A stretch of 64,000 bases of DNA from Nitrospira sp. (GTDB lineage: Bacteria > Nitrospirota > Nitrospiria > Nitrospirales > Nitrospiraceae), in NCBI GenBank assembly GCA_030123625.1, contig CP126121.1, positions 2,148,179-2,212,178 on the forward strand. The letters are read 5' to 3'. Shown here piece after piece: positions 1 through 64,000 of the stretch. Made by a program: the position numbers and the translations under genes. Position 1 is the stretch's first letter; each line of letters starts with the position of its first letter. A model generated the notes under the pieces. It saw only the letters and a list, made by a program, of their open reading frames with translations, had not been told where the DNA came from and did not search any database.

Positions 1-510
1 ACGCACGTGTTGAACAAGCTCCGGTCTCGTTTGGATCGTTGCGGGACTTAGCAGCTTGGGAATCATAATGTCGGCGATCGCCCTCGCCCCTTGTTTATAC
101 GCGATCTGAGCCATCTCAAACCGCGCCTGTTTCCCCTCGTCGGTATCTGCCTGGGCTCTCGTATCAGCCAAGACCATACCTTTCACACGGTCGGCAAATT
201 TTCGATGGAACGCAAACAGAATGTACCCTCCCATGGAAAGTCCGACAAAGACCGCTTGCCGGATCGACAGGTAATCAAGCAGACCATGGACGTCATCGGC
301 TGCTTGATCAAGAGAATAGCACCAGAGCGGTGCATCGGATTCACCATGTCCGCGCAGATCCATCGTAATCACTCGGAACTGTGACGAAAGCGCGTCCTCC
401 TGCTTTGCCCACATCGTTCGATTGAGCGGGAAGGCATGGAGAAAGACAATGGGAAAACCGGTTCCCCGATCGTTGAACGCGAGAGTCATGCCGTTGATCT
501 TGGTGTGCAT
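1..510 (-). CDS. Alpha/beta hydrolase, 3' end cut by window
   Basis: Reading the minus strand from the ATG at 510 gives 170 codons that stay open to the window edge, so the C-terminus is missing. The product shows the alpha/beta-hydrolase pattern: an HAFPLN oxyanion-type turn near residue 26, MDLRGHGESD near residue 52, and the nucleophile elbow GLSMGG near residue 91 with Ser as the expected nucleophile. It should be a cytosolic serine hydrolase or esterase of unknown substrate, perhaps like the 3-oxoadipate enol-lactonase family. It is divergent from rarA with 112 bp between the two starts. The catalytic Asp and His would lie mostly beyond the window. Family is clear, substrate is not. Confidence 0.85.
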   Translation of the reverse strand, partial: MHTKINGMTLAFNDRGTGFPIVFLHAFPLNRTMWAKQEDALSSQFRVITMDLRGHGESDAPLWCYSLDQAADDVHGLLDYLSIRQAVFVGLSMGGYILFAFHRKFADRVKGMVLADTRAQADTDEGKQARFEMAQIAYKQGARAIADIMIPKLLSPATIQTRPELVQHVR

Positions 511-622
511 CGTCTCCTCCGCAGGCTGCGGTTTTCGTATCATTGGTTGTCTGCACGGTCAAGAGGCGATTTGCGATCATGCCAAGGGGCGTATACAATC
601 CCGCTATCCTGGAGGAGTGGAG

Positions 623-1921
623 ATGACTCGCTTTCATGATCAAGCCCCTGATCTGTTCACCTCGTCCGGAAGCTTCCAAGATGCGGTTGAGGCCCCACTT
701 GCCGAACGGATGCGGCCGCGTGAGTTTGTCGATTTCGTCGGGCAAGAAGAGCTTGTCGGTCCGGATTGTCCCTTGCGAAGAGCGATTGAAGCCGACCGGC
801 TTTCTTCCGTCATTTTTTGGGGACCTCCGGGGTCGGGGAAGACGACCCTGGCCCATCTCATTGCCCGACATACCAAGGCCCAGTTTGTTCCCTTTTCGGC
901 CGTGACAAGCGGCGTGCCGGAATTGCGCATGATCATCAAAGCAGCCGAGCAACGCCGGACGAGTAATGGTCAGCGGACGATTCTCTTTGTGGACGAGATC
1001 CATCGCTTCAACAAGTCGCAGCAAGATGCCTTTCTCCCTCATGTCGAACGAGGCACGATTATTCTGGTCGGTGCGACTACCGAGAATCCTTCTTTTGAAG
1101 TCATCAGCCCGTTGCTGTCGCGATCTTTGGTTGTTGTTCTGAAGTCGCTTACCGAGGAGGCGTTGGGTCGGATTCTTGATCGCGCGCTGACCGATGTCGA
1201 GCAGGGGCTGGGAAAATGGCAAGCGCACTTCTTACCGGATGCTCGGCAAGGACTGATCTCGTTCGGTAATGGTGATGCGCGGGCGTTGCTCACATCGCTG
1301 GAATTTGTGGTCATGCAAGCGCCGGCTGGGGCTGATGGTGTGCGTGTGATAAATGGAGCGATGTTGGAAGCAGCGCTGGGCAAGAAGGCGCTCCGGTACG
1401 ACAAGACAGGCGAAGAACACTACAATGTCATCTCGGCCTACATCAAAAGCCTTCGCGATTCTGATGCGAACGGGGCGCTCTACTGGTTGGCTCGGATGCT
1501 GGATGCCGGCGAAGATCCGAAATTCATCGCCAGACGGATGGTCATTTTCGCGTCGGAGGATATCGGCAATGCCGATCCGTCGGCCCTTCTCGTGGCCACA
1601 TCCGTGGCACAAGCCGTCCAGTTCGTAGGACTCCCGGAGGCGCAGATCAATTTGGCTCAAGGCACTACGTACCTGGCATCGCGACCCAAAGACAATGCGT
1701 CTTACGTCGGTCTCATGGAAGCCCTCAAAGATACGAAAACACATGGTAATCTGGCTGTTCCGCTCCATCTCAGAAATGCCGTGACTTCTCTGATGAGGGA
1801 TCTAGGGTATGGAACGGAATATCGCTATGCCCATGACGACCCCGCGGCACGAACCGAACAAACCCACCTACCGGCGGCACTGAAAGATCGACGGTATTAC
1901 CGCCCTAAGCCGCTGGAATAG
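623..1921 (+). CDS. rarA: Replication-associated recombination protein A (AAA+ ATPase)
   Basis: A 432-residue AAA+ ATPase of the RarA/MgsA/WRNIP1 family, which acts at stalled replication forks and gaps. Visible motifs are PLAERMRP near the N-terminus, Walker A GPPGSGKTT around residue 70, Walker B ILFVDEIHRF around residue 120, and sensor-1 GATTENPSFEV. The C-terminal part carries the conserved ISAYIKSLRDSD and RRMVIFASEDIGNADP stretches that separate RarA from RuvB. The reading frame is open further upstream, but the ATG at 623 has a GGAGG 8 bp ahead (611-615) and starts at the usual family length. It is a single gene, divergent from the hydrolase. Confidence 0.95.
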   Translation: MTRFHDQAPDLFTSSGSFQDAVEAPLAERMRPREFVDFVGQEELVGPDCPLRRAIEADRLSSVIFWGPPGSGKTTLAHLIARHTKAQFVPFSAVTSGVPELRMIIKAAEQRRTSNGQRTILFVDEIHRFNKSQQDAFLPHVERGTIILVGATTENPSFEVISPLLSRSLVVVLKSLTEEALGRILDRALTDVEQGLGKWQAHFLPDARQGLISFGNGDARALLTSLEFVVMQAPAGADGVRVINGAMLEAALGKKALRYDKTGEEHYNVISAYIKSLRDSDANGALYWLARMLDAGEDPKFIARRMVIFASEDIGNADPSALLVATSVAQAVQFVGLPEAQINLAQGTTYLASRPKDNASYVGLMEALKDTKTHGNLAVPLHLRNAVTSLMRDLGYGTEYRYAHDDPAARTEQTHLPAALKDRRYYRPKPLE

Positions 1922-1971
1922 GGCCAATTATCCTAGTTTACATTCTTGTCTAATCGGTTATACTTAGAGCA

Positions 1972-2364
1972 ATGAAACGAGGGGAAGGCAAACCGTCAGC
2001 CGGTATGGCTGCACTGAGTGAGCGGAGGAAATTTGTCCGAGCCACTTTGGTCGGCTCCGCCTTGGTGTCGCCGAAGAGCGGTGGGCGGGCCTGTACAGCG
2101 GTCCTGGATAATGTGAACAAGATCGGGGCCGGGCTTCACACCAAAGATCGCTTCCCATCGAATGAGAAAGTCACCGTCTCGCTCGCCTTCCTCGATTCCG
2201 ATCGCATCGAGCAACAGGAAAAGCTCGATGGGACCGTCGCCTGGGTCAAGCCCTGGGGAAAAAAAGGCTTCTTGATCGGGGTAGTCTGGGATGAGTTGGT
2301 GACGAAAGAGAAGAATCGCTGGCTGTACTACTATCTGGAAGAGACCCTCAAAGCTTCCATCTAG
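1972..2364 (+). CDS. PilZ-domain protein
   Basis: A 130-residue protein with a PilZ-like layout: the ERRKFVR sequence near residue 17 resembles the RxxxR c-di-GMP motif, and VLDNVNKIGAGLHT near residue 45 resembles the D/NxSxxG motif (the Ser position is Lys here). It ends in a long YYYLEETL helix. PilZ proteins bind c-di-GMP and modulate motility, polysaccharide or surface behaviour from the cytoplasm. It lies 50 bp after rarA on the same strand. The second motif departs from consensus (NKIGAG), so ligand binding is likely but not certain. Confidence 0.75.
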   Translation: MKRGEGKPSAGMAALSERRKFVRATLVGSALVSPKSGGRACTAVLDNVNKIGAGLHTKDRFPSNEKVTVSLAFLDSDRIEQQEKLDGTVAWVKPWGKKGFLIGVVWDELVTKEKNRWLYYYLEETLKASI

Positions 2365-2532
2365 TCGGGCGTTGAAAGCCTCATCAACTTCGTTCTCCAT
2401 TTTTTTTCGACGTACCAGAACAGTACGTCTCGTCTCGATACTCATCACTCTTCGCGCCGTGCCCTCATTATTCTTCGCGTTGAGGACCTCACTGCGGTCT
2501 TGCTGCTGGGTCTTTTGAACGCCCTACAAGAG

Positions 2533-4374
2533 TCAGCACAATGCTCCCAACTTGTGTTTCACCTCCTCTAGTTCTGCCGACAGCGATTCCCAGCGCGAGG
2601 TCAGTCGCTCGAGATCATGCTTCCAGTCCTCCTGTTCTTGATGCAGGAGGTTCCACCGGTCGAACTCGGCGTAGAGTGTTGGATCCGCCAACTCCGCTTC
2701 GCGAGCCTTGATCTTGGTTTCAGTCTCGGTAATTTCGGCTTCGGCCCGGGACACCTGCTTTTCCAATCGTGCCTGAGTTTTAGTCAGGTCGCGCCGCTCT
2801 CCTCCTCGTCCTTTCGGCAGTACTTGCTGCTCCATTGCGCGGGTAGGTCCAGAGGAATTGGATTGCGCAGCTCCCTCGAGTTCTTCGCTCGTTTCCTTGA
2901 TCGATTCGAACTCCTGAGCCTTCTTCCACAGGTAGTACTCATAATCACCGATGTAGTTGCGGGCTTGTCCCTCTTCGATCTCAACGACCCGGGTGGCGAT
3001 ACGCGCCAGAAACGTCGGGTCATGGGAAATAAAAATGATGGTCCCGGGGAATTCAGCCAATGCATCGGTGAGCACATCCACGGAGGCTGGATCCAAATGG
3101 TTCGTCGGCTCGTCGAGAAGCAAGGTATTGGCGGGTTCGACCAACATGCGGGCTAAGGCAACCCGGTTTCGCTCACCGCCGCTCAAAGCCTTGATCGGTT
3201 TTTTCTGATCCTGACCGGAAAACAAGAAGGCGCCTGCGATCCCACGCAGAAAATTCATCTCCGCATGCTTGGTGGCTTCTTCGAGCGATTCGAGAATCGA
3301 ATGCTCGGGGTTCAAGGTTTCCGCCTGATGCTGGGCGAAGTAGTGCAAGCTTACCCCGTGTCCTATCGTTCTGGTTCCGGTATCAGGAGGGAGAACACCG
3401 GCAAGCATCTTCAGGAGCGTACTCTTTCCGGCTCCATTTTCACCGACCAGCGCGACCCGCTGGCCACGTTCCACGGAAAAATCGAGGGTCTTGTAGACGA
3501 CCTTTTCACCGTAGCGTTTACTTGCTCCAGTCAGGTCGAGTACCTGACGGCCGCTGGCAGTAGGAAGGGGGAACCGGAACTTGACTCGTTTTGGATCTCG
3601 TTGGATTTCGATCCGCTTGACCTTGTCCAACTGCTTGAGACGCGATTGCACCTGGCTGGCTTTGTTCGCCTGGTACCGGAAGCGATCGACGAATTTCTGA
3701 ACGCGGGCGATCTCTTTGGACTGCCGAGCCGCCGAGGCGTGGAGCTGCGCATCCCTTTCGGCTTTTAATTTGCGGAAAAGGGAATAGTTGCCGCGGTATT
3801 CCTCGATCTTATGGTGTCGGAGCTCCCAGATGTGCGTGACCACGCGGTCCAGAAAAGCGGTGTCATGGCTGATGATCAAGAGCGTCATGCCGGATTGGAG
3901 TAGAAACTGTTCGAACCAACGCTGGGTCGGTTTATCCAAATGATTGGTCGGCTCGTCGAGCATCAACACATCGGGGTTCGATAAGAGCAGATGCGCCAGC
4001 GCGACCCGCATCCGATAGCCGCCGGATAGTTTCTCGACATGGCGATCAAAATCGACTTCCATAAACCCCAGCCCCATCAAAATACGCTTCGCTTCGTGCT
4101 CAGGGTACTCATCGCGATGGGCGGCATCGAGGACGGTCTTCCCGGCAATCGTTTCGAGCTCCTGTGGGAGGTAGCCGATCCGAAGCCGAGGCCGCTTGCG
4201 GATCGATCCTTTGTCCGGCGACTCTTCACCAAGAACCATGCGGAAGAGGGTCGTTTTCCCGGCGCCGTTCGGTCCCACCAATCCGACTCGTGAATCCGGG
4301 CGAAGATGCGCGGACGCCTCCGTGAGCAGCACCTTCGTGGAATATTGCTTGCTGATAGATTCAATTTGAAGCAT
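2533..4374 (-). CDS. ABC-F family ATPase (YheS/Uup-like)
   Basis: A 613-residue soluble protein with two ABC ATPase domains and no membrane segments, the ABC-F arrangement. Domain 1 has Walker A GPNGAGKTT near residue 36, signature LSGGYRMR and LMLDEPTNHLD. Domain 2 has GENGAGKST near residue 315, LSGGERNR and LLLDEPTNHLD. The linker between them is long and basic, and the C-terminus is a charged coiled coil of about 90 residues. ABC-F proteins act on the ribosome (translation factor or antibiotic protection) or, for Uup, in DNA transactions. Translation could begin at GTG 4380, but ATG 4374 is better placed after an AAAGG. Confidence 0.93.
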   Translation of the reverse strand: MLQIESISKQYSTKVLLTEASAHLRPDSRVGLVGPNGAGKTTLFRMVLGEESPDKGSIRKRPRLRIGYLPQELETIAGKTVLDAAHRDEYPEHEAKRILMGLGFMEVDFDRHVEKLSGGYRMRVALAHLLLSNPDVLMLDEPTNHLDKPTQRWFEQFLLQSGMTLLIISHDTAFLDRVVTHIWELRHHKIEEYRGNYSLFRKLKAERDAQLHASAARQSKEIARVQKFVDRFRYQANKASQVQSRLKQLDKVKRIEIQRDPKRVKFRFPLPTASGRQVLDLTGASKRYGEKVVYKTLDFSVERGQRVALVGENGAGKSTLLKMLAGVLPPDTGTRTIGHGVSLHYFAQHQAETLNPEHSILESLEEATKHAEMNFLRGIAGAFLFSGQDQKKPIKALSGGERNRVALARMLVEPANTLLLDEPTNHLDPASVDVLTDALAEFPGTIIFISHDPTFLARIATRVVEIEEGQARNYIGDYEYYLWKKAQEFESIKETSEELEGAAQSNSSGPTRAMEQQVLPKGRGGERRDLTKTQARLEKQVSRAEAEITETETKIKAREAELADPTLYAEFDRWNLLHQEQEDWKHDLERLTSRWESLSAELEEVKHKLGALC

Positions 4375-4510
4375 CGGCACAAACCTTTCGTGTGGAATTG
4401 GACGACGACTGAGTCACCCGATGAACTCGAATGAGCTGAACAATCAGCAGGTCGGGAGGCGAGGCAATGTGAGGAAATTAAACACGGCAAACATTCTAGA
4501 ATCCGAATCG

Positions 4511-4750
4511 TAAGACACTTGAGGCGTCTATCTGGTTGCGACGATTACGATAAAACTCAAAATGGCGGCCAGCTTAACGATTATCAGAAAACTGCAAAAC
4601 ACTTGTGGGTTTTATCCGTCGGCTCAATTACGAAAAACCCTCAAAATAGCCGACGGTACGCACGAAGTGCGGGATCATATAGAACTGCAACGTACTCAAG
4701 GCTTTTATCCGGTCGCGTCGATTACGATAAACCTTAAAAGAGCGACCGGG
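4511..4750. repeat. Three tandem structured repeats with covarying stems
   Basis: Three diverged copies of a roughly 60-bp unit (near 4514-4572, 4598-4656 and 4692-4749). Each carries a GATTACGATAAA-like core (weakened to AATTACGAAAAA in copy 2). Inner arms pair: 4532-4539 with 4565-4572 (two G-U pairs), 4616-4624 with 4648-4656 (9 bp perfect), 4709-4716 with 4742-4749 (8 bp perfect). A second set of arms pairs across them: 4519-4523 with 4556-4560, 4607-4613 with 4634-4640, and 4698-4701 plus 4704-4709 with 4726-4735. The arm sequences differ between copies while pairing is kept, so structure is under selection. The order of arms (a, b, a', b') means a pseudoknot or two mutually exclusive hairpins. 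Function unknown. Confidence 0.75.
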
Positions 4751-4767
4751 TCAAGCGAAGCTTGGTA

Positions 4768-4843
4768 TGGTGGAGCTGGCCGGGATTGAACCGGCGACCT
4801 CGTGAATGCCATTCACGCGCGCTCCCAACTGCGCCACAGCCCC
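4768..4843 (-). tRNA. tRNA-Ala (GGC)
   Basis: The minus strand folds as a 76-nt cloverleaf with an encoded CCA. The acceptor stem begins GGGGCTG and contains the G3-U70 wobble pair that marks alanine tRNAs. The anticodon loop is ATGGCAT between CGTGA and TCACG stems, giving anticodon GGC. The T arm holds GGTTCGATCC. A possible minus-strand promoter (TTGTTT, 18 bp, TATTAA) ends about 24 bp before the tRNA. Confidence 0.96.
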
Positions 4844-4946
4844 ACCCTGGGAGATCCGAGATCGAAATTAATATGGAAAATTGCGACGTTGAAACAACAT
4901 GGGCATGCTAACACGCAGTGTAGAGCCAGTCAACCGATCAATCTCC

Positions 4947-5079
4947 GCCTCATGGTGCGAGGAACCCAAGCAAAAGCTTTGGATGCGAAGCATCTCATGA
5001 CCAACTTGACAAACGAATAGGCCGCACCTACCATGAGGCCCCTTGGCTCTGATCTCTCATCGGGTCAGAGCCATTTTTT
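4947..5079 (+). ncRNA. Candidate structured leader RNA of purA
   Basis: The 5' UTR side of purA holds a long-range stem: 4947-4959 pairs with 5023-5026 plus 5031-5039 (13 pairs, a 4-nt bulge). Inside are two small hairpins, one with AAGC/GCTT arms and one perfect GATGC-GAA-GCATC at 4983-4995. Immediately after the closing stem is a terminator-like hairpin with a T run (5045-5079), 32 bp before the purA start. A folded domain followed by an intrinsic terminator just ahead of a biosynthetic gene is the layout of an attenuator or riboswitch. I do not recognise a known riboswitch class. It could equally be an independent small RNA. Confidence 0.45.
5045..5079 (+). terminator. Intrinsic terminator or attenuator before purA
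   Basis: GGCTCTGA (5045-5052) pairs perfectly with TCAGAGCC (5065-5072) and is followed by ATTTTTT. The T run is on the plus strand, so it stops rightward transcription just ahead of purA. No plus-strand protein gene lies immediately upstream, which favours an attenuation role for the leader. Confidence 0.75.
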
Positions 5080-5111
5080 CGTGCCGACGCCGGCTGTGGA
5101 TATCTGCAACT

Positions 5112-6434
5112 ATGGGCAATCTCGTCATTATCGGCGCTCAGTGGGGCGATGAAGGCAAGGGCAAGATCGTCGACATCTTAGCCCGAGACGCCGACATCGT
5201 CGTACGCTATCAAGGTGGCTCCAACGCGGGGCATACAGTCATCAACGAGCGGGGAACTTATATTTTCCATCTTATTCCATCGGGAATCTTGTACCGGGGA
5301 ACGACCTGTGTCATCGGCAACGGCGTCGTCGTCGATCCCGGTTCTCTGATCGAGGAGATGGATCTGCTCCAGGCCAAAGGCATCACGATCGGCAAGAACT
5401 TCGCCGTCAGCCAGCGGGCGCACTTAATCCTTCCCTATCATAAGGCGATCGATCGCGCGTCGGAACAATCCAAGGGGTCACGAAAGATCGGCACGACCGG
5501 TCGGGGGATCGGGCCTTCGTATGCCGACAAGATGGCGCGGATCGGAATTCTCATGGGCGATCTGCTCAACCCTGCCTTGTTTAAGAGAAAACTCGAAGAG
5601 AATCTCGTCGAGATGAACTGGTTCTTGGAGCGGCTGTATAAAGTTGAAACCTTCCAAGTCGACAAAGTCTTCGATCAATACATGGGCTACGCCGACCGTC
5701 TCAAAAGTCACATCATCGACACCACGGTACTGTTGAATCGCGCGATAGAGAAGAACAAGACCGTTTTGTTTGAAGGGGCTCAAGGCACGCATCTGGATGT
5801 GGACTTCGGCACCTATCCCTATGTGACCTCGTCCAGTGCAGCGGCCGGTGGAGCCTGTACGGGCACCGGTGTCGGTCCGACCATGATCGACGCTGTCATG
5901 GGGATCGCGAAGGCCTACTCGACAAGAGTCGGCAGTGGGCCGTTTCCAACCGAACTGACCGATGAGATCGGACGAGGACTTCAGGAACGAGGGCGGGAAT
6001 TTGGATCGACCACAGGACGTGCGAGGCGATGCGGTTGGTTTGATGCGGTCGTGGTTCGCCATGCGACGCTGGTGAATGGGCTCACGTCCTTGGCTCTGAC
6101 CAAGCTTGATGTCCTCGACGGCTGCAAGGAGTTGAAGCTTTGTACCGGGTACAGGCAGGGGAGTACCATCTATAAGGACATGCCGGCTGACGTGGACGTG
6201 TTGACCAGCTGCGAGCCGGTCTATCAACGGATGAAAGGGTGGACCACTGCGACGACAGGGACGACCAGTTATAAGCGGCTTCCTGTCGAAGCGAAGCGGT
6301 ACCTGGCTCGCATCGAAGAGTTGTCGCGGTGCCGAATCGATATGATTTCGACCGGATCCAAGCGCGGGGAGACGATCATGCTGCGGAATCCCTTGGACTG
6401 TTCCCGCCGACGCCCCAAACGCCCCAGAAAATAG
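5112..6434 (+). CDS. purA: Adenylosuccinate synthetase
   Basis: A 440-residue enzyme that joins IMP and aspartate with GTP hydrolysis to form adenylosuccinate, the first committed step to AMP. It begins MGNLVIIGAQWGDEGKGK, the family GTP-binding start, followed by VRYQGGSNAGHTV near residue 38. Further conserved blocks are GIGPSYADKMARIG near residue 131, FEGAQGTHLDVDFGTYPYVTSS near residue 222 and STGSKRGETI close to the C-terminus. The frame is open 69 bp upstream, but the conserved N-terminus fixes the start at 5112. It is preceded by a structured leader with a terminator and followed by tRNA-Lys. Confidence 0.97.
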   Translation: MGNLVIIGAQWGDEGKGKIVDILARDADIVVRYQGGSNAGHTVINERGTYIFHLIPSGILYRGTTCVIGNGVVVDPGSLIEEMDLLQAKGITIGKNFAVSQRAHLILPYHKAIDRASEQSKGSRKIGTTGRGIGPSYADKMARIGILMGDLLNPALFKRKLEENLVEMNWFLERLYKVETFQVDKVFDQYMGYADRLKSHIIDTTVLLNRAIEKNKTVLFEGAQGTHLDVDFGTYPYVTSSSAAAGGACTGTGVGPTMIDAVMGIAKAYSTRVGSGPFPTELTDEIGRGLQERGREFGSTTGRARRCGWFDAVVVRHATLVNGLTSLALTKLDVLDGCKELKLCTGYRQGSTIYKDMPADVDVLTSCEPVYQRMKGWTTATTGTTSYKRLPVEAKRYLARIEELSRCRIDMISTGSKRGETIMLRNPLDCSRRRPKRPRK

Positions 6435-6448
6435 TCAATAGTCATCGA

Positions 6449-7741
6449 TCATTGGTCAATGTTATGATGCGGCAGTATTTTCGGCTGGTCCCATCCCAGT
6501 CGCTTCAAAAATAAGATTGCGATCCGCTTCTTCACTGTGAGCCGGTAGCTCAGTCGGTAGAGCATCGCCCTTTTAAGGCGAGGGCCCTGGGTTCGAGTCC
6601 CAGCCGGCTCACCAATAAATTCAAACCCTTCCGTTCCAGCCACCGCAACCGCAGGTCGTCCATAGGACAATCCATAGGACATTTTGAAGGCTTTATCTAG
6701 CGCCGATACGGCCTCACGAAGCTTTTTATCCCACTCAGGCCCCCCATGTGAGTAACTGGCGGTCATCCCCGGCATGCGATGACCCAGGAGCGCCTGTCTC
6801 ACTTCATAGTCCACGCCAAGCCCCTGCAAACGGGTCGCAAAGGTGTGTCGGAGGTCGTGAAAGTGGAGATCGTGGATCTTCGCCCGGTCGCATGTTCTAG
6901 CCCAGTATTTCTTGAACGCCCGTAGATGATTCCATCGGCGGAACACTCGCCCGTCGACGAGTGAAGGCAGTGGGTCTCGGAGGGCCCACAAGGCGGCCGC
7001 GTTCAGAGGAATGCGCGGCGGGGTGCCTTTCAGTCTCGTCGTACTGGGCGGTAGGACCAACCACCAGCCGTCCGCTTCTTCTCGGATCCAGGATCGATCG
7101 ATACTCAAGAGCTTGGCTTCTCGCAAGCCTGTATTCAATTCGACCACGATGATGCGCCACAATTCTAAGAGCGCCTCAGGGATGACACGATCTTTGAGCA
7201 GCCGAATTCGATCAAGCTCATGAACCTCCGCGACACGGGTCCGCCGTTGAGTGTCCGGGAGTTCCACCGCTGTAAGCCGGTTTTTGTCGAGCCAGTCATA
7301 GCGGACGCCCAGGTTCAGCACCCGCATCAGCACTTGCCACTCACGTCGAATGGTTCCGGCCGCAACCCCAGCGGCCTGGCGCTTGAGCACATAGTCCAGG
7401 CCGTCCTTGGCCGTGAGAGAAACAAGTGACCGATCACCAAAAGCCGGCAAAAGGTGATTCTCAAGGATGCCCTTCGGGCGTGTGCGATCGACTCGTTTCT
7501 TCAAACTGAAGCTGTCCCAAAACAACGGCACCAGGTCGCGAAGAGTCCATCTATCTTGCCGGCCCTCAGGAGTGGCAAGTTGCGCCTGAATTTTTGCAAT
7601 CATCGTGACCGCAGCTTCTTCAGCTTGGTCCTTCGTGAGGTTGTATCCAAGTAGGGGTCGATATCGCTGACCCTTCCAACGGACGTACAGATCGAACGCC
7701 GTGCCGGCCTTCGTCTGTCGTGAGGTGATCTTGTACGTCAT
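6449..7741 (-). CDS. Tyrosine recombinase / site-specific integrase
   Basis: A 430-residue phage-type integrase. It has an N-terminal arm-binding segment, a SAM-like core-binding region around residues 60-155, and a catalytic domain with Arg207 (NTGLREAKLL), His295-x-x-Arg298 (HDLRHTFAT), His321 (LLGHR) and the nucleophile Tyr330 (TASYSHGG). It should excise and insert the surrounding element at tRNA-Lys. The gene reads through the whole tRNA-Lys on the opposite strand and ends in host DNA. Its last 38 residues (from 393) are therefore supplied by the chromosome and would differ in the excised circle. Start is 9 bp after the HTH gene, suggesting co-transcription. Confidence 0.93.
   Translation of the reverse strand: MTYKITSRQTKAGTAFDLYVRWKGQRYRPLLGYNLTKDQAEEAAVTMIAKIQAQLATPEGRQDRWTLRDLVPLFWDSFSLKKRVDRTRPKGILENHLLPAFGDRSLVSLTAKDGLDYVLKRQAAGVAAGTIRREWQVLMRVLNLGVRYDWLDKNRLTAVELPDTQRRTRVAEVHELDRIRLLKDRVIPEALLELWRIIVVELNTGLREAKLLSIDRSWIREEADGWWLVLPPSTTRLKGTPPRIPLNAAALWALRDPLPSLVDGRVFRRWNHLRAFKKYWARTCDRAKIHDLHFHDLRHTFATRLQGLGVDYEVRQALLGHRMPGMTASYSHGGPEWDKKLREAVSALDKAFKMSYGLSYGRPAVAVAGTEGFEFIGEPAGTRTQGPRLKRAMLYRLSYRLTVKKRIAILFLKRLGWDQPKILPHHNIDQ
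6539..6614 (+). tRNA. tRNA-Lys (TTT), integration target
   Basis: A complete 76-nt cloverleaf with acceptor GAGCCGG/CCGGCTC and encoded CCA. The anticodon loop CTTTTAA lies between TCGCC and GGCGA, giving TTT for lysine. The T arm carries GGTTCGAGTCC. Its 3' part from 6567 is repeated exactly at 22340-22387, so this is the attachment site that was restored to a full tRNA by integration. Confidence 0.96.
6567..6614 (+). repeat. attL core (48 bp) within tRNA-Lys
   Basis: Identical over 48 bp to 22340-22387. It covers the anticodon-loop-to-CCA part of tRNA-Lys, beginning GCCCTTTTAAGG and ending GGCTCACCA. Sequence identity stops sharply on both sides. Confidence 0.95.
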
Positions 7742-7750
7742 ACGAGGATC

Positions 7751-8038
7751 CTAGCGATACCGAGCGTTGCGATGGTAAACACGTCCAACCCGAATGTCTA
7801 TGACTCCTAGTGGCCTCGCCGCCTGGATTGGCTGTTCTTGGGGCGCAGATGCTGTTACTGGAAGCTCAATCTTTGCATCCATGCGCCCCTGTCTCAACCA
7901 TGCCTCTAACTCGTCCTGGTCGAACAGCATGACGCGAGAGCCGGGCCGGCGGTACCTTGGGATGTCCTTTCGTTGGTAGAGCGAAGATCTCGACATCCGG
8001 AGAAACTGAGCGGCTTCTTGAAGGTTCAACGGTCTCAT
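7751..8038 (-). CDS. Excisionase-like helix-turn-helix protein (AlpA/MerR type)
   Basis: A 95-residue protein whose first 55 residues match the small DNA-binding domain found in AlpA and phage excisionases: LNLQEAAQFLRMSRSSLYQR, then IPRYRRPGSRVMLFDQDELEAWL. The wing motif GSRVMF/D-type followed by ELEAWL is characteristic. The C-terminal 40 residues are low complexity. It is immediately upstream of the integrase, the usual place for a recombination directionality factor, so excision control is the likely role. The start MRPLNLQ is close to the domain and no better start is seen. Confidence 0.82.
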   Translation of the reverse strand: MRPLNLQEAAQFLRMSRSSLYQRKDIPRYRRPGSRVMLFDQDELEAWLRQGRMDAKIELPVTASAPQEQPIQAARPLGVIDIRVGRVYHRNARYR

Positions 8039-8138
8039 TCGCAGCTCATTTATTAGCCAAGCTGGTCATGACAGGAGAAAGACTTATCAGGTTCTGCTGA
8101 AAGGGCTTTGGATTCTTGTTCACAGCTCGCGCCGAACG

Positions 8139-10628
8139 TCATGCGGAAACCCCCCTGAGGCGCAACACCGACGGCAGCTCTTTCACCACCGACTTCGAAA
8201 TGGCTCGCCCATCGAGTTCCGTGATGATTGTCACCGGTCCGCCTTGCCCACCGCCGCCGAACACGTCGCGCATGAATGATGCGCCGCGCTTGTTGAGCGG
8301 AATGACGGCCTCACTGCTCCCGGCTTCGCCCACCATGCCGAGCGTCGGCCCGGTCACGATGCCGCCGTCCGCAAACGCAAAGGCCATGAGGGCCCCGATT
8401 GCCGCCCCGATGATGGCCACGCCGGCCATGATCGCGACCGCGTAGGGAATGCCGAAAATCGTGGAGCTGGCGGCCCCAGCAATGGACGACAGAAAGGTCA
8501 TGAGGATGTCGCCGATCGTGGCAAACATGGGAATGATGGTTTCGCTGAAGAATCCAGTGATCGCGCCAGTGATAGCCCCAAACGTGCCCGTGATCGCGAT
8601 CCCCGCTCCCTCCCAAATCCCAACGGTCGCCGTCGCGGCGGCTGCATCCCCGGCCACGATCGTGGCGTTCTTCGCCGTATTAATGCCCATCTCGGCGGCA
8701 GCCGCCGAGGAGATGATCCCCAGCCTCACCGATGCAGTGACCGCCTCTCTCGCGAGGATCTGTACTCCTAAGTTCAAGAACCCCTGTAACACGGCCATCT
8801 GTGTCGACTTCCAGGCTTGCTCCACGAAATTCCCACCATTCACGGCAGCATTCGCGAGACCCGACGTCCAAGTCGTCGTAATTTGCGAGATGGAAAAGGC
8901 ATTGCTGTCCACGATGGCTTTCATTTGCTGCTGAAAAAAGGAGGGGTACGACTGGATCGCCTGTCGGCGCTTGGTATTCAACTCGATATCGAGATTCTCG
9001 AGCTCAGCCGCCCGCCTTTTTTCATCGAAAATGGACTCTTCGATTTTTCGTTTCCGCAGCGCCCCTTCGGCGTCGATCAACTGCATCCTGGCGCGGATTG
9101 CGTTCTCCGAGTTGCCGAAGAGGACACCCTCCGTCTGAAACATGGCCTGCTGGGCTTCATCCAAGACTTTGGCGTGGTCCACCGCCATTTCGAGCGCATC
9201 GTTCCGACGCAGCCAGGCCGCTTTGTTCTTGTCGAGCTCCGCTGTTCCTTTCGCTATCTGATCTGCGGCCATTGCGATGGCTTGTTCCCGCGTCAGCTCC
9301 GGCATGATGTTTAAAAGACCACGCACCGCCGCTTCCTTGGCTTCAATCGCTTCGACAAACGGGCCGCTGGTGGGCGGTTTCGAGAGTTCTTCATTCAGCA
9401 ATCGCACCCGATCCTCCTCCATGACCATCTGCGCGAAGAGTTTATTGCGCTCCGCCTCCTCGGCTCTCATCGCTGCCATCTTCGTATTGTGCATTTCGTT
9501 GAGAACCTTCCCGAGAGCCTCCTGGGCATGTTGCTCTGCGCGGAAGTCCACCACATGGGAGTTCTGATCAGGACCTTGGCCGATCAGCTTGGTGGCCGTG
9601 ACCTTCACTTCCGGCACTTGGAGCACCGGCTCTTTATCAAGTGCGTCGATGGCACGCCGTACCTTGATGAGCTTCTCAGCTTCCTTGTTGATCAGACTGA
9701 TGTTGTTCAGCGCTTGCTTCCAGGCCCCACTGCTGAACGCCTCCCTCGAAAACAAGACGGAGCCCAGCTCCTTCGCGGCAAGTCCGATATGGGTGATCCG
9801 GATCGCCAATGTATCCAGTGCGACATCCACCTCACGGGCCACGTGCGCAAGAAATCCGAGAGCCTCGGCCAGTAACTCGGCGCCGAGTTTTACGGTGGGC
9901 GCAAACACTGATCCCAGATTGAGCTTGAGGGCATTGGCCGCGACGCCCAGATCATCCAAAGCCTTGTCCGCCTGTTTGAGCGCCTTATTTTGCAGATCGG
10001 ATAATTGGGCGCCGAAACGCTGTGCGGCATTCATCGATTCGTCGAAGGCCTCGCTGCCTTCATTCAGCATGGGAATCAGGTCCAGCCCGGCTTTTCCTAA
10101 AAACTCGATCGCCAGCCTGGCCTTGTCCGCCCCATCCGGCATGCTCTTGAACCGGTCCGACAAGGCACGAATCACCGATTCCGTCGATCCCAACTCGTTG
10201 ACTGAGAGGCCCATTTCGTCAAATGCCGCTGCGGCTTTACTGGCTGGATCCTTCGCTTCCACCATTTTCGATGACAGCGTCTTCATGGCCGTCGTCAAGG
10301 ACTCCGCTTGAATATCGTTCTCTGCCATGATCACAGACCAACTCTGGAGCGTTTTTAAGGCGATGCCGGTCTTCTGGCTCAATTGATCCAGCTTATCGAC
10401 CTGTTCGGCGGCGCTCGCGGTGAGCGCCACAGCTCCGGCCGCTGCCGCGGCGCCGCCCTTCGAAAAATTCATGAAATTGTCGAGGGCTTTGCCGAGGCTG
10501 CCGCCGATGGCCTGGCCTGCCGATTCCGCCCCATCCGTGAAGCGATCCAGCGTCCGCTGGGCCTGCTCCATCGCCTTGATGAATGGATTGTTATCAGCGA
10601 CAAGTTCGAGCGCGAGTCGATTGGCCAT
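8139..10628 (-). CDS. Phage tail tape measure protein
   Basis: An 829-residue protein with the tape-measure plan. It has a helical N-terminal region, with DNFMNFSKGGAAAAAGAVAL and KTGIALKTLQSWS resembling the conserved tape-measure domain. Long alpha-helical, Ala/Glu/Lys-rich stretches run to about residue 590. A hydrophobic Ala/Gly-rich segment spans about residues 620-760, and a GGIVTGPTLGMVGEAGSSEAVIPL motif sits near the end, common in tail tape measures. It would set tail length and help DNA entry. SD AAAGGAG precedes the ATG. It directly follows the small terminase gene, an abnormal neighbour that suggests a large deletion between them. Confidence 0.88.
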   Translation of the reverse strand: MANRLALELVADNNPFIKAMEQAQRTLDRFTDGAESAGQAIGGSLGKALDNFMNFSKGGAAAAAGAVALTASAAEQVDKLDQLSQKTGIALKTLQSWSVIMAENDIQAESLTTAMKTLSSKMVEAKDPASKAAAAFDEMGLSVNELGSTESVIRALSDRFKSMPDGADKARLAIEFLGKAGLDLIPMLNEGSEAFDESMNAAQRFGAQLSDLQNKALKQADKALDDLGVAANALKLNLGSVFAPTVKLGAELLAEALGFLAHVAREVDVALDTLAIRITHIGLAAKELGSVLFSREAFSSGAWKQALNNISLINKEAEKLIKVRRAIDALDKEPVLQVPEVKVTATKLIGQGPDQNSHVVDFRAEQHAQEALGKVLNEMHNTKMAAMRAEEAERNKLFAQMVMEEDRVRLLNEELSKPPTSGPFVEAIEAKEAAVRGLLNIMPELTREQAIAMAADQIAKGTAELDKNKAAWLRRNDALEMAVDHAKVLDEAQQAMFQTEGVLFGNSENAIRARMQLIDAEGALRKRKIEESIFDEKRRAAELENLDIELNTKRRQAIQSYPSFFQQQMKAIVDSNAFSISQITTTWTSGLANAAVNGGNFVEQAWKSTQMAVLQGFLNLGVQILAREAVTASVRLGIISSAAAAEMGINTAKNATIVAGDAAAATATVGIWEGAGIAITGTFGAITGAITGFFSETIIPMFATIGDILMTFLSSIAGAASSTIFGIPYAVAIMAGVAIIGAAIGALMAFAFADGGIVTGPTLGMVGEAGSSEAVIPLNKRGASFMRDVFGGGGQGGPVTIITELDGRAISKSVVKELPSVLRLRGVSA

Positions 10629-10646
10629 ACCTTTCTCCTTTGCGAC

Positions 10647-11123
10647 TTACCTGAAGAACCGAGAAATCCCTGGCAATTCCTCTTGATTGCCATCGGGCAA
10701 TTTCTTGACCCGACTGTGCGCGACCGGGGACGCGCCGAGTTCCGTCAACGCGCGATGGTACGCCGTTCTCGCGGCATCTCGGATGCGCACTTCCGGCCGC
10801 ATGCGAATCACCGTACCCGCTTCGCCATTGGTTTCATACGTCAGCCCTTTTGCTTGGATGATCTCGTCTGCCTTCATGAGCTGCGCGTAGGCATTGCACG
10901 CGATCAGCAACATGCCGCCTGACGCCGGCGACAGAATCGGCGCGAGGCGCTCCACGAGCCGATCCCATTCTTGATCGGCCCACACATCGAGACCTGCTGG
11001 CTTCTCGATGTCCCCGGCGACAAACGGCTCGCCAGTGGCGAGCGGCGACTTGTCGAGGGGCCTTTTACCGGCATTGCCGGACAGAAGCTTCATCGCGAGG
11101 TCTTTGGGCTTGCGACCTTTCAT
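10647..11123 (-). CDS. Phage terminase small subunit, P27 family
   Basis: A 158-residue protein starting MKGRKPKDLAMKLLSGNAGKR, which matches the P27-type small terminase beginning (GRKPK...LxGNPGKR). It contains LDVWADQEWDRLVERLAPI and AYAQLMKADEIIQAKG, also typical. The small subunit recognises the packaging site and guides the large terminase. The frame is open upstream to 11363, but this ATG overlaps the preceding stop by 4 nt (ATGA) and gives the family N-terminus. No large terminase follows; the next gene is the tape measure. Confidence 0.85.
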   Translation of the reverse strand: MKGRKPKDLAMKLLSGNAGKRPLDKSPLATGEPFVAGDIEKPAGLDVWADQEWDRLVERLAPILSPASGGMLLIACNAYAQLMKADEIIQAKGLTYETNGEAGTVIRMRPEVRIRDAARTAYHRALTELGASPVAHSRVKKLPDGNQEELPGISRFFR

Positions 11124-11491
11124 GATGACTCCCCCCGATTGGGAATCGCTGGGATGCAATTCACGGAATGACAGAGCCCGATGTACGCCCGTTGATAGGG
11201 CTTGAAATACATTGCGTTGAGGCGGCGAGCCTGCAGAGCGGGCAATCGTTGGCGCATGCGCACGATGCGACTGAAGATCCACGCTGCCGCCTTCAGGTAC
11301 AGGACATCGCCAGGGAGCATCCCACCGGGTTGACACGTGCGTTCCGCCACAAGACGGTGCCATTCCTGCACGCCAATCGAATCGAGTCCGGACGGAATCT
11401 GCAAAGTAACTGGGCGTTGTCGCCGGGTTTCTCGATGAATGCCCGAGTTGTTCGATGTGTTGTTCTCGGATACGAGAGCGTTCTTATTCAT
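11120..11491 (-). CDS. Hypothetical phage protein
   Basis: A 123-residue protein not recognised. The N-terminus is Asn/Thr/Arg-rich and the middle has TLQIPSGLDSIGVQEWHRLV, with a basic helical segment (FSRIVRMRQRLPALQARRL) after it. Its stop overlaps the small terminase start by 4 nt, so the two are translationally coupled and probably work together or are co-expressed. No membrane segments or metal motifs are seen. Confidence 0.55.
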   Translation of the reverse strand: MNKNALVSENNTSNNSGIHRETRRQRPVTLQIPSGLDSIGVQEWHRLVAERTCQPGGMLPGDVLYLKAAAWIFSRIVRMRQRLPALQARRLNAMYFKPYQRAYIGLCHSVNCIPAIPNRGESS

Positions 11492-11602
11492 ACTTACCTT
11501 CCTCAGAAGGGGGAAAATAAACGTATTTTCGCGGGAATAAATGGTGGGATGAAAAACACGGTCTAGGCTTGAAGATACTGGAGATTTGCTCCCCCTTCCA
11601 CC

Positions 11603-11944
11603 TCATGACATTCTTCTTTCACGAGCCGTCTTGGCCTTATGGCATTTGCCACATAAGGCTTGAAGATTACTGTCGTCTTCACTGCCACCGAACCGCCTTG
11701 GGATCTTGTGATCAACATCCGTCGTCGGTTTACCGCACCGCACACAGAACGGATGCCGCTTGATATATTCCTTCCGCCGCTGCTGCCAGGCATAACCATA
11801 GCCGCGTTGCGTCGAACTTCCGCGTCGATCATCGTACAACCGTGGCTTGTCCTTCGGCGGCGGTGCAGGCCGCGCATGCACCGCACAGCGCCCGAGTGAG
11901 GGACAACCAGCCACCGGGCATGGTCTTGGCGGCAGCATCGGCAT
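11603..11944 (-). CDS. HNH endonuclease
   Basis: A 113-residue HNH nuclease. The zinc-type motif FCVRCGK (CxxC) precedes VDHKIPRRFGGSEDDSNLQALCGKCHKAKT, giving the DH...N...CxxCH arrangement of the family. The N-terminus has CPVAGCPSLGRC, another small Cys cluster. In phages such proteins sit beside the terminase genes and take part in DNA packaging or cleavage; here it lies two genes away from the small terminase. The start ATG overlaps the stop of the upstream small gene (TAATG). Confidence 0.88.
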   Translation of the reverse strand: MPMLPPRPCPVAGCPSLGRCAVHARPAPPPKDKPRLYDDRRGSSTQRGYGYAWQQRRKEYIKRHPFCVRCGKPTTDVDHKIPRRFGGSEDDSNLQALCGKCHKAKTARERRMS

Positions 11945-12150
11945 TAGGCCGTTCCTTGGTAATGTACTAATGCTGAAAGCCGCCTGGACGAATCCGGAAG
12001 CGCAAGCTCAATAGGTTTTCTGGTGCCCGTGCTTGGCAAAACCGGCCCGTAGTCTTCCAACATGGCAGTAGGATTCTTGCCCTGCATCTCCCAAAGCTGT
12101 AATAGCTCTACACTCCACGGCAGAACATACAGGCCATCGTACCTAGCCAC
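11944..12150 (-). CDS. Small hypothetical protein between replication-type and HNH genes
   Basis: About 68 residues if translation begins at GTG 12150, which overlaps the end of the upstream gene by 8 bp. The stop overlaps the HNH start as TAATG. The frame is open to 12327, but that would overlap the upstream gene by 185 bp, so the shorter form is preferred. The product begins ARYDGLYVLPWSVELLQLWE and is not recognised. Tight coupling on both sides supports expression. Confidence 0.45.
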   Translation of the reverse strand: MARYDGLYVLPWSVELLQLWEMQGKNPTAMLEDYGPVLPSTGTRKPIELALPDSSRRLSALVHYQGTA

Positions 12151-13132
12151 AGGCGACTTCGTTCTCAGCCTGCACAGATGCCAATCGTTCAGTCCTGTCA
12201 GGCACACGTCCAACAGCCGTTTCGGCCGTGTAGGAATTAGTTGGCCCTTTGTGATCGGCTGAAAAGCTGAAGGCGTCTCGGCCCAGAATCTTCGACAATG
12301 CTGCGGCCGCCTCAGGAGGGCATTCAACCGTCTCCCTGTTCACCGTCGGGGTGGATTGAAAGGCCTTCGGTCCAACCATGGGAGCTCGAATAGGGCCGGT
12401 CTTTAACTGGGTCCGCAGGCTTTCACAATCCCGTACTAAGAGATTCGGCGGATGTCCTGCCTTGACGTACAACGGCGCGTTCAGGCTGACATAAAACGCT
12501 GCCACCAAAGGGGCTTCCTCTGCCCCGAGTCGATCTACCAGCTGACACAGCAACGCATTGGTTTTTGCGTTTCGTACAGGCTCGACTCGATAGCGTTTCA
12601 CATACCCGTCCGCATAGGCTCGATAGGTGGCCTCACCTTTCGGCTGTTCGGGACTTCGCTTCTTGGGAACCGAACGGACGCCGGTGTCGGGCGGATGCCC
12701 GGCACCAATGTCTTTGGAAAGATCACTGGAAAGATAATCTGGAAAGATTGGGTGAACTGGCTTCACCTGCGCTGGTGAAGTGACTTCACTTTTTTGGTGA
12801 ACTGAGTTCACTAAAGGTGGTGAAGGAGCTTCATTAGTTCGATTACCTAGTGTATCCAGTTCTGTGAACCTGTAGTGATTCGTTTTCGAACCAGAAGGGC
12901 GGTATATGGAGAGGACCCCTTTGTCTCTCAAGGCCTGCAACGTCAAGATAACGCCACGACGGCTATGGAGCGATTCCTCGGCCAAATGCGACAGAGAGGC
13001 CCACACATGTCCTTTCTCCTCGTGATGGTAGTCCGCCAGGACGAAGAGCACCAATTTCTCGCCTTTTGTGATAGCCTCTCCGTTCGGAGCCACCCGTAAC
13101 TTTTTCACGTAGCTTGTGGCTGCCCAACTCAT
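12143..13132 (-). CDS. Helix-turn-helix replication-type phage protein
   Basis: A 329-residue protein. The first 100 residues form a winged-helix domain seen in phage/plasmid replication initiators: GEAITKGEKLVLFVLADYHHEEKGHVWAS, LSHLAEESLHSRRGVILTLQALRDKGVLS. The rest is mostly polar with a Pro-rich middle. The start chosen (MSWAATSYVKK) follows GAGG at suitable distance; an in-frame ATG 45 bp upstream exists. Role in replication or transcription of the element is inferred from the domain and position among early genes. Confidence 0.65.
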   Translation of the reverse strand: MSWAATSYVKKLRVAPNGEAITKGEKLVLFVLADYHHEEKGHVWASLSHLAEESLHSRRGVILTLQALRDKGVLSIYRPSGSKTNHYRFTELDTLGNRTNEAPSPPLVNSVHQKSEVTSPAQVKPVHPIFPDYLSSDLSKDIGAGHPPDTGVRSVPKKRSPEQPKGEATYRAYADGYVKRYRVEPVRNAKTNALLCQLVDRLGAEEAPLVAAFYVSLNAPLYVKAGHPPNLLVRDCESLRTQLKTGPIRAPMVGPKAFQSTPTVNRETVECPPEAAAALSKILGRDAFSFSADHKGPTNSYTAETAVGRVPDRTERLASVQAENEVACG

Positions 13133-13203
13133 CGCGTGGAACCTCGTTTCCGCTCGTATTCCTGGCTCCAATGACAATCGGGGACACTCATTCAGGTCTC
13201 ACC

Positions 13204-13566
13204 CTACGCGCGTGCGTCATCGCCATTCCCTTCAATAGCCGGCAGTGGATTCTCGATATCGCCAACACGCCCGGCCCGAAGGGAGGCCGCTTCATCCTGC
13301 GTGAGGATGCCGCGTTCTTCGCTCTGATCAATCAGTTTCAATGCATCAAAAAAAGACGGTCGCAGCTCCACATCGGCGAGATATTGATAGAGAGTTTTTT
13401 GCTCTGGCGGCATCACGCGAACCATCTTCGCCATCTCATCGAACGCGAAGTGCGTCATGCGCAGCAGCATCATGCATTGCCGAGCACACCACCGGGGGAC
13501 TTCGTCATTCGGCGGCTCCTGTAGCGTGGTTCGACCAGCCCGGTTCGCTTTGTGGATCTTCCGCAC
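13204..13566 (-). CDS. Hypothetical phage early protein
   Basis: A 120-residue protein from a GTG start preceded by GGAGG 7 bp upstream. It is largely helical by composition, with WCARQCMMLLRMTHFAFDEM and a C-terminal acidic tail (VGDIENPLPAIEGNGDDARA). No known family recognised. It belongs to the same minus-strand operon as its neighbours. Confidence 0.5.
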   Translation of the reverse strand: MRKIHKANRAGRTTLQEPPNDEVPRWCARQCMMLLRMTHFAFDEMAKMVRVMPPEQKTLYQYLADVELRPSFFDALKLIDQSEERGILTQDEAASLRAGRVGDIENPLPAIEGNGDDARA

Positions 13567-13642
13567 GATGAGTCCTCCATCCCTTTAGCGCATGTCGTGG
13601 CGAGGCCAACAGGCGCTCATCTCCGAAGACGAAACAGACGCT

Positions 13643-13957
13643 CTAGCGTCCGATCATGGACCAACACAGGTTTCGCAAATCGATATCATCAGGAGCCATG
13701 CCGAACCGACCACTTCGTACACCAAATGGGCGGCCAGAGGACACCGCACCTACGCGTCGGTCCTGAGACGCCTGGCCTGGCCAGGACGAAGGCCGCCGCC
13801 CCGCCTCGAGATCGCGAACCCGCCGGACGACTGCCTCGAACCGGACGGCCAGGCGCCTCGCCACATCGGGCGATGTGTTTCTGGCCCGAGCCATCGCCTT
13901 CTTCAGTTCGCGGGCGAGGTCGAGGAGCATGATTACCTCATCTGCAGATCTTCTCAT
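13643..13957 (-). CDS. Hypothetical phage early protein
   Basis: A 104-residue basic protein. The first half is helical and Arg-rich (LLDLARELKKAMARARN, VRFEAVVRRVRDLEAG), which would suit nucleic-acid binding, but no family is recognised. AGGAGG lies just before the ATG, supporting the start. It is 18 bp downstream of the next gene in the operon. Confidence 0.5.
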   Translation of the reverse strand: MRRSADEVIMLLDLARELKKAMARARNTSPDVARRLAVRFEAVVRRVRDLEAGRRPSSWPGQASQDRRVGAVSSGRPFGVRSGRFGMAPDDIDLRNLCWSMIGR

Positions 13958-13975
13958 CGTGCTCCTCCTGAACCA

Positions 13976-14476
13976 TTACAGGCTCTCCAACACAATCGGC
14001 GGGCCCGGCGCCACGTCGAGCGGCCGCGGGTCCAATACCACGTCGATCGGCTCATGCCGAAGAAGGCGCGCCACTTCCTCAGCCGTCACACAGCCCGCGA
14101 CGCGGGCCGCTTCGCTACAGGTTGCAAGAAGACAGGCATGGGCCCCACTGTCTACAACGCTGAGCACCTCCCGAAAGTGCAGCTTCGACATGTCGTACCC
14201 GCTCCCGCCGATAGCCCGAGACAGTCCACGTGCACAAGCTTGCCATTCACAGACGCTCGCCAGGGCATTCAGATAGCGACGAACCCGAATCTTCATTAAG
14301 CGATGCACCCGCTTGGCGAGATCCGCATGTTGTTGCGCGACATCCCCATGGACGTCCAGCGGAAGCCACGTTTCCGTGTCGGCCTGGCCTTGTGCCGTTA
14401 AGGTCACGAGTGAGCGCCCGCTCCCATCGGGAAATGCATCCAGGCGCTCTATGTACGAGGCAGGATCTGATATCAT
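13976..14476 (-). CDS. Hypothetical phage protein
   Basis: A 166-residue protein of unknown function. It contains TWLPLDVHGDVAQQHADLA, a basic RVHRLMKIRVRRYLNAL helix, and three or four Cys in the middle. The ATG overlaps the previous stop by 4 nt (ATGA at 14473-14476), so it is coupled to the coiled-coil gene upstream. Confidence 0.5.
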   Translation of the reverse strand: MISDPASYIERLDAFPDGSGRSLVTLTAQGQADTETWLPLDVHGDVAQQHADLAKRVHRLMKIRVRRYLNALASVCEWQACARGLSRAIGGSGYDMSKLHFREVLSVVDSGAHACLLATCSEAARVAGCVTAEEVARLLRHEPIDVVLDPRPLDVAPGPPIVLESL

Positions 14477-15153
14477 TCCTCTCCCTGATCCGCCAGGTCG
14501 AGCTCCGTGAGCGTGCCCTGCTGTAAGGCCAGACGCTCAGACTCGGTGAGAAACTGCCAGTAGACCAACTCGCGTAATTGCCCGCTGAGCCACGAGTGAA
14601 TGTCCTCCACGCCGTTCAGAAAATTCACATGCACAAATGGTGGTAAATGTCCCGTCCGCTGCACGCCCCGACGATTCAGTTCCAAACGGAGATCCTCTTG
14701 CGTGCGGATCGACTGATGTAGATGCAGCATCGCGTTGATGGTGGCGCGCACATTGTGACGATGGAGGACTTTCACCGTGCGGCAGGCGGCCGCGTCCAGC
14801 TCCGCTTCACGATTGAGAATGTCCTGGTCGCCCTGTAAGATCGCTCGACGCAGACCGTCCACGGTCTTGTCGAGCATCCTGAGTTCGTCATGTAAGGTTT
14901 GGAGTTCCCCCATCTCAACCGAGGGGTTTTCGAGCAACGCTTCTGCAATCCGCTCCGCGCTAATGGCAGATTGCGCCCGCAGCAAGTCTTGCTGAATGGT
15001 ATCGATGCGTTGCTGGCTGTCGTGTAACCGGCTTCGTAACGTGTTCTGCCGTGTGACAAGGGCTCTTAAGATGTCATCAGCGCTCCGGTCAGGCAGCGAA
15101 TCGAAAACCGAGAGAGGGGCGTCGAGTGTTGGCTGCGTCTTTGTTTTAGCCAT
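14473..15153 (-). CDS. Coiled-coil hypothetical phage protein
   Basis: A 226-residue protein with a long central coiled coil: heptad-like runs such as TLRSRLHDSQQRIDTIQQDL and ELRMLDKTVDGLRRAILQGD cover about residues 30-120. A perfect AAGGAGG lies 6 bp before the ATG at 15153; the frame continues upstream but lacks such a site. Function unknown; the structure suggests an oligomeric scaffold or a partner of the next gene, with which it overlaps by 4 nt. Confidence 0.6.
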   Translation of the reverse strand: MAKTKTQPTLDAPLSVFDSLPDRSADDILRALVTRQNTLRSRLHDSQQRIDTIQQDLLRAQSAISAERIAEALLENPSVEMGELQTLHDELRMLDKTVDGLRRAILQGDQDILNREAELDAAACRTVKVLHRHNVRATINAMLHLHQSIRTQEDLRLELNRRGVQRTGHLPPFVHVNFLNGVEDIHSWLSGQLRELVYWQFLTESERLALQQGTLTELDLADQGEE

Positions 15154-15295
15154 GCGAAACCTCCTTGTGACCGTCACCGCCGTCGTTCCATCGGTCTGGC
15201 GGATCATTGTGAAATCGTCCGTCAACCTCTCGCATAAACTGCTCTGCAAGATCGGCCGGGACCTCTGGCTTGGTACGAGTGTGGTCCGAGTTCAT
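15146..15295 (-). CDS. Small hypothetical protein (49 aa)
   Basis: A 49-residue acidic protein (MNSDHTRTKPEVPADLAEQF...). The start overlaps the upstream stop by 4 nt (ATGA) and its end overlaps the coiled-coil gene start by 8 bp, so it sits in a chain of coupled genes. No family recognised. It is too short to be certain, but the coupling and protein-like composition support it. Confidence 0.5.
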   Translation of the reverse strand: MNSDHTRTKPEVPADLAEQFMREVDGRFHNDPPDRWNDGGDGHKEVSHG

Positions 15296-15423
15296 AACCA
15301 GTCATTGATTAAGGCGCAATGCAGGCCGGCGCCGCAGCTAGACCCAGCGGATCGAGATCTGCGGTTCCTGGCCGTCGTGCGCGCTAACGACGGACACGCA
15401 CGCTCTTCGTTGTGTTTCATCAT
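15292..15423 (-). CDS. Small hypothetical protein (43 aa)
   Basis: A 43-residue Arg/Ser-rich product (MMKHNEERACPSLARTTARN...) that starts 2 bp after the XRE-gene stop and whose stop overlaps the next start. Composition is less protein-like than its neighbour; it may only bridge translation between genes. Confidence 0.35.
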   Translation of the reverse strand: MMKHNEERACPSLARTTARNRRSRSAGSSCGAGLHCALINDWL

Positions 15424-15425
15424 CG

Positions 15426-15644
15426 TCACGCCGCCGTCGGTGGATCGGACTGCTCGCCAGATGGCCAAAGCGATGGCACATCTACACCTAGGGCCCGAGC
15501 AAGCTTTTCTTTTGTGGGTAAAGTTGGGACATGTCCGTGTCGCTCAATGGCGATAATCGTTCCCGCTCCGACTCGGGCTCGTACTGCGACTGCCGCAATA
15601 GGCAAGCCGTTCGCCAATCGGATGGATCTGAGTTTTGAGTCCAT
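15426..15644 (-). CDS. XRE-family helix-turn-helix regulator
   Basis: A 72-residue Cro/CI-type DNA-binding protein: LRSIRLANGLPIAAVAVRARVGAGTIIAIERHG then PTLPTKEKLARALGVDVPSLWP. This is the five-helix XRE domain with almost nothing else. The start at 15644 follows GGAGG 7 bp upstream; a longer frame exists. Probably a regulator of the element, standing inside the minus-strand operon. Confidence 0.85.
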   Translation of the reverse strand: MDSKLRSIRLANGLPIAAVAVRARVGAGTIIAIERHGHVPTLPTKEKLARALGVDVPSLWPSGEQSDPPTAA

Positions 15645-15752
15645 GGTGACTTTCCTCCTGCTATTATTCCTTCCACGCACTGTGTTTTACGCAGGTGCAT
15701 GATAAGAGGCCAGGAATAAAGCTCAGGAACTTTGTTCTCTTGCCCATATTGT

Positions 15753-16703
15753 CTACTGATGAGAGGGGAAGCGCTCTTCCAGAAGTTGCTGCACATCCGG
15801 CAAAGAAAGAATCGTTTTGGCAAGCGGATCGCCAAGATGAAGGCGGACAGATGTGACTGGTTCATTGAGCCAGCTGCGATACTGCTTTTCAAAGACTTCC
15901 GGCGAAGCCGACTTTCTACCCAAGTCCTTCCCAGCAACATATCTTGCACAAGCCTTGGGCACTGAAGTTCCCGCTAAGTGCAGAAGATGGATGTCAAGGC
16001 AATTTTCATCCCATTCCAGCTTCGTGGCGGTCTTCTTACGATCAGACCTATGCCCGCGGCCTGAGCCTGAAAATCCGAGTGCAATATCCAGACTCCGTAT
16101 TTTGTTGATTCCACGGTCTCTGAAAAGTTGGGCCATCGTCTCCAGACACCAGCCAAAGTGAGCAATGGATTCAGATGACTCTAAATGCATTGGCCACATA
16201 TCGGCCATGTACAGGATGCCTTGCACCGCTTGCTGCGCGTCTGGAAGTTCGGTCATGACAGATTCGATTTGCTGTTTCGTCAGGGTAAAACTATGAAACT
16301 CTTTTCCAAGGTCCTCCCCAGTAGCAAGCAGTCGCGCACTTACCCTGGCGACTTCCCAAGTCTGATAGCAGGGAAGAACAATTTCTCTCAGCAAGTCAAA
16401 AGCCTTAGCAATTGATTCCAATTCATTGCTGACAACCAATTCTTTGTAGGCGCGTCGGATGTTCAGCGGATTCATGCAAAACCAATCTCGTCTCCCGCTA
16501 ATCCTTATGTCTGGAAAGATCTCCTGAAGCGCCGACTTAATCTGGAGCTCTGGAATGTACCCCTTAAACGACATGGATTCAGGCTTCGACTGTAAAGCTA
16601 CGGTGTACTTCTCCAGCACTTTTTCAAGTGTGCCTTGAGAAGGCTTGGCAGCATGATGAGACGCTGCCTTTCCATCAGCTTTTCGCTTCTTTGCCGCTGG
16701 CAT
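15753..16703 (-). CDS. Hypothetical protein with basic N-terminus
   Basis: A 316-residue protein, not recognised. The first 20 residues are Lys/Ala-rich (MPAAKKRKADGKAASHHAAK), followed by a mixed alpha/beta body. The segment GRGHRSDRKKTATKLEWDEN is strongly basic. AGGAGGG lies directly before the ATG. AT content is a little higher than in neighbouring phage genes, which suggests it may be separate cargo rather than a phage core gene. Confidence 0.55.
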   Translation of the reverse strand: MPAAKKRKADGKAASHHAAKPSQGTLEKVLEKYTVALQSKPESMSFKGYIPELQIKSALQEIFPDIRISGRRDWFCMNPLNIRRAYKELVVSNELESIAKAFDLLREIVLPCYQTWEVARVSARLLATGEDLGKEFHSFTLTKQQIESVMTELPDAQQAVQGILYMADMWPMHLESSESIAHFGWCLETMAQLFRDRGINKIRSLDIALGFSGSGRGHRSDRKKTATKLEWDENCLDIHLLHLAGTSVPKACARYVAGKDLGRKSASPEVFEKQYRSWLNEPVTSVRLHLGDPLAKTILSLPDVQQLLEERFPSHQ

Positions 16704-16827
16704 ATCCCTCCTGTAGGGTCCTGGCTGAGAAATGGGGCACGGGCGCCAGGAAACGCCCGCCGGCTGGTTCATGAGGCCAGCCGTTGCCCCTGAGAGCCGT
16801 TATCAACACGTCACAACAGATCGGATG

Positions 16828-17022
16828 CTAGACCGCTCGCGGTCGCCTGCGCGGCACCGTTTCTTCAACCCGTGTGTACACCACGCGTGCAAGAAAATCC
16901 GTAGGACTGGGACAACGACGTTTAAACCTTCTGAATTCTAGTTCTCCTTGTGTTGTGTCACTGAGCAGCAGTCCCAACGGGCCGAATTCACCGTCGGGAC
17001 TGACATCACACACCTGATACAT
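16828..17022 (-). CDS. Possible small protein (64 aa)
   Basis: A 64-residue reading frame (MYQVCDVSPDGEFGPLGLLL...) with a basic C-terminal half. Composition is protein-like, but there is no clear ribosome binding site. It lies in the 370-bp stretch between better-supported genes; nothing else is seen there. Confidence 0.35.
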   Translation of the reverse strand: MYQVCDVSPDGEFGPLGLLLSDTTQGELEFRRFKRRCPSPTDFLARVVYTRVEETVPRRRPRAV

Positions 17023-17070
17023 GACTTCTGATCGTCGCCTCGGACACGATTCCTTCTAGTCGTGATCCAG

Positions 17071-17294
17071 CTACACGGCCTTCAGTCTCGCCTGATTTTT
17101 CTTCCTCTCTTGGGAGATCCGAACTATAGTGGTTCGCACTAAAAACGTATTCTCGTTGGGGTACAAGTACCGCCATTTAGCGAGCGCGTCTTCACCCTCA
17201 GCCAGTGTTTTATAGGACCATAAATGCGCGGGTACGGACGGAAACCTTTCGAGGTTTCCGTGCAGAGTTCATAACAAACTTCCTGAATCAACAT
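17071..17294 (-). pseudogene. Small gene apparently split by a frameshift
   Basis: An ATG at 17294 has a near-perfect AGGAGG 5 bp upstream and begins MLIQEVCYELCTETSKGFRP. That frame ends at 17139 after 51 residues of increasingly unnatural sequence. In the -1 frame the 3' part reads YKTLAEGEDALAKWRYLYPN followed by a basic tail, ending at 17071, and is far more protein-like. The two halves join near 17230-17245 if a single-base shift is assumed. Either a real small gene has decayed or there is a sequence error. Confidence 0.4.
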
Positions 17295-17303
17295 CAGAGC
17301 CTC

Positions 17304-17570
17304 CTAGATAGACAGCCCATCAGCAGAACGAGCCAGCACATCGGCAGGCAGCTCGCCGGCATGCACGGCAGCCCGCAGCAGCAGCACGACATGTGCACCA
17401 TAGGGATGGAATGCCAGTCCGAGCTGACGCCGATGCATCGCTACCGTGCCCGGCGCCATTTTCAACCGCTTGGCGATCTCGTTCATCGTGAGGCCGGCGG
17501 CGAGATAGGAGAGAACGGCGCGTTGACGAGCTGAAATTCTGATTTTGTGCTGTTTCTTTGGCGAACGCAT
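17304..17570 (-). CDS. LuxR-type helix-turn-helix protein
   Basis: An 88-residue protein made almost entirely of a GerE/LuxR DNA-binding domain: ISARQRAVLSYLAAGLTMNE, IAKRLKMAPGTVAMHRRQLG. A hydrophobic tail follows. AGGAG lies 6 bp before the ATG. It has no sensory or receiver domain, so activity would depend on its level or a partner. It is likely an element-encoded regulator. Confidence 0.82.
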   Translation of the reverse strand: MRSPKKQHKIRISARQRAVLSYLAAGLTMNEIAKRLKMAPGTVAMHRRQLGLAFHPYGAHVVLLLRAAVHAGELPADVLARSADGLSI

Positions 17571-17616
17571 ATTGTCTCCTATTCATTCGGCTTTGTGAGA
17601 GCGGCTCCCTTCGTTG

Positions 17617-17985
17617 TCAGGTCTTTTTATTCGGACGATGTTGGGCACAAACAGGATATTCGATAATGGGCAACCAGACTTTGGCAAGGGGCTCATCTAG
17701 CCTTCGCCTATCAGCGTCGTCCCGTATTTCATTTTCAACCGTTTGGATCGATCCGATCGCATCGTCGAGAAAAAGAAGGCACTGCCGCTTCGACTTGAAT
17801 GGGCCAAACAAACGGGGATTCCAACCCGTCACTCTGAAGCGCAGATACCAGACCTTCCTTCCTCGCTTCGTTTTGGCTGGCACGAACCAATCGGCTTCCG
17901 GTTCAGTCTCAATTAAGACAATCTTCTCCCGTTTCTTTTTGGGTGCAGGAGTTTCTGAGTTCACGATCGTCAGCGGGTTGCTCAT
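17617..17985 (-). CDS. Hypothetical protein
   Basis: A 122-residue protein with a basic stretch (KTKRGRKVWYLRFRVTGWNP) and a predicted beta-rich middle; LFGPFKSKRQCLLFLDDAIG follows. It slightly resembles the AP2-like arm-binding domains of integrases, but no firm family call is possible. GGGAG precedes the ATG. The start overlaps the previous stop by 4 nt. Confidence 0.5.
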   Translation of the reverse strand: MSNPLTIVNSETPAPKKKREKIVLIETEPEADWFVPAKTKRGRKVWYLRFRVTGWNPRLFGPFKSKRQCLLFLDDAIGSIQTVENEIRDDADRRRLDEPLAKVWLPIIEYPVCAQHRPNKKT

Positions 17986-18257
17986 AATGATCTCCCTTCC
18001 GCTTTCTTCACAGAGGCGGGATACGGAGCCAGTTTGGCGATATGGGCATGGCTCTCCTGAATCTGTTCCAGTCTGTACAAAATGAGGCCCAGTGCCTCGC
18101 TACAATCTCCGCCGCCATCATCGATTTGTCGTTCTTCTGCGGTTCGCGCGATACCGACGGCGTCCGATATCTGCAGTTCCATGTCATAAACAGTCCCAGC
18201 AATCCTTTCGATTACCTGAGCTGGAGTGAGGGATTGTTTCAGGTTACGCTTTGCCAT
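17982..18257 (-). CDS. Hypothetical protein
   Basis: A 91-residue, mainly helical acidic protein (MAKRNLKQSLTPAQVIERIA...). It ends by overlapping the next start by 4 nt. An in-frame ATG 33 bp upstream is possible, but the AAGGAG at 18262-18268 suits the ATG at 18257. No family recognised. Confidence 0.5.
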   Translation of the reverse strand: MAKRNLKQSLTPAQVIERIAGTVYDMELQISDAVGIARTAEERQIDDGGGDCSEALGLILYRLEQIQESHAHIAKLAPYPASVKKAEGRSL

Positions 18258-18345
18258 CTTCGTTATGCTCCTTGTGATTGAACGCTTCATTGCGAATGGT
18301 CTTTCGAGAGGCGCTTCGGTTCCACTTCGGCTGAAGGGCTCGGAC

Positions 18346-18576
18346 TCAATAGGCCTCCACGTTTAAGAGCTCTGCTTCCGGCACCGGAATAAATAAGGCG
18401 CGTTCCCACTGTCGCCCTATCTGACTGTGCTGCACCAGCCGAGCGGGTAGGTTGCAACTCGCGGAGATCCGGACCACCTTGGCGACCCTTCTCCGCCGTT
18501 TTGAGACTGCCGAGACTCGGCCCATCCTGCTGCAACCCAGGCACGTCCAGAATAGACAGAGACATGACCCTTTCAC
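18346..18576 (-). CDS. Small hypothetical protein coupled to RHH gene
   Basis: A 76-residue product from a GTG that overlaps the stop of the ribbon-helix-helix gene as GTGA. The C-terminal half (NLPARLVQHSQIGRQWERAL...LLNVEAY) is protein-like. A competing frame (18287-18565) on the same strand looks less natural and is taken as a shadow. Function unknown. Confidence 0.4.
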   Translation of the reverse strand: MKGSCLCLFWTCLGCSRMGRVSAVSKRRRRVAKVVRISASCNLPARLVQHSQIGRQWERALFIPVPEAELLNVEAY

Positions 18577-18710
18577 GGTGTGTCCTTTCGATGCTTGAAC
18601 TCTCGCTCTAACAGACTGCGAATAAACCCACTGGCCGACGTTCCCTCCTTTCGTAAGGCGTCCAGTTGGGCCTTCAACCTCGCGGGTAGCTGGATATTCA
18701 GCCTTTTCAT
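18573..18710 (-). CDS. Ribbon-helix-helix (CopG-like) small regulator
   Basis: A 45-residue protein: MKRLNIQLPARLKAQLDALR, then KEGTSASGFIRSLLEREF. A short beta strand, then two helices with a G-S turn, is the ribbon-helix-helix fold, so it should bind DNA as a dimer. It is the first gene of the minus-strand run and faces the operator region and the divergent Arc-like gene, the position of an autoregulated early repressor. Confidence 0.75.
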   Translation of the reverse strand: MKRLNIQLPARLKAQLDALRKEGTSASGFIRSLLEREFKHRKDTP

Positions 18711-18737
18711 CTTCACCTACATCACCCCCTTAATTTA

Positions 18738-18812
18738 GTAACATTGTTACCATGTGACATTATATGATGTCAACCGGTGTTACTTGACACGCTTTCATGC
18801 ATTCATTATGGT
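18738..18812. promoter_or_regulatory. Divergent control region with operators and promoters
   Basis: Between two divergent ribbon-helix-helix genes are stacked inverted repeats: GTAACATTGTTAC (18738-18750), TGACAT-TATATG-ATGTCA (18755-18772) and a weaker GTGT-ACAC pair (18777-18790). A minus-strand TATAAT (18764-18759) lies inside the second palindrome. On the plus strand TTGACA (18784-18789), 17 bp, TATGGT (18807-18812) would start transcription at or just before the ATG at 18821, giving a leaderless message. This resembles a phage lysogeny switch. Confidence 0.55.
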
Positions 18813-18820
18813 TTTGAGCC

Positions 18821-18991
18821 ATGCCAGCCAAGTCACCAGAACCACAAAGGCAACAGATCGGGGCACGAGTTGAACAAGAACTCATAACGGAAGTGCGAGT
18901 GCTCGCCCTTCGCCAACGTCGACGCTTTAACGAGTTGATTGAGGAAGCGCTGAAGGATGTGCTGAAGAAGTACCGGGAGAAGGGGAAATAG
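18821..18991 (+). CDS. Arc/ParD-like ribbon-helix-helix protein
   Basis: A 56-residue protein with RQQIGARVEQELITEVRVLA as strand plus first helix and RRFNELIEEALKDVLKKYRE as second helix, an RHH DNA-binding fold. No ribosome binding site is visible, in line with a leaderless start predicted from the promoter at 18784-18812. It is divergent from the other RHH gene and probably represses one or both promoters. Its 3' end and following sequence recur in decayed form at about 19830 and 20230. Confidence 0.72.
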   Translation: MPAKSPEPQRQQIGARVEQELITEVRVLALRQRRRFNELIEEALKDVLKKYREKGK

Positions 18992-19094
18992 AGGATCTGC
19001 AGCGTATGGGCTGATCAGACCTTGGAGAGAGCCTCCTTGGAGTCGGGCCTCCTGCCTATTGTATTCTGGTGACGAATCTCCACGGTGAGGGCGC

Positions 19095-19619
19095 ATGGAT
19101 ATTCTCATTCTGTGTCTCATTATCTTGATGGGTTGGGCTGCCTGGATTGCCTGTCGTTCTTCATTGCGCCGGCGCACGGTCAACGCAAGCCCGCATCACC
19201 GCGACGGGTCATCGCAAAAACAGGCCGCTCTCAGAGAGGAACCGGCCGAGCTCGACAACATGCCGGAGCCGCACAGCCGGCCGTTGACCTCCGATGACGA
19301 ATGCCACGCGTTCAAGGCCGGTCAACCGATCTGGATCCGGTACGAAGACACATCGGGCACGGTTACGGAGCGAGTGGTCGAGATCTACCGTCCACGCGAG
19401 GACGAGGTGATCTACACTTGGTGTCGGCGGAAGCGAGCCCCGCGCACCTTCGTGCGTCGGAATATTCGCAACTGGCGGCTGCTGCCCGAGCGCTTCGACT
19501 TTGACCCGATCGTCGCACGGTATTGGGATGAAGAAGGGACTCGCGATCGGTCAGAGAAAAGTCCCTGGAGACGCTGGTTGCGGCGCCAGCCGAAGGAGAT
19601 CGCCGACCGGTACCAGTAA
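19095..19619 (+). CDS. Membrane-anchored WYL-like domain protein
   Basis: A 174-residue protein. Residues 1-20 are a single hydrophobic anchor (ILILCLIILMGWAAWIACRS). After a polar linker, residues 75-145 resemble a WYL ligand-binding domain: PIWIRYEDTSGTVTERVVEI, a Y-TWCRRK strand and RTFVRRNIRNWRLLPERF. WYL domains sense ligands in regulators of phage defence and DNA damage response; here there is no DNA-binding domain, but a membrane anchor. Followed by a strong terminator. WYL assignment is by pattern only. Confidence 0.6.
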   Translation: MDILILCLIILMGWAAWIACRSSLRRRTVNASPHHRDGSSQKQAALREEPAELDNMPEPHSRPLTSDDECHAFKAGQPIWIRYEDTSGTVTERVVEIYRPREDEVIYTWCRRKRAPRTFVRRNIRNWRLLPERFDFDPIVARYWDEEGTRDRSEKSPWRRWLRRQPKEIADRYQ

Positions 19620-19650
19620 TCACGAGATGAACAGGGGCAGGACCAAAAAG

Positions 19651-19684
19651 AAAGCTCCGGCCTCTTTCGAGGGCGGAGCTTTTT
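19651..19684 (+). terminator. Intrinsic terminator
   Basis: AAAGCTCCG (19651-19659) pairs with CGGAGCTTT (19674-19682), with an inner CCTC/GAGG pairing and a TTTC loop, and ends in TTTT. It closes the membrane-WYL gene. A damaged copy lies near 20312-20340. Confidence 0.88.
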
Positions 19685-19971
19685 CGAACAGCGCACGTTT
19701 CTATTTTGTTATTTGAGGTAGTGTCTCAGCTACCTCTGCAAAATATCACCGCCCTGTTCACTCATCACTCTAGTGTCTTCGTGACTCAGACGGCACTATG
19801 AATACCCCTAAGGCAATCGATGGGATGACATGATTGAAGAAGCCGAAGGGTTATCTGAAGAGGTACCGCGAGAAGGGAAATAGGTGATCTTCAGCTTTGC
19901 GGCTGATAGGGAGCCTTTGGAGGCACCGCAGGCTATGGAGCAGCAGTAAAACCCAACAGCGCGGAGGAATT

Positions 19972-20205
19972 ATGAATGATCAACCAGCCGAGCCTACTGC
20001 ACCACTCGACTACAAAGGACATCAGATCTTGCTGACTTCGCGTCAAGAAGCCGATGGAACATGGGTGTGTGAGTATTTGATCAATGAGCTCGGGAAGCCT
20101 CAGAAGGAGTTCAGCAAAGGCCACCCGGACGGGAGCTCTCCTTCTCGGGAAGCGGCCGAACTCGCCGCCGTGCAAAAGGCCAAAGCACTGATCGATTTGC
20201 GTTGA
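19972..20205 (+). CDS. Small hypothetical protein
   Basis: A 77-residue soluble protein: DYKGHQILLTSRQEADGTWV then CEYLINELGKPQKEF and a helical C-terminus. The first part is a short beta-hairpin of the kind seen in small single-domain proteins of Nitrospira and Proteobacteria islands; no function known. GGAGGAAT lies directly before the ATG. Confidence 0.65.
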   Translation: MNDQPAEPTAPLDYKGHQILLTSRQEADGTWVCEYLINELGKPQKEFSKGHPDGSSPSREAAELAAVQKAKALIDLR

Positions 20206-20405
20206 TTGCCTAGCGTGGGCATTACTGTCTCAAAAAATACAGCGCGAAGGGGAATAGGATGACCTTCGGGTAACGGCTGACAGGATTCTTTGGAGCACAT
20301 GCGGCAGCACAAAAAGAAAGCTCCATCCTTTTGCGAGGGCGAACAGCAGCAGGTTGGAAGAAGCAGACACCGGTAGCAGGTCATGGTCTGGAGAATCGGT
20401 AAAGC

Positions 20406-21281
20406 ATGAGGATCTCATTACCTCAAGAGGTACGACACGATCAAGCTGGTTTTGAAACACTTGCCCGGCTTTATGCTAGGACCAAGGATAGTTCTCTCGA
20501 TAGGATCGAGATTGATATGATGAAGGTGAGTTGGTTCGACGGCGATATGTGTGCTGCATACGGTGCCTTGCTCTATCGGCTCGGAAGCAATTTGAACAAT
20601 TTGCTCCTGTCAAATATTCAAAATTCTGTTGAGCAAATCCTTTCCAAGAATGGGTTCCTGAGCAACTATGGTCGTGTCAAAATCCCCGATACGTGGGGCA
20701 CCACGATTCCTTATCAACGGTTTGATGTAAAGGACGATCGATTTTTTGCCAGCTATATCGAACAGGAGTTTGTCCAGCGGCCTGAGATGCCCCGAATGTC
20801 CAAGGGACTGATCAAGAAGTTCAGAGAGAGCGTCTTCGAAATTTTCAGTAATTCCGTCCTCCATTCACGGACGGAACTTGGCATCTTCAGTTGCGGGCAA
20901 TATTTTCCCCGGAGAAATCGCCTCGACTTTACTGTGGCAGACTTGGGGATTGGTATCAGGAGGAATGTGAGCGATAGCCTAGGTCTGCATATGACAGCGC
21001 CGGCGGCCATTGAGTGGGCAACCAGTGATCGCAACACGACGAAGACGGGCTCTATTCCCGGCGGTCTAGGCCTCAAACTCCTGAAAGAGTTCATCACGTT
21101 AAACAAGGGGCGACTTCAGATTGTTTCTGATAGCGGCTATTGGTGTTTGGATAAAGGTGCTGCTATGGTGGCAGCCCTTCCCTTTGAGTTTCCTGGTACT
21201 GTGGTAGCTATTGAAATCAACACAGCAGATAGGCAATCTTATGCTCTCTCTTCAGAGGTCAATGACACGGACATCTTCTAG
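20406..21281 (+). CDS. STAS-like plus GHKL ATPase protein
   Basis: A 291-residue protein. The N-terminal 85 residues (RIEIDMMKVSWFDGDMCAAY...) look like a STAS-type fold. The C-terminal part is a histidine-kinase-like ATPase with N box FEIFSNSVLHS near residue 144, G1 VADLGIGI near 177 and G2 GGLGLKLLKEF near 219. There is no phospho-acceptor His region, so it is closer to anti-sigma/MutL-type GHKL ATPases than to a sensor kinase. It leads a three-gene operon with a STAS-like DUF4325 protein and a PIN nuclease, next to the right end of the element. Confidence 0.82.
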   Translation: MRISLPQEVRHDQAGFETLARLYARTKDSSLDRIEIDMMKVSWFDGDMCAAYGALLYRLGSNLNNLLLSNIQNSVEQILSKNGFLSNYGRVKIPDTWGTTIPYQRFDVKDDRFFASYIEQEFVQRPEMPRMSKGLIKKFRESVFEIFSNSVLHSRTELGIFSCGQYFPRRNRLDFTVADLGIGIRRNVSDSLGLHMTAPAAIEWATSDRNTTKTGSIPGGLGLKLLKEFITLNKGRLQIVSDSGYWCLDKGAAMVAALPFEFPGTVVAIEINTADRQSYALSSEVNDTDIF

Positions 21282-21302
21282 AGGCCACGGGAGAATCTCA
21301 CC

Positions 21303-21650
21303 ATGAGCGAGACGCTTACAATATCTCTCCTGGAAATCGTGGGAAGTCCGTTATGTGTTGCGTCCGAGGATGGTCAAAAAGTGCACGACAGGATCGCAGG
21401 TGCAATGCGAGAGGGGAAAATGGTGAGCGTGTCTTTCTTGAATGTGACTAGTCTTACTTCCGCATTTCTCAACGCTGCGATCGGCCAGCTCTATGGAGAG
21501 TTTGGGTCCGACGAAATCCGGAGCAAGCTGAAGGTTCGCGATATTCAGTCCGACGATCGAGGTCTATTGAAGCGAGTGGTAGATACGGCAAAGGAATATT
21601 TCAAAGACCCCGAACGCTTTAAGAAGGCAAAACGGGTTGCCATGGGCTGA
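21303..21650 (+). CDS. STAS-like DUF4325 protein
   Basis: A 115-residue protein with the DUF4325/STAS-like pattern: VHDRIAGAMREGKMVSVSFL, then TSLTSAFLNAAIGQLYGEFG and a C-terminal helix ending in FKKAKRV. DUF4325 proteins are usually paired with GHKL ATPases and are thought to act as their binding partners, as in anti-sigma/anti-anti-sigma pairs. Here the gene is 21 bp after the ATPase gene. GGGAG precedes the ATG. Confidence 0.8.
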   Translation: MSETLTISLLEIVGSPLCVASEDGQKVHDRIAGAMREGKMVSVSFLNVTSLTSAFLNAAIGQLYGEFGSDEIRSKLKVRDIQSDDRGLLKRVVDTAKEYFKDPERFKKAKRVAMG

Positions 21651-21659
21651 TGAAGTATT

Positions 21660-22205
21660 GTGAACGTTCGACGGCTTTCCCAGTATCGGTTCAGCGCATC
21701 TGATCGGCTTCTCTTCGACACAAACGTCTGGCTTCACCTCTATGGGCCCCTTCCTTTTTCTCTCGATTCTCGTGCGAAGATATACTCAGCAGCTTTTAGG
21801 ACCATTCTCCAAAATAAGTGCAAGATATTTCTCGATGTCTTAGTGCTTTCCGAGTTCGTAAACGTCATTGCTAAACATGGATACAACGCGACGTTTCCCC
21901 CATCCAGTGGAAGCCGACCGACGTTCAAGGCGTATCGCAATAGCCCATCTTTCAATGCAGTGGCCAAGGAAATCACTCAAGCGTGTAAGAGAATGTCTTC
22001 GGAAAGCCAGCACATTGATACCGACCTTCCTTCATTCGATGTGAGCAAGATCTTCGGCGAATTTGAAAGAGGAAAGACCGATTTCAATGATCTCGCCCTA
22101 GCCGAGCTTTGCAGGACGCGAAACCTCACGATTGTGACTGATGACGGGGACTTCAAGGGACACGGCCTTACAATTCTGACCGAAAACCGCAAGCTCCTTC
22201 CGTAA
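21660..22205 (+). CDS. PIN-domain nuclease
   Basis: A 181-residue PIN-fold protein from a GTG start. Acidic residues expected of the active site are visible: Asp in LLFDTNVWLHLYG near residue 20, Glu in VLSEFVNVIAKHG near 65, Asp in KTDFNDLALAEL near 143, and Asp in IVTDDGDF near 162. PIN proteins are metal-dependent RNases, often toxins. No adjacent antitoxin is seen; instead it follows a GHKL ATPase and a STAS-like protein, which may control it. The gene is 9 bp after the preceding stop. Confidence 0.85.
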   Translation: MNVRRLSQYRFSASDRLLFDTNVWLHLYGPLPFSLDSRAKIYSAAFRTILQNKCKIFLDVLVLSEFVNVIAKHGYNATFPPSSGSRPTFKAYRNSPSFNAVAKEITQACKRMSSESQHIDTDLPSFDVSKIFGEFERGKTDFNDLALAELCRTRNLTIVTDDGDFKGHGLTILTENRKLLP

Positions 22206-22284
22206 CATATGCTCTGATGTAGCCAGCGTTGTCTTATGTTGTCCTATATAGGACGGTGATTCTGTAACTCATTGTAAATCCTTG

Positions 22285-22312
22285 TCACTCATCGGATACG
22301 TCCGATGAGTGA
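22285..22312. terminator. Strong hairpin beside attR
   Basis: A perfect 12-bp stem (TCACTCATCGGA with its complement) closed by a TACG loop, 80 bp after the PIN gene and 28 bp before attR. It could end the PIN operon; a T-rich but imperfect run follows. In the excised circle it would lie just after the integrase, whose altered stop codon falls in its arm, so it may serve as the integrase terminator there. Confidence 0.6.
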
Positions 22313-22339
22313 TCGTATTGATTTATTTCACAATCATCG

Positions 22340-22387
22340 GCCCTTTTAAGGCGAGGGCCCTGGGTTCGAGTCCCAGCCGGCTCACCA
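22340..22387 (+). repeat. attR core (48 bp copy of tRNA-Lys 3' part)
   Basis: Exact copy of 6567-6614: the anticodon-to-CCA part of tRNA-Lys without its 5' half. It marks the right end of the integrated element. No gene is seen from 22388 to 22688. Confidence 0.95.
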
Positions 22388-22688
22388 CCTAATTCAATAG
22401 ATTACAAGTCTGCCCTTCTGTCATCGGCACGTGCTGTGACAAATTTGTGTCAATGCACTCCCTTATTGATGGTGGCGGTTGAGGCTTCCTCTGTGCGCCT
22501 TTGGATTCTGTAGGCACGAGACTCTTAGGCTAAGTGACCCTGCGCAAGGATCCCCCCGAGGATGGGTGTGACATGCGAAGAGAATAGGTGTAGAACAGGA
22601 AGCTGCAGAAGTTGGCGTAGATTAACTATGATCGAGTACCCTCCTGAAGGTTGCAAATTCGGCTAACCGTGGTGACGGGTATGGAATT

Positions 22689-23249
22689 ATGAACTTGCTT
22701 ACCTTTCGTTTCCGCCAGTCCCAGGCCGTGGACTTTTATTGGAGCCTCGAGTTGGCCAAGCGAGGAACTCTACGCGAATTCAAGGTACATCCCAACATTA
22801 CCATTTACGAGTCGGCTTTCGACCTCCTGAACCCGATTCAAGTCGCACACGCCTTGTCCCTGGCTAAAGCCTTGGTGCTCGACAAGCGAGCAGAGGTCTT
22901 TTCGGGAAACACATCGTTGATCATGGTTGAGGTCCGTGATGTGTTGCAGTGCTATCAGCACTCGATGCAGGTGGACGACTATCATGCTCATTGTTGGTTC
23001 AAGATCCGGCTCACCTTTGACCTGACCGTGACACGATTCGAGGTGGAGTCCGACGAGTCGGGGAAGTCGTTCGTGTTCCCGTGTCGTCGTGCGGCTTCTC
23101 ACGCGTACGGAATTCACTATGATCACCCGGGGACGGTCTATGACCAACTGGACTCGGTCTTGTGGCGCGCCGGCACACGTTGGTGTCCGCGGCTTGCGGA
23201 TCTCACAGAGATAAAGCTCATGAACGTGGAGTTGCAAATTAAAAGATGA
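22689..23249 (+). CDS. Hypothetical protein
   Basis: A 186-residue protein not recognised. It reads naturally (LLTFRFRQSQAVDFYWSLEL, ALSLAKALVLDKRAEVFSGN, HAHCWFKIRLTFDLTVTRFE), with alternating beta segments and a His/Tyr cluster near residue 140. It is alone between attR and a tRNA-Arg remnant. A long antisense frame covers the same DNA but looks less natural. No obvious ribosome binding site. Confidence 0.5.
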   Translation: MNLLTFRFRQSQAVDFYWSLELAKRGTLREFKVHPNITIYESAFDLLNPIQVAHALSLAKALVLDKRAEVFSGNTSLIMVEVRDVLQCYQHSMQVDDYHAHCWFKIRLTFDLTVTRFEVESDESGKSFVFPCRRAASHAYGIHYDHPGTVYDQLDSVLWRAGTRWCPRLADLTEIKLMNVELQIKR

Positions 23250-24079
23250 CGAACCACAGGCCATGCAGGCGGACTGAGGATGAAGGTTGTTTTGAAGGTT
23301 TTGTCTTTTGTCGCAAATGGTGACACAAGCCGATTGATTGATCATCCCCTGCTCCATCTCCTCGCTGCCCTCAATGCAAATCTCGCATTGGTCCAATTCC
23401 GGGGGTGCCGTCCTCACTACAGAACTACCGGCGGCAGCGGTTGCCCGTCATGAGGGTCATTCTGACTCGATCTCGGCTCCGCATTGTTCATAGCATTGAG
23501 CGCCTGCGGAGCCTTCCGCGTATCAAAGCGATCCTAGCCGATGAGTTTGCGGACATGCGTCCAGTTTTCTGTTCGATATGGGCGTTGTCATCCTTCTTAG
23601 GGCCAGGATGGGGTGAACTGAATGACGCGCCGCGGGGCGCTGGCAGAACGCCACGAGGTGGCTATTAATGAACGCGCTCCACGTGTTCTAGGCGTGTTCT
23701 CTTTGCGGCAAAACTCACCCGAATTCCCCTCAATTGCACTGAGCACAACTAAGCCTGCAACAGCCGAACTCTGCGCTAGAGTGATGTTTTACTCGGATGG
23801 CGAGGACTTGTGTGGAAGTATCTGAAAGGCTTAGGAAGCCGCTGCTCTATCCAACTGAACTGCTGCCGTTCTTACGAAACGTTTAAGGTTGGACTCTCGC
23901 CTATGAATGCCACCGTCATTCTTCGTACAATCTTCTATAATTAGTTGGCGCCATACAATTCAACGATTGTGGATGTGGGATTCCATCGTATCTGTCGATG
24001 CATGCATCTGCATGGTGACGCATTCACTTCAATGCCATAATGGAGCCAGCACCGGAGGGTGTTGCGCTGTCATGGAACG
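23250..24079. other. Gene-poor stretch with tRNA scar
   Basis: No convincing protein gene. A 50-60 residue frame from 23280 (MKVVLKVLSFVANGDTSRL...) and one at 23405-23668 are weak. The notable content is the half tRNA-Arg at 23828-23869. Confidence 0.5.
23828..23869 (-). pseudogene. Orphan 5' half of tRNA-Arg (CCT)
   Basis: The minus strand reads a D arm (AGTTCAGTTGGATAGAGC) followed by the anticodon arm GCGGC-TTCCTAA-GCC, with anticodon CCT, then breaks off into unrelated sequence. The 3' half (variable loop, T arm, acceptor, CCA) is missing. Such half tRNAs arise where an integrase crosses over in the anticodon arm, so this is probably an attachment-site scar of a second element. Confidence 0.75.
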
Positions 24080-24706
24080 ATGACGACCCTGTCTCTCTTT
24101 GTGATCATCTTTGTGCTCAATAGCCTGCCTGCCTTCGCACCACCGACATGGATGCTGATCTATGCGATTGCATTGTCCAGACCCGATGCGAATCCTTGGC
24201 TCACCGCTCTCGTGGCTGCAACAGCGGCCACCGCTGGGAGACTGGCACTTGCTAAACTGGCCTTTATTCTGGTCAGGCAATGCTGGTTAAGCATCCGCAC
24301 CAAAGCGAATATTGATCTCGTGAAAGACCGACTGGAAAGACACCGCGCGATGACGTTCGGGGCCGTCCTCGCCTATACCTGCAGCCCATTGCCATCGAAC
24401 ACGCTGTTTATCGCCTATGGACTGACGTCTTTGCCCCTGGCCCCGGTGGCTGCTGCATCCTTCTTAGGCCGGTTTCTGACGTATAGCTTTTGGGTGGTCA
24501 TGGCTATGGAGGCCGCGCATAAGGCCGTTTTCGATGTTGGGTCGGTCGTTGCCTATTTCGGGGGATATTTTGTAGTCACGCAAGCCTTCATGCTTGCATT
24601 GGTCGTTCTATTCGCGAAATTGGACTGGAGGGCCTGGTTTGCCAGCAAGACAATCCAACTCATGAACCAGACCGAGCCTTCTCATCAGAAGCCGTCCATT
24701 TTGTAG
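24080..24706 (+). CDS. Small multi-pass membrane protein
   Basis: A 208-residue inner-membrane protein with about five hydrophobic segments (roughly residues 4-25, 42-68, 98-125, 131-150, 163-186). The layout and the PLPSNTLFIAYGL segment resemble the VTT/DedA family of small membrane transporters, but key residues cannot be confirmed. Translation may start at 24059 (GTG), just after GGAGGG, or at ATG 24080; neither spacing is ideal. Monocistronic. Confidence 0.65.
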   Translation: MTTLSLFVIIFVLNSLPAFAPPTWMLIYAIALSRPDANPWLTALVAATAATAGRLALAKLAFILVRQCWLSIRTKANIDLVKDRLERHRAMTFGAVLAYTCSPLPSNTLFIAYGLTSLPLAPVAAASFLGRFLTYSFWVVMAMEAAHKAVFDVGSVVAYFGGYFVVTQAFMLALVVLFAKLDWRAWFASKTIQLMNQTEPSHQKPSIL

Positions 24707-25116
24707 GTCCTGCCAGTGTGATGAATTGTGTGACAAATCCATGCAGGAAGGGAAGGCACGGGAAGGTATAGAACCCAGTGGAATACGGTAACCTACGAGT
24801 TGCGGCTCGCTAAGATGGCTGGCGAACCCGGGGATGATTTCCCCTCCTGCCGCCTTCTCCATGTGTGGCTTGTCCAACATCCAACATAGGGCATGCCGGA
24901 GAGATAAAAACGTCCATTTCTTCTCAATAGGTTTCGAAGCCGGACTTCCCTACTGAAGAGGAATAGTCCATTTCGACCTGCATTGCTACTGTCCTCACTC
25001 TCAAGCCGAAACTCGCCTGCCATCACGGCCTGAGAGACATTATTGAATCCTTCGCATACGGCGAGTCGCAAACCTCAAGGGCGAATTGAACTGAGTACTG
25101 CACGAAGAGGAATCTG
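24707..25116. other. Intergenic stretch, no gene seen
   Basis: 410 bp between the membrane protein and peroxidase genes. Frames on both strands look like chance openings. No strong promoter or terminator identified. Confidence 0.5.
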
Positions 25117-26688
25117 ATGCGCGTTCACGCAGCATGTTTGGTCGGGCTGGGTCTTGTCGGTCTCTTAGCCTGCAATGCCGAACAGGGAAACACCTTGCAT
25201 GAGCCCCAACCTACCGGCGCCCCCGTTCCTGTCAATGTCTTCAGCCGTATGTTTCCCGAATTGCCGCCATTTGCGCCCCCAACCGATGAAGCCCGAGAAC
25301 AGGCGAAACAGCTCGGCCTGCAAGGAGGCCTTCTTGATGCCCTTGACGGTCAGTCTCGCCAGAACAATCCCGACAATCCTACTATGACCGAGGGGGTGAC
25401 GTTCTTCGGACAGTTTCTGGATCACGATCTCACCCTTGCCTCGAAGGCGCCGCTGCTCGCACAAACGGATCCCAGGCGCACGACGAATGTTCGCACCGCT
25501 GCATTTGATCTGGACAGCGTGTACGGAGGCGGTCCAGACGGATCGTCTGAACTGTACGAGACCGATTCGGGTGACATCAAATTCCGTATCGAAGCCATCC
25601 CTGGATCGGAGCAAGTCTCCAAGAAGGGCGCGGTGCGATTCGATCTCCCGCGTGATCCAAAAAACAACGCGATCATCCCAGACAGCCGGAACGATGAAAA
25701 TGTCGTCATCAGTCAATTCCACCTGGCGATGCTGAGATTTCACAACGCCGTGGTCGATCGGTTGCGCTCGGACCCGGCACGGGCACAGCGTTCGGCCCGA
25801 GATATTTTCGAAGAAGCGCGACGCCAGGTTCAATGGCACTACCAATGGATCATTCTCCACGAATATTTGCCGTTGACGATCGGACAGGACCGGGTGGATG
25901 AAATTATGCAGAACGGGCCCCGTTTCTACAGACCCCTTGACCAGACTCAAGATGCTCGGTTCCGCAATGCGAAAGGCGATTTGCTGATCCCGGTGGAGTT
26001 TGCCGCGGCTGCATTCCGGTTCGGCCATTCGCAGGTCCGTCCCAGTTATCAGCTGAATTTTGGACCGGATGCAGGACCGCCGGTCATTCTGCCCATCTTC
26101 GACGATTCAGCCGATCCGAACGATCTCGATCCCAACGACATGCGCGGCGGCAAACGTGCTCCACGTCGGTTCATCGACTGGCAGACTTTCTTCAAGTTCA
26201 ATCCCGACATCTCCGCGCCCAACAAGAAGATCGACACCAAATTGTCGAGTCCGTTGATGCTCCTGCCGGGGTCGAGAGGACCGGCGCCCGGTATGCCCTC
26301 AGACGGAATCCAGTCGTTGGCTTCCCGTAACCTCATGAGGCACGTCAATTTTGGTGTTCCGTCTGGGCAAGCGATCGCCCAAATAATGGGAATTCAGGCT
26401 CTGACTGCTGGACAACTCGCCGAGCTGGCTCCGTTCGGCATGGACCGAAGCGCTCCGCTCTGGTATTACATCCTGAAGGAAGCGGAAGTACTGGAGAACG
26501 GCTTGCGCCTGGGGCCGGTCGGAAGCCGAATCGTCGGGGAAGTATTCATCGGCTTACTGAAAGCCGACATGGACTCTTACCTCGTTGTCGATAAAAACTG
26601 GAAACCGACCCTGCCGTCCGCAAACTCCGGCACTTTCGAGATCACCGATTTGCTGAAGCTCGCCGGCGTTGTTCATCCACTGAATTAG
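25117..26688 (+). CDS. Animal-type haem peroxidase lipoprotein
   Basis: A 523-residue exported protein. A signal peptide ends in LVGLLAC, so Cys19 should be lipidated. The peroxidase domain follows: distal His in GQFLDHDLT (His100), catalytic Arg region in QFHLAMLRFHNAVVDRLRSD, and proximal His304 in FRFGHSQVRPSYQ. These match the cyclooxygenase/myeloperoxidase superfamily found sporadically in bacteria. It would use peroxide to oxidise halides or organics in the periplasm. SD GAGGA lies near the ATG. Single gene. Confidence 0.9.
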   Translation: MRVHAACLVGLGLVGLLACNAEQGNTLHEPQPTGAPVPVNVFSRMFPELPPFAPPTDEAREQAKQLGLQGGLLDALDGQSRQNNPDNPTMTEGVTFFGQFLDHDLTLASKAPLLAQTDPRRTTNVRTAAFDLDSVYGGGPDGSSELYETDSGDIKFRIEAIPGSEQVSKKGAVRFDLPRDPKNNAIIPDSRNDENVVISQFHLAMLRFHNAVVDRLRSDPARAQRSARDIFEEARRQVQWHYQWIILHEYLPLTIGQDRVDEIMQNGPRFYRPLDQTQDARFRNAKGDLLIPVEFAAAAFRFGHSQVRPSYQLNFGPDAGPPVILPIFDDSADPNDLDPNDMRGGKRAPRRFIDWQTFFKFNPDISAPNKKIDTKLSSPLMLLPGSRGPAPGMPSDGIQSLASRNLMRHVNFGVPSGQAIAQIMGIQALTAGQLAELAPFGMDRSAPLWYYILKEAEVLENGLRLGPVGSRIVGEVFIGLLKADMDSYLVVDKNWKPTLPSANSGTFEITDLLKLAGVVHPLN

Positions 26689-27077
26689 ATGGTCCTAAAG
26701 ATATCGAAGGGCACCTCTCTTCTACCGAGAGGTACCAGAGGATGGGCATGATCTCTTTACAGCTTTTTCGTTTGACTCGATCTCCCGGCCAAATCCTGAA
26801 ACCTCTGATTAATGTAGGATCACACTCCACCTTGTGCGAGCGATAGCCGGCTCCGTTTTGCCATATTGCGATTTCCGTTCGCTTCGGTGAAGTTGAGCAT
26901 AAAACGCTAGGTCAATGCCACAGACAAATGCCCCGTTCTAAGACCCGCCCTGCTGACGCTTTATCCAGAGCCCGATTGAACCCCCAGTTATTGGGGCGCC
27001 ATGTCTGAAAGGCCAATACCTTAGGGGGATGTAGCGTTGATTATATTAGGACGCCAGCTGATTAGGGTGGATGAAGA
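26689..27077. other. Intergenic stretch with a hairpin
   Basis: Holds a 7-bp hairpin (ACCTCTC 26713-26719 with GAGAGGT 26727-26733) that may end the peroxidase transcript, though without a T run. Nothing else recognised. Confidence 0.4.
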
Positions 27078-27179
27078 ATGTTAAATGGCGAATTCTTCAC
27101 CAGCATATTCGCCGTTACGCTGATGATGACGGTTCTCATGTTGGGTTATCATCTGGCGAATTTTATTGTCGAAGCATGA
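27078..27179 (+). CDS. Small single-pass membrane protein (33 aa)
   Basis: A 33-residue product (MLNGEFFTSIFAVTLMMTVL...) whose middle is one hydrophobic helix. Small membrane proteins of this type are common but hard to prove. Its end overlaps the next frame by 14 bp. Confidence 0.4.
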   Translation: MLNGEFFTSIFAVTLMMTVLMLGYHLANFIVEA

Positions 27180-27393
27180 ATTTAAGAGCTCCGAAAGCTA
27201 CGCCGTGATCGATCGCTTACCGAAACTGGTCCAGAAGTCATTGGGCGAGCTCCTGCCCAAGAGTAGCCCTGAGAAGTTCCAGGCTTTCTTAGTGCCTACC
27301 GGGGATTTCCGCTTCTTTATCGGGGTTCCCCGACATCAGGATACTGCGCAGCCCCCGCTGCGGATCATGCTGGCGCGGACCGCCAGCTCATGA
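27166..27393 (+). CDS. Small hypothetical protein
   Basis: A 75-residue frame from a TTG codon (SKHEFKSSESYAVIDRLPKL...) with no recognised family. No in-frame ATG or GTG is available upstream, so the start is doubtful. It may be coupled to the 33-residue membrane peptide it overlaps. Confidence 0.35.
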   Translation: MSKHEFKSSESYAVIDRLPKLVQKSLGELLPKSSPEKFQAFLVPTGDFRFFIGVPRHQDTAQPPLRIMLARTASS

Positions 27394-27685
27394 CCGTCCA
27401 GGTGCGGGAATTGACTCTCCTGCTGTGCCTGCATGCGTGAAATCCTCCCGTGCTCATCATAGGGTGAACCTTTACCGGGCGAGGAAAGCCCACATTGCTA
27501 TCTTTATTGGACAGTCTGCTCCTCGACAGACAAAGTTTCCCATTTCGTTCACTCGCTTCGATAGGAACGTTCTAGTTGCAGCCCGCGTACATGCCCATCC
27601 GTTGCCGATCCGCAAGGAATCCATCAGGGGGGCCTGGATACTGGCCATCGATCCTTGCGGTCTATCTTTTGCACCACCCACTTCT

Positions 27686-30223
27686 GTGAAGAAGTGGTAT
27701 CAGCCGAAACAATTGTGGCCGCTCCTGAAGGTCTCCGCAGCTGACTGGAGCCATGACCATGCGCCCCGACTCGGCGCGGCCTTGGCCTACTACACCATCT
27801 TCTCCATCGTTCCTCTTCTCATCATAATTATTGCGATTATTGGTCTCGTCTTCGGTCAGGAAGCGGCTCAGTCCGCAATCATGGATCAAATCAGCAGGCT
27901 CGTCGGACCGCAAAGCGCAGCGGCCATCAAAGACATGATCCAGCGGGCCGATCAGCCATCGACCGGGATTATCTCGACCATCATTGCCACTATCACCTTG
28001 CTGATGGGAGCTGCCGGATTCTTTGGGCAGCTCAAGGATGCACTCAATACCGTTTGGGGCATCGCGCCCAAAGAAGGGCGAGGAATTTGGGGGTTCGTCA
28101 AAGATAACCTTCTTTCATTCGCCACAGTCGTGGGGACCGCCTTTCTTCTGCTCGTTTCCTTGGTGATTAGTACAGGCTTGGCCGCCGTCGGCAAATGGTT
28201 CGGCAATCTGTTGCCGCTTCCAGAAGTCGTCCTTCAAGGATGTAACCTGATTTTCTCCCTTGTCGTGATCACCGCACTCTTTGCATTGATCTTTAAAGTG
28301 TTACCGGATGCACATATTCGTTGGCGGGATGTGTGGATCGGTGCGGCCCTCACGGCGGTCCTCTTTACTATCGGCAAGTTCGCCATCGAGCTCTATCTAG
28401 GAAAAAGCCATATCGGATCGAGCTATGGGGCAGCGGGCTCCCTGATCGTGGTCTTAGTCTGGGTGTATTACTCCGTTCAGATTCTGTTGTACGGCGCCGA
28501 ATTCACACAGGTATATGCCAATCTCATGGGGCATCGGATTCAACCCACTGAAGAAGCAACGGTGGTCGATTCCAAAAAACCACAAACAGTTGCCTCGCAG
28601 GTTGAGACAGACATGAGCCTTGCCCGAGATCCGAAGAAGGCTACTCTGTCACGATGGGGTGGCCACTGGGTCATCCCAGTCGCGATCGTCGGTGTCCTGA
28701 TTCTGACGGTTCTTATGGCCAGCTCACTGCTGAGCGAACCGATAAAGAACTATGCCGAACGCCAGGCGAACGAGCGACTACCGGATTTTGACATCACGAT
28801 TGGAAAACTCCACTTACAGCCGTTCCGGCTAGGAATTGGTGTGGAAGACCTCCATGTGCGGCTCCGGGCCAAACCGGATCCGCCATTGGCAGAGATCGCA
28901 CAGGTGAAGGCCCACATCCGGTTTCTCCCTCTGTTCACCGGCAAGCTCGATGTCAACTTGCAGATCGAAGGCCCACAATTCTCCGCAACGAGCCAGCAAG
29001 TCGATTCGATTCTCCATACCTCCAAGCAGGAAGAGACCAAACAGAAGGCGGTGGCATGGCAGGACACCATGCGGAAGATGATGCCCATTCACGTGTCGCT
29101 GTCCCTCTCCAACGGCGCAGTCCGCTATCACAGTGACCCACATGTCGAACCTATCCAACTCCATCAACTTCAGATGACGGCGGCGAATGTCACCAATCGA
29201 CCACCTGAAAACGAACCGTATCCATCGGAGCTCCGTGTGAAGGCTCATTTGGCTGATAATGCCGAAGTGGCCTTGAATAGCCATGTAGATTTGCTCGCCA
29301 AACCAAGCCCACGGATGGATGGAGACCTGAAAGTCCAGCATTTGACGCTTCCCACCTTGCGGCCGCTGGTGGAGGAATACAATGTCCAGCTTCGTCAAGG
29401 GGCTTTCGATATGACCGGTCATGTGAAGTATTCCTCTCCGACCACGGTTGTCGATATCCATGACTTTGTTCTTGAAAACGCCAAGGTCGACTACATCCAC
29501 ACAGCACCGACGAAAGATAAGGAAGCGCAACGTGCGAAGAAGGGTGCCGAGCACGTCAAGGACGTGCACAAAGACCCGTCCGTCGTCGTCAAAGTGTCGC
29601 ATGGAAAGATTCTGCACAGCGATGTCGGATTCATCGATAAAGCCGCCTCGCCTGACTACCGTGTGTTTCTTTCCGACATGAATCTGGACCTCGAGAATTT
29701 CAGCAATCGACCAGAGGATGGTATGGGGAACATGAAACTCACCGGGAATTTTATGGGAAGCGGTCCGACGGTGGTCATCGGATCATTTCGGCCTGAGAAA
29801 CCGAACCCGGACTTCACTGTGCAAGTCCGCATCGTCAAGACGCAGGTCACCGCGTTGAACAAACTGCTGGAAGCCTATGGCCAAATGGATGCCAAGCAGG
29901 GCACATTCGCGTTCTTCAGCGACATGAGGGTGAAGAACAACCGCATCGAGGGGTATGTCAAACCGTTCCTCAAAGACGTCGAAGTCTATGACCCGGAGCA
30001 AGATACAGATAAGCAAACACTGAAAAAACTCTATGAGGCCGTCGTCAATGGCGTACTGGACCTCTTCACAAGCCGTCCCACCGGGCAAGTCGCGACAGAA
30101 ACGGATGTGTCAGGACCGGTCGAAAATCCGCACAGCAGCACATGGCAAATCCTTGAAAAACTCGTTCAAAATGCGTTCTTCAAGGCGATTCTTCCTGGAT
30201 TCGAAGAGCGGAGAAATGTCTGA
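27686..30223 (+). CDS. YihY/BrkB-type membrane protein fused to DUF748 domain
   Basis: About 845 residues. Residues 1-290 are a YihY/UPF0761 (BrkB) membrane domain: RLGAALAYYTIFSIVPLLII, then several membrane helices and GAAGSLIVVLVWVYYSVQIL with YGAEFTQVYA. A linker and one more membrane helix (about 330-350) lead to a large C-terminal DUF748/AsmA-like domain (residues 360-800) with repeated HVDL/KVQHLTLP-type strands. AsmA-like proteins bridge the envelope. The frame opens at 27425, but that stretch is not protein-like; GTG 27686 (VKKWYQPKQLWPLLK) is the best start. The fusion is unusual. Confidence 0.82.
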   Translation: MKKWYQPKQLWPLLKVSAADWSHDHAPRLGAALAYYTIFSIVPLLIIIIAIIGLVFGQEAAQSAIMDQISRLVGPQSAAAIKDMIQRADQPSTGIISTIIATITLLMGAAGFFGQLKDALNTVWGIAPKEGRGIWGFVKDNLLSFATVVGTAFLLLVSLVISTGLAAVGKWFGNLLPLPEVVLQGCNLIFSLVVITALFALIFKVLPDAHIRWRDVWIGAALTAVLFTIGKFAIELYLGKSHIGSSYGAAGSLIVVLVWVYYSVQILLYGAEFTQVYANLMGHRIQPTEEATVVDSKKPQTVASQVETDMSLARDPKKATLSRWGGHWVIPVAIVGVLILTVLMASSLLSEPIKNYAERQANERLPDFDITIGKLHLQPFRLGIGVEDLHVRLRAKPDPPLAEIAQVKAHIRFLPLFTGKLDVNLQIEGPQFSATSQQVDSILHTSKQEETKQKAVAWQDTMRKMMPIHVSLSLSNGAVRYHSDPHVEPIQLHQLQMTAANVTNRPPENEPYPSELRVKAHLADNAEVALNSHVDLLAKPSPRMDGDLKVQHLTLPTLRPLVEEYNVQLRQGAFDMTGHVKYSSPTTVVDIHDFVLENAKVDYIHTAPTKDKEAQRAKKGAEHVKDVHKDPSVVVKVSHGKILHSDVGFIDKAASPDYRVFLSDMNLDLENFSNRPEDGMGNMKLTGNFMGSGPTVVIGSFRPEKPNPDFTVQVRIVKTQVTALNKLLEAYGQMDAKQGTFAFFSDMRVKNNRIEGYVKPFLKDVEVYDPEQDTDKQTLKKLYEAVVNGVLDLFTSRPTGQVATETDVSGPVENPHSSTWQILEKLVQNAFFKAILPGFEERRNV

Positions 30224-30287
30224 CCTGTTTCTGAAGACCGCTGGACGGCCAGGCCCTTGTGCTGAGTCACCCCGGACGAAAGGGCTT

Positions 30288-30317
30288 GCATAAGTGCATA
30301 TGGCATAAGTGCATATG
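30288..30317 (+). repeat. Tandem 15-bp repeat
   Basis: GCATAAGTGCATATG occurs twice in direct succession (30288-30302, 30303-30317), 87 bp before the next gene start. Each copy contains the palindromes TGCA and CATATG. It could be a protein-binding site or simple slippage product. Confidence 0.85.
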
Positions 30318-30403
30318 GAATGACTTTGGCGAACCGCATCTCCGACCGTATCAAGGGCTCTGCCTAGTGGCCCATCCTCACTTACTTTAGCCATAATAAA
30401 AGC

Positions 30404-30898
30404 ATGGAAGATGCTTCGTCCTCGGGCAAACAATCGAGTGTGTTTAACCGACTCGCGAATAGTTCCTCTCGATTGCTCGGCACCGCCGGCGCGTTCGGAA
30501 TTGCAATAGCAATGGTCTTGATCTGGGCGATGAGCGGCCCCTTTTTCCATTTCAGCGATACCTGGGAATTGGTGATCAATACCGGCACGACCATTGTGAC
30601 CTTCCTGATGGTTTTCCTTATCCAGAACACCCAGAATCGTGACAGCGCGGCAATCCAACTCAAGCTGGACGAAGTCATTCGTTCGACGAGAGGGGCTCAT
30701 AATGCCATGTTGGACCTAGAGAAACTGTCCCAGGAGGACTTAGACAAAATACGATTGTTGTATGAGCAACTGGCCGACAAGGCGCGGCGAAATGACGCGC
30801 GCGGTGAAGCCATTCTGGGAACGCCGGTCATTCACACTGAAATCATGGAATGTCTCGAAGAAAAACGTGACACGAACGGAAGCAGTTCGCGCTACTGA
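30404..30898 (+). CDS. Low-affinity iron permease-family membrane protein
   Basis: A 164-residue protein with the family pattern: two hydrophobic helices (LLGTAGAFGIAIAMVLIWAM and ELVINTGTTIVTFLMVFLIQ) followed by NTQNRDSAAIQLKLDEVIR. Named after a yeast Fe(II) transporter, but in bacteria the function is unproven; the second helix and NTQNRD motif are the hallmark. Preceded by the 11-mer TGCCTAGTGGC also seen before the DUF5132 gene. Confidence 0.85.
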   Translation: MEDASSSGKQSSVFNRLANSSSRLLGTAGAFGIAIAMVLIWAMSGPFFHFSDTWELVINTGTTIVTFLMVFLIQNTQNRDSAAIQLKLDEVIRSTRGAHNAMLDLEKLSQEDLDKIRLLYEQLADKARRNDARGEAILGTPVIHTEIMECLEEKRDTNGSSSRY

Positions 30899-31080
30899 TG
30901 TCACTCTCGGTGTCAGTTCCTATCAAAGCCTCTCTACGATGAAATCCTACACGTAAGCCGCCGGTTATCAGTGAAAAAAGATGTGCTGCGATGACGGATC
31001 GTGCTGAATCTTCAATGTCAGGACGCTGGTGCTCAGGATATGTATGAGACTGGCGGATACTGCGGCTAGGGGAAAGACCA

Positions 31081-31509
31081 GTGGCCGGCAAGAGGGAGAT
31101 TTTCTACTTTGTGGAGGGGAAACGATTAAGCATGCGACGAGGTACGAAGAAAGGCATGAGGAACCGCGCTGAGAGGCAGCTGTCTCACCGAATCGCGCCA
31201 AGAAACAGCGCTCCTATGTTGAAAGACCTAGAGGGCAGTATTGAAACGGCTGGCAGATTGACATGGGAATTCTTTCACCATATCCCCATCCAAGGCGCCC
31301 TCACAAGCGGCGCCGTAGGGCTGTACGTGGCGTCTGTTTTCGGGGTGGCTGAACTCACCGCCGCCGGCCTCACCACCTATGTCATGTATCGCATCTTTGC
31401 CTACAATGAGACGTTGCTTCAGGCGATTGAAAATATGATCAAATTTCAGAAAGGCGAGCTTCCATTTAAAGACGTTCCGGACAGCCATTCGTCAAGAACA
31501 CATGCCTAG
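31081..31509 (+). CDS. Small membrane protein
   Basis: A 142-residue product from GTG 31081 after AGGGGAAAG, or 97 residues from ATG 31216. The C-terminal part has two hydrophobic segments (ALTSGAVGLYVASVFGVAEL and LTTYVMYRIF) and then an amphipathic tail. The first 45 residues are basic. Not recognised; it sits in the stress-gene region and may be related to other small membrane proteins there. Confidence 0.5.
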   Translation: MAGKREIFYFVEGKRLSMRRGTKKGMRNRAERQLSHRIAPRNSAPMLKDLEGSIETAGRLTWEFFHHIPIQGALTSGAVGLYVASVFGVAELTAAGLTTYVMYRIFAYNETLLQAIENMIKFQKGELPFKDVPDSHSSRTHA

Positions 31510-31855
31510 CAGCGACACAACGATGCAACCGCAGAGCAACTATGCTCAAGGGCAAGAATGAAGATATGCGTAGCGTCAGGTCGGGCGAAATCGTTGCTGA
31601 GTAGTGCGTACTGAACCTCGATATGCTTCCACGACGGAGGCATGCCTCCTCCTTATTGACATTCCTTTACCCCGAGCATGGAAGCATCTCTCGCCGCCTC
31701 TCTGGAAATTCTCCGGGATCTTTCTTCCACCTTCTCTGCCTCCCGTAGCTGTAAATTGTCCGTGGCATTAAGCTTTTATAGATGAGGGTCTTGCCTAGTG
31801 GCATCCCCGTCAATCTCAAATAGATTTATCTCTCTACAAAATGAGGAGGTTCACT
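31510..31855. other. Intergenic region with palindrome
   Basis: Contains a perfect 14-bp palindrome GGAGGCATGCCTCC at 31636-31649 and the 11-mer TGCCTAGTGGC at 31792-31802 ahead of the DUF5132 gene. No protein gene seen. Confidence 0.5.
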
Positions 31856-32179
31856 ATGTCGTTGCTTGAAGACATCACCAAAGGGCCTGCATCTACGGTA
31901 TTGGTCGGCCTGGGCATTGCGATGGTGGCTCCCACCGTCATTCCGGCCGTCGCGTCCGGCCTACGCCCCCTCGCCAAAGCCTTGGTTCGGGGCGGATTGG
32001 TCCTCTATGACGCTGCAAAGGAAGGCGTAGCCGAGGCAGGCGAGCAGTTCAATGACTTAGTAGAAGAAACACGGGCCGAGATGAACCAAGAGGGGAAGCA
32101 CGAGACACATGGTGGGAATGGCGAACACGGGGCGGCAGCCGGCCGGTCTCATCGGCGGCGTGCACGTACTTCTGAGTAG
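31856..32179 (+). CDS. DUF5132 small membrane protein
   Basis: A 107-residue protein: MSLLEDITKGPASTVLVGLG, then a hydrophobic stretch and a helical acidic region (AAKEGVAEAGEQFNDLVEET), ending in a His/Arg-rich tail. This matches DUF5132, commonly found just upstream of HMA and P-type ATPase genes. GAGGAGGT is 5 bp before the ATG. It opens an apparent operon with the two HMA-containing genes that follow. Confidence 0.8.
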   Translation: MSLLEDITKGPASTVLVGLGIAMVAPTVIPAVASGLRPLAKALVRGGLVLYDAAKEGVAEAGEQFNDLVEETRAEMNQEGKHETHGGNGEHGAAAGRSHRRRARTSE

Positions 32180-32233
32180 CGCAGTCATCGAAAATCAGCC
32201 GCTTGCGATAGGTCATAGAGGAGCACCGCCATC

Positions 32234-32770
32234 GTGGAAACCATAGGTATGCGAGTGATCCACACGTCTCCCGGGCGAATGCGACTCAAAGTCGACGATA
32301 TCAAACACAACCCCGACCGGGCCAGAGAGATTGAAGACCAATTGCGCATTCGACCCGGGGTCCACTCGGCCGACGCCAACCCGCTTACGGGAAGTCTGTT
32401 GCTGACCTTCGATGAAGCGACGTGGCAAACCATGGAGCTGCCCTTCTCCCTTGCGCAGGTGCTCGGAATCTCGCTGAACGATTTGGATCCGAACGAGTGG
32501 CACCGTCTCATGGCCCATGACAGCACGGACATATCGCAGCGAGACAACGCCATCGCGAAACAATTTGAGGACGCGATGAAAGAGTTGAATAGCTCGGTCC
32601 AGCGCCTAGTTGGTGCTGACCTGAGAATCATGCTTCCGCTCCTGCTCGCTCTGCTTGGTGTCCGAAATCTTCTAACGTCTCAGAAAACGGTATTGCCGTC
32701 CTGGCCTGACTATTTCTGGTTCGCGTTCAGCACCTACTTCATGCTCAATCGTACGACGTCTGGTCGTTGA
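32234..32770 (+). CDS. HMA-domain membrane-associated protein
   Basis: A 178-residue protein from GTG 32234. The N-terminus (MRVIHTSPGRMRLKVDDIK) is an HMA-2 type ferredoxin-like fold without the CxxC metal motif, repeating the start of the neighbouring ATPase. The C-terminus is hydrophobic (LRIMLPLLLALLGVRNLL, YFWFAFSTYFMLNR). Probably an accessory partner of the P-type ATPase 7 bp downstream. Confidence 0.78.
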   Translation: METIGMRVIHTSPGRMRLKVDDIKHNPDRAREIEDQLRIRPGVHSADANPLTGSLLLTFDEATWQTMELPFSLAQVLGISLNDLDPNEWHRLMAHDSTDISQRDNAIAKQFEDAMKELNSSVQRLVGADLRIMLPLLLALLGVRNLLTSQKTVLPSWPDYFWFAFSTYFMLNRTTSGR

Positions 32771-32777
32771 TCGCGAG

Positions 32778-35075
32778 ATGACAGAAGAACGTATCATCCA
32801 GGCCACGATCGTTCCCCGCGCCGTCAGCATCATTCATGCCTTACCCGGGCGAGTGAGATTGCGTGTACCGTGGATCAAAGACAAGCCGGACGTCGCTCAA
32901 AGCCTCTCCGCCTACTTAACAAGGCTACAGGGCGTCACGACGTGCCACGTGAATGCCCAATGTTCCAGCGTTACACTGTACTACGAGGCGTCAACATGGA
33001 CCCCGGAGCGCTTGTGCCGTCGGGTCAATAGGGTGACGGAACGAGCTCTCCAGCGGCTACCGATGCTCAGATCCTCTCCGGCGAATGGGCAATCGTCGTG
33101 GTTTGAATTGTCACTGTCATCAGCAGGGATCGCGTTCGGCTTGCTGTGCGAGCCGTTAGCCCCGCTTGTATTGCCGCTCCTGCTGACCGGCAGCGTGCTG
33201 CCGATGTTACAGCGAGCGTACCAGGCGATTAGAAACGAGGGTCGCCTGACGGTGGACGTCCTAGATGCCTCGGCTACGGCACTCCTCAGCCTGCAAGGAC
33301 GATTCAGCATGGCCACCTTCATGGTGTGGCTGATTAATCTGGGCGATTACATCCGGGACGCCACGGTCAACAGGGCTAAAGCGGCGATGGAATCGGTGTT
33401 GTCCTATCAAGAGTCGTGTGCGTGGGTCGTCAGAGGACGACGCACAATTCGGATGGCGGTGTCGAACATTGCCCTCGGAGACACGGTCATCGTCTACCCG
33501 GGAGATCGTATCCCGGTCGACGGAATTGTACTGACGGGCAAAGCCACCGTGGACCAGCGGGCCTTAACCGGCGAATCCATGCCGATCGAGAAAGAGGCGG
33601 GGGCCCAAGTCTTTGCCGCCACCGTGATCCATGATGGCAAGCTTTACATTCAGACATCAAAGGTCGGAGATCAAACTGAAGCTGCGAAAATGGTCCGATT
33701 AGTGGAAGCCGCTCCCTCTCATGAAACAGCCATTCAGAACTATGCGGAACGGTGGGCCAACGACCTCGTTCCGTACAGCTTCGTGGGAGCTGGAATCCGT
33801 GGGATGCTCGCGGGCGGCGCAGGTGGCGCGGCATCGGTGTTGGTTATTGATTACGGCACCGGCATTCGGATTGCGGCACCGACGGCGGTGCTCGCGACGA
33901 TGACCACAGCGGTCCAGCAGGGCATCCTGTTCAAGGGCGGTCGTGCACTGGAACAATTGGCAACGGTGGATGCGGTCGTGTTGGACAAAACCGGCACCCT
34001 CACGACGGGACAGCCGGAAGTAACCGATGTCCGGGCCTATGGGGGCCTCACGGGTGAAAAAGTCCTGGTGCTGGCGGCCTCGGCGGAACGACGCCTCAAT
34101 CATCCGGTGGCACAAGCCATTGTCCGGGCTGCTGTCGAGCGTAAGCTCGCCATCCCATCTCGGAAGGCATCGCACTATACCATTGGTTTGGGCGTCACCT
34201 CCCGCGTGAATGGGTCCATCGTCCATGTCGGCTGTGCACGCTACATGATACGACTGGGAATCGGGATTCCAAACGAGGCTCAACAAGACGTGGCGGCGTT
34301 CGGCGATCGGGCGGTCTCACCGGTCTTCGTGGCCATGGATCGCGAGGTGGTGGGATTGATCGGGTACGCCGACGAAATACGGCCGGAAGCGCGCTCCGTC
34401 GTCCGACAATTGCGAAACCTGGGTATCAAGGAAATCGTCATGCTAACCGGGGATCATCGCCAGGTGGCCACACATGTCGCGAAGCAGGTAGGGATCGCCC
34501 GGTATGTGGCCGAAGTCTTGCCGGAGCAAAAAGTAGAGGAAGTACAAGCGTTGCGTCAGCGAGGGTACCGCGTGGCATTTATCGGAGATGGGATTAATGA
34601 TTCCCCCGCGCTGGCTCACGCCGATGTCGGCATTGCCGTGAAGGGTGGAGCGGATGTGGCTCAAGACACCGCGCATGTCGTCTTGCTGAACGGCGATTTA
34701 GCCCATGTCCCGACGGCGATTTCACTGGCGCGGGAGGCCGTGGACTTAATTGAGCAGAATTGGAATATCATTGCCGTACCCAACACAGTGGCACTGGCCT
34801 TGGCCTGTCTCGGAGTGCTTGGGCCAGGTGCCGCGACGCTGCTGAGCAACGGGTCCGCCATCGTCGCGACGGGCAACTCACTACGACCCCTCTTAAACAC
34901 TGGAGGCGGCAATGGCACGGGTCAGAGCAATGCCAAGAGGGCTCGTTCCATCACAGCTTTGGCGAAGGCTTCGGCGATGGAACGGCCGATGGCATGTGAG
35001 ACCGTGTCAACCATCCCTCCTGTCAACCGTTCGGTCAAGCGAGGTGCAGGGACTGCCGTCGGCTTACGAAGATAA
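32778..35075 (+). CDS. Heavy-metal P-type ATPase
   Basis: A 765-residue P1B-like pump. It has an N-terminal HMA-like domain without CxxC (IHALPGRVRLRVPWIKDKPD). The actuator motif is ALTGES near 263, the phosphorylation site is DKTGT (Asp403), and HPVAQAI and GDGINDSPAL (near 603) follow. The intramembrane metal motif reads DYGTGIRIAAP, with no Cys of the usual CPx. The protein is 50 residues longer than expected because its 3' end runs into the opposite-strand HMA gene. Metal unknown; lack of CPx argues against a typical Cu/Zn exporter. Confidence 0.88.
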   Translation: MTEERIIQATIVPRAVSIIHALPGRVRLRVPWIKDKPDVAQSLSAYLTRLQGVTTCHVNAQCSSVTLYYEASTWTPERLCRRVNRVTERALQRLPMLRSSPANGQSSWFELSLSSAGIAFGLLCEPLAPLVLPLLLTGSVLPMLQRAYQAIRNEGRLTVDVLDASATALLSLQGRFSMATFMVWLINLGDYIRDATVNRAKAAMESVLSYQESCAWVVRGRRTIRMAVSNIALGDTVIVYPGDRIPVDGIVLTGKATVDQRALTGESMPIEKEAGAQVFAATVIHDGKLYIQTSKVGDQTEAAKMVRLVEAAPSHETAIQNYAERWANDLVPYSFVGAGIRGMLAGGAGGAASVLVIDYGTGIRIAAPTAVLATMTTAVQQGILFKGGRALEQLATVDAVVLDKTGTLTTGQPEVTDVRAYGGLTGEKVLVLAASAERRLNHPVAQAIVRAAVERKLAIPSRKASHYTIGLGVTSRVNGSIVHVGCARYMIRLGIGIPNEAQQDVAAFGDRAVSPVFVAMDREVVGLIGYADEIRPEARSVVRQLRNLGIKEIVMLTGDHRQVATHVAKQVGIARYVAEVLPEQKVEEVQALRQRGYRVAFIGDGINDSPALAHADVGIAVKGGADVAQDTAHVVLLNGDLAHVPTAISLAREAVDLIEQNWNIIAVPNTVALALACLGVLGPGAATLLSNGSAIVATGNSLRPLLNTGGGNGTGQSNAKRARSITALAKASAMERPMACETVSTIPPVNRSVKRGAGTAVGLRR

Positions 35076-35302
35076 TCAGTTTGCCTGAGCATGTCGATGA
35101 TTGCCTGATGGGTCACGAGGTGAGAATGGAACAAGACGAGCACATTCCCTGTGGTGGGATTCGCAGTGACTCGAATGATGCCGTCGAGTGACGTGAGAAT
35201 AGCCTCGACCTGCCGGGCCCTCTGATCTGACCGTTTGATCGCCGGAACCTTTATCCGCAACCGTCCATCGATCACATGCACGTAGGACGAGACGTCTTTC
35301 AC
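34922..35302 (-). CDS. HMA-domain protein, antisense to ATPase end
   Basis: A 126-residue protein: SYVHVIDGRLRIKVPAIKRS and VTANPTTGNVLVLFHSHLVT form an HMA-2-like fold without CxxC, followed by a helical tail (AIGRSIAEAFAKAVMERALL). It overlaps the ATPase 3' end by 154 bp on the other strand. Both reading frames look real over their domains; the overlap covers this gene's helical tail and the extra ATPase C-terminus. Confidence 0.72.
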   Translation of the reverse strand: MKDVSSYVHVIDGRLRIKVPAIKRSDQRARQVEAILTSLDGIIRVTANPTTGNVLVLFHSHLVTHQAIIDMLRQTDYLRKPTAVPAPRLTERLTGGMVDTVSHAIGRSIAEAFAKAVMERALLALL

Positions 35303-35705
35303 AGTCTTTCCTCGTTATTCGGAGATACCGGTAGAACCGCTTTTCGCTTAGCAACCTTCACTGCCCACGCTAGAAGATGTACATTACGATGCTGCTATCA
35401 TGAAGTTACAATGGCGTAAATTGTCGTGCACCTCGATGTGCGTTTCCCGTATGAGGTGGTTAGGCTCAGGACTCATTAAGCTTCAGGTTCCCCAGGAAGT
35501 GGGATGTGATTCACTATGGCAATACTTTTTGAACGTCGCATGTCATTCCATCGAAGCCCATGCGAATCGCGGCCAGTCGTACGTTTTAAACTTCCAGCAA
35601 CCCTAGGCCTCCTATCCACTTTCCTAGTGGGACTCCCACTCGTAATTCGTTACGCTTCAAGAAATTGTTCTAAAGAAAGCCTTGTGACAGAGCATCGATT
35701 GCTCG
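35303..35705. other. Intergenic stretch, no gene seen
   Basis: About 400 bp between the minus-strand HMA gene and a lipoprotein gene. Short frames only. It should hold the promoters of both flanking genes, but no clear boxes are identified. Confidence 0.45.
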
Positions 35706-36341
35706 ATGGCAATGCGCAGCCTAATGGTTTTCCTCCTGCCGGTGACCTTCTCAGGTTGTATCGTGACCTATCATGATTTCCCCGGTGAGCATTCTCTTCC
35801 CAGTATTCCTGTAACGCCTGCACTTGCCTCTTGCCATCAGACCATTGAGTTTTCATATGGTCTGGCGGAAGAAAGTTCTTCCTCGGGAGGGACGTATCAG
35901 TGGACCTATAGCGGGGTATTGTCACCGCCGAATGTGGCCCGCGTCATGGAAGATGCCCTTCAACAGGCCGCCGGCTGTAGCAGCGATATTGTTTATACGA
36001 CATGGCCCAGGACGAAAGTGGTGGTCCATGCTCAGGAGAAACCGTATCCGTGGCATTGGTATGGTGAGCTGCTCGGGCAGCTTGCATCAACTGCGTACTT
36101 TGTCATCCCTTTTTATATTAACGAAGGCGGGTGGGAGTTCTCCTACAGTGTCTACCATCGGGACAGGCTCACGAAGACCTACAAATACGATCTTACGCCG
36201 AGACAATTGTATTGGGCCTTGCTCGTACCCTTCTCCTGGATAAATGTCTTCACCGATAGCCTCGAAGACGCTGTACAGGCGACCACCGTTCAATTTGTCA
36301 TGGATGCCCAACGCGATGGGTATCTGATGAAAACGAATTGA
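35706..36341 (+). CDS. Hypothetical lipoprotein
   Basis: A 211-residue protein with a lipoprotein signal ending VTFSGC (Cys18). The body has an aromatic-rich middle (KPYPWHWYGELLGQLASTAY, GGWEFSYSVY) and a hydrophobic C-terminal segment (YWALLVPFSWINVFTDSL). No known family. Probably an outer-membrane lipoprotein. Confidence 0.65.
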   Translation: MAMRSLMVFLLPVTFSGCIVTYHDFPGEHSLPSIPVTPALASCHQTIEFSYGLAEESSSSGGTYQWTYSGVLSPPNVARVMEDALQQAAGCSSDIVYTTWPRTKVVVHAQEKPYPWHWYGELLGQLASTAYFVIPFYINEGGWEFSYSVYHRDRLTKTYKYDLTPRQLYWALLVPFSWINVFTDSLEDAVQATTVQFVMDAQRDGYLMKTN

Positions 36342-36497
36342 CCGTCCGACAGAGGTTTCCATTCCCTATGGCCAGGTCTAGGATCATCTCTAGGTTCTTC
36401 TCTGGGCTGCTTCAGTCAGACTAACTCATGGAGGGTTCCTCTAACCATCGCAAACAGTAAGGCCAAGGCCAGCACACGTTTCGTAGAAGGAGATTTC

Positions 36498-37043
36498 ATG
36501 AAATCGCTTTGGGCTGTAGCCGCAATGCTGAGTGTTTGTGCCCTCTTCTCCGCTTGTTCCTTAGTAGAGAGGACCATGCCCGGGGCGACAATGTCCGATG
36601 CAGACCTTCTCGGGGTACTTCATACGATCAATCACAGTGAGATCGATGCCGGACAATTGGCAAGAGACCGAGCGTTGTCCGAGGAAGTTCTGGCGTATGC
36701 ATCCCGCATGGTCAATGAACATCAAATGCTCATGCAGGACGCCGATCGATTGGCTCACCGGATTGGAATGGAGCCTCACAAGCCAGCGTTAGCCTCCACA
36801 TTCGAGAATGCGCATCGGAAGGCCATGGAAGAACTCCGGGACAACGCCGGGCTGAATTTCGATAAGTCGTACATCGGGTATCAAATCACGATGCATCAGC
36901 AAGCAGTCAACCTCGTTAAAGGCGCGGTTGAGTGGGTGAACGATCCGCAAGTCAAACGATTCCTTGGTGAAGCAGTTTCGGACCTGCAAAGTCATCTGGA
37001 GGCTGCACAATCAGTTCAACGCCGGATTTTGAAGAGACAATGA
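36498..37043 (+). CDS. DUF4142 lipoprotein
   Basis: A 181-residue lipoprotein (signal ending ALFSAC, Cys20). The DUF4142 helical-bundle pattern follows: MSDADLLGVLHTINHSEIDA near the start, ASRMVNEHQMLMQDADRLA in the middle with the M-x-x-x-H motif, and SYIGYQITMHQQAVNLV further on. DUF4142 proteins resemble ferritin-like/DUF305 helical bundles of unknown role, possibly metal related. GAAGGAG lies 6 bp before the ATG. Confidence 0.85.
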   Translation: MKSLWAVAAMLSVCALFSACSLVERTMPGATMSDADLLGVLHTINHSEIDAGQLARDRALSEEVLAYASRMVNEHQMLMQDADRLAHRIGMEPHKPALASTFENAHRKAMEELRDNAGLNFDKSYIGYQITMHQQAVNLVKGAVEWVNDPQVKRFLGEAVSDLQSHLEAAQSVQRRILKRQ

Positions 37044-37236
37044 AGCTGACATGACACGATCTGAGACAAGCTCGATGCGACGAAACGCCGGATCGAATTG
37101 AAGCGCCCAGGAGCAGCATGCGTATGGCACGTGGGCTGTCACGATGTCATCTGTGACGCAACAACGATACTCGACGCCCCTCCACCTGGTGCGGGGGGCT
37201 CATGTGGAAAAGCTGCCCACGTTGCATTGTGCACCA

Positions 37237-38025
37237 TCAATTCGTCTTCCGCGTCACGGCAATATTGGTGGCATCAAACGCGCCCGTGTGCGGAAATCCT
37301 TGCCATAATCTGATCGCGCCGAACTGCCTCGATAGGTTCTGAAGAGGCGGAATGACGGTGTAGTCCCGTTCACCGGAGGCGCCAGCGCCTGAAAGCACGA
37401 TGTGCGCCGTGGAAGCAGATGCGTTGATGTTCAGCGTCACCTGAACGATAAAGGGTTGATCGCGCGGAAATGAACCGAACTTCGTACCCTCGTTATCGTC
37501 GATGCGGATTTGGTTATCTTGGGTAAAATCCAAGTGCAGAAATGCCTGCAGGCTCGACACTGGATTCGTGAACGTTTCGAACTGAATTGTCGCAATACCG
37601 CTACCGGACGGCATGAACATCATTGTAGAAAAGGTGTACACGCTGTCACCGCGAAACTGCGAAAATGTTCCCTGAAATCCTGCGACTTCTGGACCATCCG
37701 GCCGACTGATACGCACCCACTTGCCCGAGGGAAGCACGGGGGGAGCCACAATGAGAACGCTCCCGGCGGGACCGTGGACGTGCGCCGTTCCAGTATCCTG
37801 CATTGTCGCCGGTGGCTGACCGATTGGCGTCCGGTCAAAGTTGGAGCGAAACAACGTTTCGTTAGCGCAGGCCGTGAGCATCATGAATGCAACAAGTGGC
37901 ACAATCCGAATCCAGGACGCCGTTGAGGTATGGCACGGTCGACTCAGAGCTGTTCGACGGAAGTCCTTGCGAATGGAGAACGCAATGGAGAACGCATAGG
38001 AATTCGTTGCAATCTGTGTTTCCAT
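37237..38025 (-). CDS. Exported lipoprotein, beta-rich
   Basis: A 262-residue protein. A long N-region precedes the signal VPLVAFMMLTAC, so Cys53 is the likely lipidation site. The mature part is beta-rich with Ser/Thr/Gly (GSVLIVAPPVLPSGKWVRIS, IRIDDNEGTKFGSFPRDQPF) and may be a jelly-roll domain. AAGGAGG is 5 bp before the ATG at 38025. Function unknown. Confidence 0.7.
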   Translation of the reverse strand: METQIATNSYAFSIAFSIRKDFRRTALSRPCHTSTASWIRIVPLVAFMMLTACANETLFRSNFDRTPIGQPPATMQDTGTAHVHGPAGSVLIVAPPVLPSGKWVRISRPDGPEVAGFQGTFSQFRGDSVYTFSTMMFMPSGSGIATIQFETFTNPVSSLQAFLHLDFTQDNQIRIDDNEGTKFGSFPRDQPFIVQVTLNINASASTAHIVLSGAGASGERDYTVIPPLQNLSRQFGAIRLWQGFPHTGAFDATNIAVTRKTN

Positions 38026-38310
38026 TTCAGCCTCCTTTTAGGAAGGTCGCATTCTACAATATGTGATGATCGGCCTTTAGGATGGCAACCACTTTTATGG
38101 AAAGCCTACGTAGATTGACCGATAAAGTCTACAACAATCGTCGCTCACCGGCGGAAAATCTTTCGTGAGAAGGCCTGTTTCGGATTGGAGTGACGAACAG
38201 CCATGTGTTATTAGTGTAGGACTATTCATGTGGCGGACGCGGGCTCCTTCTAAGGCCACATTATGGAAATGATGTCCCGGAACTAAAACGACCTTCGTGG
38301 AGACCTAACG

Positions 38311-38481
38311 ATGCCCAAAGCCCGCAGCGCCGGCCAGTGTTATCGATGCGAAGCAGAAGATCGAGTCAGGATGACCTTCATGACGTGCAGCCGCTGCCAC
38401 CGGCCTTTCTGTAGTGAGCACGGCACCTCGGAATTGGACCAATGCGAATTATGTATTGAAGGTGGCGAAGAGACGGAATAA
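38311..38481 (+). CDS. Small zinc-ribbon-like protein
   Basis: A 56-residue product with three CxxC pairs and a Cys-His element: QCYRCEAEDR, TCSRCHRPFCSEH and QCELCIE. This spacing would bind one or two zinc ions, as in B-box or treble-clef mini-domains. No membrane segment. No strong ribosome binding site, but the Cys pattern is hard to explain by chance. Confidence 0.7.
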   Translation: MPKARSAGQCYRCEAEDRVRMTFMTCSRCHRPFCSEHGTSELDQCELCIEGGEETE

Positions 38482-38585
38482 GGAATGATCAATAAATCGA
38501 ATCATGTCCCATGTGCAACCTCTTCTTCCTTCTTAAACCGCATACTCCGGTTTTCAGCCTCAGACGAAGGTGCCCCTCGAATTCG

Positions 38586-38831
38586 TCACGGGAGAATTGC
38601 CGGAGAACCGGGTCGCCGAAGAGAGGTGAAGACGATCGGCAAATTACCAACCTCGCTCCACGACAGCATCGCAATCTCCTGTTCGACGCCGCAAGATTGG
38701 AGCAGCAGTAGTAATACACCAAGAAATAAGGCAAAGATGCCGGGCCAGATCATCGATAGAGCACCGATCACTAAGACGAGCGTCATCCCCGCCAATGTCT
38801 GCTGAACGAGCGTGCCCTTGACTCTGATCAT
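38586..38831 (-). CDS. Small two-helix membrane protein
   Basis: An 81-residue protein: MIRVKGTLVQQTLAGMTLVL then IGALSMIWPGIFALFLGVLL, two hydrophobic segments, and a polar tail. GGGAGG lies 5 bp before the ATG at 38831. Function unknown. Confidence 0.6.
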   Translation of the reverse strand: MIRVKGTLVQQTLAGMTLVLVIGALSMIWPGIFALFLGVLLLLLQSCGVEQEIAMLSWSEVGNLPIVFTSLRRPGSPAILP

Positions 38832-39445
38832 AAGTTCCTCCCTCGGTTGCTCTCCACTGGACGCATACATCTGGAACGCATACACATTGTTGATGAATGG
38901 CTTACACCATAGCTCATAAAGAAGAGTAACTAACAGCTAGGAAAGCTACTAGAGCCTATCTCAACATCGACTTGCGAGGACAAAAAAGCTTCGTTGAACT
39001 ATCGCGGTCATGGCTAACCATGGCTAGTGGGGAAACGTGTTGTACCGTTCCGTGGCGATGGGGAATTGCGGGATCTGACCCACATCGGCAAAGTACCCAC
39101 CAGGCATCCCCGTAAGGCCCACTGGTTGCAACTGCTGGAACATACTTGGATTAGCTGACCTCCCACGTTCAAAATCCTCTACTCACACACTACGCACTGG
39201 GATCCTGCAACAAGGGAATGTACTAGCGGTGCATGCGGTGCCGAGCGTTTAGTATACACCTGGAAGGGCGCCATGGAACGTCAGCCTTTTCGGGATGATT
39301 CAATCTTCTTCGTGATGGAAATTAAGCACAGTCGCGACAACTGTTAAATTCCCACAGCCGGTTTGATCATAGTTCTGTCTGAATGTGATGGGAAAGCAGC
39401 CAAGATATCTCGGTTCGTTGGAATCATTTGCGGAAGAAGGTAGCC
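38832..39445. other. Intergenic stretch, no gene seen
   Basis: Over 600 bp with only very short frames (for instance 24 codons from 39272). Nothing recognised. It may hold remnants of former genes. Confidence 0.45.
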
Positions 39446-39607
39446 ATGATCTGCGAACAATGCGATGCCCTGATGATTGAAAGGCTCCCTACCCGAGAGA
39501 GAGAAGAGGCCGGCGAAGAAAAAGCTATTCTCTTTGAGTGCCCGCAGTGCGGCCATACCGAATATCGGCGGCTCATTGCATCGTTTTGGAGGCGATTGGC
39601 GGCGTAG
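39446..39607 (+). CDS. Small zinc-ribbon protein (53 aa)
   Basis: A 53-residue protein: MICEQCDALMIERLPTRERE and ILFECPQCGHTEYRRL give two CxxC knuckles, a typical zinc ribbon of the TFIIS/FmdB type. A GAAGAAGG lies before the ATG. Small ribbons of this kind often bind nucleic acids or other proteins. Confidence 0.72.
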   Translation: MICEQCDALMIERLPTREREEAGEEKAILFECPQCGHTEYRRLIASFWRRLAA

Positions 39608-39689
39608 TTGTCGGGCCCTCCAGGGCATGCGTAGCCGATCCGTTGAGAGCGAACGGTCTATCCGGCAAACAGGAAAAGGGGATGCTGTG

Positions 39690-40082
39690 ATGGCTGATGT
39701 CAATTCCATGTATCATGCACACACGCGGAGCGATGCGCTTAAGTCACAGATTGAGAAGCTTGAGAGCCTTGCCCACCACACGGTGGTGAATCCTACCTTC
39801 GATCAGTTTGATGCTGAAACGGAAAACATTCTGATCAAAGTATACGGTGCCAACCATCGGTACGTGGAAGCGTACAAATATGCCACCGTAGGCGAGGCCG
39901 AAGCGTTGGTCAATTTGCCGGAATCCGCGCAAGAGCCCTTGACGCGAGACATCCCCAAGAAGGGACTTCAGCAACGCCGTCAAGCGCTCCAGGGTATTCT
40001 GACCGAACTGCAGGAACTTGAGGCGCAAGAAGCGGAGGTGCTCGCGGGAGAAGATCGTGAGGATCCTCCGGGCCCCAGTTAA
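39690..40082 (+). CDS. Hypothetical protein
   Basis: A 130-residue, mainly helical soluble protein (MYHAHTRSDALKSQIEKLES, YKYATVGEAEALVNLPESAQ, and a Glu-rich tail). The long upstream open frame is not natural, so ATG 39690 after AAGGGG is chosen. No family recognised. Confidence 0.6.
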   Translation: MADVNSMYHAHTRSDALKSQIEKLESLAHHTVVNPTFDQFDAETENILIKVYGANHRYVEAYKYATVGEAEALVNLPESAQEPLTRDIPKKGLQQRRQALQGILTELQELEAQEAEVLAGEDREDPPGPS

Positions 40083-40798
40083 GAGGGCCTAAGTCTCCTT
40101 CGACGTATGCCCCGGGAAATGGCCATGAGCACATCGGTCTGGTCAACCGGCACGATCGACGCTTCAAGATTCATAGCGAGGACAAGCGCAGGAAGAGGGA
40201 AAATATTTCCGCCTCGCCGATTGCTGGGGTGCCGATGCTTGGCAGCAGGGAGACATCAGGCAGCTCTCGCTCAAGCCTCTTCAACCCGATGCAGTAGTGG
40301 CTCTTCCGGACGAGCCAACCGCACCATCGCCGCAACGCATACCCCAGTAACGACGTAAGCCCCAGCCGACGCAACACCACATTAAGTTCTTGAGGAGACA
40401 GCGCCGTGCATCTCGGCGTCCATGCGGCAACTGTGAGCCGACGATTAAGCAAGCCGATGCGACCAGTGTGTGATTGCCAGACCGACCCTTGTAACGGATG
40501 TGACTGTAGACGCCTTCAACCTGTCGGAGGAAGAGAGGAGGCATGGTGAGATGAACCGGGACGATTCAATATCGTCGACCCATGCCAGGTGCCGCCCCCT
40601 TGACTCGTTTCCCATGAGGATTATCTTTGGCGACAATTGACCGGCTGAACTGGGTGGACTTGGTGGAGGGCCACTGTCTGGTAAGCGGTCAGTGCCCATG
40701 TGAATCGGCTCGGCCCTCTCACCTGCCTATCAGTTTCAGCTCATTATCGTATGTTCAATCTCTAACGTTCACCCATGATGGTGAAAGGAGGATCTATC
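40083..40798. other. Gene-poor stretch with a diverged repeat
   Basis: No reliable gene in 715 bp. A segment near 40432-40500 resembles one near 42460-42530 at roughly 70 percent by eye, both containing GTGAGCC..CG.TTAAGCA/GCCGATG-like words, which suggests fragments of one former mobile or repeated sequence. Confidence 0.4.
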
Positions 40799-41233
40799 AT
40801 GATGGTACTCAATCAATTTCCCACCGTGTTTCGTAGCGGTTCGCTGGAAAGCCAGATTGACCGGTTGCTCGACGACGCAATTGGTTCGGTGAACGGAGGG
40901 TCGCGGCCTTGGACCCCTGCGTACAACGTGTTTGAGGATGCACAGGGATTGACGGTTCAGATGGCCATCCCGGGGTGGGAGGCCAATCAGATTAAGGTCG
41001 AGGTCATCAATAACGAGTTGCACGTCACAGGCGAGCGCCCGGCTGACGTGGCCGAACACAGGACGTGGCTTGTTCGGAATCTTCCCGAAGGAAGTTTCAA
41101 ATGGTCTTGCCAACTGCCGGATTCCGCCGATACGGCCCATTCGACTGCTGCGTACACACAGGGACTTTTGACGCTCCATTTTCCCACACGTGAGGAGGCG
41201 AAGCCTCGGCAAATTGCGATCACCTGTCAATAA
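40799..41233 (+). CDS. Hsp20-family small heat-shock protein
   Basis: A 144-residue alpha-crystallin protein: TPAYNVFEDAQGLTVQMAIP opens the domain, with LHVTGERP in the middle and GLLTLHFPTREEAKP near the end. Such chaperones form oligomers that hold unfolded proteins. AAAGGAGG is 7 bp before the ATG. It is first in a run of chaperone genes with a second Hsp20 and a J-domain protein. The C-terminal I-x-I motif appears as IAI. Confidence 0.92.
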   Translation: MMVLNQFPTVFRSGSLESQIDRLLDDAIGSVNGGSRPWTPAYNVFEDAQGLTVQMAIPGWEANQIKVEVINNELHVTGERPADVAEHRTWLVRNLPEGSFKWSCQLPDSADTAHSTAAYTQGLLTLHFPTREEAKPRQIAITCQ

Positions 41234-41390
41234 AGGACAGGTTTGAGGCCGCGCCGTCATCCCAAGGCGATGACGGCGCGACCAGTCCAGCTCGAACTCG
41301 AACGTCGTGGTCGATTACGAACATCGGACCTGCACCCGGCGTCCTGTAACTTCTCAAGCTTTCGCCAACCCTCACAAGGAGGTGTGCCTC

Positions 41391-41852
41391 ATGGATTTGA
41401 TGCGGGCCGTACTGAGCCACGATGACTTCCGCGAATTGGAGACGATGTCCAATCGTTTGAATCGTATCCTCAGCGAGGGAGGCAAGTCGACTCGTCGACC
41501 TGACGAGACGGTGACTGTTGCGGACTGGATGCCGGTCGTGGATATTCTCGAAACACATGACAACTTTCAGATCCACGTCGAGCTACCCGGCGTAGAAAAG
41601 AGTGCGGTAAAATTGTCCATTGAGAAGGGAGTTCTCCTGATTTCAGGCCAGCGGCCGCGAGGAGCTCCCACCGAGGGTATGCGGTATCATCGGAATGAGC
41701 GGCCGTACGGAAGATTCGAGCGGGCGTTTCGGGTACCGGACAGTGTCGATGAACAAAAGTTGGAAGCTGACCTCAAGAATGGGATCCTGACAATCCGCTT
41801 ACCCAAAGTGGAAAGGGCAAAGCCCAAATCGATCCAGATCTCGGTGACGTAA
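41391..41852 (+). CDS. Hsp20-family small heat-shock protein
   Basis: A 153-residue alpha-crystallin protein: DWMPVVDILETHDNFQIHVE, LPGVEKSAVKLSIEKGVLLI, and the conserved GRFERAFRVPDSVDEQKLEA and NGILTIRLPKVE, ending in an IQI tail motif. This is closer to the family consensus than the preceding Hsp20. AAGGAGG precedes the ATG at 41391. Probably co-regulated with its neighbours in stress. Confidence 0.95.
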   Translation: MDLMRAVLSHDDFRELETMSNRLNRILSEGGKSTRRPDETVTVADWMPVVDILETHDNFQIHVELPGVEKSAVKLSIEKGVLLISGQRPRGAPTEGMRYHRNERPYGRFERAFRVPDSVDEQKLEADLKNGILTIRLPKVERAKPKSIQISVT

Positions 41853-41954
41853 TTGCGCCGTCAAGCCAACGACGGATAGCGGGGAGACCTTTCTTGCGGC
41901 GAGCACCCGTCTGGTATGGAAAGAGGCGCTGAGTAACAGTAAATACCCAGTGCA

Positions 41955-42419
41955 ATGGAACGCAAGGACTACTATACCGTTTTAGGCGTTACTCCCGCAG
42001 AAGGCCTGCACGCCATCCGACGGGCATATCGGAGTTTGGCGAAGCAGTACCATCCGGATTATGCGGGACAGGAAGGACAGACGCAATTTCAGGAAATCCA
42101 AGAAGCCTACGAGATCCTCTCCGACCCACAAAAACGGAAGGAGTATGATGCAAGGCGACCTGCGGTGCGGCTAGCCCGAGTGGTCGCCGAACCACTCGTT
42201 CCCAGGCACCCTCGGACACATGCGCCGGAGCACCTCGTCATGCGAACCTCAACTCCGGAAGAATTCTCCGCATCGCCCCGTGCGGCTCCTTGCCGGTTCT
42301 GCCATGGACGCCGCAGTCCGTTTGAGCCGCCTTGTCCGTTCTGTCACGAATTCGACCCTCAGGCCGAGGACATGGCGCACTACCTCCTGCAGTGGTTGAG
42401 AACGCTTCGCATGAGGTGA
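41955..42419 (+). CDS. J-domain protein with C-terminal zinc knuckles
   Basis: A 154-residue protein. Residues 4-68 are a J domain (DYYTVLGVTPAEGLHAIRRA, with the HPD motif in YHPDYAG), which stimulates Hsp70 ATPase. The rest is not a full DnaJ: no Gly/Phe region or substrate domains, but a small cysteine pair near residues 113-132 (CRFCHGR and CPFCHEF) that could bind zinc. It follows two Hsp20 genes, so it probably hands clients to DnaK. Confidence 0.9.
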   Translation: MERKDYYTVLGVTPAEGLHAIRRAYRSLAKQYHPDYAGQEGQTQFQEIQEAYEILSDPQKRKEYDARRPAVRLARVVAEPLVPRHPRTHAPEHLVMRTSTPEEFSASPRAAPCRFCHGRRSPFEPPCPFCHEFDPQAEDMAHYLLQWLRTLRMR

Positions 42420-42572
42420 GGCCTCTGACCCCTATTCTTCTCTATTCTTCTGTGCGGGCGACGGTGAGCCCGCGGTTGAAGCAGCCCGATGAGGCGCATA
42501 GATGATTGCAAGACCTTGACCCCCGTCCCACGCCCTGATCCACTCGCCGGTGGCCGCGAGTCGAGCCAGTCT

Positions 42573-42803
42573 TCATCGGGAGTTCAAGTGCTGCATCCGT
42601 TTGATCGAACAGTACAACCCATAGCCGTGGGCCACGATCCCGGTCGCGAGCAGTCCCAGTGCTGTGGGGAGCCACGGTGAGGCAGGATGATCGAGTCCGT
42701 ACATTCCGATGATAAACCCAAGGGCAACGGCGACGATGCCGACCGATCGCGCGATGACGCCCCGCAGCCACCACTTATCCATTGGAATGTGTGCAGACAG
42801 CAT
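42573..42803 (-). CDS. Small membrane protein
   Basis: A 76-residue product with two hydrophobic segments (IARSVGIVAVALGFIIGMYG and WLPTALGLLATGIVAHGYGL). Starts at 42803 or at the ATG 42782; neither has a clear ribosome binding site. Function unknown. Confidence 0.5.
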   Translation of the reverse strand: MLSAHIPMDKWWLRGVIARSVGIVAVALGFIIGMYGLDHPASPWLPTALGLLATGIVAHGYGLYCSIKRMQHLNSR

Positions 42804-43000
42804 GTGCTCAGTCTATAGATATGTAGGGAGAGAGTGCAATCGTACCGGAAACAGCCATGTGTCGGCAATGACTCATGCGGCGAAAGGTAAATTCAGATAG
42901 ACCCCATGAACCGACGTTCTCCTTCCTTCAACACACGCCATCCAGCGTCCTGCTCAAGTTCGACGGCAAACCGAAGTCGCGCCGGGATTATCCGGCCCCT

Positions 43001-43338
43001 TTATGGAACAGCACACAGCGTTGGAGGCTGCGTAAGCGCATCGCCGGCAACATTCGTGAATTTCGGAATGAATACCAATGAAATGGGCGGGAGGATCCAC
43101 CATAGGGCTGTCTCGTCGGATTGAACAATGCGAACGCGGTCGGCGCCGGCCTTCTTCGCTGCTTTGGTGAACTCTTCGATCGCCCCGTCGAGACTCGCGT
43201 CGCCGATGAACGGCATCACGATTCCAAAATGGACGGCCACCTTCGTTAAATTGATGCAGTGCTCGTGAGGGCGCAACCTGACAGGAGCAATGAGCAGATG
43301 ATCGATACGTGTACCGACATTCTAAGCATGCTGTGCAT
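43001..43338 (-). pseudogene. Lipoprotein gene broken by a frameshift
   Basis: An ATG at 43338, 7 bp after AAAGGAG, begins a lipoprotein signal (MHSMLRMSVHVSIICSLLLS with the GC lipobox), but that frame stops after about 30 codons. In the -1 frame the sequence continues as a natural protein to 43001 (KVAVHFGIVMPFIGDASLDG, ADRVRIVQSDETALWWILPP, VFIPKFTNVAGDAL). One base shift near 43265-43275 would join signal and body into about 110 residues. Either a recent pseudogene or a sequence error. Confidence 0.55.
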
Positions 43339-43584
43339 GTCCATACTCCTTTGTGTTATTGAAACCATGCTACAACGTCGGTCTTAAGCGTTGGCCTAGG
43401 AAACCCACCGGCGGAGGAGTCCAGACGTCGTCCAAGCCATGACAGGGAAGTAGTTGAATCGGCTATCGGATGACGTGTGCTATCATGAAGTCTGATCGTG
43501 CATCTGCAAAAGGGTGAGAGGCTGAATGCGAAATCCAAATTATTCTCCTGGAGAATGGGTCAAATCGAGAGCGAAGTGGAGATC

Positions 43585-43893
43585 ATGAGGCTCACACGAT
43601 CGGCCCTCGAACGCTTGAAGGTATTGGTCCTCGAGCATCCCGAGGACCCTATTGTTCGCGTGCAGGTGAAGGACCTGGACGAACATCGGCTATCCTTCAA
43701 CATTACGTTGGAGGACCGAGTTCAGCCGGACGATGAAGCGCAGATAGTCGACGGGTTGACTGTGGCGATCCCTTCCGCAAGCGCGGGGCGCATGAAGGGA
43801 ATCACCATGGATTTTCAGGAGCCGGATGGTTTCAAGTTTCACCATAGCGATCAACCGCATGATCTCCGACTCGATCTTATCAACTTGAACTGA
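43585..43893 (+). CDS. HesB/IscA-like protein lacking the cysteines
   Basis: A 102-residue protein with the A-type Fe-S carrier outline: MRLTRSALERLKVLVLEHPE, VRVQVKDLDEHRLSFNITLE and GITMDFQEPDGFKFHH, matching the order of conserved strands. The three Cys that bind Fe-S in this family are all absent. It may therefore be a structural relative with another role. ATG 43585 fits the domain; longer frames exist upstream. Confidence 0.6.
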   Translation: MRLTRSALERLKVLVLEHPEDPIVRVQVKDLDEHRLSFNITLEDRVQPDDEAQIVDGLTVAIPSASAGRMKGITMDFQEPDGFKFHHSDQPHDLRLDLINLN

Positions 43894-44042
43894 AACTTGA
43901 GTGACCGGTATCCCAGCACACACATGGAAATTCCATTGCCCCGACAAAAGCTCTTGCAATTTACATATTTCTACACAGCCTGCCGCTTCTTCATGACCCA
44001 CTAGGGGTTCTCCTAGGTGGAGGAGCGGCACAATTCACATAT

Positions 44043-46613
44043 ATGACCTCTTCCGCTCTACCCATGAGGACTTCCAAGCCCCTTCCCTTCCAATTGCCCT
44101 TGTTGATCACAGCAATCGCGGTGGTGATCGTGGTGACCTGGCTGGCGGCCTGGCAGTACGTCCAACAGACACTGATTCGGACAGCGGGGGAAGCGCTCAC
44201 TTTGGGGGCGGCGGAAATCGCCTTGAAATTCGACCGAGTCGTCTCCGAACGCTACGGTGATCTGCACGCCATGGCGGTCGTCTTCTCGAACAGTATGAAA
44301 GACGATCCGGCATTCGTGCAGCGCTATCTCGATACGGTTCGAGATACCTATGAGACGTACCATTGGATCGCGGTGGCTGACAGAGAGGGACACCTGGTGG
44401 AGTCGACTTCCGCTGAATGGCCGCGGGGCAAGGACGTCGGCGGGACCCGTTGGTTTCAGGAGGTCCGCGCACGGGCAGCGGAGCGGCCGGATGCCACGGT
44501 GTTGGGAGGAGTGGACGCCTTCTTGACCGAGAAAGGGGCGCCTGACGCGATCGCCATCTCACGGGCCATCTACGACTCGCGCGGAGCCTTTGCCGGCGTG
44601 GTCACAAGCCGCATCGCCATGCCGGTCTTGGAAGCCATTGCCGTAGAAACGCTCCCCGGTTTGGTGAACAAGAATTCCACGTTGGCCGACATCGAATACC
44701 AGATCATTGCCGAGGATGGCGTGGCCTACGTCGATAGTGACTTGGCTCATAAGGGCCGGTCCAACCTCGCCACCTTGAAATTGCCTTCATTGGAACTGGC
44801 CCGCCAGGGTCCGGCCGGATATATCGAGGAAGTACACCTGCGCCGGCACATTCCGGTCATTACCGGATACAGCCGTACCAGGAATTGGGGCCAGTCCGAT
44901 GCATCTCAGTGGACGGTGTTGGTACGCATGCCGACGGCCTCGCTGGTGCAGCCCATTCAAAGCTTTCATCTCAAGGTCGCGGCGGCGGGGGTCGCCATTG
45001 TTGCGCCGATCTTCTATCTACTCATTTGGTTGCAGGCACGATTGCGGAAGGAATGGCGGTTCGCCCAGGCGGAACGCCTGCGTGCCACAGCGGCCCAGGC
45101 ACAATATCATCTCTTGCTCCAGACCACGGATCAGGGAATCTTCGGATTGGACCACCAGGGCCGTTGCACCTTCATCAACCGGGCCGCGGCCGAGATGCTG
45201 GGCTATACGCCCGACGAACTGCTGGGACGTCTCTTCCACGACCGGGTGCATAATGGAGCGGATGCTCCCTGTGACGGCCGGTGCGTGCTGGTCCGTGCTC
45301 TCTCCAATGGGTACTCCACACGGCTCGCCGAGCAGGTGTTTTATCGCAAGGATGGGGTCGTCGTGGAGGTCGAATGTTCCGCCTTTCCCCTCACCGAAAA
45401 CAGCCTCACGACCGATTTCGTATTCACGTTCATGGATATCACCGAGCGTAAGCAGCGGACCCGGGCGTTGCTGCAGTATCAAGGGCGTCTACAATCGCTC
45501 GCGACTCAGCTGCGGAAGGCGGACGAGCTGGTCCGTCAACGCCTCGCGACCGAACTCCATGACAACCTGGCGCAGACGCTTGCGCTCTGCCAAATGAAGC
45601 TGGTGGCCCTGTCGCGCGGCACGACGCCGTCGATCGCGGCCGGCATCGCCTCGGTCACGGGACTGCTCAAGGAGGCATTGGCGGTCACCCGGCAATTGAT
45701 GAGCGATCTGCAGCCGCCGACACTCGGCGGCGACGGGGATCTGGCTGCGGCGGTCGAGTGGGTGACAGCCAAGCTCCAGCGCCATGGATTGACCATCCAC
45801 ATAGTGGACGACGGTAGACGGAAGCTCTTGGATCCCGACGTGCTGCGCATCGCGCACCAGTCGCTTCACGAACTGCTCTTCAATGTGCTGAAGCACGCGC
45901 AGACCACCGAAGCAACGGTGCGTCTGCGCCGAAGCGGCGGCTATCTCGCCATTCAAGTCAAGGATCGCGGCATCGGTTTTCAAATGGAAGGCAAGCAGGG
46001 ACCCACCCAGGCGGGCGGATTCGGTCTATTCAGCCTGCGCGAGCAACTGCGGACGATCGGCGGACACATCCGCATTTCGTCCGTATCCGGGCGCGGGTCC
46101 CGGGTAACCATTCTGCTGCCCTTGCAGACCCTGTCGGCGGCCACGGCACCGGCCGGGCATCAAGATGACCACAATGCTGCTGCAGCCATGGCAGGCGGCG
46201 CGGAAGGGCATCCCATCCGGATTCGTATTCTGTTGGTGGACGATCATCAGATCATGCGGCAAGGCCTTCGGAGCATGCTTGAAAGCGAACCGGGATTCGA
46301 GGTCGCCGCCGAAGCGGTGGACGGTGAAATGGCGGTGGAACTCGCCGCCTCCATCCGTCCGGACGTCGTCCTGATGGACATCAACATGCCGAAGCTCAAC
46401 GGCATGGAAGCCACCCGCCGCATCAAGCATCTATTCCCGGACATCGCCGTGATCGGTCTGTCGATGCACGAAGATCCAAAACTGGAACAGCTGATGTACG
46501 AGGCGGGCGCCTCGGTCTACCTGTCGAAGGGCACCGCGTTCACTATCGTCTGCGACACGATCCGTCGGGTCCGGAGCGGGGACCGCAGGGCACAGAACTT
46601 TCCAGTGAGCTGA
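44043..46613 (+). CDS. CACHE-PAS-NarX-type histidine kinase fused to receiver
   Basis: An 856-residue membrane sensor. A TM helix near residues 18-40 and a second near 310-328 flank a periplasmic CACHE-like domain. Then PAS (about 358-470), a HisKA_3 dimerisation domain with phospho-His in TELHDNLAQTLA (near 505), an HATPase with DRGIGFQM and GGFGLFSLREQL, and a C-terminal receiver (LLVDDHQIMRQGLRSMLESE, with Asp near 778 in LMDINMPKLNG, Lys in YLSKGT). The receiver is NarL-like but no HTH follows, so output must pass to another protein. Monocistronic, before an NtrC-type gene. Confidence 0.88.
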   Translation: MTSSALPMRTSKPLPFQLPLLITAIAVVIVVTWLAAWQYVQQTLIRTAGEALTLGAAEIALKFDRVVSERYGDLHAMAVVFSNSMKDDPAFVQRYLDTVRDTYETYHWIAVADREGHLVESTSAEWPRGKDVGGTRWFQEVRARAAERPDATVLGGVDAFLTEKGAPDAIAISRAIYDSRGAFAGVVTSRIAMPVLEAIAVETLPGLVNKNSTLADIEYQIIAEDGVAYVDSDLAHKGRSNLATLKLPSLELARQGPAGYIEEVHLRRHIPVITGYSRTRNWGQSDASQWTVLVRMPTASLVQPIQSFHLKVAAAGVAIVAPIFYLLIWLQARLRKEWRFAQAERLRATAAQAQYHLLLQTTDQGIFGLDHQGRCTFINRAAAEMLGYTPDELLGRLFHDRVHNGADAPCDGRCVLVRALSNGYSTRLAEQVFYRKDGVVVEVECSAFPLTENSLTTDFVFTFMDITERKQRTRALLQYQGRLQSLATQLRKADELVRQRLATELHDNLAQTLALCQMKLVALSRGTTPSIAAGIASVTGLLKEALAVTRQLMSDLQPPTLGGDGDLAAAVEWVTAKLQRHGLTIHIVDDGRRKLLDPDVLRIAHQSLHELLFNVLKHAQTTEATVRLRRSGGYLAIQVKDRGIGFQMEGKQGPTQAGGFGLFSLREQLRTIGGHIRISSVSGRGSRVTILLPLQTLSAATAPAGHQDDHNAAAAMAGGAEGHPIRIRILLVDDHQIMRQGLRSMLESEPGFEVAAEAVDGEMAVELAASIRPDVVLMDINMPKLNGMEATRRIKHLFPDIAVIGLSMHEDPKLEQLMYEAGASVYLSKGTAFTIVCDTIRRVRSGDRRAQNFPVS

Positions 46614-46848
46614 GGCGCTGGTCAAGTGCCGGCGCAGCCGTAGACGGCCCCTATCCTTGTCGGATTCCAAGTCTCCCGCTCAGATCAGACTCCCTGGTCC
46701 TGCCTTTGCACATTCGCACCTATCGAGAGCCCAGACATGGTAAATTGATGCATAATGCGCCATATAGATTGTTTCCCTGTGGCAGGTTAGGGCAGATGAA
46801 AGGTCTGTGTCATTACCAATCTTTTTTGTGTTTGTATTGGAGAATGTC

Positions 46849-48228
46849 ATGACCGAAGAATGGGGCGCCATCCTTGTCGTAGATGACGATGCCGATATGC
46901 GGGAATTGGCCTATGACATACTGAAGGACCGGGGTCATCAGGTAACAATGGCTGGAGGCGGTGAGGAAGCTCTGAAGCGATTGACTGAAGAGAACTACGC
47001 GGTCGTCCTCACGGATCTTCGCATGAAAGGCATGCAGGGGCTTGAATTGCTGACGCAGATCAAACGAGACCATCCCGATATCAACGTGATTCTCATGACT
47101 GCGTTTGGGTCAGTGGAAACGGCAGTCGAAGCCATGAAACACGGCGCGAGCGACTACCTCACCAAGCCGGTCAAGAAGGACGAGCTGATCCGCGTCGTCG
47201 AACGCGTGATTAGGGAAGCGGCGTTACGGCGGGAAGTCAGCCGGCTCAGGAGAGAGGTCCGCAAGGAATACAGCTTCCACCAAATATTGGGTAAGAGCAA
47301 GGCGATCCAGGCGGTGTTCGATCTCATTCGGCGGGTAGCCGATAGTCCGACCAATGTCCTCATCACAGGAGAAAGCGGAACGGGGAAAGAATTAGTCGCC
47401 AAAGCCATTCACTACAATAGCGGCAGAAAAGATGGTCCCTTTATTCCGGTGAACTGTGCGGCGATTCCGGAGCAGCTGTTGGAAAGTGAACTGTTCGGGC
47501 ATGTGAGAGGCGCCTTTACCGACGCAAAGATGGACAAACGGGGATTGTTCGAAGAAGCGCAGAAAGGCACGTTGTTTCTCGATGAGCTCAGTGAGCTGCC
47601 GCTCATGCTGCAGGCCAAAATTCTTCGCGCGATTCAGGAAAAGGAAATCAGGCGGGTGGGAGCGACCAAGCCGATCTCTGTGGATGTGCGCATCATCGCG
47701 GCCACCAACCTGAATCTCAGTGAGGAAGTGAAGAACAAGCGATTCCGCGAGGACCTCTATTATCGACTCAACGTGATCGAGTTGAAGTTGCCGCCGCTCC
47801 GGGAGCGACGGGAGGATATTCCGCTCCTGGTGGAGGCCTTTCTCAAGAAGTGCGGTGAGGCTCGCGGGAAAGAGGTCAAGGGGATAAGCGAGGCCGCTCT
47901 GGCGATGTTGATGGACTATGCCTGGCCCGGGAACGTCCGGGAACTGGAGAACGTCATCGAACGGGCTGTGACGCTCAGTCGGGGCGAGAAAATTTCTCCG
48001 GATGATTTGCCCGCGGCAGTGCAAGGGGCCCGTGGCGATCGACGTGTACTGGATGAAGCAGCCGAGCACACTCTTCCGTTGCATGAGCTTGAAAAAGAGT
48101 ACATCAAGAAAGTGCTCGAGAAGACCGGCGGCAATAAATATCAGGCCGCCCATGCCCTTGGCATCGATCGCAAGACCCTGTATCGGAAACTTGCCGAAAT
48201 AGAGGACCGGCCTCACTCGGAGGAATGA
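46849..48228 (+). CDS. NtrC-type sigma-54-dependent response regulator
   Basis: A 459-residue activator: receiver (LVVDDDADMRELAYDILKDR, Asp56 in LTDLRM, Lys in YLTKPVKK), AAA+ domain with GESGTGKE near 173 and LFGHVRGAFTDAKMDKRGLF near 215, and a Fis-type HTH at the end (AAHALGIDRKTLYRKLAEIE). The sigma-54 contact loop reads GAFTDA rather than GAFTGA, a variant also known in other activators. The frame opens at 46807, but MTEEWGA at 46849 is the family-like start. The kinase following at 48378 is the probable partner. Confidence 0.93.
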   Translation: MTEEWGAILVVDDDADMRELAYDILKDRGHQVTMAGGGEEALKRLTEENYAVVLTDLRMKGMQGLELLTQIKRDHPDINVILMTAFGSVETAVEAMKHGASDYLTKPVKKDELIRVVERVIREAALRREVSRLRREVRKEYSFHQILGKSKAIQAVFDLIRRVADSPTNVLITGESGTGKELVAKAIHYNSGRKDGPFIPVNCAAIPEQLLESELFGHVRGAFTDAKMDKRGLFEEAQKGTLFLDELSELPLMLQAKILRAIQEKEIRRVGATKPISVDVRIIAATNLNLSEEVKNKRFREDLYYRLNVIELKLPPLRERREDIPLLVEAFLKKCGEARGKEVKGISEAALAMLMDYAWPGNVRELENVIERAVTLSRGEKISPDDLPAAVQGARGDRRVLDEAAEHTLPLHELEKEYIKKVLEKTGGNKYQAAHALGIDRKTLYRKLAEIEDRPHSEE

Positions 48229-48377
48229 CAACAACCTTCTCCCCGACCACCGAGCCCGATTGATGTCACTTGACCATGGTGAGTAGTCGCCTGTATGTGC
48301 TGGCGCCGTGGATCATTCTGTCCTACAAGACGGGTCCTTATCCACGATCGTTTCATGCCACCGATTGAGGACTGACA

Positions 48378-50288
48378 ATGGACGCGCAAGAGACCGGATC
48401 GCAGCCGGATACCGCAGACGCATCAGTCATCCCCCAAAGGGCGGCAGAGCAGCTCCTGATCAGCCCACTCATGCTCGAAAGCATCATTGAATCCGCGATG
48501 GATGCGTTCCTCACCGTGGATGAGGGTCAGAAAGTCGTGTTATTTAACCGCGCAGCCGAACAGATGTTTGGGTATTCCGCTCAAGAAGCAATCGGTCGGC
48601 CGCTCGACGGATTCGTGCCGGAGCGGTTCCGCGAGGCCCATCGCCACCACATTCATGCATTCGGACAATCCGGCGTGACGAGCCGAAAGATGGGCAAACT
48701 GGGAACCGTCATGGGACTCCGCTCTAACGGAGAAGAGTTTCCGATCGAAGCCGCCATTTCACATATCGATGTGGATGGAAAGAAATACTATACCGTCATT
48801 CTTCGAGACATCACGGAGCGCAAACGGGCCGAAGACTTGCTCAAAGAGAGCCAGCGGCAACTCACCACCTTAATCGGCAATCTACCGGGCTTCGTGTATC
48901 GTTGTCGAAATGACGGGGGGTGGATATTCGAGTACCTCAGTGACGGAGCGTCGGATTTGACCGGTTACACCATAGAAGAATACCTCGTTCAACGGACGAT
49001 TGCATACGGCACAAATACCCATCCGGGTGACCGTGAGCGTGTCCGGCAGGATGTTCAGGCCGCCTTGGAGCAACATCGTCCCTTCGAGTTGACCTACCGA
49101 ATTCTGACGAAATCCGGCGAGGTCAAATGGGTTTGGGAGAGAGGGGAAGGGATCTATGCGCAGGACGGCGCCCTCAGTCACCTGGAAGGTTTCATCACCG
49201 ACGTGACCGAACGCAAGCGGGCCGAACACTTGCTGCGGCAAAGCGAAGAACGGTATCGGCGCCTGATCGCCGTTTCGCCGTATGCGATTTTAGTGAATCG
49301 AGACGCCCGCATCATCTTCGCCAATGACCAGGCCATCAAGCTGTTCGGAGCGGTAAAGGCCGAGGAGATCCTCGAAAAGTCTCCCATGGACCTGTTCCAC
49401 GCCGATGACCATGACATCGTCCAAGAGCGAATCCAGGAACTGTTTGAAGGCACGGCTCAAGGCCCCATGCTTGAGGGGACCATCGTGACGCTCGACGGAA
49501 AAGCCGTGGATGTGGAAGTCAGTGGCGCTCGATTTGTCGACGAAGAGGGACCGGCGATTTTGATCATGCTCCGTGATGTCAGCGAGCGGAAACGGCTTCA
49601 AGACCAATTGCGGAGAACCGAGCGGGTCGCTGAACTGGGGACGCTGGCGTCCGGCATGGCGCATGAAATCGGGACGCCGATGAACGTGATTCTTGGGCGG
49701 GCCGAATATTTGATGGATCGCGTGACGGAGGAGCCGATCAAAAGAGGTCTCCGGACGATCATTACGCAGGTTGAGCGGATTACGAGGGTGATGAATCAAC
49801 TGCTCTCATTCGCGCGACGCAAAGCTCCGCAGCGTGTTCCGCTTGACCTAAGAAAAGTGATCGAAGACGGCATGGAGATGTTTCAAGAGCGTCTCGCAAG
49901 AAACCACATTCGGATTAAAATGGAGATGGCCGACCCTTGCCCCATGGTGTTGGCCGACGGGGATCAGATGAGCCAAGTCTTGCTCAACCTCATCATGAAC
50001 GCCGTTCACGCGATGCCGGAGGGCGGGACTCTTCGTGTCGGCTTGGAGTCTGAGCAACCGATGGTGAAACTCACCATCGTCGATACCGGTCACGGAATCC
50101 CCCCGGAAGCCATTGGAAAAATCTACGATCCGTTCTTTACGACGAAAGAGTTCGGGAAAGGAACCGGCTTGGGATTAACAGTGGTGAAGGGAATCATTGA
50201 AGAACATCAAGGCTCCATTGCTGTAGAGAGCGAGGAAGGGAAGGGAACTAAGTTTACCGTCCTCCTGCCCATTCATCAAACAGGCTGA
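48378..50288 (+). CDS. Triple-PAS NtrB-like histidine kinase
   Basis: A 636-residue soluble kinase: PAS1 (about 35-150, FLTVDEGQKVVLFNRAAEQM), PAS2 with PAC (165-285), PAS3 (290-405), a HisKA domain with His430 in MAHEIGTPMN and an HATPase with NLIMNAVHAM, DTGHGIPPE and GTGLGLTVVKGI. No membrane helix, so it senses an intracellular signal. It sits between the NtrC-type regulator and a lone receiver, which suggests a local NtrB/NtrC-like pair. Confidence 0.92.
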   Translation: MDAQETGSQPDTADASVIPQRAAEQLLISPLMLESIIESAMDAFLTVDEGQKVVLFNRAAEQMFGYSAQEAIGRPLDGFVPERFREAHRHHIHAFGQSGVTSRKMGKLGTVMGLRSNGEEFPIEAAISHIDVDGKKYYTVILRDITERKRAEDLLKESQRQLTTLIGNLPGFVYRCRNDGGWIFEYLSDGASDLTGYTIEEYLVQRTIAYGTNTHPGDRERVRQDVQAALEQHRPFELTYRILTKSGEVKWVWERGEGIYAQDGALSHLEGFITDVTERKRAEHLLRQSEERYRRLIAVSPYAILVNRDARIIFANDQAIKLFGAVKAEEILEKSPMDLFHADDHDIVQERIQELFEGTAQGPMLEGTIVTLDGKAVDVEVSGARFVDEEGPAILIMLRDVSERKRLQDQLRRTERVAELGTLASGMAHEIGTPMNVILGRAEYLMDRVTEEPIKRGLRTIITQVERITRVMNQLLSFARRKAPQRVPLDLRKVIEDGMEMFQERLARNHIRIKMEMADPCPMVLADGDQMSQVLLNLIMNAVHAMPEGGTLRVGLESEQPMVKLTIVDTGHGIPPEAIGKIYDPFFTTKEFGKGTGLGLTVVKGIIEEHQGSIAVESEEGKGTKFTVLLPIHQTG

Positions 50289-50354
50289 GGTTGAGGTTCA
50301 GGTTAAAGGTGGATGCCCCTCAATATGTCTCGACTCTTCTCTAGACCTCAACCT
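50288..50354. repeat. Long-range inverted repeat after kinase gene
   Basis: AGGTTGAGGT (50288-50297) pairs exactly with ACCTCAACCT (50345-50354), with nearby words repeated within each arm. It lies in a 267-bp gap after the kinase gene and may act as a weak transcription end or a repetitive element. Confidence 0.55.
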
Positions 50355-50555
50355 TGACCTTAGTCTCGACCGTTTGAGCTGTAGCATCCTGCACCGGCTG
50401 GCTCATTTCCGATTGTGGTGTTTCTCGCCACTGTGCGTTTGCTCCATCCATCATTGCCAAGATTCCTTTGAATTCATGCGCATCTTGGTCGCCCGCATAT
50501 CGGCATCTTCTTTGCTCTATTCCTCATCACGTTCCGGGGAAGTTACGGACAGAGG

Positions 50556-50954
50556 ATGGCGTCGGTGAGAAACGGGAAAACAGCGACTGTGCTGATCGTC
50601 GAAGATGACCGAGAGATGCGCAGTTTGCTGTGCGATGAATTTTGCGGAATGGGATATCAGCTGCGCGAGGCGAGGAATGGGGACGAAGCGTTTCTGGCGG
50701 TACTGCAATCCGTGCCCGATCTGATCTTGACGGACCTCCGGATGCCCGCAGGGGGAGATGATTACATCGGTCGGTTGCGGACCGTGGCGCCTGGTTGCCC
50801 GATTGTCGTGATCACGGCGTTCGGCGACGCGACATTGAAAGCGGAAGTGGTGAAAGCGGGCGCGAACGCCTACTTCGACAAGCCGGTCCGTATTGCCGAC
50901 CTCAAGAATTGTGTGCAACAATTACTCTATTGCAAGGGTACAGGCGGAGGCTGA
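50556..50954 (+). CDS. Single-domain response regulator
   Basis: A 132-residue CheY-like receiver: [20 protein letters not shown], phosphorylation Asp in [12 protein letters not shown], and Lys in [11 protein letters not shown]. There is no output domain, so it likely relays a phosphoryl group or acts by protein binding. It ends before the next activator gene, whose frame overlaps its 3' part. Confidence 0.88.
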
Positions 50955-51024
50955 TCGTGCCGGTTGCGTACCTCCATTTCCGTACTCCACAGTAGAGATA
51001 GTCATCCCGAGGAACGAGATCGCT

Positions 51025-52401
51025 TTGTCTGACTCAGCCCGCCTCAACCAATCGGCGCCGACGGATCCTGTCATCACCGCGCGAATCGAAGCGATCAAGC
51101 AATTAGCACAGGGACTGTCCGATCGTGTGGCGGTTATGGACCGATCATTCAACGTTGTGTACGCGAACGAAGCGGCGTGGTCAGCGGACCAGGCTGCAAA
51201 AACCAACCGGTCTCGCGCCAAGTGCTATGAGGCTTTTGCGCAGCGGACCGACCCTTGCGGGACCTGTCCGGCCATAAAGGTGTTTGAAGCACCCGGTGTG
51301 GAATGCGTGTCTTGTTCGAGTGGAGGAGACGGCACGGCCTGTGGGATGCAACAAGCATTCCCTTTGGCGGATGTGAATGGAACCGTGGCATCGATGCTGG
51401 TGCTCTTTCAGCCGACCCCAAAGCCCCAGGGTCGAGCAACACCGAAGGACTCCGTCGGCCGAGCGGGAGACGATCGTTTAGGAGATTTGATCGGACGAAG
51501 CCCGATCATGCGGCAACTCTTCGACATGACTCGCCTTGTGGCGGACAGCTCGGCGACCGTCCTCATACAAGGGGAGAGTGGAACAGGGAAGGAACTCCTG
51601 GCGAACACGATTCATGCGCTCAGCAACCGAAAAGATCGGCCGTTCGTCGTCGTCGATTGCGGGTCCTTGCCCGAAACACTGCTTGAAAGCGAATTATTCG
51701 GGCATGTCAAAGGAGCCTTCACCGGGGCGGTCGCCAATAAGCGTGGACTGTTCGAAGAGGCGGACGGAGGCACCATTTTTCTCGACGAGATCGGCGATAC
51801 CACGCCGACATTTCAAGCGAAGCTGCTCCGCGTCCTGCAAGAGGGCGAGATCAAGCCCGTGGGTGGAACACGATCGTTGAAGATCCATGCGCGGGTCATC
51901 TCTGCCTCAAACAAGGAACTGGCCGACCTGGTGAAGGCCAAGACGTTTCGGCAGGATCTGTACTATCGACTGGCCGTGTTGCCGCTCTATTTGCCGGCGC
52001 TTCGGGAACGGCGAGAAGACATCCCATTGCTCGTCCAACATTTCGTCGCCGCTTCATGCGCTCGACATCACCAAGCCGTGCGCCAAGTTGCCGAAAAAAC
52101 GATGAGGGCGTTGCGCGATGCTCCATGGCCCGGCAATGTCCGGCAATTGCAGCATCACGTTGAGCGGGCCGTGGTGACGACCACCGGGCCATGGCTGGTG
52201 TGCGATGATCTGGTTTCAGGCATCGTGACCGAAGAGGAGAGTTTGCGCTCAGCGTCGCGTGGGGCTGTGGCTCAGACCGAACGCACTCGGATCGTGGACG
52301 CGTTGCAAAAAACTGCGGGAAATCGATTAAAGGCAGCCAAGTTGCTGAAGATCAGCCGAGCGAGCCTCTACAACAAGCTTCGCGCCTATAACATCGAATA
52401 G
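51025..52401 (+). CDS. PAS sigma-54-dependent activator, Fis HTH
   Basis: About 458 residues. An N-terminal PAS-like domain ([20 protein letters not shown]) carries a Cys-rich loop ([28 protein letters not shown]) that could bind a cofactor or sense redox. Then an AAA+ domain with GESGTGKE near 183 and the full GAFTGA near 229, and a Fis HTH ([20 protein letters not shown]). The open frame begins at 50893 inside the receiver gene; TTG 51025 after GAGGA is the likeliest start, though not certain. It directly precedes amoC by 300 bp on the same strand. Confidence 0.9.
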
Positions 52402-52701
52402 CTGTAGTTTGCCCTTTTCCACCTCTTTTCTCAGTCCCCGCTGTCCAGGTGCCTGGATAGTCTAACTAGTTGGAATTCCTACATGCCGGCTTTCCCGCTG
52501 CCGGAACTGTCTACTCGCGTAGATTTTCAGGCAAGTGCGAAAATAGCACAGAAATTCCCGTCACCGCTCCCACCAATGCAATCAGTCGCCTCAAGCACGG
52601 TTGGATTCCAGCGCACACCTTTTGCCTAGCTCCACACACCATCGTCTCTGGACAACCGAGAACGGGGCTCAGTTGAATTCAAACAAGGAGAGGTGGTCAT
52701 C

Positions 52702-53541
52702 ATGGCAAATGGGGTTACAACTTACGGAACAGTGCAGGTGCCTGACACCAATGTGGCGAGATGGTATCACAACATGAAACCTCTGACGATCGGCTGGCTG
52801 GGGATGCTGGGGATCGGAATCTTCTGGGTTATGTTTCAACGTACCTTCGGGTACTCGCACGGGCTTGATTCGATGACCCCGGAGTTCGACTCAGTCTGGA
52901 TGGGACTGTTTCGATTTAATATTGTGGCCAACGCTACCTTCTTCGCCATCTCGGTCGGATGGATTTGGATCACGCGCGATCGAAACCTGGCCAACCTGGA
53001 TCCCAGACTGGAGTTGAAGAGGTATTTTTATTGGCTGAGCTGGCTGGTTCTCTACATCTGGGGCGTCTATTACGCGGGCAGCTACACGCTGGAGCAGGAT
53101 GCGGCATGGCACCAAGTGATCATCCGCGACACGAGCTTCACGGCGAGCCACATTGTGGCGTTCTATGGGAGCTTTCCCTTGTACATCACGTGCGGAGTGT
53201 CCAGCTATCTCTATGCGCAGACTCGGTTGCCGCTCTATGCGCAGGCGACGTCCTTTCCGTTGGTGGCGGCGGTGGTGGGTCCGATGATGATTCTGCCGAA
53301 CGTGGGGTTGAACGAGTGGGGCCATGCGTTCTGGTTCGTGGATGAGCTGTTCTCGGCGCCGTTGCACTGGGGCTTCGTGACGTTGGGGTGGTGTGGGTTG
53401 TTCGGGGCCGCGGGCGGCGTGGCGGCGCAGATCGTGAGCCGGATGTCGAATTTGGCGGACGTCATCTGGAATGGCGCATCAAAAGATATTCTCGATCCGT
53501 TTTCCAAGCAGGTGGGCACAGGCGCCAAGGCCGGGTATTAA
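52702..53541 (+). CDS. amoC: Ammonia monooxygenase subunit C (stand-alone copy)
   Basis: A 279-residue membrane protein of the AmoC/PmoC family: [20 protein letters not shown] near the start, [20 protein letters not shown], then [20 protein letters not shown] and [20 protein letters not shown]. The Asn204/His208/His222 set in NEWGH...H matches a copper site reported for PmoC. Six hydrophobic segments are visible. It lacks amoA and amoB beside it; comammox and other nitrifiers carry such extra amoC copies, thought to serve stress or copper conditions. AGGAG lies near the ATG at 52702, and a strong terminator follows. Confidence 0.95.
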
Positions 53542-53599
53542 GCAGAGCAGTACAGATCATCAGTGTCGTGTCAGACCGGAGCCGCCATTGGTCTGATGA

Positions 53600-53631
53600 G
53601 GCCCGGTACCCCATCATCGGGGTGCCGGGCC
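53600..53631 (+). terminator. Strong hairpin terminator after amoC
   Basis: GGCCCGGTACCCC (53600-53612) pairs with GGGGTGCCGGGCC (53619-53631) with one G-U pair, a 5-6 nt loop and a TTTT within 10 bp. It separates amoC from the genes to the right. Confidence 0.9.
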
Positions 53632-54273
53632 AAATAGTTTTCCTCGGCGTCGCCTCGCCGGTTGAGAGACCTTCCTTCATTCCATCTTTCCACGCGCAAT
53701 CGATGAGATCGTGTACAGCGCTCTGCGTTCTTCTGCATCGATGAAACGCAACGCTCGGATCTGATGGACACACACTGCTATTGAGCCTCTGATTTCCGAC
53801 CGTACAGAGAAAAATATGTAAGGTGTCTCTTGTCTGTCCCTTTTCACCACTTGTTCAGTCGCTGGGTGGTCTATCGGCCTGGACAACATAAGTGGCTGAT
53901 ATCTGAATGGTCGAGCGGGACGACCATTGTGACTGTCCAAGCCCGTGGATTCGTTGAGCGCCGGTAGCTGTCGCACATACTCAATGCAAAATACAGATAG
54001 TCGCTCCTGACGTAGAAATTAATCGCTCAGAAAGGATGAGGCAGCAAGGCATGAACGTTGCTGAGGTCCGATCGTGTGCAGAGAGGTCCGGCTCTCTCGG
54101 CGCTGGATGGCGATGTGCCCGTCGCCATCCAATCCGGTTCGCTTGAATGTGAGCGGTTGCCCACACCGCCACATAGCTGCGGTGAGGGGGTTACAGGTGA
54201 GAGTGACCCCCCTCACTCGTTATCGGGGTGCCGAGCGAGGACGTACCGGGCATTATTTCTTAGAGGAGGTTCC
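53632..54273. other. Gene-poor stretch after amoC
   Basis: About 640 bp without a convincing gene. Near 54165-54235 are two short hairpins (CACCGC/GCGGTG and GTGAG/CTCAC) just before the oxygenase gene. Function unknown. Confidence 0.45.
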
Positions 54274-55134
54274 ATGCAGTGCCAGACGATTGACGTGGAA
54301 GAGAACCTGACTCGCACGTTGGCCGAGGTGGATCGTGAGCAGTCAGGCCGAATCTACTGGGAACAGAATGAATGCCTCATTCTCGATCGGTTCATTCCGA
54401 AAAAGATCGTCAACCCTTGTCTCACGGAGGTCGAGCTGCTACGGAAGAACATCTATCGGAATTACGTGCCGGGTCACAAGCAGGGAGGCAGCGTCAGTTC
54501 TTATGCGATTTGGAATGAGCTCCATGAGTCGTCCGTCATTATCTCCCTCTATCGCTCGCCGGCATTTCGCCGGTTTCTAAGCAACATCGTCAACGAGGAG
54601 TTATTCCTCTGTCCCGAAAACGATCCCCATTCCTGCGCGCTGTACTACTACACGCGGCCGGGAGACCACATCGGATTCCATTTCGATACCTCGTACTACA
54701 AGGGCAAGCGATACACAGTCTTGATGGGCCTGATCGAGCGATCCGAACAATGCCGACTGGTGGCCCACATGCGCAAGCCCGGCACGAAAGCTGAAGTAAG
54801 CGAGCAGTTCATCCCGCTTGATCCGGGGTCGCTGGTAATTTTTAACGGAGACAAGCTGTGGCACGCCGTCACGCCGCTCGGGCCGCGCGAAGAGCGGATC
54901 GTGCTCACATTGCAGTATGTGACCGATCAGGAAATGGGGCCGTTTCAGCGCGCGTTCTCGAACCTAAAAGACGTCTTCGGCTACTTCGGTCCGGCCGCTC
55001 TATTGAGCCAACCAAGCATAAGGCCGGTCCCCAATAGCCACGCTACGACAGGACGGGCCGATGCGATGTCGGATCATCCGACATTGCAATTCCTCGCGGG
55101 AGCCGGTGGTGCGTCTCTCAATCGCTATTCCTGA
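54274..55134 (+). CDS. 2-oxoglutarate/Fe(II) oxygenase-like protein
   Basis: A 286-residue protein with the facial triad of non-haem iron oxygenases: His136-x-Asp138 in GFHFDTSYYK, His197 in LWHAVTPL, and Arg208 in EERIVLTLQY to bind 2-oxoglutarate. Such enzymes hydroxylate proteins or small molecules; the substrate is unknown. AGGAGG is 5 bp before ATG 54274. The following gene overlaps its end by 26-29 bp, so they are expressed together. It is unusual beside amoC. Confidence 0.78.
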   Translation: MQCQTIDVEENLTRTLAEVDREQSGRIYWEQNECLILDRFIPKKIVNPCLTEVELLRKNIYRNYVPGHKQGGSVSSYAIWNELHESSVIISLYRSPAFRRFLSNIVNEELFLCPENDPHSCALYYYTRPGDHIGFHFDTSYYKGKRYTVLMGLIERSEQCRLVAHMRKPGTKAEVSEQFIPLDPGSLVIFNGDKLWHAVTPLGPREERIVLTLQYVTDQEMGPFQRAFSNLKDVFGYFGPAALLSQPSIRPVPNSHATTGRADAMSDHPTLQFLAGAGGASLNRYS

Positions 55135-55615
55135 AGCGCAGATGGTCGAAGCCCCGGCATTGCTGAGACTGGTCCGAATGGCACCCACCTGCGAGATTGA
55201 GGCCGGTGAACAGGGCGCATCCTATGTCGCACTCTTCGATGACTTTCCGAACTCCGTAGAGAAAGCCGTACGATTGATCGAGGAAGCTTGGGACCTGCAC
55301 GATGTCCGGATCACGCTCGACGCCAGACTCGTCAGGAGCAGGGTAAACTTCTATCTCGCGCTCCGATGCTATCACGAAAGTCTCCGTGCGACGGATCCGG
55401 TCACCTATTGCCTCCTGCAGTCGGCCAAAGTGGGTTCCGACGGCGGGTGTCCTGATCGATCCTGTGTGTCCCACTGTCAGTTTATTTGTTCACGATGTGT
55501 AGGAGTATCGCGCGGTCGCGGAGCCAGTCCGGTTCCGGTTCAGCTCATGGAATTGGCACGCCACGCGGAAGTGGACTGGTGCCCGAACCTGCGCATCGCG
55601 AAGATGAATACGTGA
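55106..55615 (+). CDS. Cys-rich hypothetical protein
   Basis: About 169 residues from GTG 55106 (or 55109). The middle has a dense cysteine run (CPDRSCVSHCQFICSRCVGV) fit for metal binding, and the C-terminus contains WCPNL. The N-terminal half is mixed alpha/beta. It overlaps the oxygenase gene end, so the two are coupled; a shared pathway is inferred. No family recognised. Confidence 0.65.
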   Translation: MVRLSIAIPEAQMVEAPALLRLVRMAPTCEIEAGEQGASYVALFDDFPNSVEKAVRLIEEAWDLHDVRITLDARLVRSRVNFYLALRCYHESLRATDPVTYCLLQSAKVGSDGGCPDRSCVSHCQFICSRCVGVSRGRGASPVPVQLMELARHAEVDWCPNLRIAKMNT

Positions 55616-55781
55616 GCACGCCGGATGAGGCGCTCGCGCTCATGGTGTCTATTGATCGAGCGATGAGCAGATGGGGAATTCATGATTCACCAAGCTGACG
55701 ACCCAGGCTGCCGAATGTCTGTCAGCTGATTGCTCGCGGAGGGCCGTGCTCCTCGATGCGTAACCAGAAGGGGGGAGCTTC

Positions 55782-56483
55782 ATGCCTGTTTCGAAAGTTC
55801 ACCGCAATATGGGGGTTTGGTGTGTGGCGGTTTCACTCGCTGCGGCACTTGCTGTGGGTAGTGCATGTCCTGCTTCAGCCGAGGAGACGACAGAGACAAC
55901 ATCGACAGGGAACCGCGTGTTCTTCCGCGGTGGCGCCGCCGGACTCACGAGCGATCGGGGAGGTGAGTTAATCACAGACGGCCATGGTCTTACGGGGCTG
56001 AACGATGGGTCGTTCGGCTATTACATCGGCGGGGGAACGGATCTCATGGTTACCAGGGATCTCTGGGGCATGGCGAAGGGCATCGCGGTCGTGGGCGAGA
56101 TCGGATTGGAATTTAAGAGGTGGGCTTCTAACAGCGTCGCAAATGGGGATCTCGCTGGTTTCACGGGGGGGAGTAATGGCGGTCCCGCCAAGGTGCAACT
56201 GACCATGCTGACCGTGAGTGTAGCGCCCAAGGTGAAGTTTCGACAGGGGACTGATTTCCAACCCTGGGTCATTCCGGCCGGGTTGGATTTCCACGTCATC
56301 AGCCCGACGTCGAGCCAGATCAACTACTTAGACATCGGGGTTCAGTTCGGCGGCGGTGCCGAGTTTCGCGTGTGGAAAGAGTTGTGGCTGGGCCTCGACA
56401 GCCGCTTCCACCTCGCTTCCAATCAAACCAACACCGTGAACAATTTCTGGACTGCGGGCGTCTATGGGGCCATCGGATTTTAG
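55782..56483 (+). CDS. Outer-membrane beta-barrel-like protein
   Basis: A 233-residue exported protein. The signal peptide (SLAAALAVGSACPASAEE) is followed by alternating beta strands with aromatic ends: NRVFFRGGAAGLTSDRGGEL, YIGGGTDLMVTRDLWG, TMLTVSVAPKVKFR, DIGVQFGGGAEFRVWKELWL and a C-terminal AGVYGAIGF ending in Phe. Features fit an eight-strand barrel of the OmpA/OmpW size. Role unknown. GGGGAG precedes the ATG. Confidence 0.78.
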   Translation: MPVSKVHRNMGVWCVAVSLAAALAVGSACPASAEETTETTSTGNRVFFRGGAAGLTSDRGGELITDGHGLTGLNDGSFGYYIGGGTDLMVTRDLWGMAKGIAVVGEIGLEFKRWASNSVANGDLAGFTGGSNGGPAKVQLTMLTVSVAPKVKFRQGTDFQPWVIPAGLDFHVISPTSSQINYLDIGVQFGGGAEFRVWKELWLGLDSRFHLASNQTNTVNNFWTAGVYGAIGF

Positions 56484-56506
56484 GGATACTGTAATCACAA
56501 GACGGC

Positions 56507-56935
56507 ATGCATCATGCGGACGAGCTCGTTCGCATGCGTGCTGCTGATGCGGCAGAGAAGCTCACCATGACAAACCCTCAGTGGCTTCAGCCTTTCAAAC
56601 AACGTCTGATGAAACTGGCGGCAAAGACTGAGCAGCAAGAGCTGCGCTGGCATTTGGCCCAGATGCTTCCGCGATTGGAGTTGTCAGGGGGAGACCGCAA
56701 GATAGTTGAGGCGACGCTTCGAGGCTATCTTGAAGATCAAAGCCGAATTGTGAAGACCTTCGCGATGCAGGGCTTGGCTGACTTGGCTAAACAGGATCCC
56801 AAGCTAAAGCAATCGATTCAACCGCTCATTTCGTTTCTCACGCGAACAGGTAGTCCCTCCATGAAAAGTCGAGGGCGGAAGCTATTACTCCAACTGAACG
56901 CTTCGGCATTGCCCCGTCATGCCTCAGTTTCCTGA
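56507..56935 (+). CDS. HEAT-repeat-like protein
   Basis: A 142-residue helical protein with HEAT-like helices: VRMRAADAAEKLTMTNPQWL, LRWHLAQMLPRLELSG, VKTFAMQGLADLAKQDPKLK. Such repeats mediate protein contacts. The sequence starts within what resembles a HEAT helix (ELVRMRAADA) and has no clear ribosome binding site, so the N-terminus may be truncated. It lies before the sigma-54 promoter of the next operon. Confidence 0.7.
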   Translation: MHHADELVRMRAADAAEKLTMTNPQWLQPFKQRLMKLAAKTEQQELRWHLAQMLPRLELSGGDRKIVEATLRGYLEDQSRIVKTFAMQGLADLAKQDPKLKQSIQPLISFLTRTGSPSMKSRGRKLLLQLNASALPRHASVS

Positions 56936-57136
56936 TAGACACCGTCCAAGATATTAGACAGTGTAACGTTTTGATTTCTTTCAATAGACACGCTGTGCTT
57001 CCTGCCGTTGTCTCGTTCCGTAGAAAAATTCCGCAAATTGAAATGATTCTTTCTCCACCACCGAACATTCTGTAACTTTCTGCAACTTCTCGTCACAACG
57101 AAAGAATTTGTGCTGATCGGCATGCTGCGGTGGAAA

Positions 57137-57150
57137 GGCACGACGATTGC
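57137..57150 (+). promoter_or_regulatory. Sigma-54 promoter of the oxidase operon
   Basis: GGCACG-ACGA-TTGC at 57137-57150 gives the -24 GG and -12 GC with 10 bp between them, an almost perfect sigma-54 match (consensus TGGCACG-N4-TTGC). It points at the multicopper oxidase operon, 166 bp before the first possible start. Sigma-54 promoters need an activator such as the two encoded at 46849 and 51025. Confidence 0.72.
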
Positions 57151-57316
57151 CCTACGAAAGAAGTGCTGGTGAGGGTCTGGGTGATTTTGGACCGGCCTCC
57201 GAATGACCCATTCCTTCGCAAGAAGGAACCTCACCAGCTCTTCACCTCCTGAGAATCGAGGTCGGAAGTCGTTCGGAGGCCGGGTCCTATCACATAGCAA
57301 TCATGATGAAGAGGAG

Positions 57317-57400
57317 ATGAGAGAAATGATCCTCAATGAGCAGACATCCACAACTCGCCTGATGAGGCGAGTACACCAGGGAGAGGAGGCCGAGACATGA
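57317..57400 (+). CDS. Possible small leader peptide
   Basis: A short frame (MREMILNEQTSTTRLMRRVH...) of 27 codons, or 24 from ATG 57326. Its stop overlaps ATG 57397 (ATGA), upstream of and in frame with the oxidase. It could be a coupled leader peptide; composition alone does not prove it. Confidence 0.35.
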   Translation: MREMILNEQTSTTRLMRRVHQGEEAET

Positions 57401-57447
57401 GGTCCACTCAGTGTGAACACAGCCGGAGACAGAGGAGAGCCGGGACG

Positions 57448-60400
57448 ATGCTGCGATTCCAAAGCCTGGCGTTGGCGAGTAGCCTTGCCTTCGCGCCGAT
57501 AGGATTCGCGGCGGAACGGCACGATCATCAGGGGAGTGCAGGGCAGGCATCGACACAGAAGGTCGTCTATCGTGAAGGAGGATCGATCCTTCACGACCGC
57601 ATGATGAAGGAGATCAAGCGGCAGCAGGATTTCATTGGAACAAAGGGCGGCTACAGCAATGGCGCGAATAGCCATATGATGCAGCAGGGTGTGTTGCTGG
57701 TGGCGGAAGACCCGGACAAGGTTGCGGTCACCGATGGATCGCGTTGTCCGGCCAATGTGCCGGTCAAGGAGTACCATGTCTCGGCGATCAATATCGAAAT
57801 CACCCTGAGCCGGTTCCTGGATTATTTCCCAGGCTACATGTACGTGCTGACCGAAAACGTGGAGAAGGCGCGGGCTGAGGAAACAACCAATAAAGACGCT
57901 CGGGAGAAAGAGAACGATCCCGGTGCCGTATCGAACGGCTTGCAGGGCGATGTGATTCAGCCGCTCGTGATCCGGGCCAATCAGGGTGATTGCCTTAAGA
58001 TGACGCTCCACAATCAGATCGCCGACGAGCCGACGAACCTCGTCATCAACGGGTCATCCATGGTGATTTCATCCACCGGCAAACCGGCGACCCCGTCGAA
58101 CCCGGATACCACGGTGGCGGCAGGGAAACAGCAAAGTTTTGAGTGGTACATCAAGCCGGATACGCAGGAAGGGGCGAGGTTCTTCCGTTCTCACGCCTCG
58201 CGCGAGCAGTTTAATGAGGGGTTGATCGGCATGTTGGTCGTGGAGCCACGCGGTTCACGCTATCTCAGCCCGTTCGACGGGAAGCCGATGGCGAGCGGAT
58301 GGGAAGCGATGATCGAAGACCCGAACGGCGCGGACTTCCGCGAGTTCGCGATTTTCTATCATGAAGCGGGCGATGAAGCGTTTCGCCTCTTGAATAAGAA
58401 GGGCGAGATGCTGCCGCAGCGCGATCCCCACACCGACTCGTACCGACCCGGGGCGCGGCTCTTGAACTATCGCAGTGAACCGCATGGCTCGCGGATCGAG
58501 CTTCAAGCCCACATGGGCTTCTATGGCGATGAGTCGATGGGCTACGGGTCCTACACGTTCGGCGACCCGGCCACGACCATCCCCCGCTCCTACCTCGGCG
58601 ACCCCGCCAAGTTCCGCATGGCGGGCGGCTCGGAAATCGTACATTCGCACCATCTGCATGGCGGCTCCGTCCGCTGGGCGCGCCAGCCGGGGAACAGCAA
58701 TCTCGACTTTGCAGTGTCAAAAAATGGACCGGTGAAGTTTCCCCCGATCAGCGATCCCTCCGACCGTCTGGACGTACAGTCCATCGGCCCAACGGAAGTG
58801 TACGATCAAGTGATTGAGGGTGGTTCCGGAGGGTTACAGGCTTTGGCCGGCGAGTTCGTCTTCCATTGCCATATCCCGCAGCATTATGTCACCGGTATGT
58901 GGGGCTTCTGGCGGGTGTATAACACGTTGCAAGCGCCCGGCTCTCAGACCGATGTGATGAAGCCGCTGGTGGAATTGCCGGACCGTGTTGGTCGGATGAA
59001 GGTCGGCACGACGAGCGACAAGCTCGTGGGCACGACAGTCGATTGGTACGGCGGCAAAACATTCGAGATCACCAAGGATAAAACGGATTGGAAAGCCAAT
59101 CCGGCCAAGGTATCCGTGAAGGATTGGGTCGAGATGCAGCTGCCGCCGCAAGGCAAACCGGGCCACAAGAATATCGAAAAGGAGCAGACCCTGGCCTACG
59201 ACGCAACGGTCAACGATTGGACCTGGGATGGGGCGAAGGCGCTGACGGAGCCTGAAACCTCGTATGAATGGGTGAATTACAAGTCGACGACACCGGCCAA
59301 GCGGCAGGAGATCCTCTTTGATCCACGAAGTGGGAAGGTTTCTTGGCCGTGGTTACGGCCGCATCTCGGCCGGCGCGTCCCGTTCTCGCCGAGCCACAGC
59401 GGTGCGCCCTGGTTGGAGCCGATCCACCGGCGCGATGACGGCAGTAATTCGACCGAGCCGGCCAAGCCCGGCGAGAATGGGCCCTGGAGTCTCTGTCCGG
59501 AAGGGGCTCCGCTCAAGTACTTCAACATTCACGCGATCACGTTGCCCATTACGTTGAAGAAAGCGACGGCCAAGACACCGGCCATCGTCGATCCGGACGG
59601 CCTGCTGTATGTGTTGCATGAAGAGGAGGCCGAGGTTCGGAAAAATCATGCCAAGCAATTCCCGCTGGTGATCCGTGGGAATGTGCAGGACTGCATCGAC
59701 GTGGTCTACAAGAGCGAGCTGAAAGACGATCAGCGGCAAGGGTTCTCCAGCAAGACCAATCTGCATCCGCACATGTTCCAGTTCGACACGCAGGCTTCCG
59801 ACGGTCCGATCATCGGCTTCTCCTATGAGATGTCGCTGCGGCCCTTCACGATCTTGAAGGACGAGCATCCCGGCAAAGGAATGCCCGTGCCGATGAACAC
59901 CACCATCGAGGCGGATGCCGCGAAGGGGTCCACCAGCATCAAAGTCAAGGATGCCTCCCGGTTCCACGTCAAGACCGAGCTGGGCGTAGGCATGGACGAA
60001 GTGGGTCGGTTCGAATCGGCTCGGATCAGCAAGATCGACGGCAACACCGTCACATTCGAGCGGCCGCTGAAGTATCACCATAAGAAGGGCGAGATCGCCT
60101 CGGTGGAATGGATCAGAGAACGGTGGTACGTCGACGCGGATTTCGGCACTACTTTCTGGCACGACCATGTGTACGGACTCGACTCGTGGGGCCACGGGCA
60201 GTACGCGTCGTTCATCGCCGAGCCGCCGCGATCGACCTATCATGATCCGGTGACGGGCAAGGAATTGCGCAGCGGTCCGGTGGCCGATATTCACACGACC
60301 GAACCGGTGTCCGCGCATATCCGCGGTTCGTTCCGGGAGATCGTCACGCATGTCATGGATTCCAATCCGCGGGCGGCGGAGCTGATCACGGCCGACAATC

Positions 60401-62154
60401 CACAAGTCAGAGTCGGAGCGATCTCCGTGGACGGCACACCCTCTGCGGTCTATCCGGCCAGACTCAATCTGTCGCCGATGAAGTTTCTGAACGGCGGTGA
60501 AGCGACGACAGGCGGCGGCTACAACATGCGGGTCGAGCCCTTGTCGGTGCGGTTGGCCAACAACCCGGATCCATCGAAGTTGTTCAGCAGCGTCATTCAC
60601 GGAGATCCGGAGACTCCGATGCTGCGGGCCTATCTGGGCGACCCGGTGGTTGTCCGGCTGCTCGAAACATCCGCGAACGAAGTCCACTCCTGGCATATCA
60701 GCGGTCACTGGTTCCCGATGGAGCGCTACAGCAAGAACTCCATCCCGAAGAGCACGCTGCATGTGGTGATCGGAGAGCGGTATGACGCGGCCATTCCGGC
60801 CGCGGGCGGGCCGCAGCAGATGGCGGGCGACTACCTCTACTACAGTGGTCGCGCGTCACACTTCGCCGAAGGCAGCTGGGGCATCTTCAGGATTCTGGAC
60901 CAGGCGGATGCGTCCTTGAAGCCCCTGCCGGGCCGAGAAGCAATTCCCCAATCGGCCAAGTCCGTCTGTCCGGCAGATGCGCCGGTGAAGACCTTCAACG
61001 TGTCTGCCATCGACAAGGCGATCCGCTACAACAAGGGAACGCCCGGTGTGATGGAGGTGGATCTGGAGCGAAAGATGGTGTTTGGCAATGAGACCGGAAA
61101 GATGTATGTACTCGACGGCGAAAAGGTGAAGGTATCTTCGGGCGGTCTTGAGCCAAGCCCGCTGACTTTGCACGTCAACGTGGGCGACTGCATCAAAGTT
61201 AATCTCAAGAATGAGATGGCCAAAGATCGGGCCGGGTTCCATGTGGACAATCTGGCCTACGATCCCAAGGAATCGATGGGGATTAATGCAGGCAACAATC
61301 CAGGCGACCAGACGGTGGCGCCAGGGCAAAGTCGGACGTACACGTATTATGCCCATCCGGAGTTCGGCGAGAATGCGGCGCTGATTCAGGATTGGGGGAA
61401 CGTGATCGAGAATCCACGAAACGGTCTCTTTGGAGCGATCATCATCGGTCCGAGGGGATCCCAGTATCGCGATCCGGTCAGCGGCGAGGATCTCGCGCAG
61501 AAGAGTTCGTGGCGCGCGGACGTGATTGTGGATCGAAACGTGCCGGGCAACGACAAGCGGCAGAACTATCGATCGTTCGCGTTGCTCTTCCAGGATGAAG
61601 ATAACATCATCGGCACCAGCTTCATGCCGTACATCCAAAAAGTTGCGGGAGTGACGGCGGTGAATTATCGGTCGGAGCCGACCGATTACCGAACCGAGAA
61701 GGGCTGCGCGTACAGCGAAGTCTTCGCGTGCGTGAAGACGGGAGATCAGCCGGTGACGCCGACCATTGCGGCGCACGTCGGCGATCCGGTGGTCATTCAC
61801 GTGCTGGGTGCCTTCAGCGAACAAGTCCAGCTGTTCAGCGTCTCGGGGCATGAATGGAAACACGAGCCCTATTTGGCCGGCGCGGATCTTGTCAGCACCA
61901 TGGAGTTCGGCGGGTCCGAAGTCATCAATGCCTGGTTGCACGGCGGAGCCGGTGGGCCGAACGGTGTGGCAGGCGACTACCTCTGGCTCAACCAGCGGCC
62001 TGGATACCTCGATGCCGGGCATTGGGGAATGCTGAAGGTCTTGGACCGTGACAGCCGCGCGATTCTACCGCTGAGCGGTCGCGCCCCGTCTACCCAACAG
62101 GCCAAGGACCAACCACCGGTGAAATCCATACCGGTGTCCGGACAGGCCAAATAG
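57448..62154 (+). CDS. Large three-module multicopper oxidase
   Basis: A 1568-residue exported oxidase. Signal peptide ends FAPIGFAAE. Three modules begin at SRCPANVPVKEYHVSAI (near 98), SLCPEGAPLKYFNIHAI (near 683) and SVCPADAPVKTFNVSAI (near 1173). Copper motifs: HSHHLHG (His399, 402, 404), HCHIPQHYVTGM (His473-Cys474-His475), HPH (773/775), WHDH (905/907), HSWHISGH (1080-1087). Order is L3-L4-L1-L2, not the usual L1 to L4. A similar permutation is reported, from memory, for Mn-oxidising MnxG/MofA proteins. Substrate could be Mn(II), Cu(I) or organics. The frame also permits ATG 57397; ATG 57448 after GGAGA gives a normal signal peptide. Confidence 0.9.
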   Translation: MLRFQSLALASSLAFAPIGFAAERHDHQGSAGQASTQKVVYREGGSILHDRMMKEIKRQQDFIGTKGGYSNGANSHMMQQGVLLVAEDPDKVAVTDGSRCPANVPVKEYHVSAINIEITLSRFLDYFPGYMYVLTENVEKARAEETTNKDAREKENDPGAVSNGLQGDVIQPLVIRANQGDCLKMTLHNQIADEPTNLVINGSSMVISSTGKPATPSNPDTTVAAGKQQSFEWYIKPDTQEGARFFRSHASREQFNEGLIGMLVVEPRGSRYLSPFDGKPMASGWEAMIEDPNGADFREFAIFYHEAGDEAFRLLNKKGEMLPQRDPHTDSYRPGARLLNYRSEPHGSRIELQAHMGFYGDESMGYGSYTFGDPATTIPRSYLGDPAKFRMAGGSEIVHSHHLHGGSVRWARQPGNSNLDFAVSKNGPVKFPPISDPSDRLDVQSIGPTEVYDQVIEGGSGGLQALAGEFVFHCHIPQHYVTGMWGFWRVYNTLQAPGSQTDVMKPLVELPDRVGRMKVGTTSDKLVGTTVDWYGGKTFEITKDKTDWKANPAKVSVKDWVEMQLPPQGKPGHKNIEKEQTLAYDATVNDWTWDGAKALTEPETSYEWVNYKSTTPAKRQEILFDPRSGKVSWPWLRPHLGRRVPFSPSHSGAPWLEPIHRRDDGSNSTEPAKPGENGPWSLCPEGAPLKYFNIHAITLPITLKKATAKTPAIVDPDGLLYVLHEEEAEVRKNHAKQFPLVIRGNVQDCIDVVYKSELKDDQRQGFSSKTNLHPHMFQFDTQASDGPIIGFSYEMSLRPFTILKDEHPGKGMPVPMNTTIEADAAKGSTSIKVKDASRFHVKTELGVGMDEVGRFESARISKIDGNTVTFERPLKYHHKKGEIASVEWIRERWYVDADFGTTFWHDHVYGLDSWGHGQYASFIAEPPRSTYHDPVTGKELRSGPVADIHTTEPVSAHIRGSFREIVTHVMDSNPRAAELITADNPQVRVGAISVDGTPSAVYPARLNLSPMKFLNGGEATTGGGYNMRVEPLSVRLANNPDPSKLFSSVIHGDPETPMLRAYLGDPVVVRLLETSANEVHSWHISGHWFPMERYSKNSIPKSTLHVVIGERYDAAIPAAGGPQQMAGDYLYYSGRASHFAEGSWGIFRILDQADASLKPLPGREAIPQSAKSVCPADAPVKTFNVSAIDKAIRYNKGTPGVMEVDLERKMVFGNETGKMYVLDGEKVKVSSGGLEPSPLTLHVNVGDCIKVNLKNEMAKDRAGFHVDNLAYDPKESMGINAGNNPGDQTVAPGQSRTYTYYAHPEFGENAALIQDWGNVIENPRNGLFGAIIIGPRGSQYRDPVSGEDLAQKSSWRADVIVDRNVPGNDKRQNYRSFALLFQDEDNIIGTSFMPYIQKVAGVTAVNYRSEPTDYRTEKGCAYSEVFACVKTGDQPVTPTIAAHVGDPVVIHVLGAFSEQVQLFSVSGHEWKHEPYLAGADLVSTMEFGGSEVINAWLHGGAGGPNGVAGDYLWLNQRPGYLDAGHWGMLKVLDRDSRAILPLSGRAPSTQQAKDQPPVKSIPVSGQAK

Positions 62155-62275
62155 GCCGGTCCTGCATCGAAGTGGCGAGGGGGAACCTGGCTTCCACTGG
62201 CCAGGTTCCCCCAGTCGTTTCTTGTCGATGAATGAATGTCTTGAGCCCATCTAGGCAATCGGATAGAGCCTGGCC

Positions 62276-62872
62276 ATGAAAGTACGCGGTTTCCCCACAT
62301 CGGTGGAGTGGGTGGGGTTTTGGTCCCTGCTCATCGTCATGGCCGGTTCGGTGCAAACCGCGATGGCGCGTGATTTTTCGGCTGAGCGAATCGTAAAAAA
62401 CGGAGAGTCAGTCGTCACAGCCCATGTCAACGCCAAGGACGATCGCTGGCGACTAGAGTTTTCCCAACCTCAGCGCGGCGCGAGCGTGATCATCGTACGA
62501 GCGGATCTCGGGACCATCTGGCGGATCTTCTCGAGGCGGCGGCAGTATGTCGAGGAGCCGATGACCAGCGATCATCGATTGACAATGAGCGAGAAGATGG
62601 AAGGAGAAATCTTGCGGGAGTTCGTAGGGAGCGAAACGCTGAACGGCTATCCCACGGAGTTGTTCGAGGTCACGGTTGCAGGGAGCGGGCAAACTCGTCA
62701 ATACTATCGATGGGTAACCAAGGTCGAACGGTTTCCACTCAAGACAGTGAGCAAGCAGGGGAAGTGGTCGGAAGAGTTTCGCCGGCTGATCTTCACCGAG
62801 CAGTCTCCATTGTTGTTCGAGCTCCCGCAGCGATTGGATCCGGCCGATCAATCGGCAGGTACGCAACATTGA
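62276..62872 (+). CDS. Exported hypothetical protein
   Basis: A 198-residue protein with a signal peptide (VGFWSLLIVMAGSVQTAMAR) and a beta-rich mature part: WRLEFSQPQRGASVIIVRAD, REFVGSETLNGYPTELFEVT, GQTRQYYRWVTKVERFPLKT. The overall layout resembles DUF4412/LolA-like periplasmic proteins that handle hydrophobic ligands; not certain. It lies 120 bp after the multicopper oxidase on the same strand and is probably part of its operon. Confidence 0.72.
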   Translation: MKVRGFPTSVEWVGFWSLLIVMAGSVQTAMARDFSAERIVKNGESVVTAHVNAKDDRWRLEFSQPQRGASVIIVRADLGTIWRIFSRRRQYVEEPMTSDHRLTMSEKMEGEILREFVGSETLNGYPTELFEVTVAGSGQTRQYYRWVTKVERFPLKTVSKQGKWSEEFRRLIFTEQSPLLFELPQRLDPADQSAGTQH

Positions 62873-62889
62873 GCGCGATCGGAGGGGAT

Positions 62890-63675
62890 ATGAGACAACC
62901 GTTTCTGAAAGGACTGTGGCTGGCCGGCTGTGCGTCGATTATCCTGGCGGCGGGACTTCAAGCGGATGCCGGAGCGTATGAATCGGGGACCGTGGAAGAT
63001 GGTGCGGTCGTGCGGGGCAAGGTGACGTTCACAGGAACCGTGCCGGATCCGAAAGAGTTCGAACTGCGCCGGTCCCCGGACCGCGAGTTTTGCAGCGCTG
63101 TGTCGGACGGCAATGGGCATCGGCTTCTGAAGGAAGTCAATATCGGGCCGGACGGCGGGCTCAAAGATGTGGTGGTGGTCGTGGAGGGCGTCGAGAGAGG
63201 CAAGCCGTTCACCTTTACCGATGCCGAAGTGGAAGCGAGCCTCTGCCAGTTCCTGCCGTTCGTCACCGTGGTCAGCGACAAGCGTCGAGTCACGGTGTTC
63301 AATCGAGATCCGATTTTACACGATATTCAAGGGTATGCGTACGATGAAACAGGGGTCGATATTGTCTTCCATCGGCCTGCGCTGCATGAGAGCGGGACCA
63401 CCGACATCGTGAAGTTGGTCAAAGGGCGGAAAGTGTTTACCATGCAGTGCGGCATGCATCCCTACATGCAGAATTGGGGGTACGCGATCGACAATCCGTA
63501 TTATGCGGTGACGGACCTCAATGGATCGTTTGCCATCGATAACCTCCCTCCCGGCACGTACCGTATCAAGGCCTGGCACCCGATCTTGGGAACTCAAGAG
63601 CGGACTATCACCGTGAAACCGAACGAGACCGTCTCGCTTGATTGGCTGTTCGACGCAAAACGAGCCATAGAATGA
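62890..63675 (+). CDS. Exported cupredoxin-like/carboxypeptidase-regulatory protein
   Basis: A 261-residue protein with signal peptide (GLWLAGCASIILAAGLQADA). The middle has LHDIQGYAYDE and MQCGMHPYMQNW, a His...Cys-x-Met-His-Pro-x-Met pattern like type-1 copper or methylamine-utilisation-type domains. The C-terminus is a carboxypeptidase regulatory-like beta sandwich (DLNGSFAIDNLPPGTYRIKA, WHPILGTQERTITVK). It may pass electrons or copper to the oxidase. GGAGGGG is directly before the ATG at 62890; its stop overlaps the next start. Confidence 0.78.
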   Translation: MRQPFLKGLWLAGCASIILAAGLQADAGAYESGTVEDGAVVRGKVTFTGTVPDPKEFELRRSPDREFCSAVSDGNGHRLLKEVNIGPDGGLKDVVVVVEGVERGKPFTFTDAEVEASLCQFLPFVTVVSDKRRVTVFNRDPILHDIQGYAYDETGVDIVFHRPALHESGTTDIVKLVKGRKVFTMQCGMHPYMQNWGYAIDNPYYAVTDLNGSFAIDNLPPGTYRIKAWHPILGTQERTITVKPNETVSLDWLFDAKRAIE

Positions 63676-64000
63676 AAAGAGGTCTGCAAGCTGTGTGTCT
63701 TGCGATCGTTCTCGGTGTGCCGCCGACCGGCGTGTCCGCCGCACAGCCGGACGGTACCGTGTCGTCGGGACGGGTGGAAATTGTCTTGACGAACGAACAC
63801 CGCAAGAGCCTGGAGGAGATCAAGAAGGAGTTCGCCGAGGCGGGCCTCACGAACCTTCACGTGCAATTCATCAAGGTGGGTAAACCGCCGACCAATATCG
63901 GCCTAGGCCCATTGGTCACCGCAGAACGGGCCCGCGCCGCCATCCGGATGGCCAAGAAGTACAACCGAGGTGTCACCATCCTGTTGCCGGAACGGCTCTT
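63672..64000 (+). CDS. Exported hypothetical protein, cut by window end
   Basis: An open frame from ATG 63672 to the window end, with its start overlapping the previous stop (ATGA). It starts with a signal peptide (VCLAIVLGVPPTGVSAAQ), followed by a helical region (RKSLEEIKKEFAEAGLTNLH) and a mixed part. The 3' end lies beyond the window. Same operon as the oxidase. No family recognised. Confidence 0.6.
   Translation, partial: MKRGLQAVCLAIVLGVPPTGVSAAQPDGTVSSGRVEIVLTNEHRKSLEEIKKEFAEAGLTNLHVQFIKVGKPPTNIGLGPLVTAERARAAIRMAKKYNRGVTILLPERL

Follow-up and report, generated by a model that had tools for sequence, protein, structure and literature searches.

Three genes in a row, encoding a STAS/GHKL ATPase, a DUF4325 STAS-like protein and a PIN nuclease, stand beside an attR site in a Nitrospira genome, and their arrangement raises the question of whether they form a defence system and, if so, which one. 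The window, i.e., the whole stretch of DNA analyzed here, is 64,000 nucleotides long, and the trio occupies positions 20406–22205. An earlier sequence-only reading of this DNA had described an operon of these three families at the cargo end of a mobile element, and had suggested a partner switch releasing an RNase, with a hint that the system was novel. We are confident that these genes make up a VapKSC module of the toxin-antitoxin/abortive-infection type, which is cargo of a prophage relic or phage satellite integrated in the genome. The hint of novelty does not hold, as VapKSC was published in June 2026 (PMC13373217), though PADLOC-DB 2023 has no model for it. The system is thus already known, and the mobile, stand-alone Nitrospira copy is a new member of it.

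Organization of the Trio

The genes vapK, vapS and vapC form a three-gene operon on the plus strand. The first, vapK (20406–21281, +), encodes 291 aa, with a STAS domain (residues 1–90) followed by a SpoIIAB-like GHKL serine kinase domain (97–276). The protein begins with the STAS domain and has no N-terminal HTH; its residues 138–260 match HATPase_c at 3e-4, a value under the Pfam gathering score. After a gap of 21 bp, vapS (21303–21650, +) encodes a predicted DUF4325 STAS-like antitoxin of 115 aa (Pfam 2.5e-17), made of a STAS domain and a short tail, without wHTH. Nine bp further, vapC (21660–22205, +) starts with GTG and encodes a putative PIN-domain RNase toxin of 181 aa (Pfam 1.5e-6), of the VapC/FitB kind. 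The three co-directional ORFs and their Pfam domains therefore confirm the operon as it was first described.

VapK was modeled with AlphaFold2 from an alignment of 19 sequences (pLDDT 88.7). The top structural match of the STAS domain was TM1442 (Z 11.1), and those of the GHKL domain were five SpoIIAB entries (Z 11.8–12.6), with histidine kinases, MutL and HSP90 ranking below them. Because SpoIIAB entries are the best structural matches, VapK resembles the GHKL type of the partner-switching serine kinases. The trio shares with SpoIIAB-SpoIIAA and RsbW-RsbV the folds of both VapK halves and the logic of serine phosphorylation, but differs in having no sigma factor, its target being a PIN nuclease.

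Relatedness to Escherichia VapKSC and Other Known Systems

The vapKSC system was described in EMBO J on 9 June 2026, and VapS-VapC of Escherichia sp. E4736 was crystallized (PDB 9Z7O) (PMC13373217). In a PDB sequence search, the Nitrospira VapS matched 9z7o_A, "Escherichia VapS", at 1.8e-12, and VapC matched 9z7o_C, "Escherichia VapC", at 0.0014 over residues 2–179. The structural search with the VapC model gave weak PIN/VapC matches in the PDB (best E 0.035); the absence of 9Z7O among them is meaningless because the library ends in April 2026. The trio shares with the system of strain E4736 the K-S-C gene order, the HTH-less STAS-GHKL kinase, the protein sizes, the VapS phospho-serine and the VapC catalytic residues. 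An intact copy in an E. coli prophage (L070) aligns across all three proteins. The Nitrospira copy differs from the Escherichia one in being carried by a Nitrospira element, in having what would be a Trp instead of a Phe at the proposed ssDNA contact of VapK, and in sequence: measured against L070, VapK, VapS and VapC are 30, 28, and 21% identical. The low value for VapC, against a near-twin of the solved toxin, counts against the identification as VapKSC.

Two other known systems were compared with the trio. It has in common with VapBC type II toxin-antitoxins a PIN toxin of the same kind, but no VapB DNA-binding antitoxin adjoins vapC; the neighbor is the DUF4325 STAS-like protein, a kinase-controlled antitoxin, and VapBC was therefore rejected. 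With PADLOC (PADLOC-DB 2023), the sole match was a partial one to DrmA, in which only the GHKL and STAS-like parts align with one model of 1750 residues, PDLC02567. DISARM is ruled out by size and gene content, as there is no large DrmA helicase. Positions 140–273 of this model match VapK and positions 338–384 match VapS (window 20406–21650), so some proteins labeled as DrmA may carry a fused GHKL-STAS pair.

Conserved Residues and Proposed Mechanism

Experiments on the Escherichia system demonstrated the toxicity of VapC and the antitoxin activity of VapS, which inhibits the RNase VapC; with a phosphomimic in place of S48, VapS neither bound nor neutralized VapC (PMC13373217). The operon gave about 2 logs of protection against a phage, and this protection was lost with VapC D28A, VapS S48A or VapK F54A (PMC13373217). 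The activation of VapK by ssDNA is a model that the authors built by analogy with CapK and based on an AF3 prediction and on the F54A mutant, Escherichia VapK being insoluble (PMC13373217).

We aligned the Nitrospira trio with E. coli L070 and 21 other relatives (23 in total). The VapK N-box Asn, N149 (codon 20850–20852, +), is invariant in 23/23, within the invariant motifs E145/N149/H153 (N-box), D179xG181xG183 (G1) and G220xG222L (G2). VapS S53 (codon 21459–21461, +), the equivalent of the Escherichia phospho-site S48, is Ser or Thr in all 23 sequences. VapC D20 (codon 21717–21719, +) is the equivalent of the catalytic D28, needed in Escherichia for toxicity and defence, and E65, D141, D144, and D162 are also conserved. 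As for the C-terminal extension through which VapS inhibits VapC in this system, it is present by length after residue ~92, with weak conservation. As for the ssDNA contact of the published model (VapK F54, CapK W68), VapK W43 (codon 20532–20534, +) was proposed as the counterpart, being the sole strictly aromatic column within residues 36–59 (W in 20/23, F in 3/23). The matching Phe of E. coli L070 is at position 49, an offset of 5 from F54. W43 is thus the likely counterpart of F54, by a mapping that goes through a relative with shifted numbering.

In the proposed mechanism, VapS would bind VapC at rest and block its RNase site. VapK would then be activated, in the published model by ssDNA arising from phage infection or DNA damage, and would phosphorylate VapS at Ser53. 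Phosphorylated VapS would let go of VapC, which would cut RNA, probably tRNA or rRNA, so that growth would stop and the spread of the phage would be limited. By homology, such a partner-switch release of an RNase in defence appears well supported: the switch foreseen by the sequence-only reading has been shown for the homologous VapKSC (PMC13373217), and the conservation of the key residues suggests, by analogy, that it operates here. For the Nitrospira copy itself, we infer the kinase activity, the ssDNA trigger, the RNA target and the phage protection.

The Integrated Element

A tRNA-Lys gene (6539–6614, +) contains the attL core (6567–6614), and an exact 48-bp repeat of its 3′ end forms attR (22340–22387, +), as had been proposed for this side of the trio. 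A tyrosine integrase (6449–7741, −; Pfam Phage_integrase 3.7e-14, phrog_1 1.2e-42) lies at the end opposite the trio, which is the last cargo before attR, with 134 bp between the end of vapC and the repeat. The element also encodes an AlpA-like HTH protein, a tail tape-measure protein, a terminase small subunit, an HNH protein and a replication-initiation protein; with a length of about 15.8 kb, it is a prophage relic or satellite. Since the integrase ORF extends in antisense across the tRNA-Lys gene and the attL core, the integrase has a different C terminus in the integrated form (430 aa) than in the excised one (409 aa).

A leader-like repeat of 37 nt occurs three times (18962–18998, 19855–19891, 20229–20265), with 70% identity to the first copy. 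Each copy precedes a small cargo gene, and the third lies ahead of vapK. When the 200 bp upstream of vapK were searched as DNA against the genome, one short partial copy was found elsewhere, inside the element. No defence gene adjoining the trio was identified in the window, and the copy is stand-alone and element-borne. None of the remaining genes of the element is common to the other trio loci, so the movement of the trio is not tied to this one element. The sole integrase-like match was in L003; with hslVU-like genes after it, it looks like a core XerC-type gene and was rejected.

Conservation of the Trio

A profile search of 396 Nitrospirota genomes revealed 16 VapK loci at 219 bits or more. 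VapS and VapC are present in 15 of them, and the sixteenth (G105) runs off its contig; in G255, VapC is split into two ORFs. Eleven weaker Nitrospirota loci (at most 121 bits) have VapK and VapS without VapC in the stretch read. Pairwise identities correlate at 0.97 for K-S, 0.90 for K-C, and 0.90 for S-C, with 0 of 1000 permutations as high, which indicates that the three genes are co-inherited; these correlations include the relatedness of the loci and are, alone, no test of interaction. VapC is the fastest-diverging of the three proteins.

Outside Nitrospirota, the trio was found in Desulfomonile-type, Desulfuromonadales-type, Caldilineaceae, Latescibacterota, Coatesbacteria, and Sulfurimonas MAGs (with a shortened VapC ORF in Sulfurimonas), as well as on a Deinococcus plasmid and in a Streptococcus prophage. 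The three-gene order, put forward earlier as a check, is thus conserved across several phyla, with the three genes kept together. When viral contigs were scanned with VapK and with Escherichia VapC and VapS, a single truncated locus of the Escherichia type was recovered (L069).

Separate, more distant pairs of a GHKL kinase and a STAS-like protein of about 100 aa were also observed (L071–L077, L097–L107). These pairs have no adjoining PIN gene and no constant neighbor, and the Ser is apparently kept in the S proteins seen. In L073, a patatin phospholipase gene is located 427 nt further on.

Linkage to Defence Operons

Twelve of the 16 Nitrospirota trios are attached to defence operons, of type I restriction (8), type III restriction (2), or Hma (2), which the authors of PADLOC named as a candidate defence system (PMC8565338). 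The trio follows type I restriction genes in G212, G255, G401, G402-C91, G311, G367, G105, and G352. It follows Mod-Res in G027, lies between Mod and Res in G091, and is inside Hma operons in G124 (hmaA-vapKSC-hmaB-hmaC) and G402-C27 (hmaA-small ORF-vapKSC-hmaB). In the four others (G000, G300, G120, G405), no such partner was seen within the stretch read; a short ORF of G120 is similar, by eye only, to the N terminus of the G091 methylase. Beyond this set, the trio also follows type I genes in G001 and type IIG genes in G030, two further Nitrospirota loci. In L080 (7580–9369), L139 (664–2318), L078, L142–L147, L151, and L152, the trio either separates hmaA from hmaB (two loci) or forms the tail of hsdR-hsdM-hsdS operons. 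Stop/start overlaps are frequent among these vapKSC-hsd/hma loci, and in several of them vapK overlaps the restriction or Hma gene or is separated from it by at most 3 bp (for example L142 at 6676, L146 at 6624, and L080 at 7580–7583 and 9366–9369). The vapK of L011 overlaps the gene of a type III methylase, and in a Desulfuromonadales locus (L007, 5001–6777) the trio sits between cas5/cas7 (cas7c) and cas4-cas1-cas2 of a type I-C CRISPR-Cas system. The check on neighboring defence genes thus gave R-M, Hma and CRISPR-Cas operons in the relatives.

This linkage bears on what the trio is for. It might mainly stabilize the integrated element as a VapBC-like addiction module, phage defence being secondary, and its place at the attR end of such an element and the relatives on a plasmid and in prophages would fit. 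We consider this unlikely, as every complete copy has a dedicated kinase, which addiction does not require, many chromosomal copies belong to R-M or Hma operons instead of standing alone on elements, and the Escherichia homologue protects against phage in a manner that depends on VapK F54 (PMC13373217). A general stress switch, which would slow growth upon DNA damage or another host signal without a selected anti-phage role, is suggested by the nearest folds, those of an anti-sigma kinase and its antagonist, and the vapKSC authors state that stress and immune roles may blur (PMC13373217). The operon linkage of the relatives to R-M, Hma and CRISPR-Cas, and the phage protection measured for the homologue (PMC13373217), make this quite improbable. 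Finally, a transcription regulator pair of the CapK-CapS type beside an unrelated PIN gene is hardly credible: the logic of a GHKL kinase phosphorylating a STAS-domain Ser is identical, but CapK has an N-terminal HTH and CapS, which represses transcription, a C-terminal wHTH (PMC13373217), whereas VapK and the 115-aa VapS lack these domains, the output is a nuclease, and VapC is co-inherited in all strong matches, such a conserved trio already contradicting an unrelated PIN gene.

We thus retain a VapKSC defence module. The published study found an immune gene at 10 kb or less from 36% of vapKSC and discusses a link to restriction for CapKS; Hma is absent from its main text, which does not describe operon fusion for VapKSC either (PMC13373217). 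The attachment of 12/16 trios to type I, type III, or Hma operons suggests that VapKSC is often a growth-arrest back-up of DNA-attacking systems. From the observed linkage we infer a functional coupling, in a fuller hypothesis to which we give an even chance: VapKSC would frequently be a built-in second stage of type I/III restriction, Hma, and occasionally CRISPR-Cas operons, co-translated with them and reading ssDNA from the front-line system or from a resisting phage, so that failure of restriction would lead to RNase-driven arrest. Element-borne copies such as the one studied here would then be its detached, mobile form.

These data independently confirm that the family of VapKSC systems extends to Nitrospirota and moves with mobile elements. 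The coupling with restriction and Hma in the relatives is the most interesting lead, as the operon linkage predicts that restriction or Hma and VapKSC would act as layers of a single defence, ssDNA being the signal passed from one to the other.
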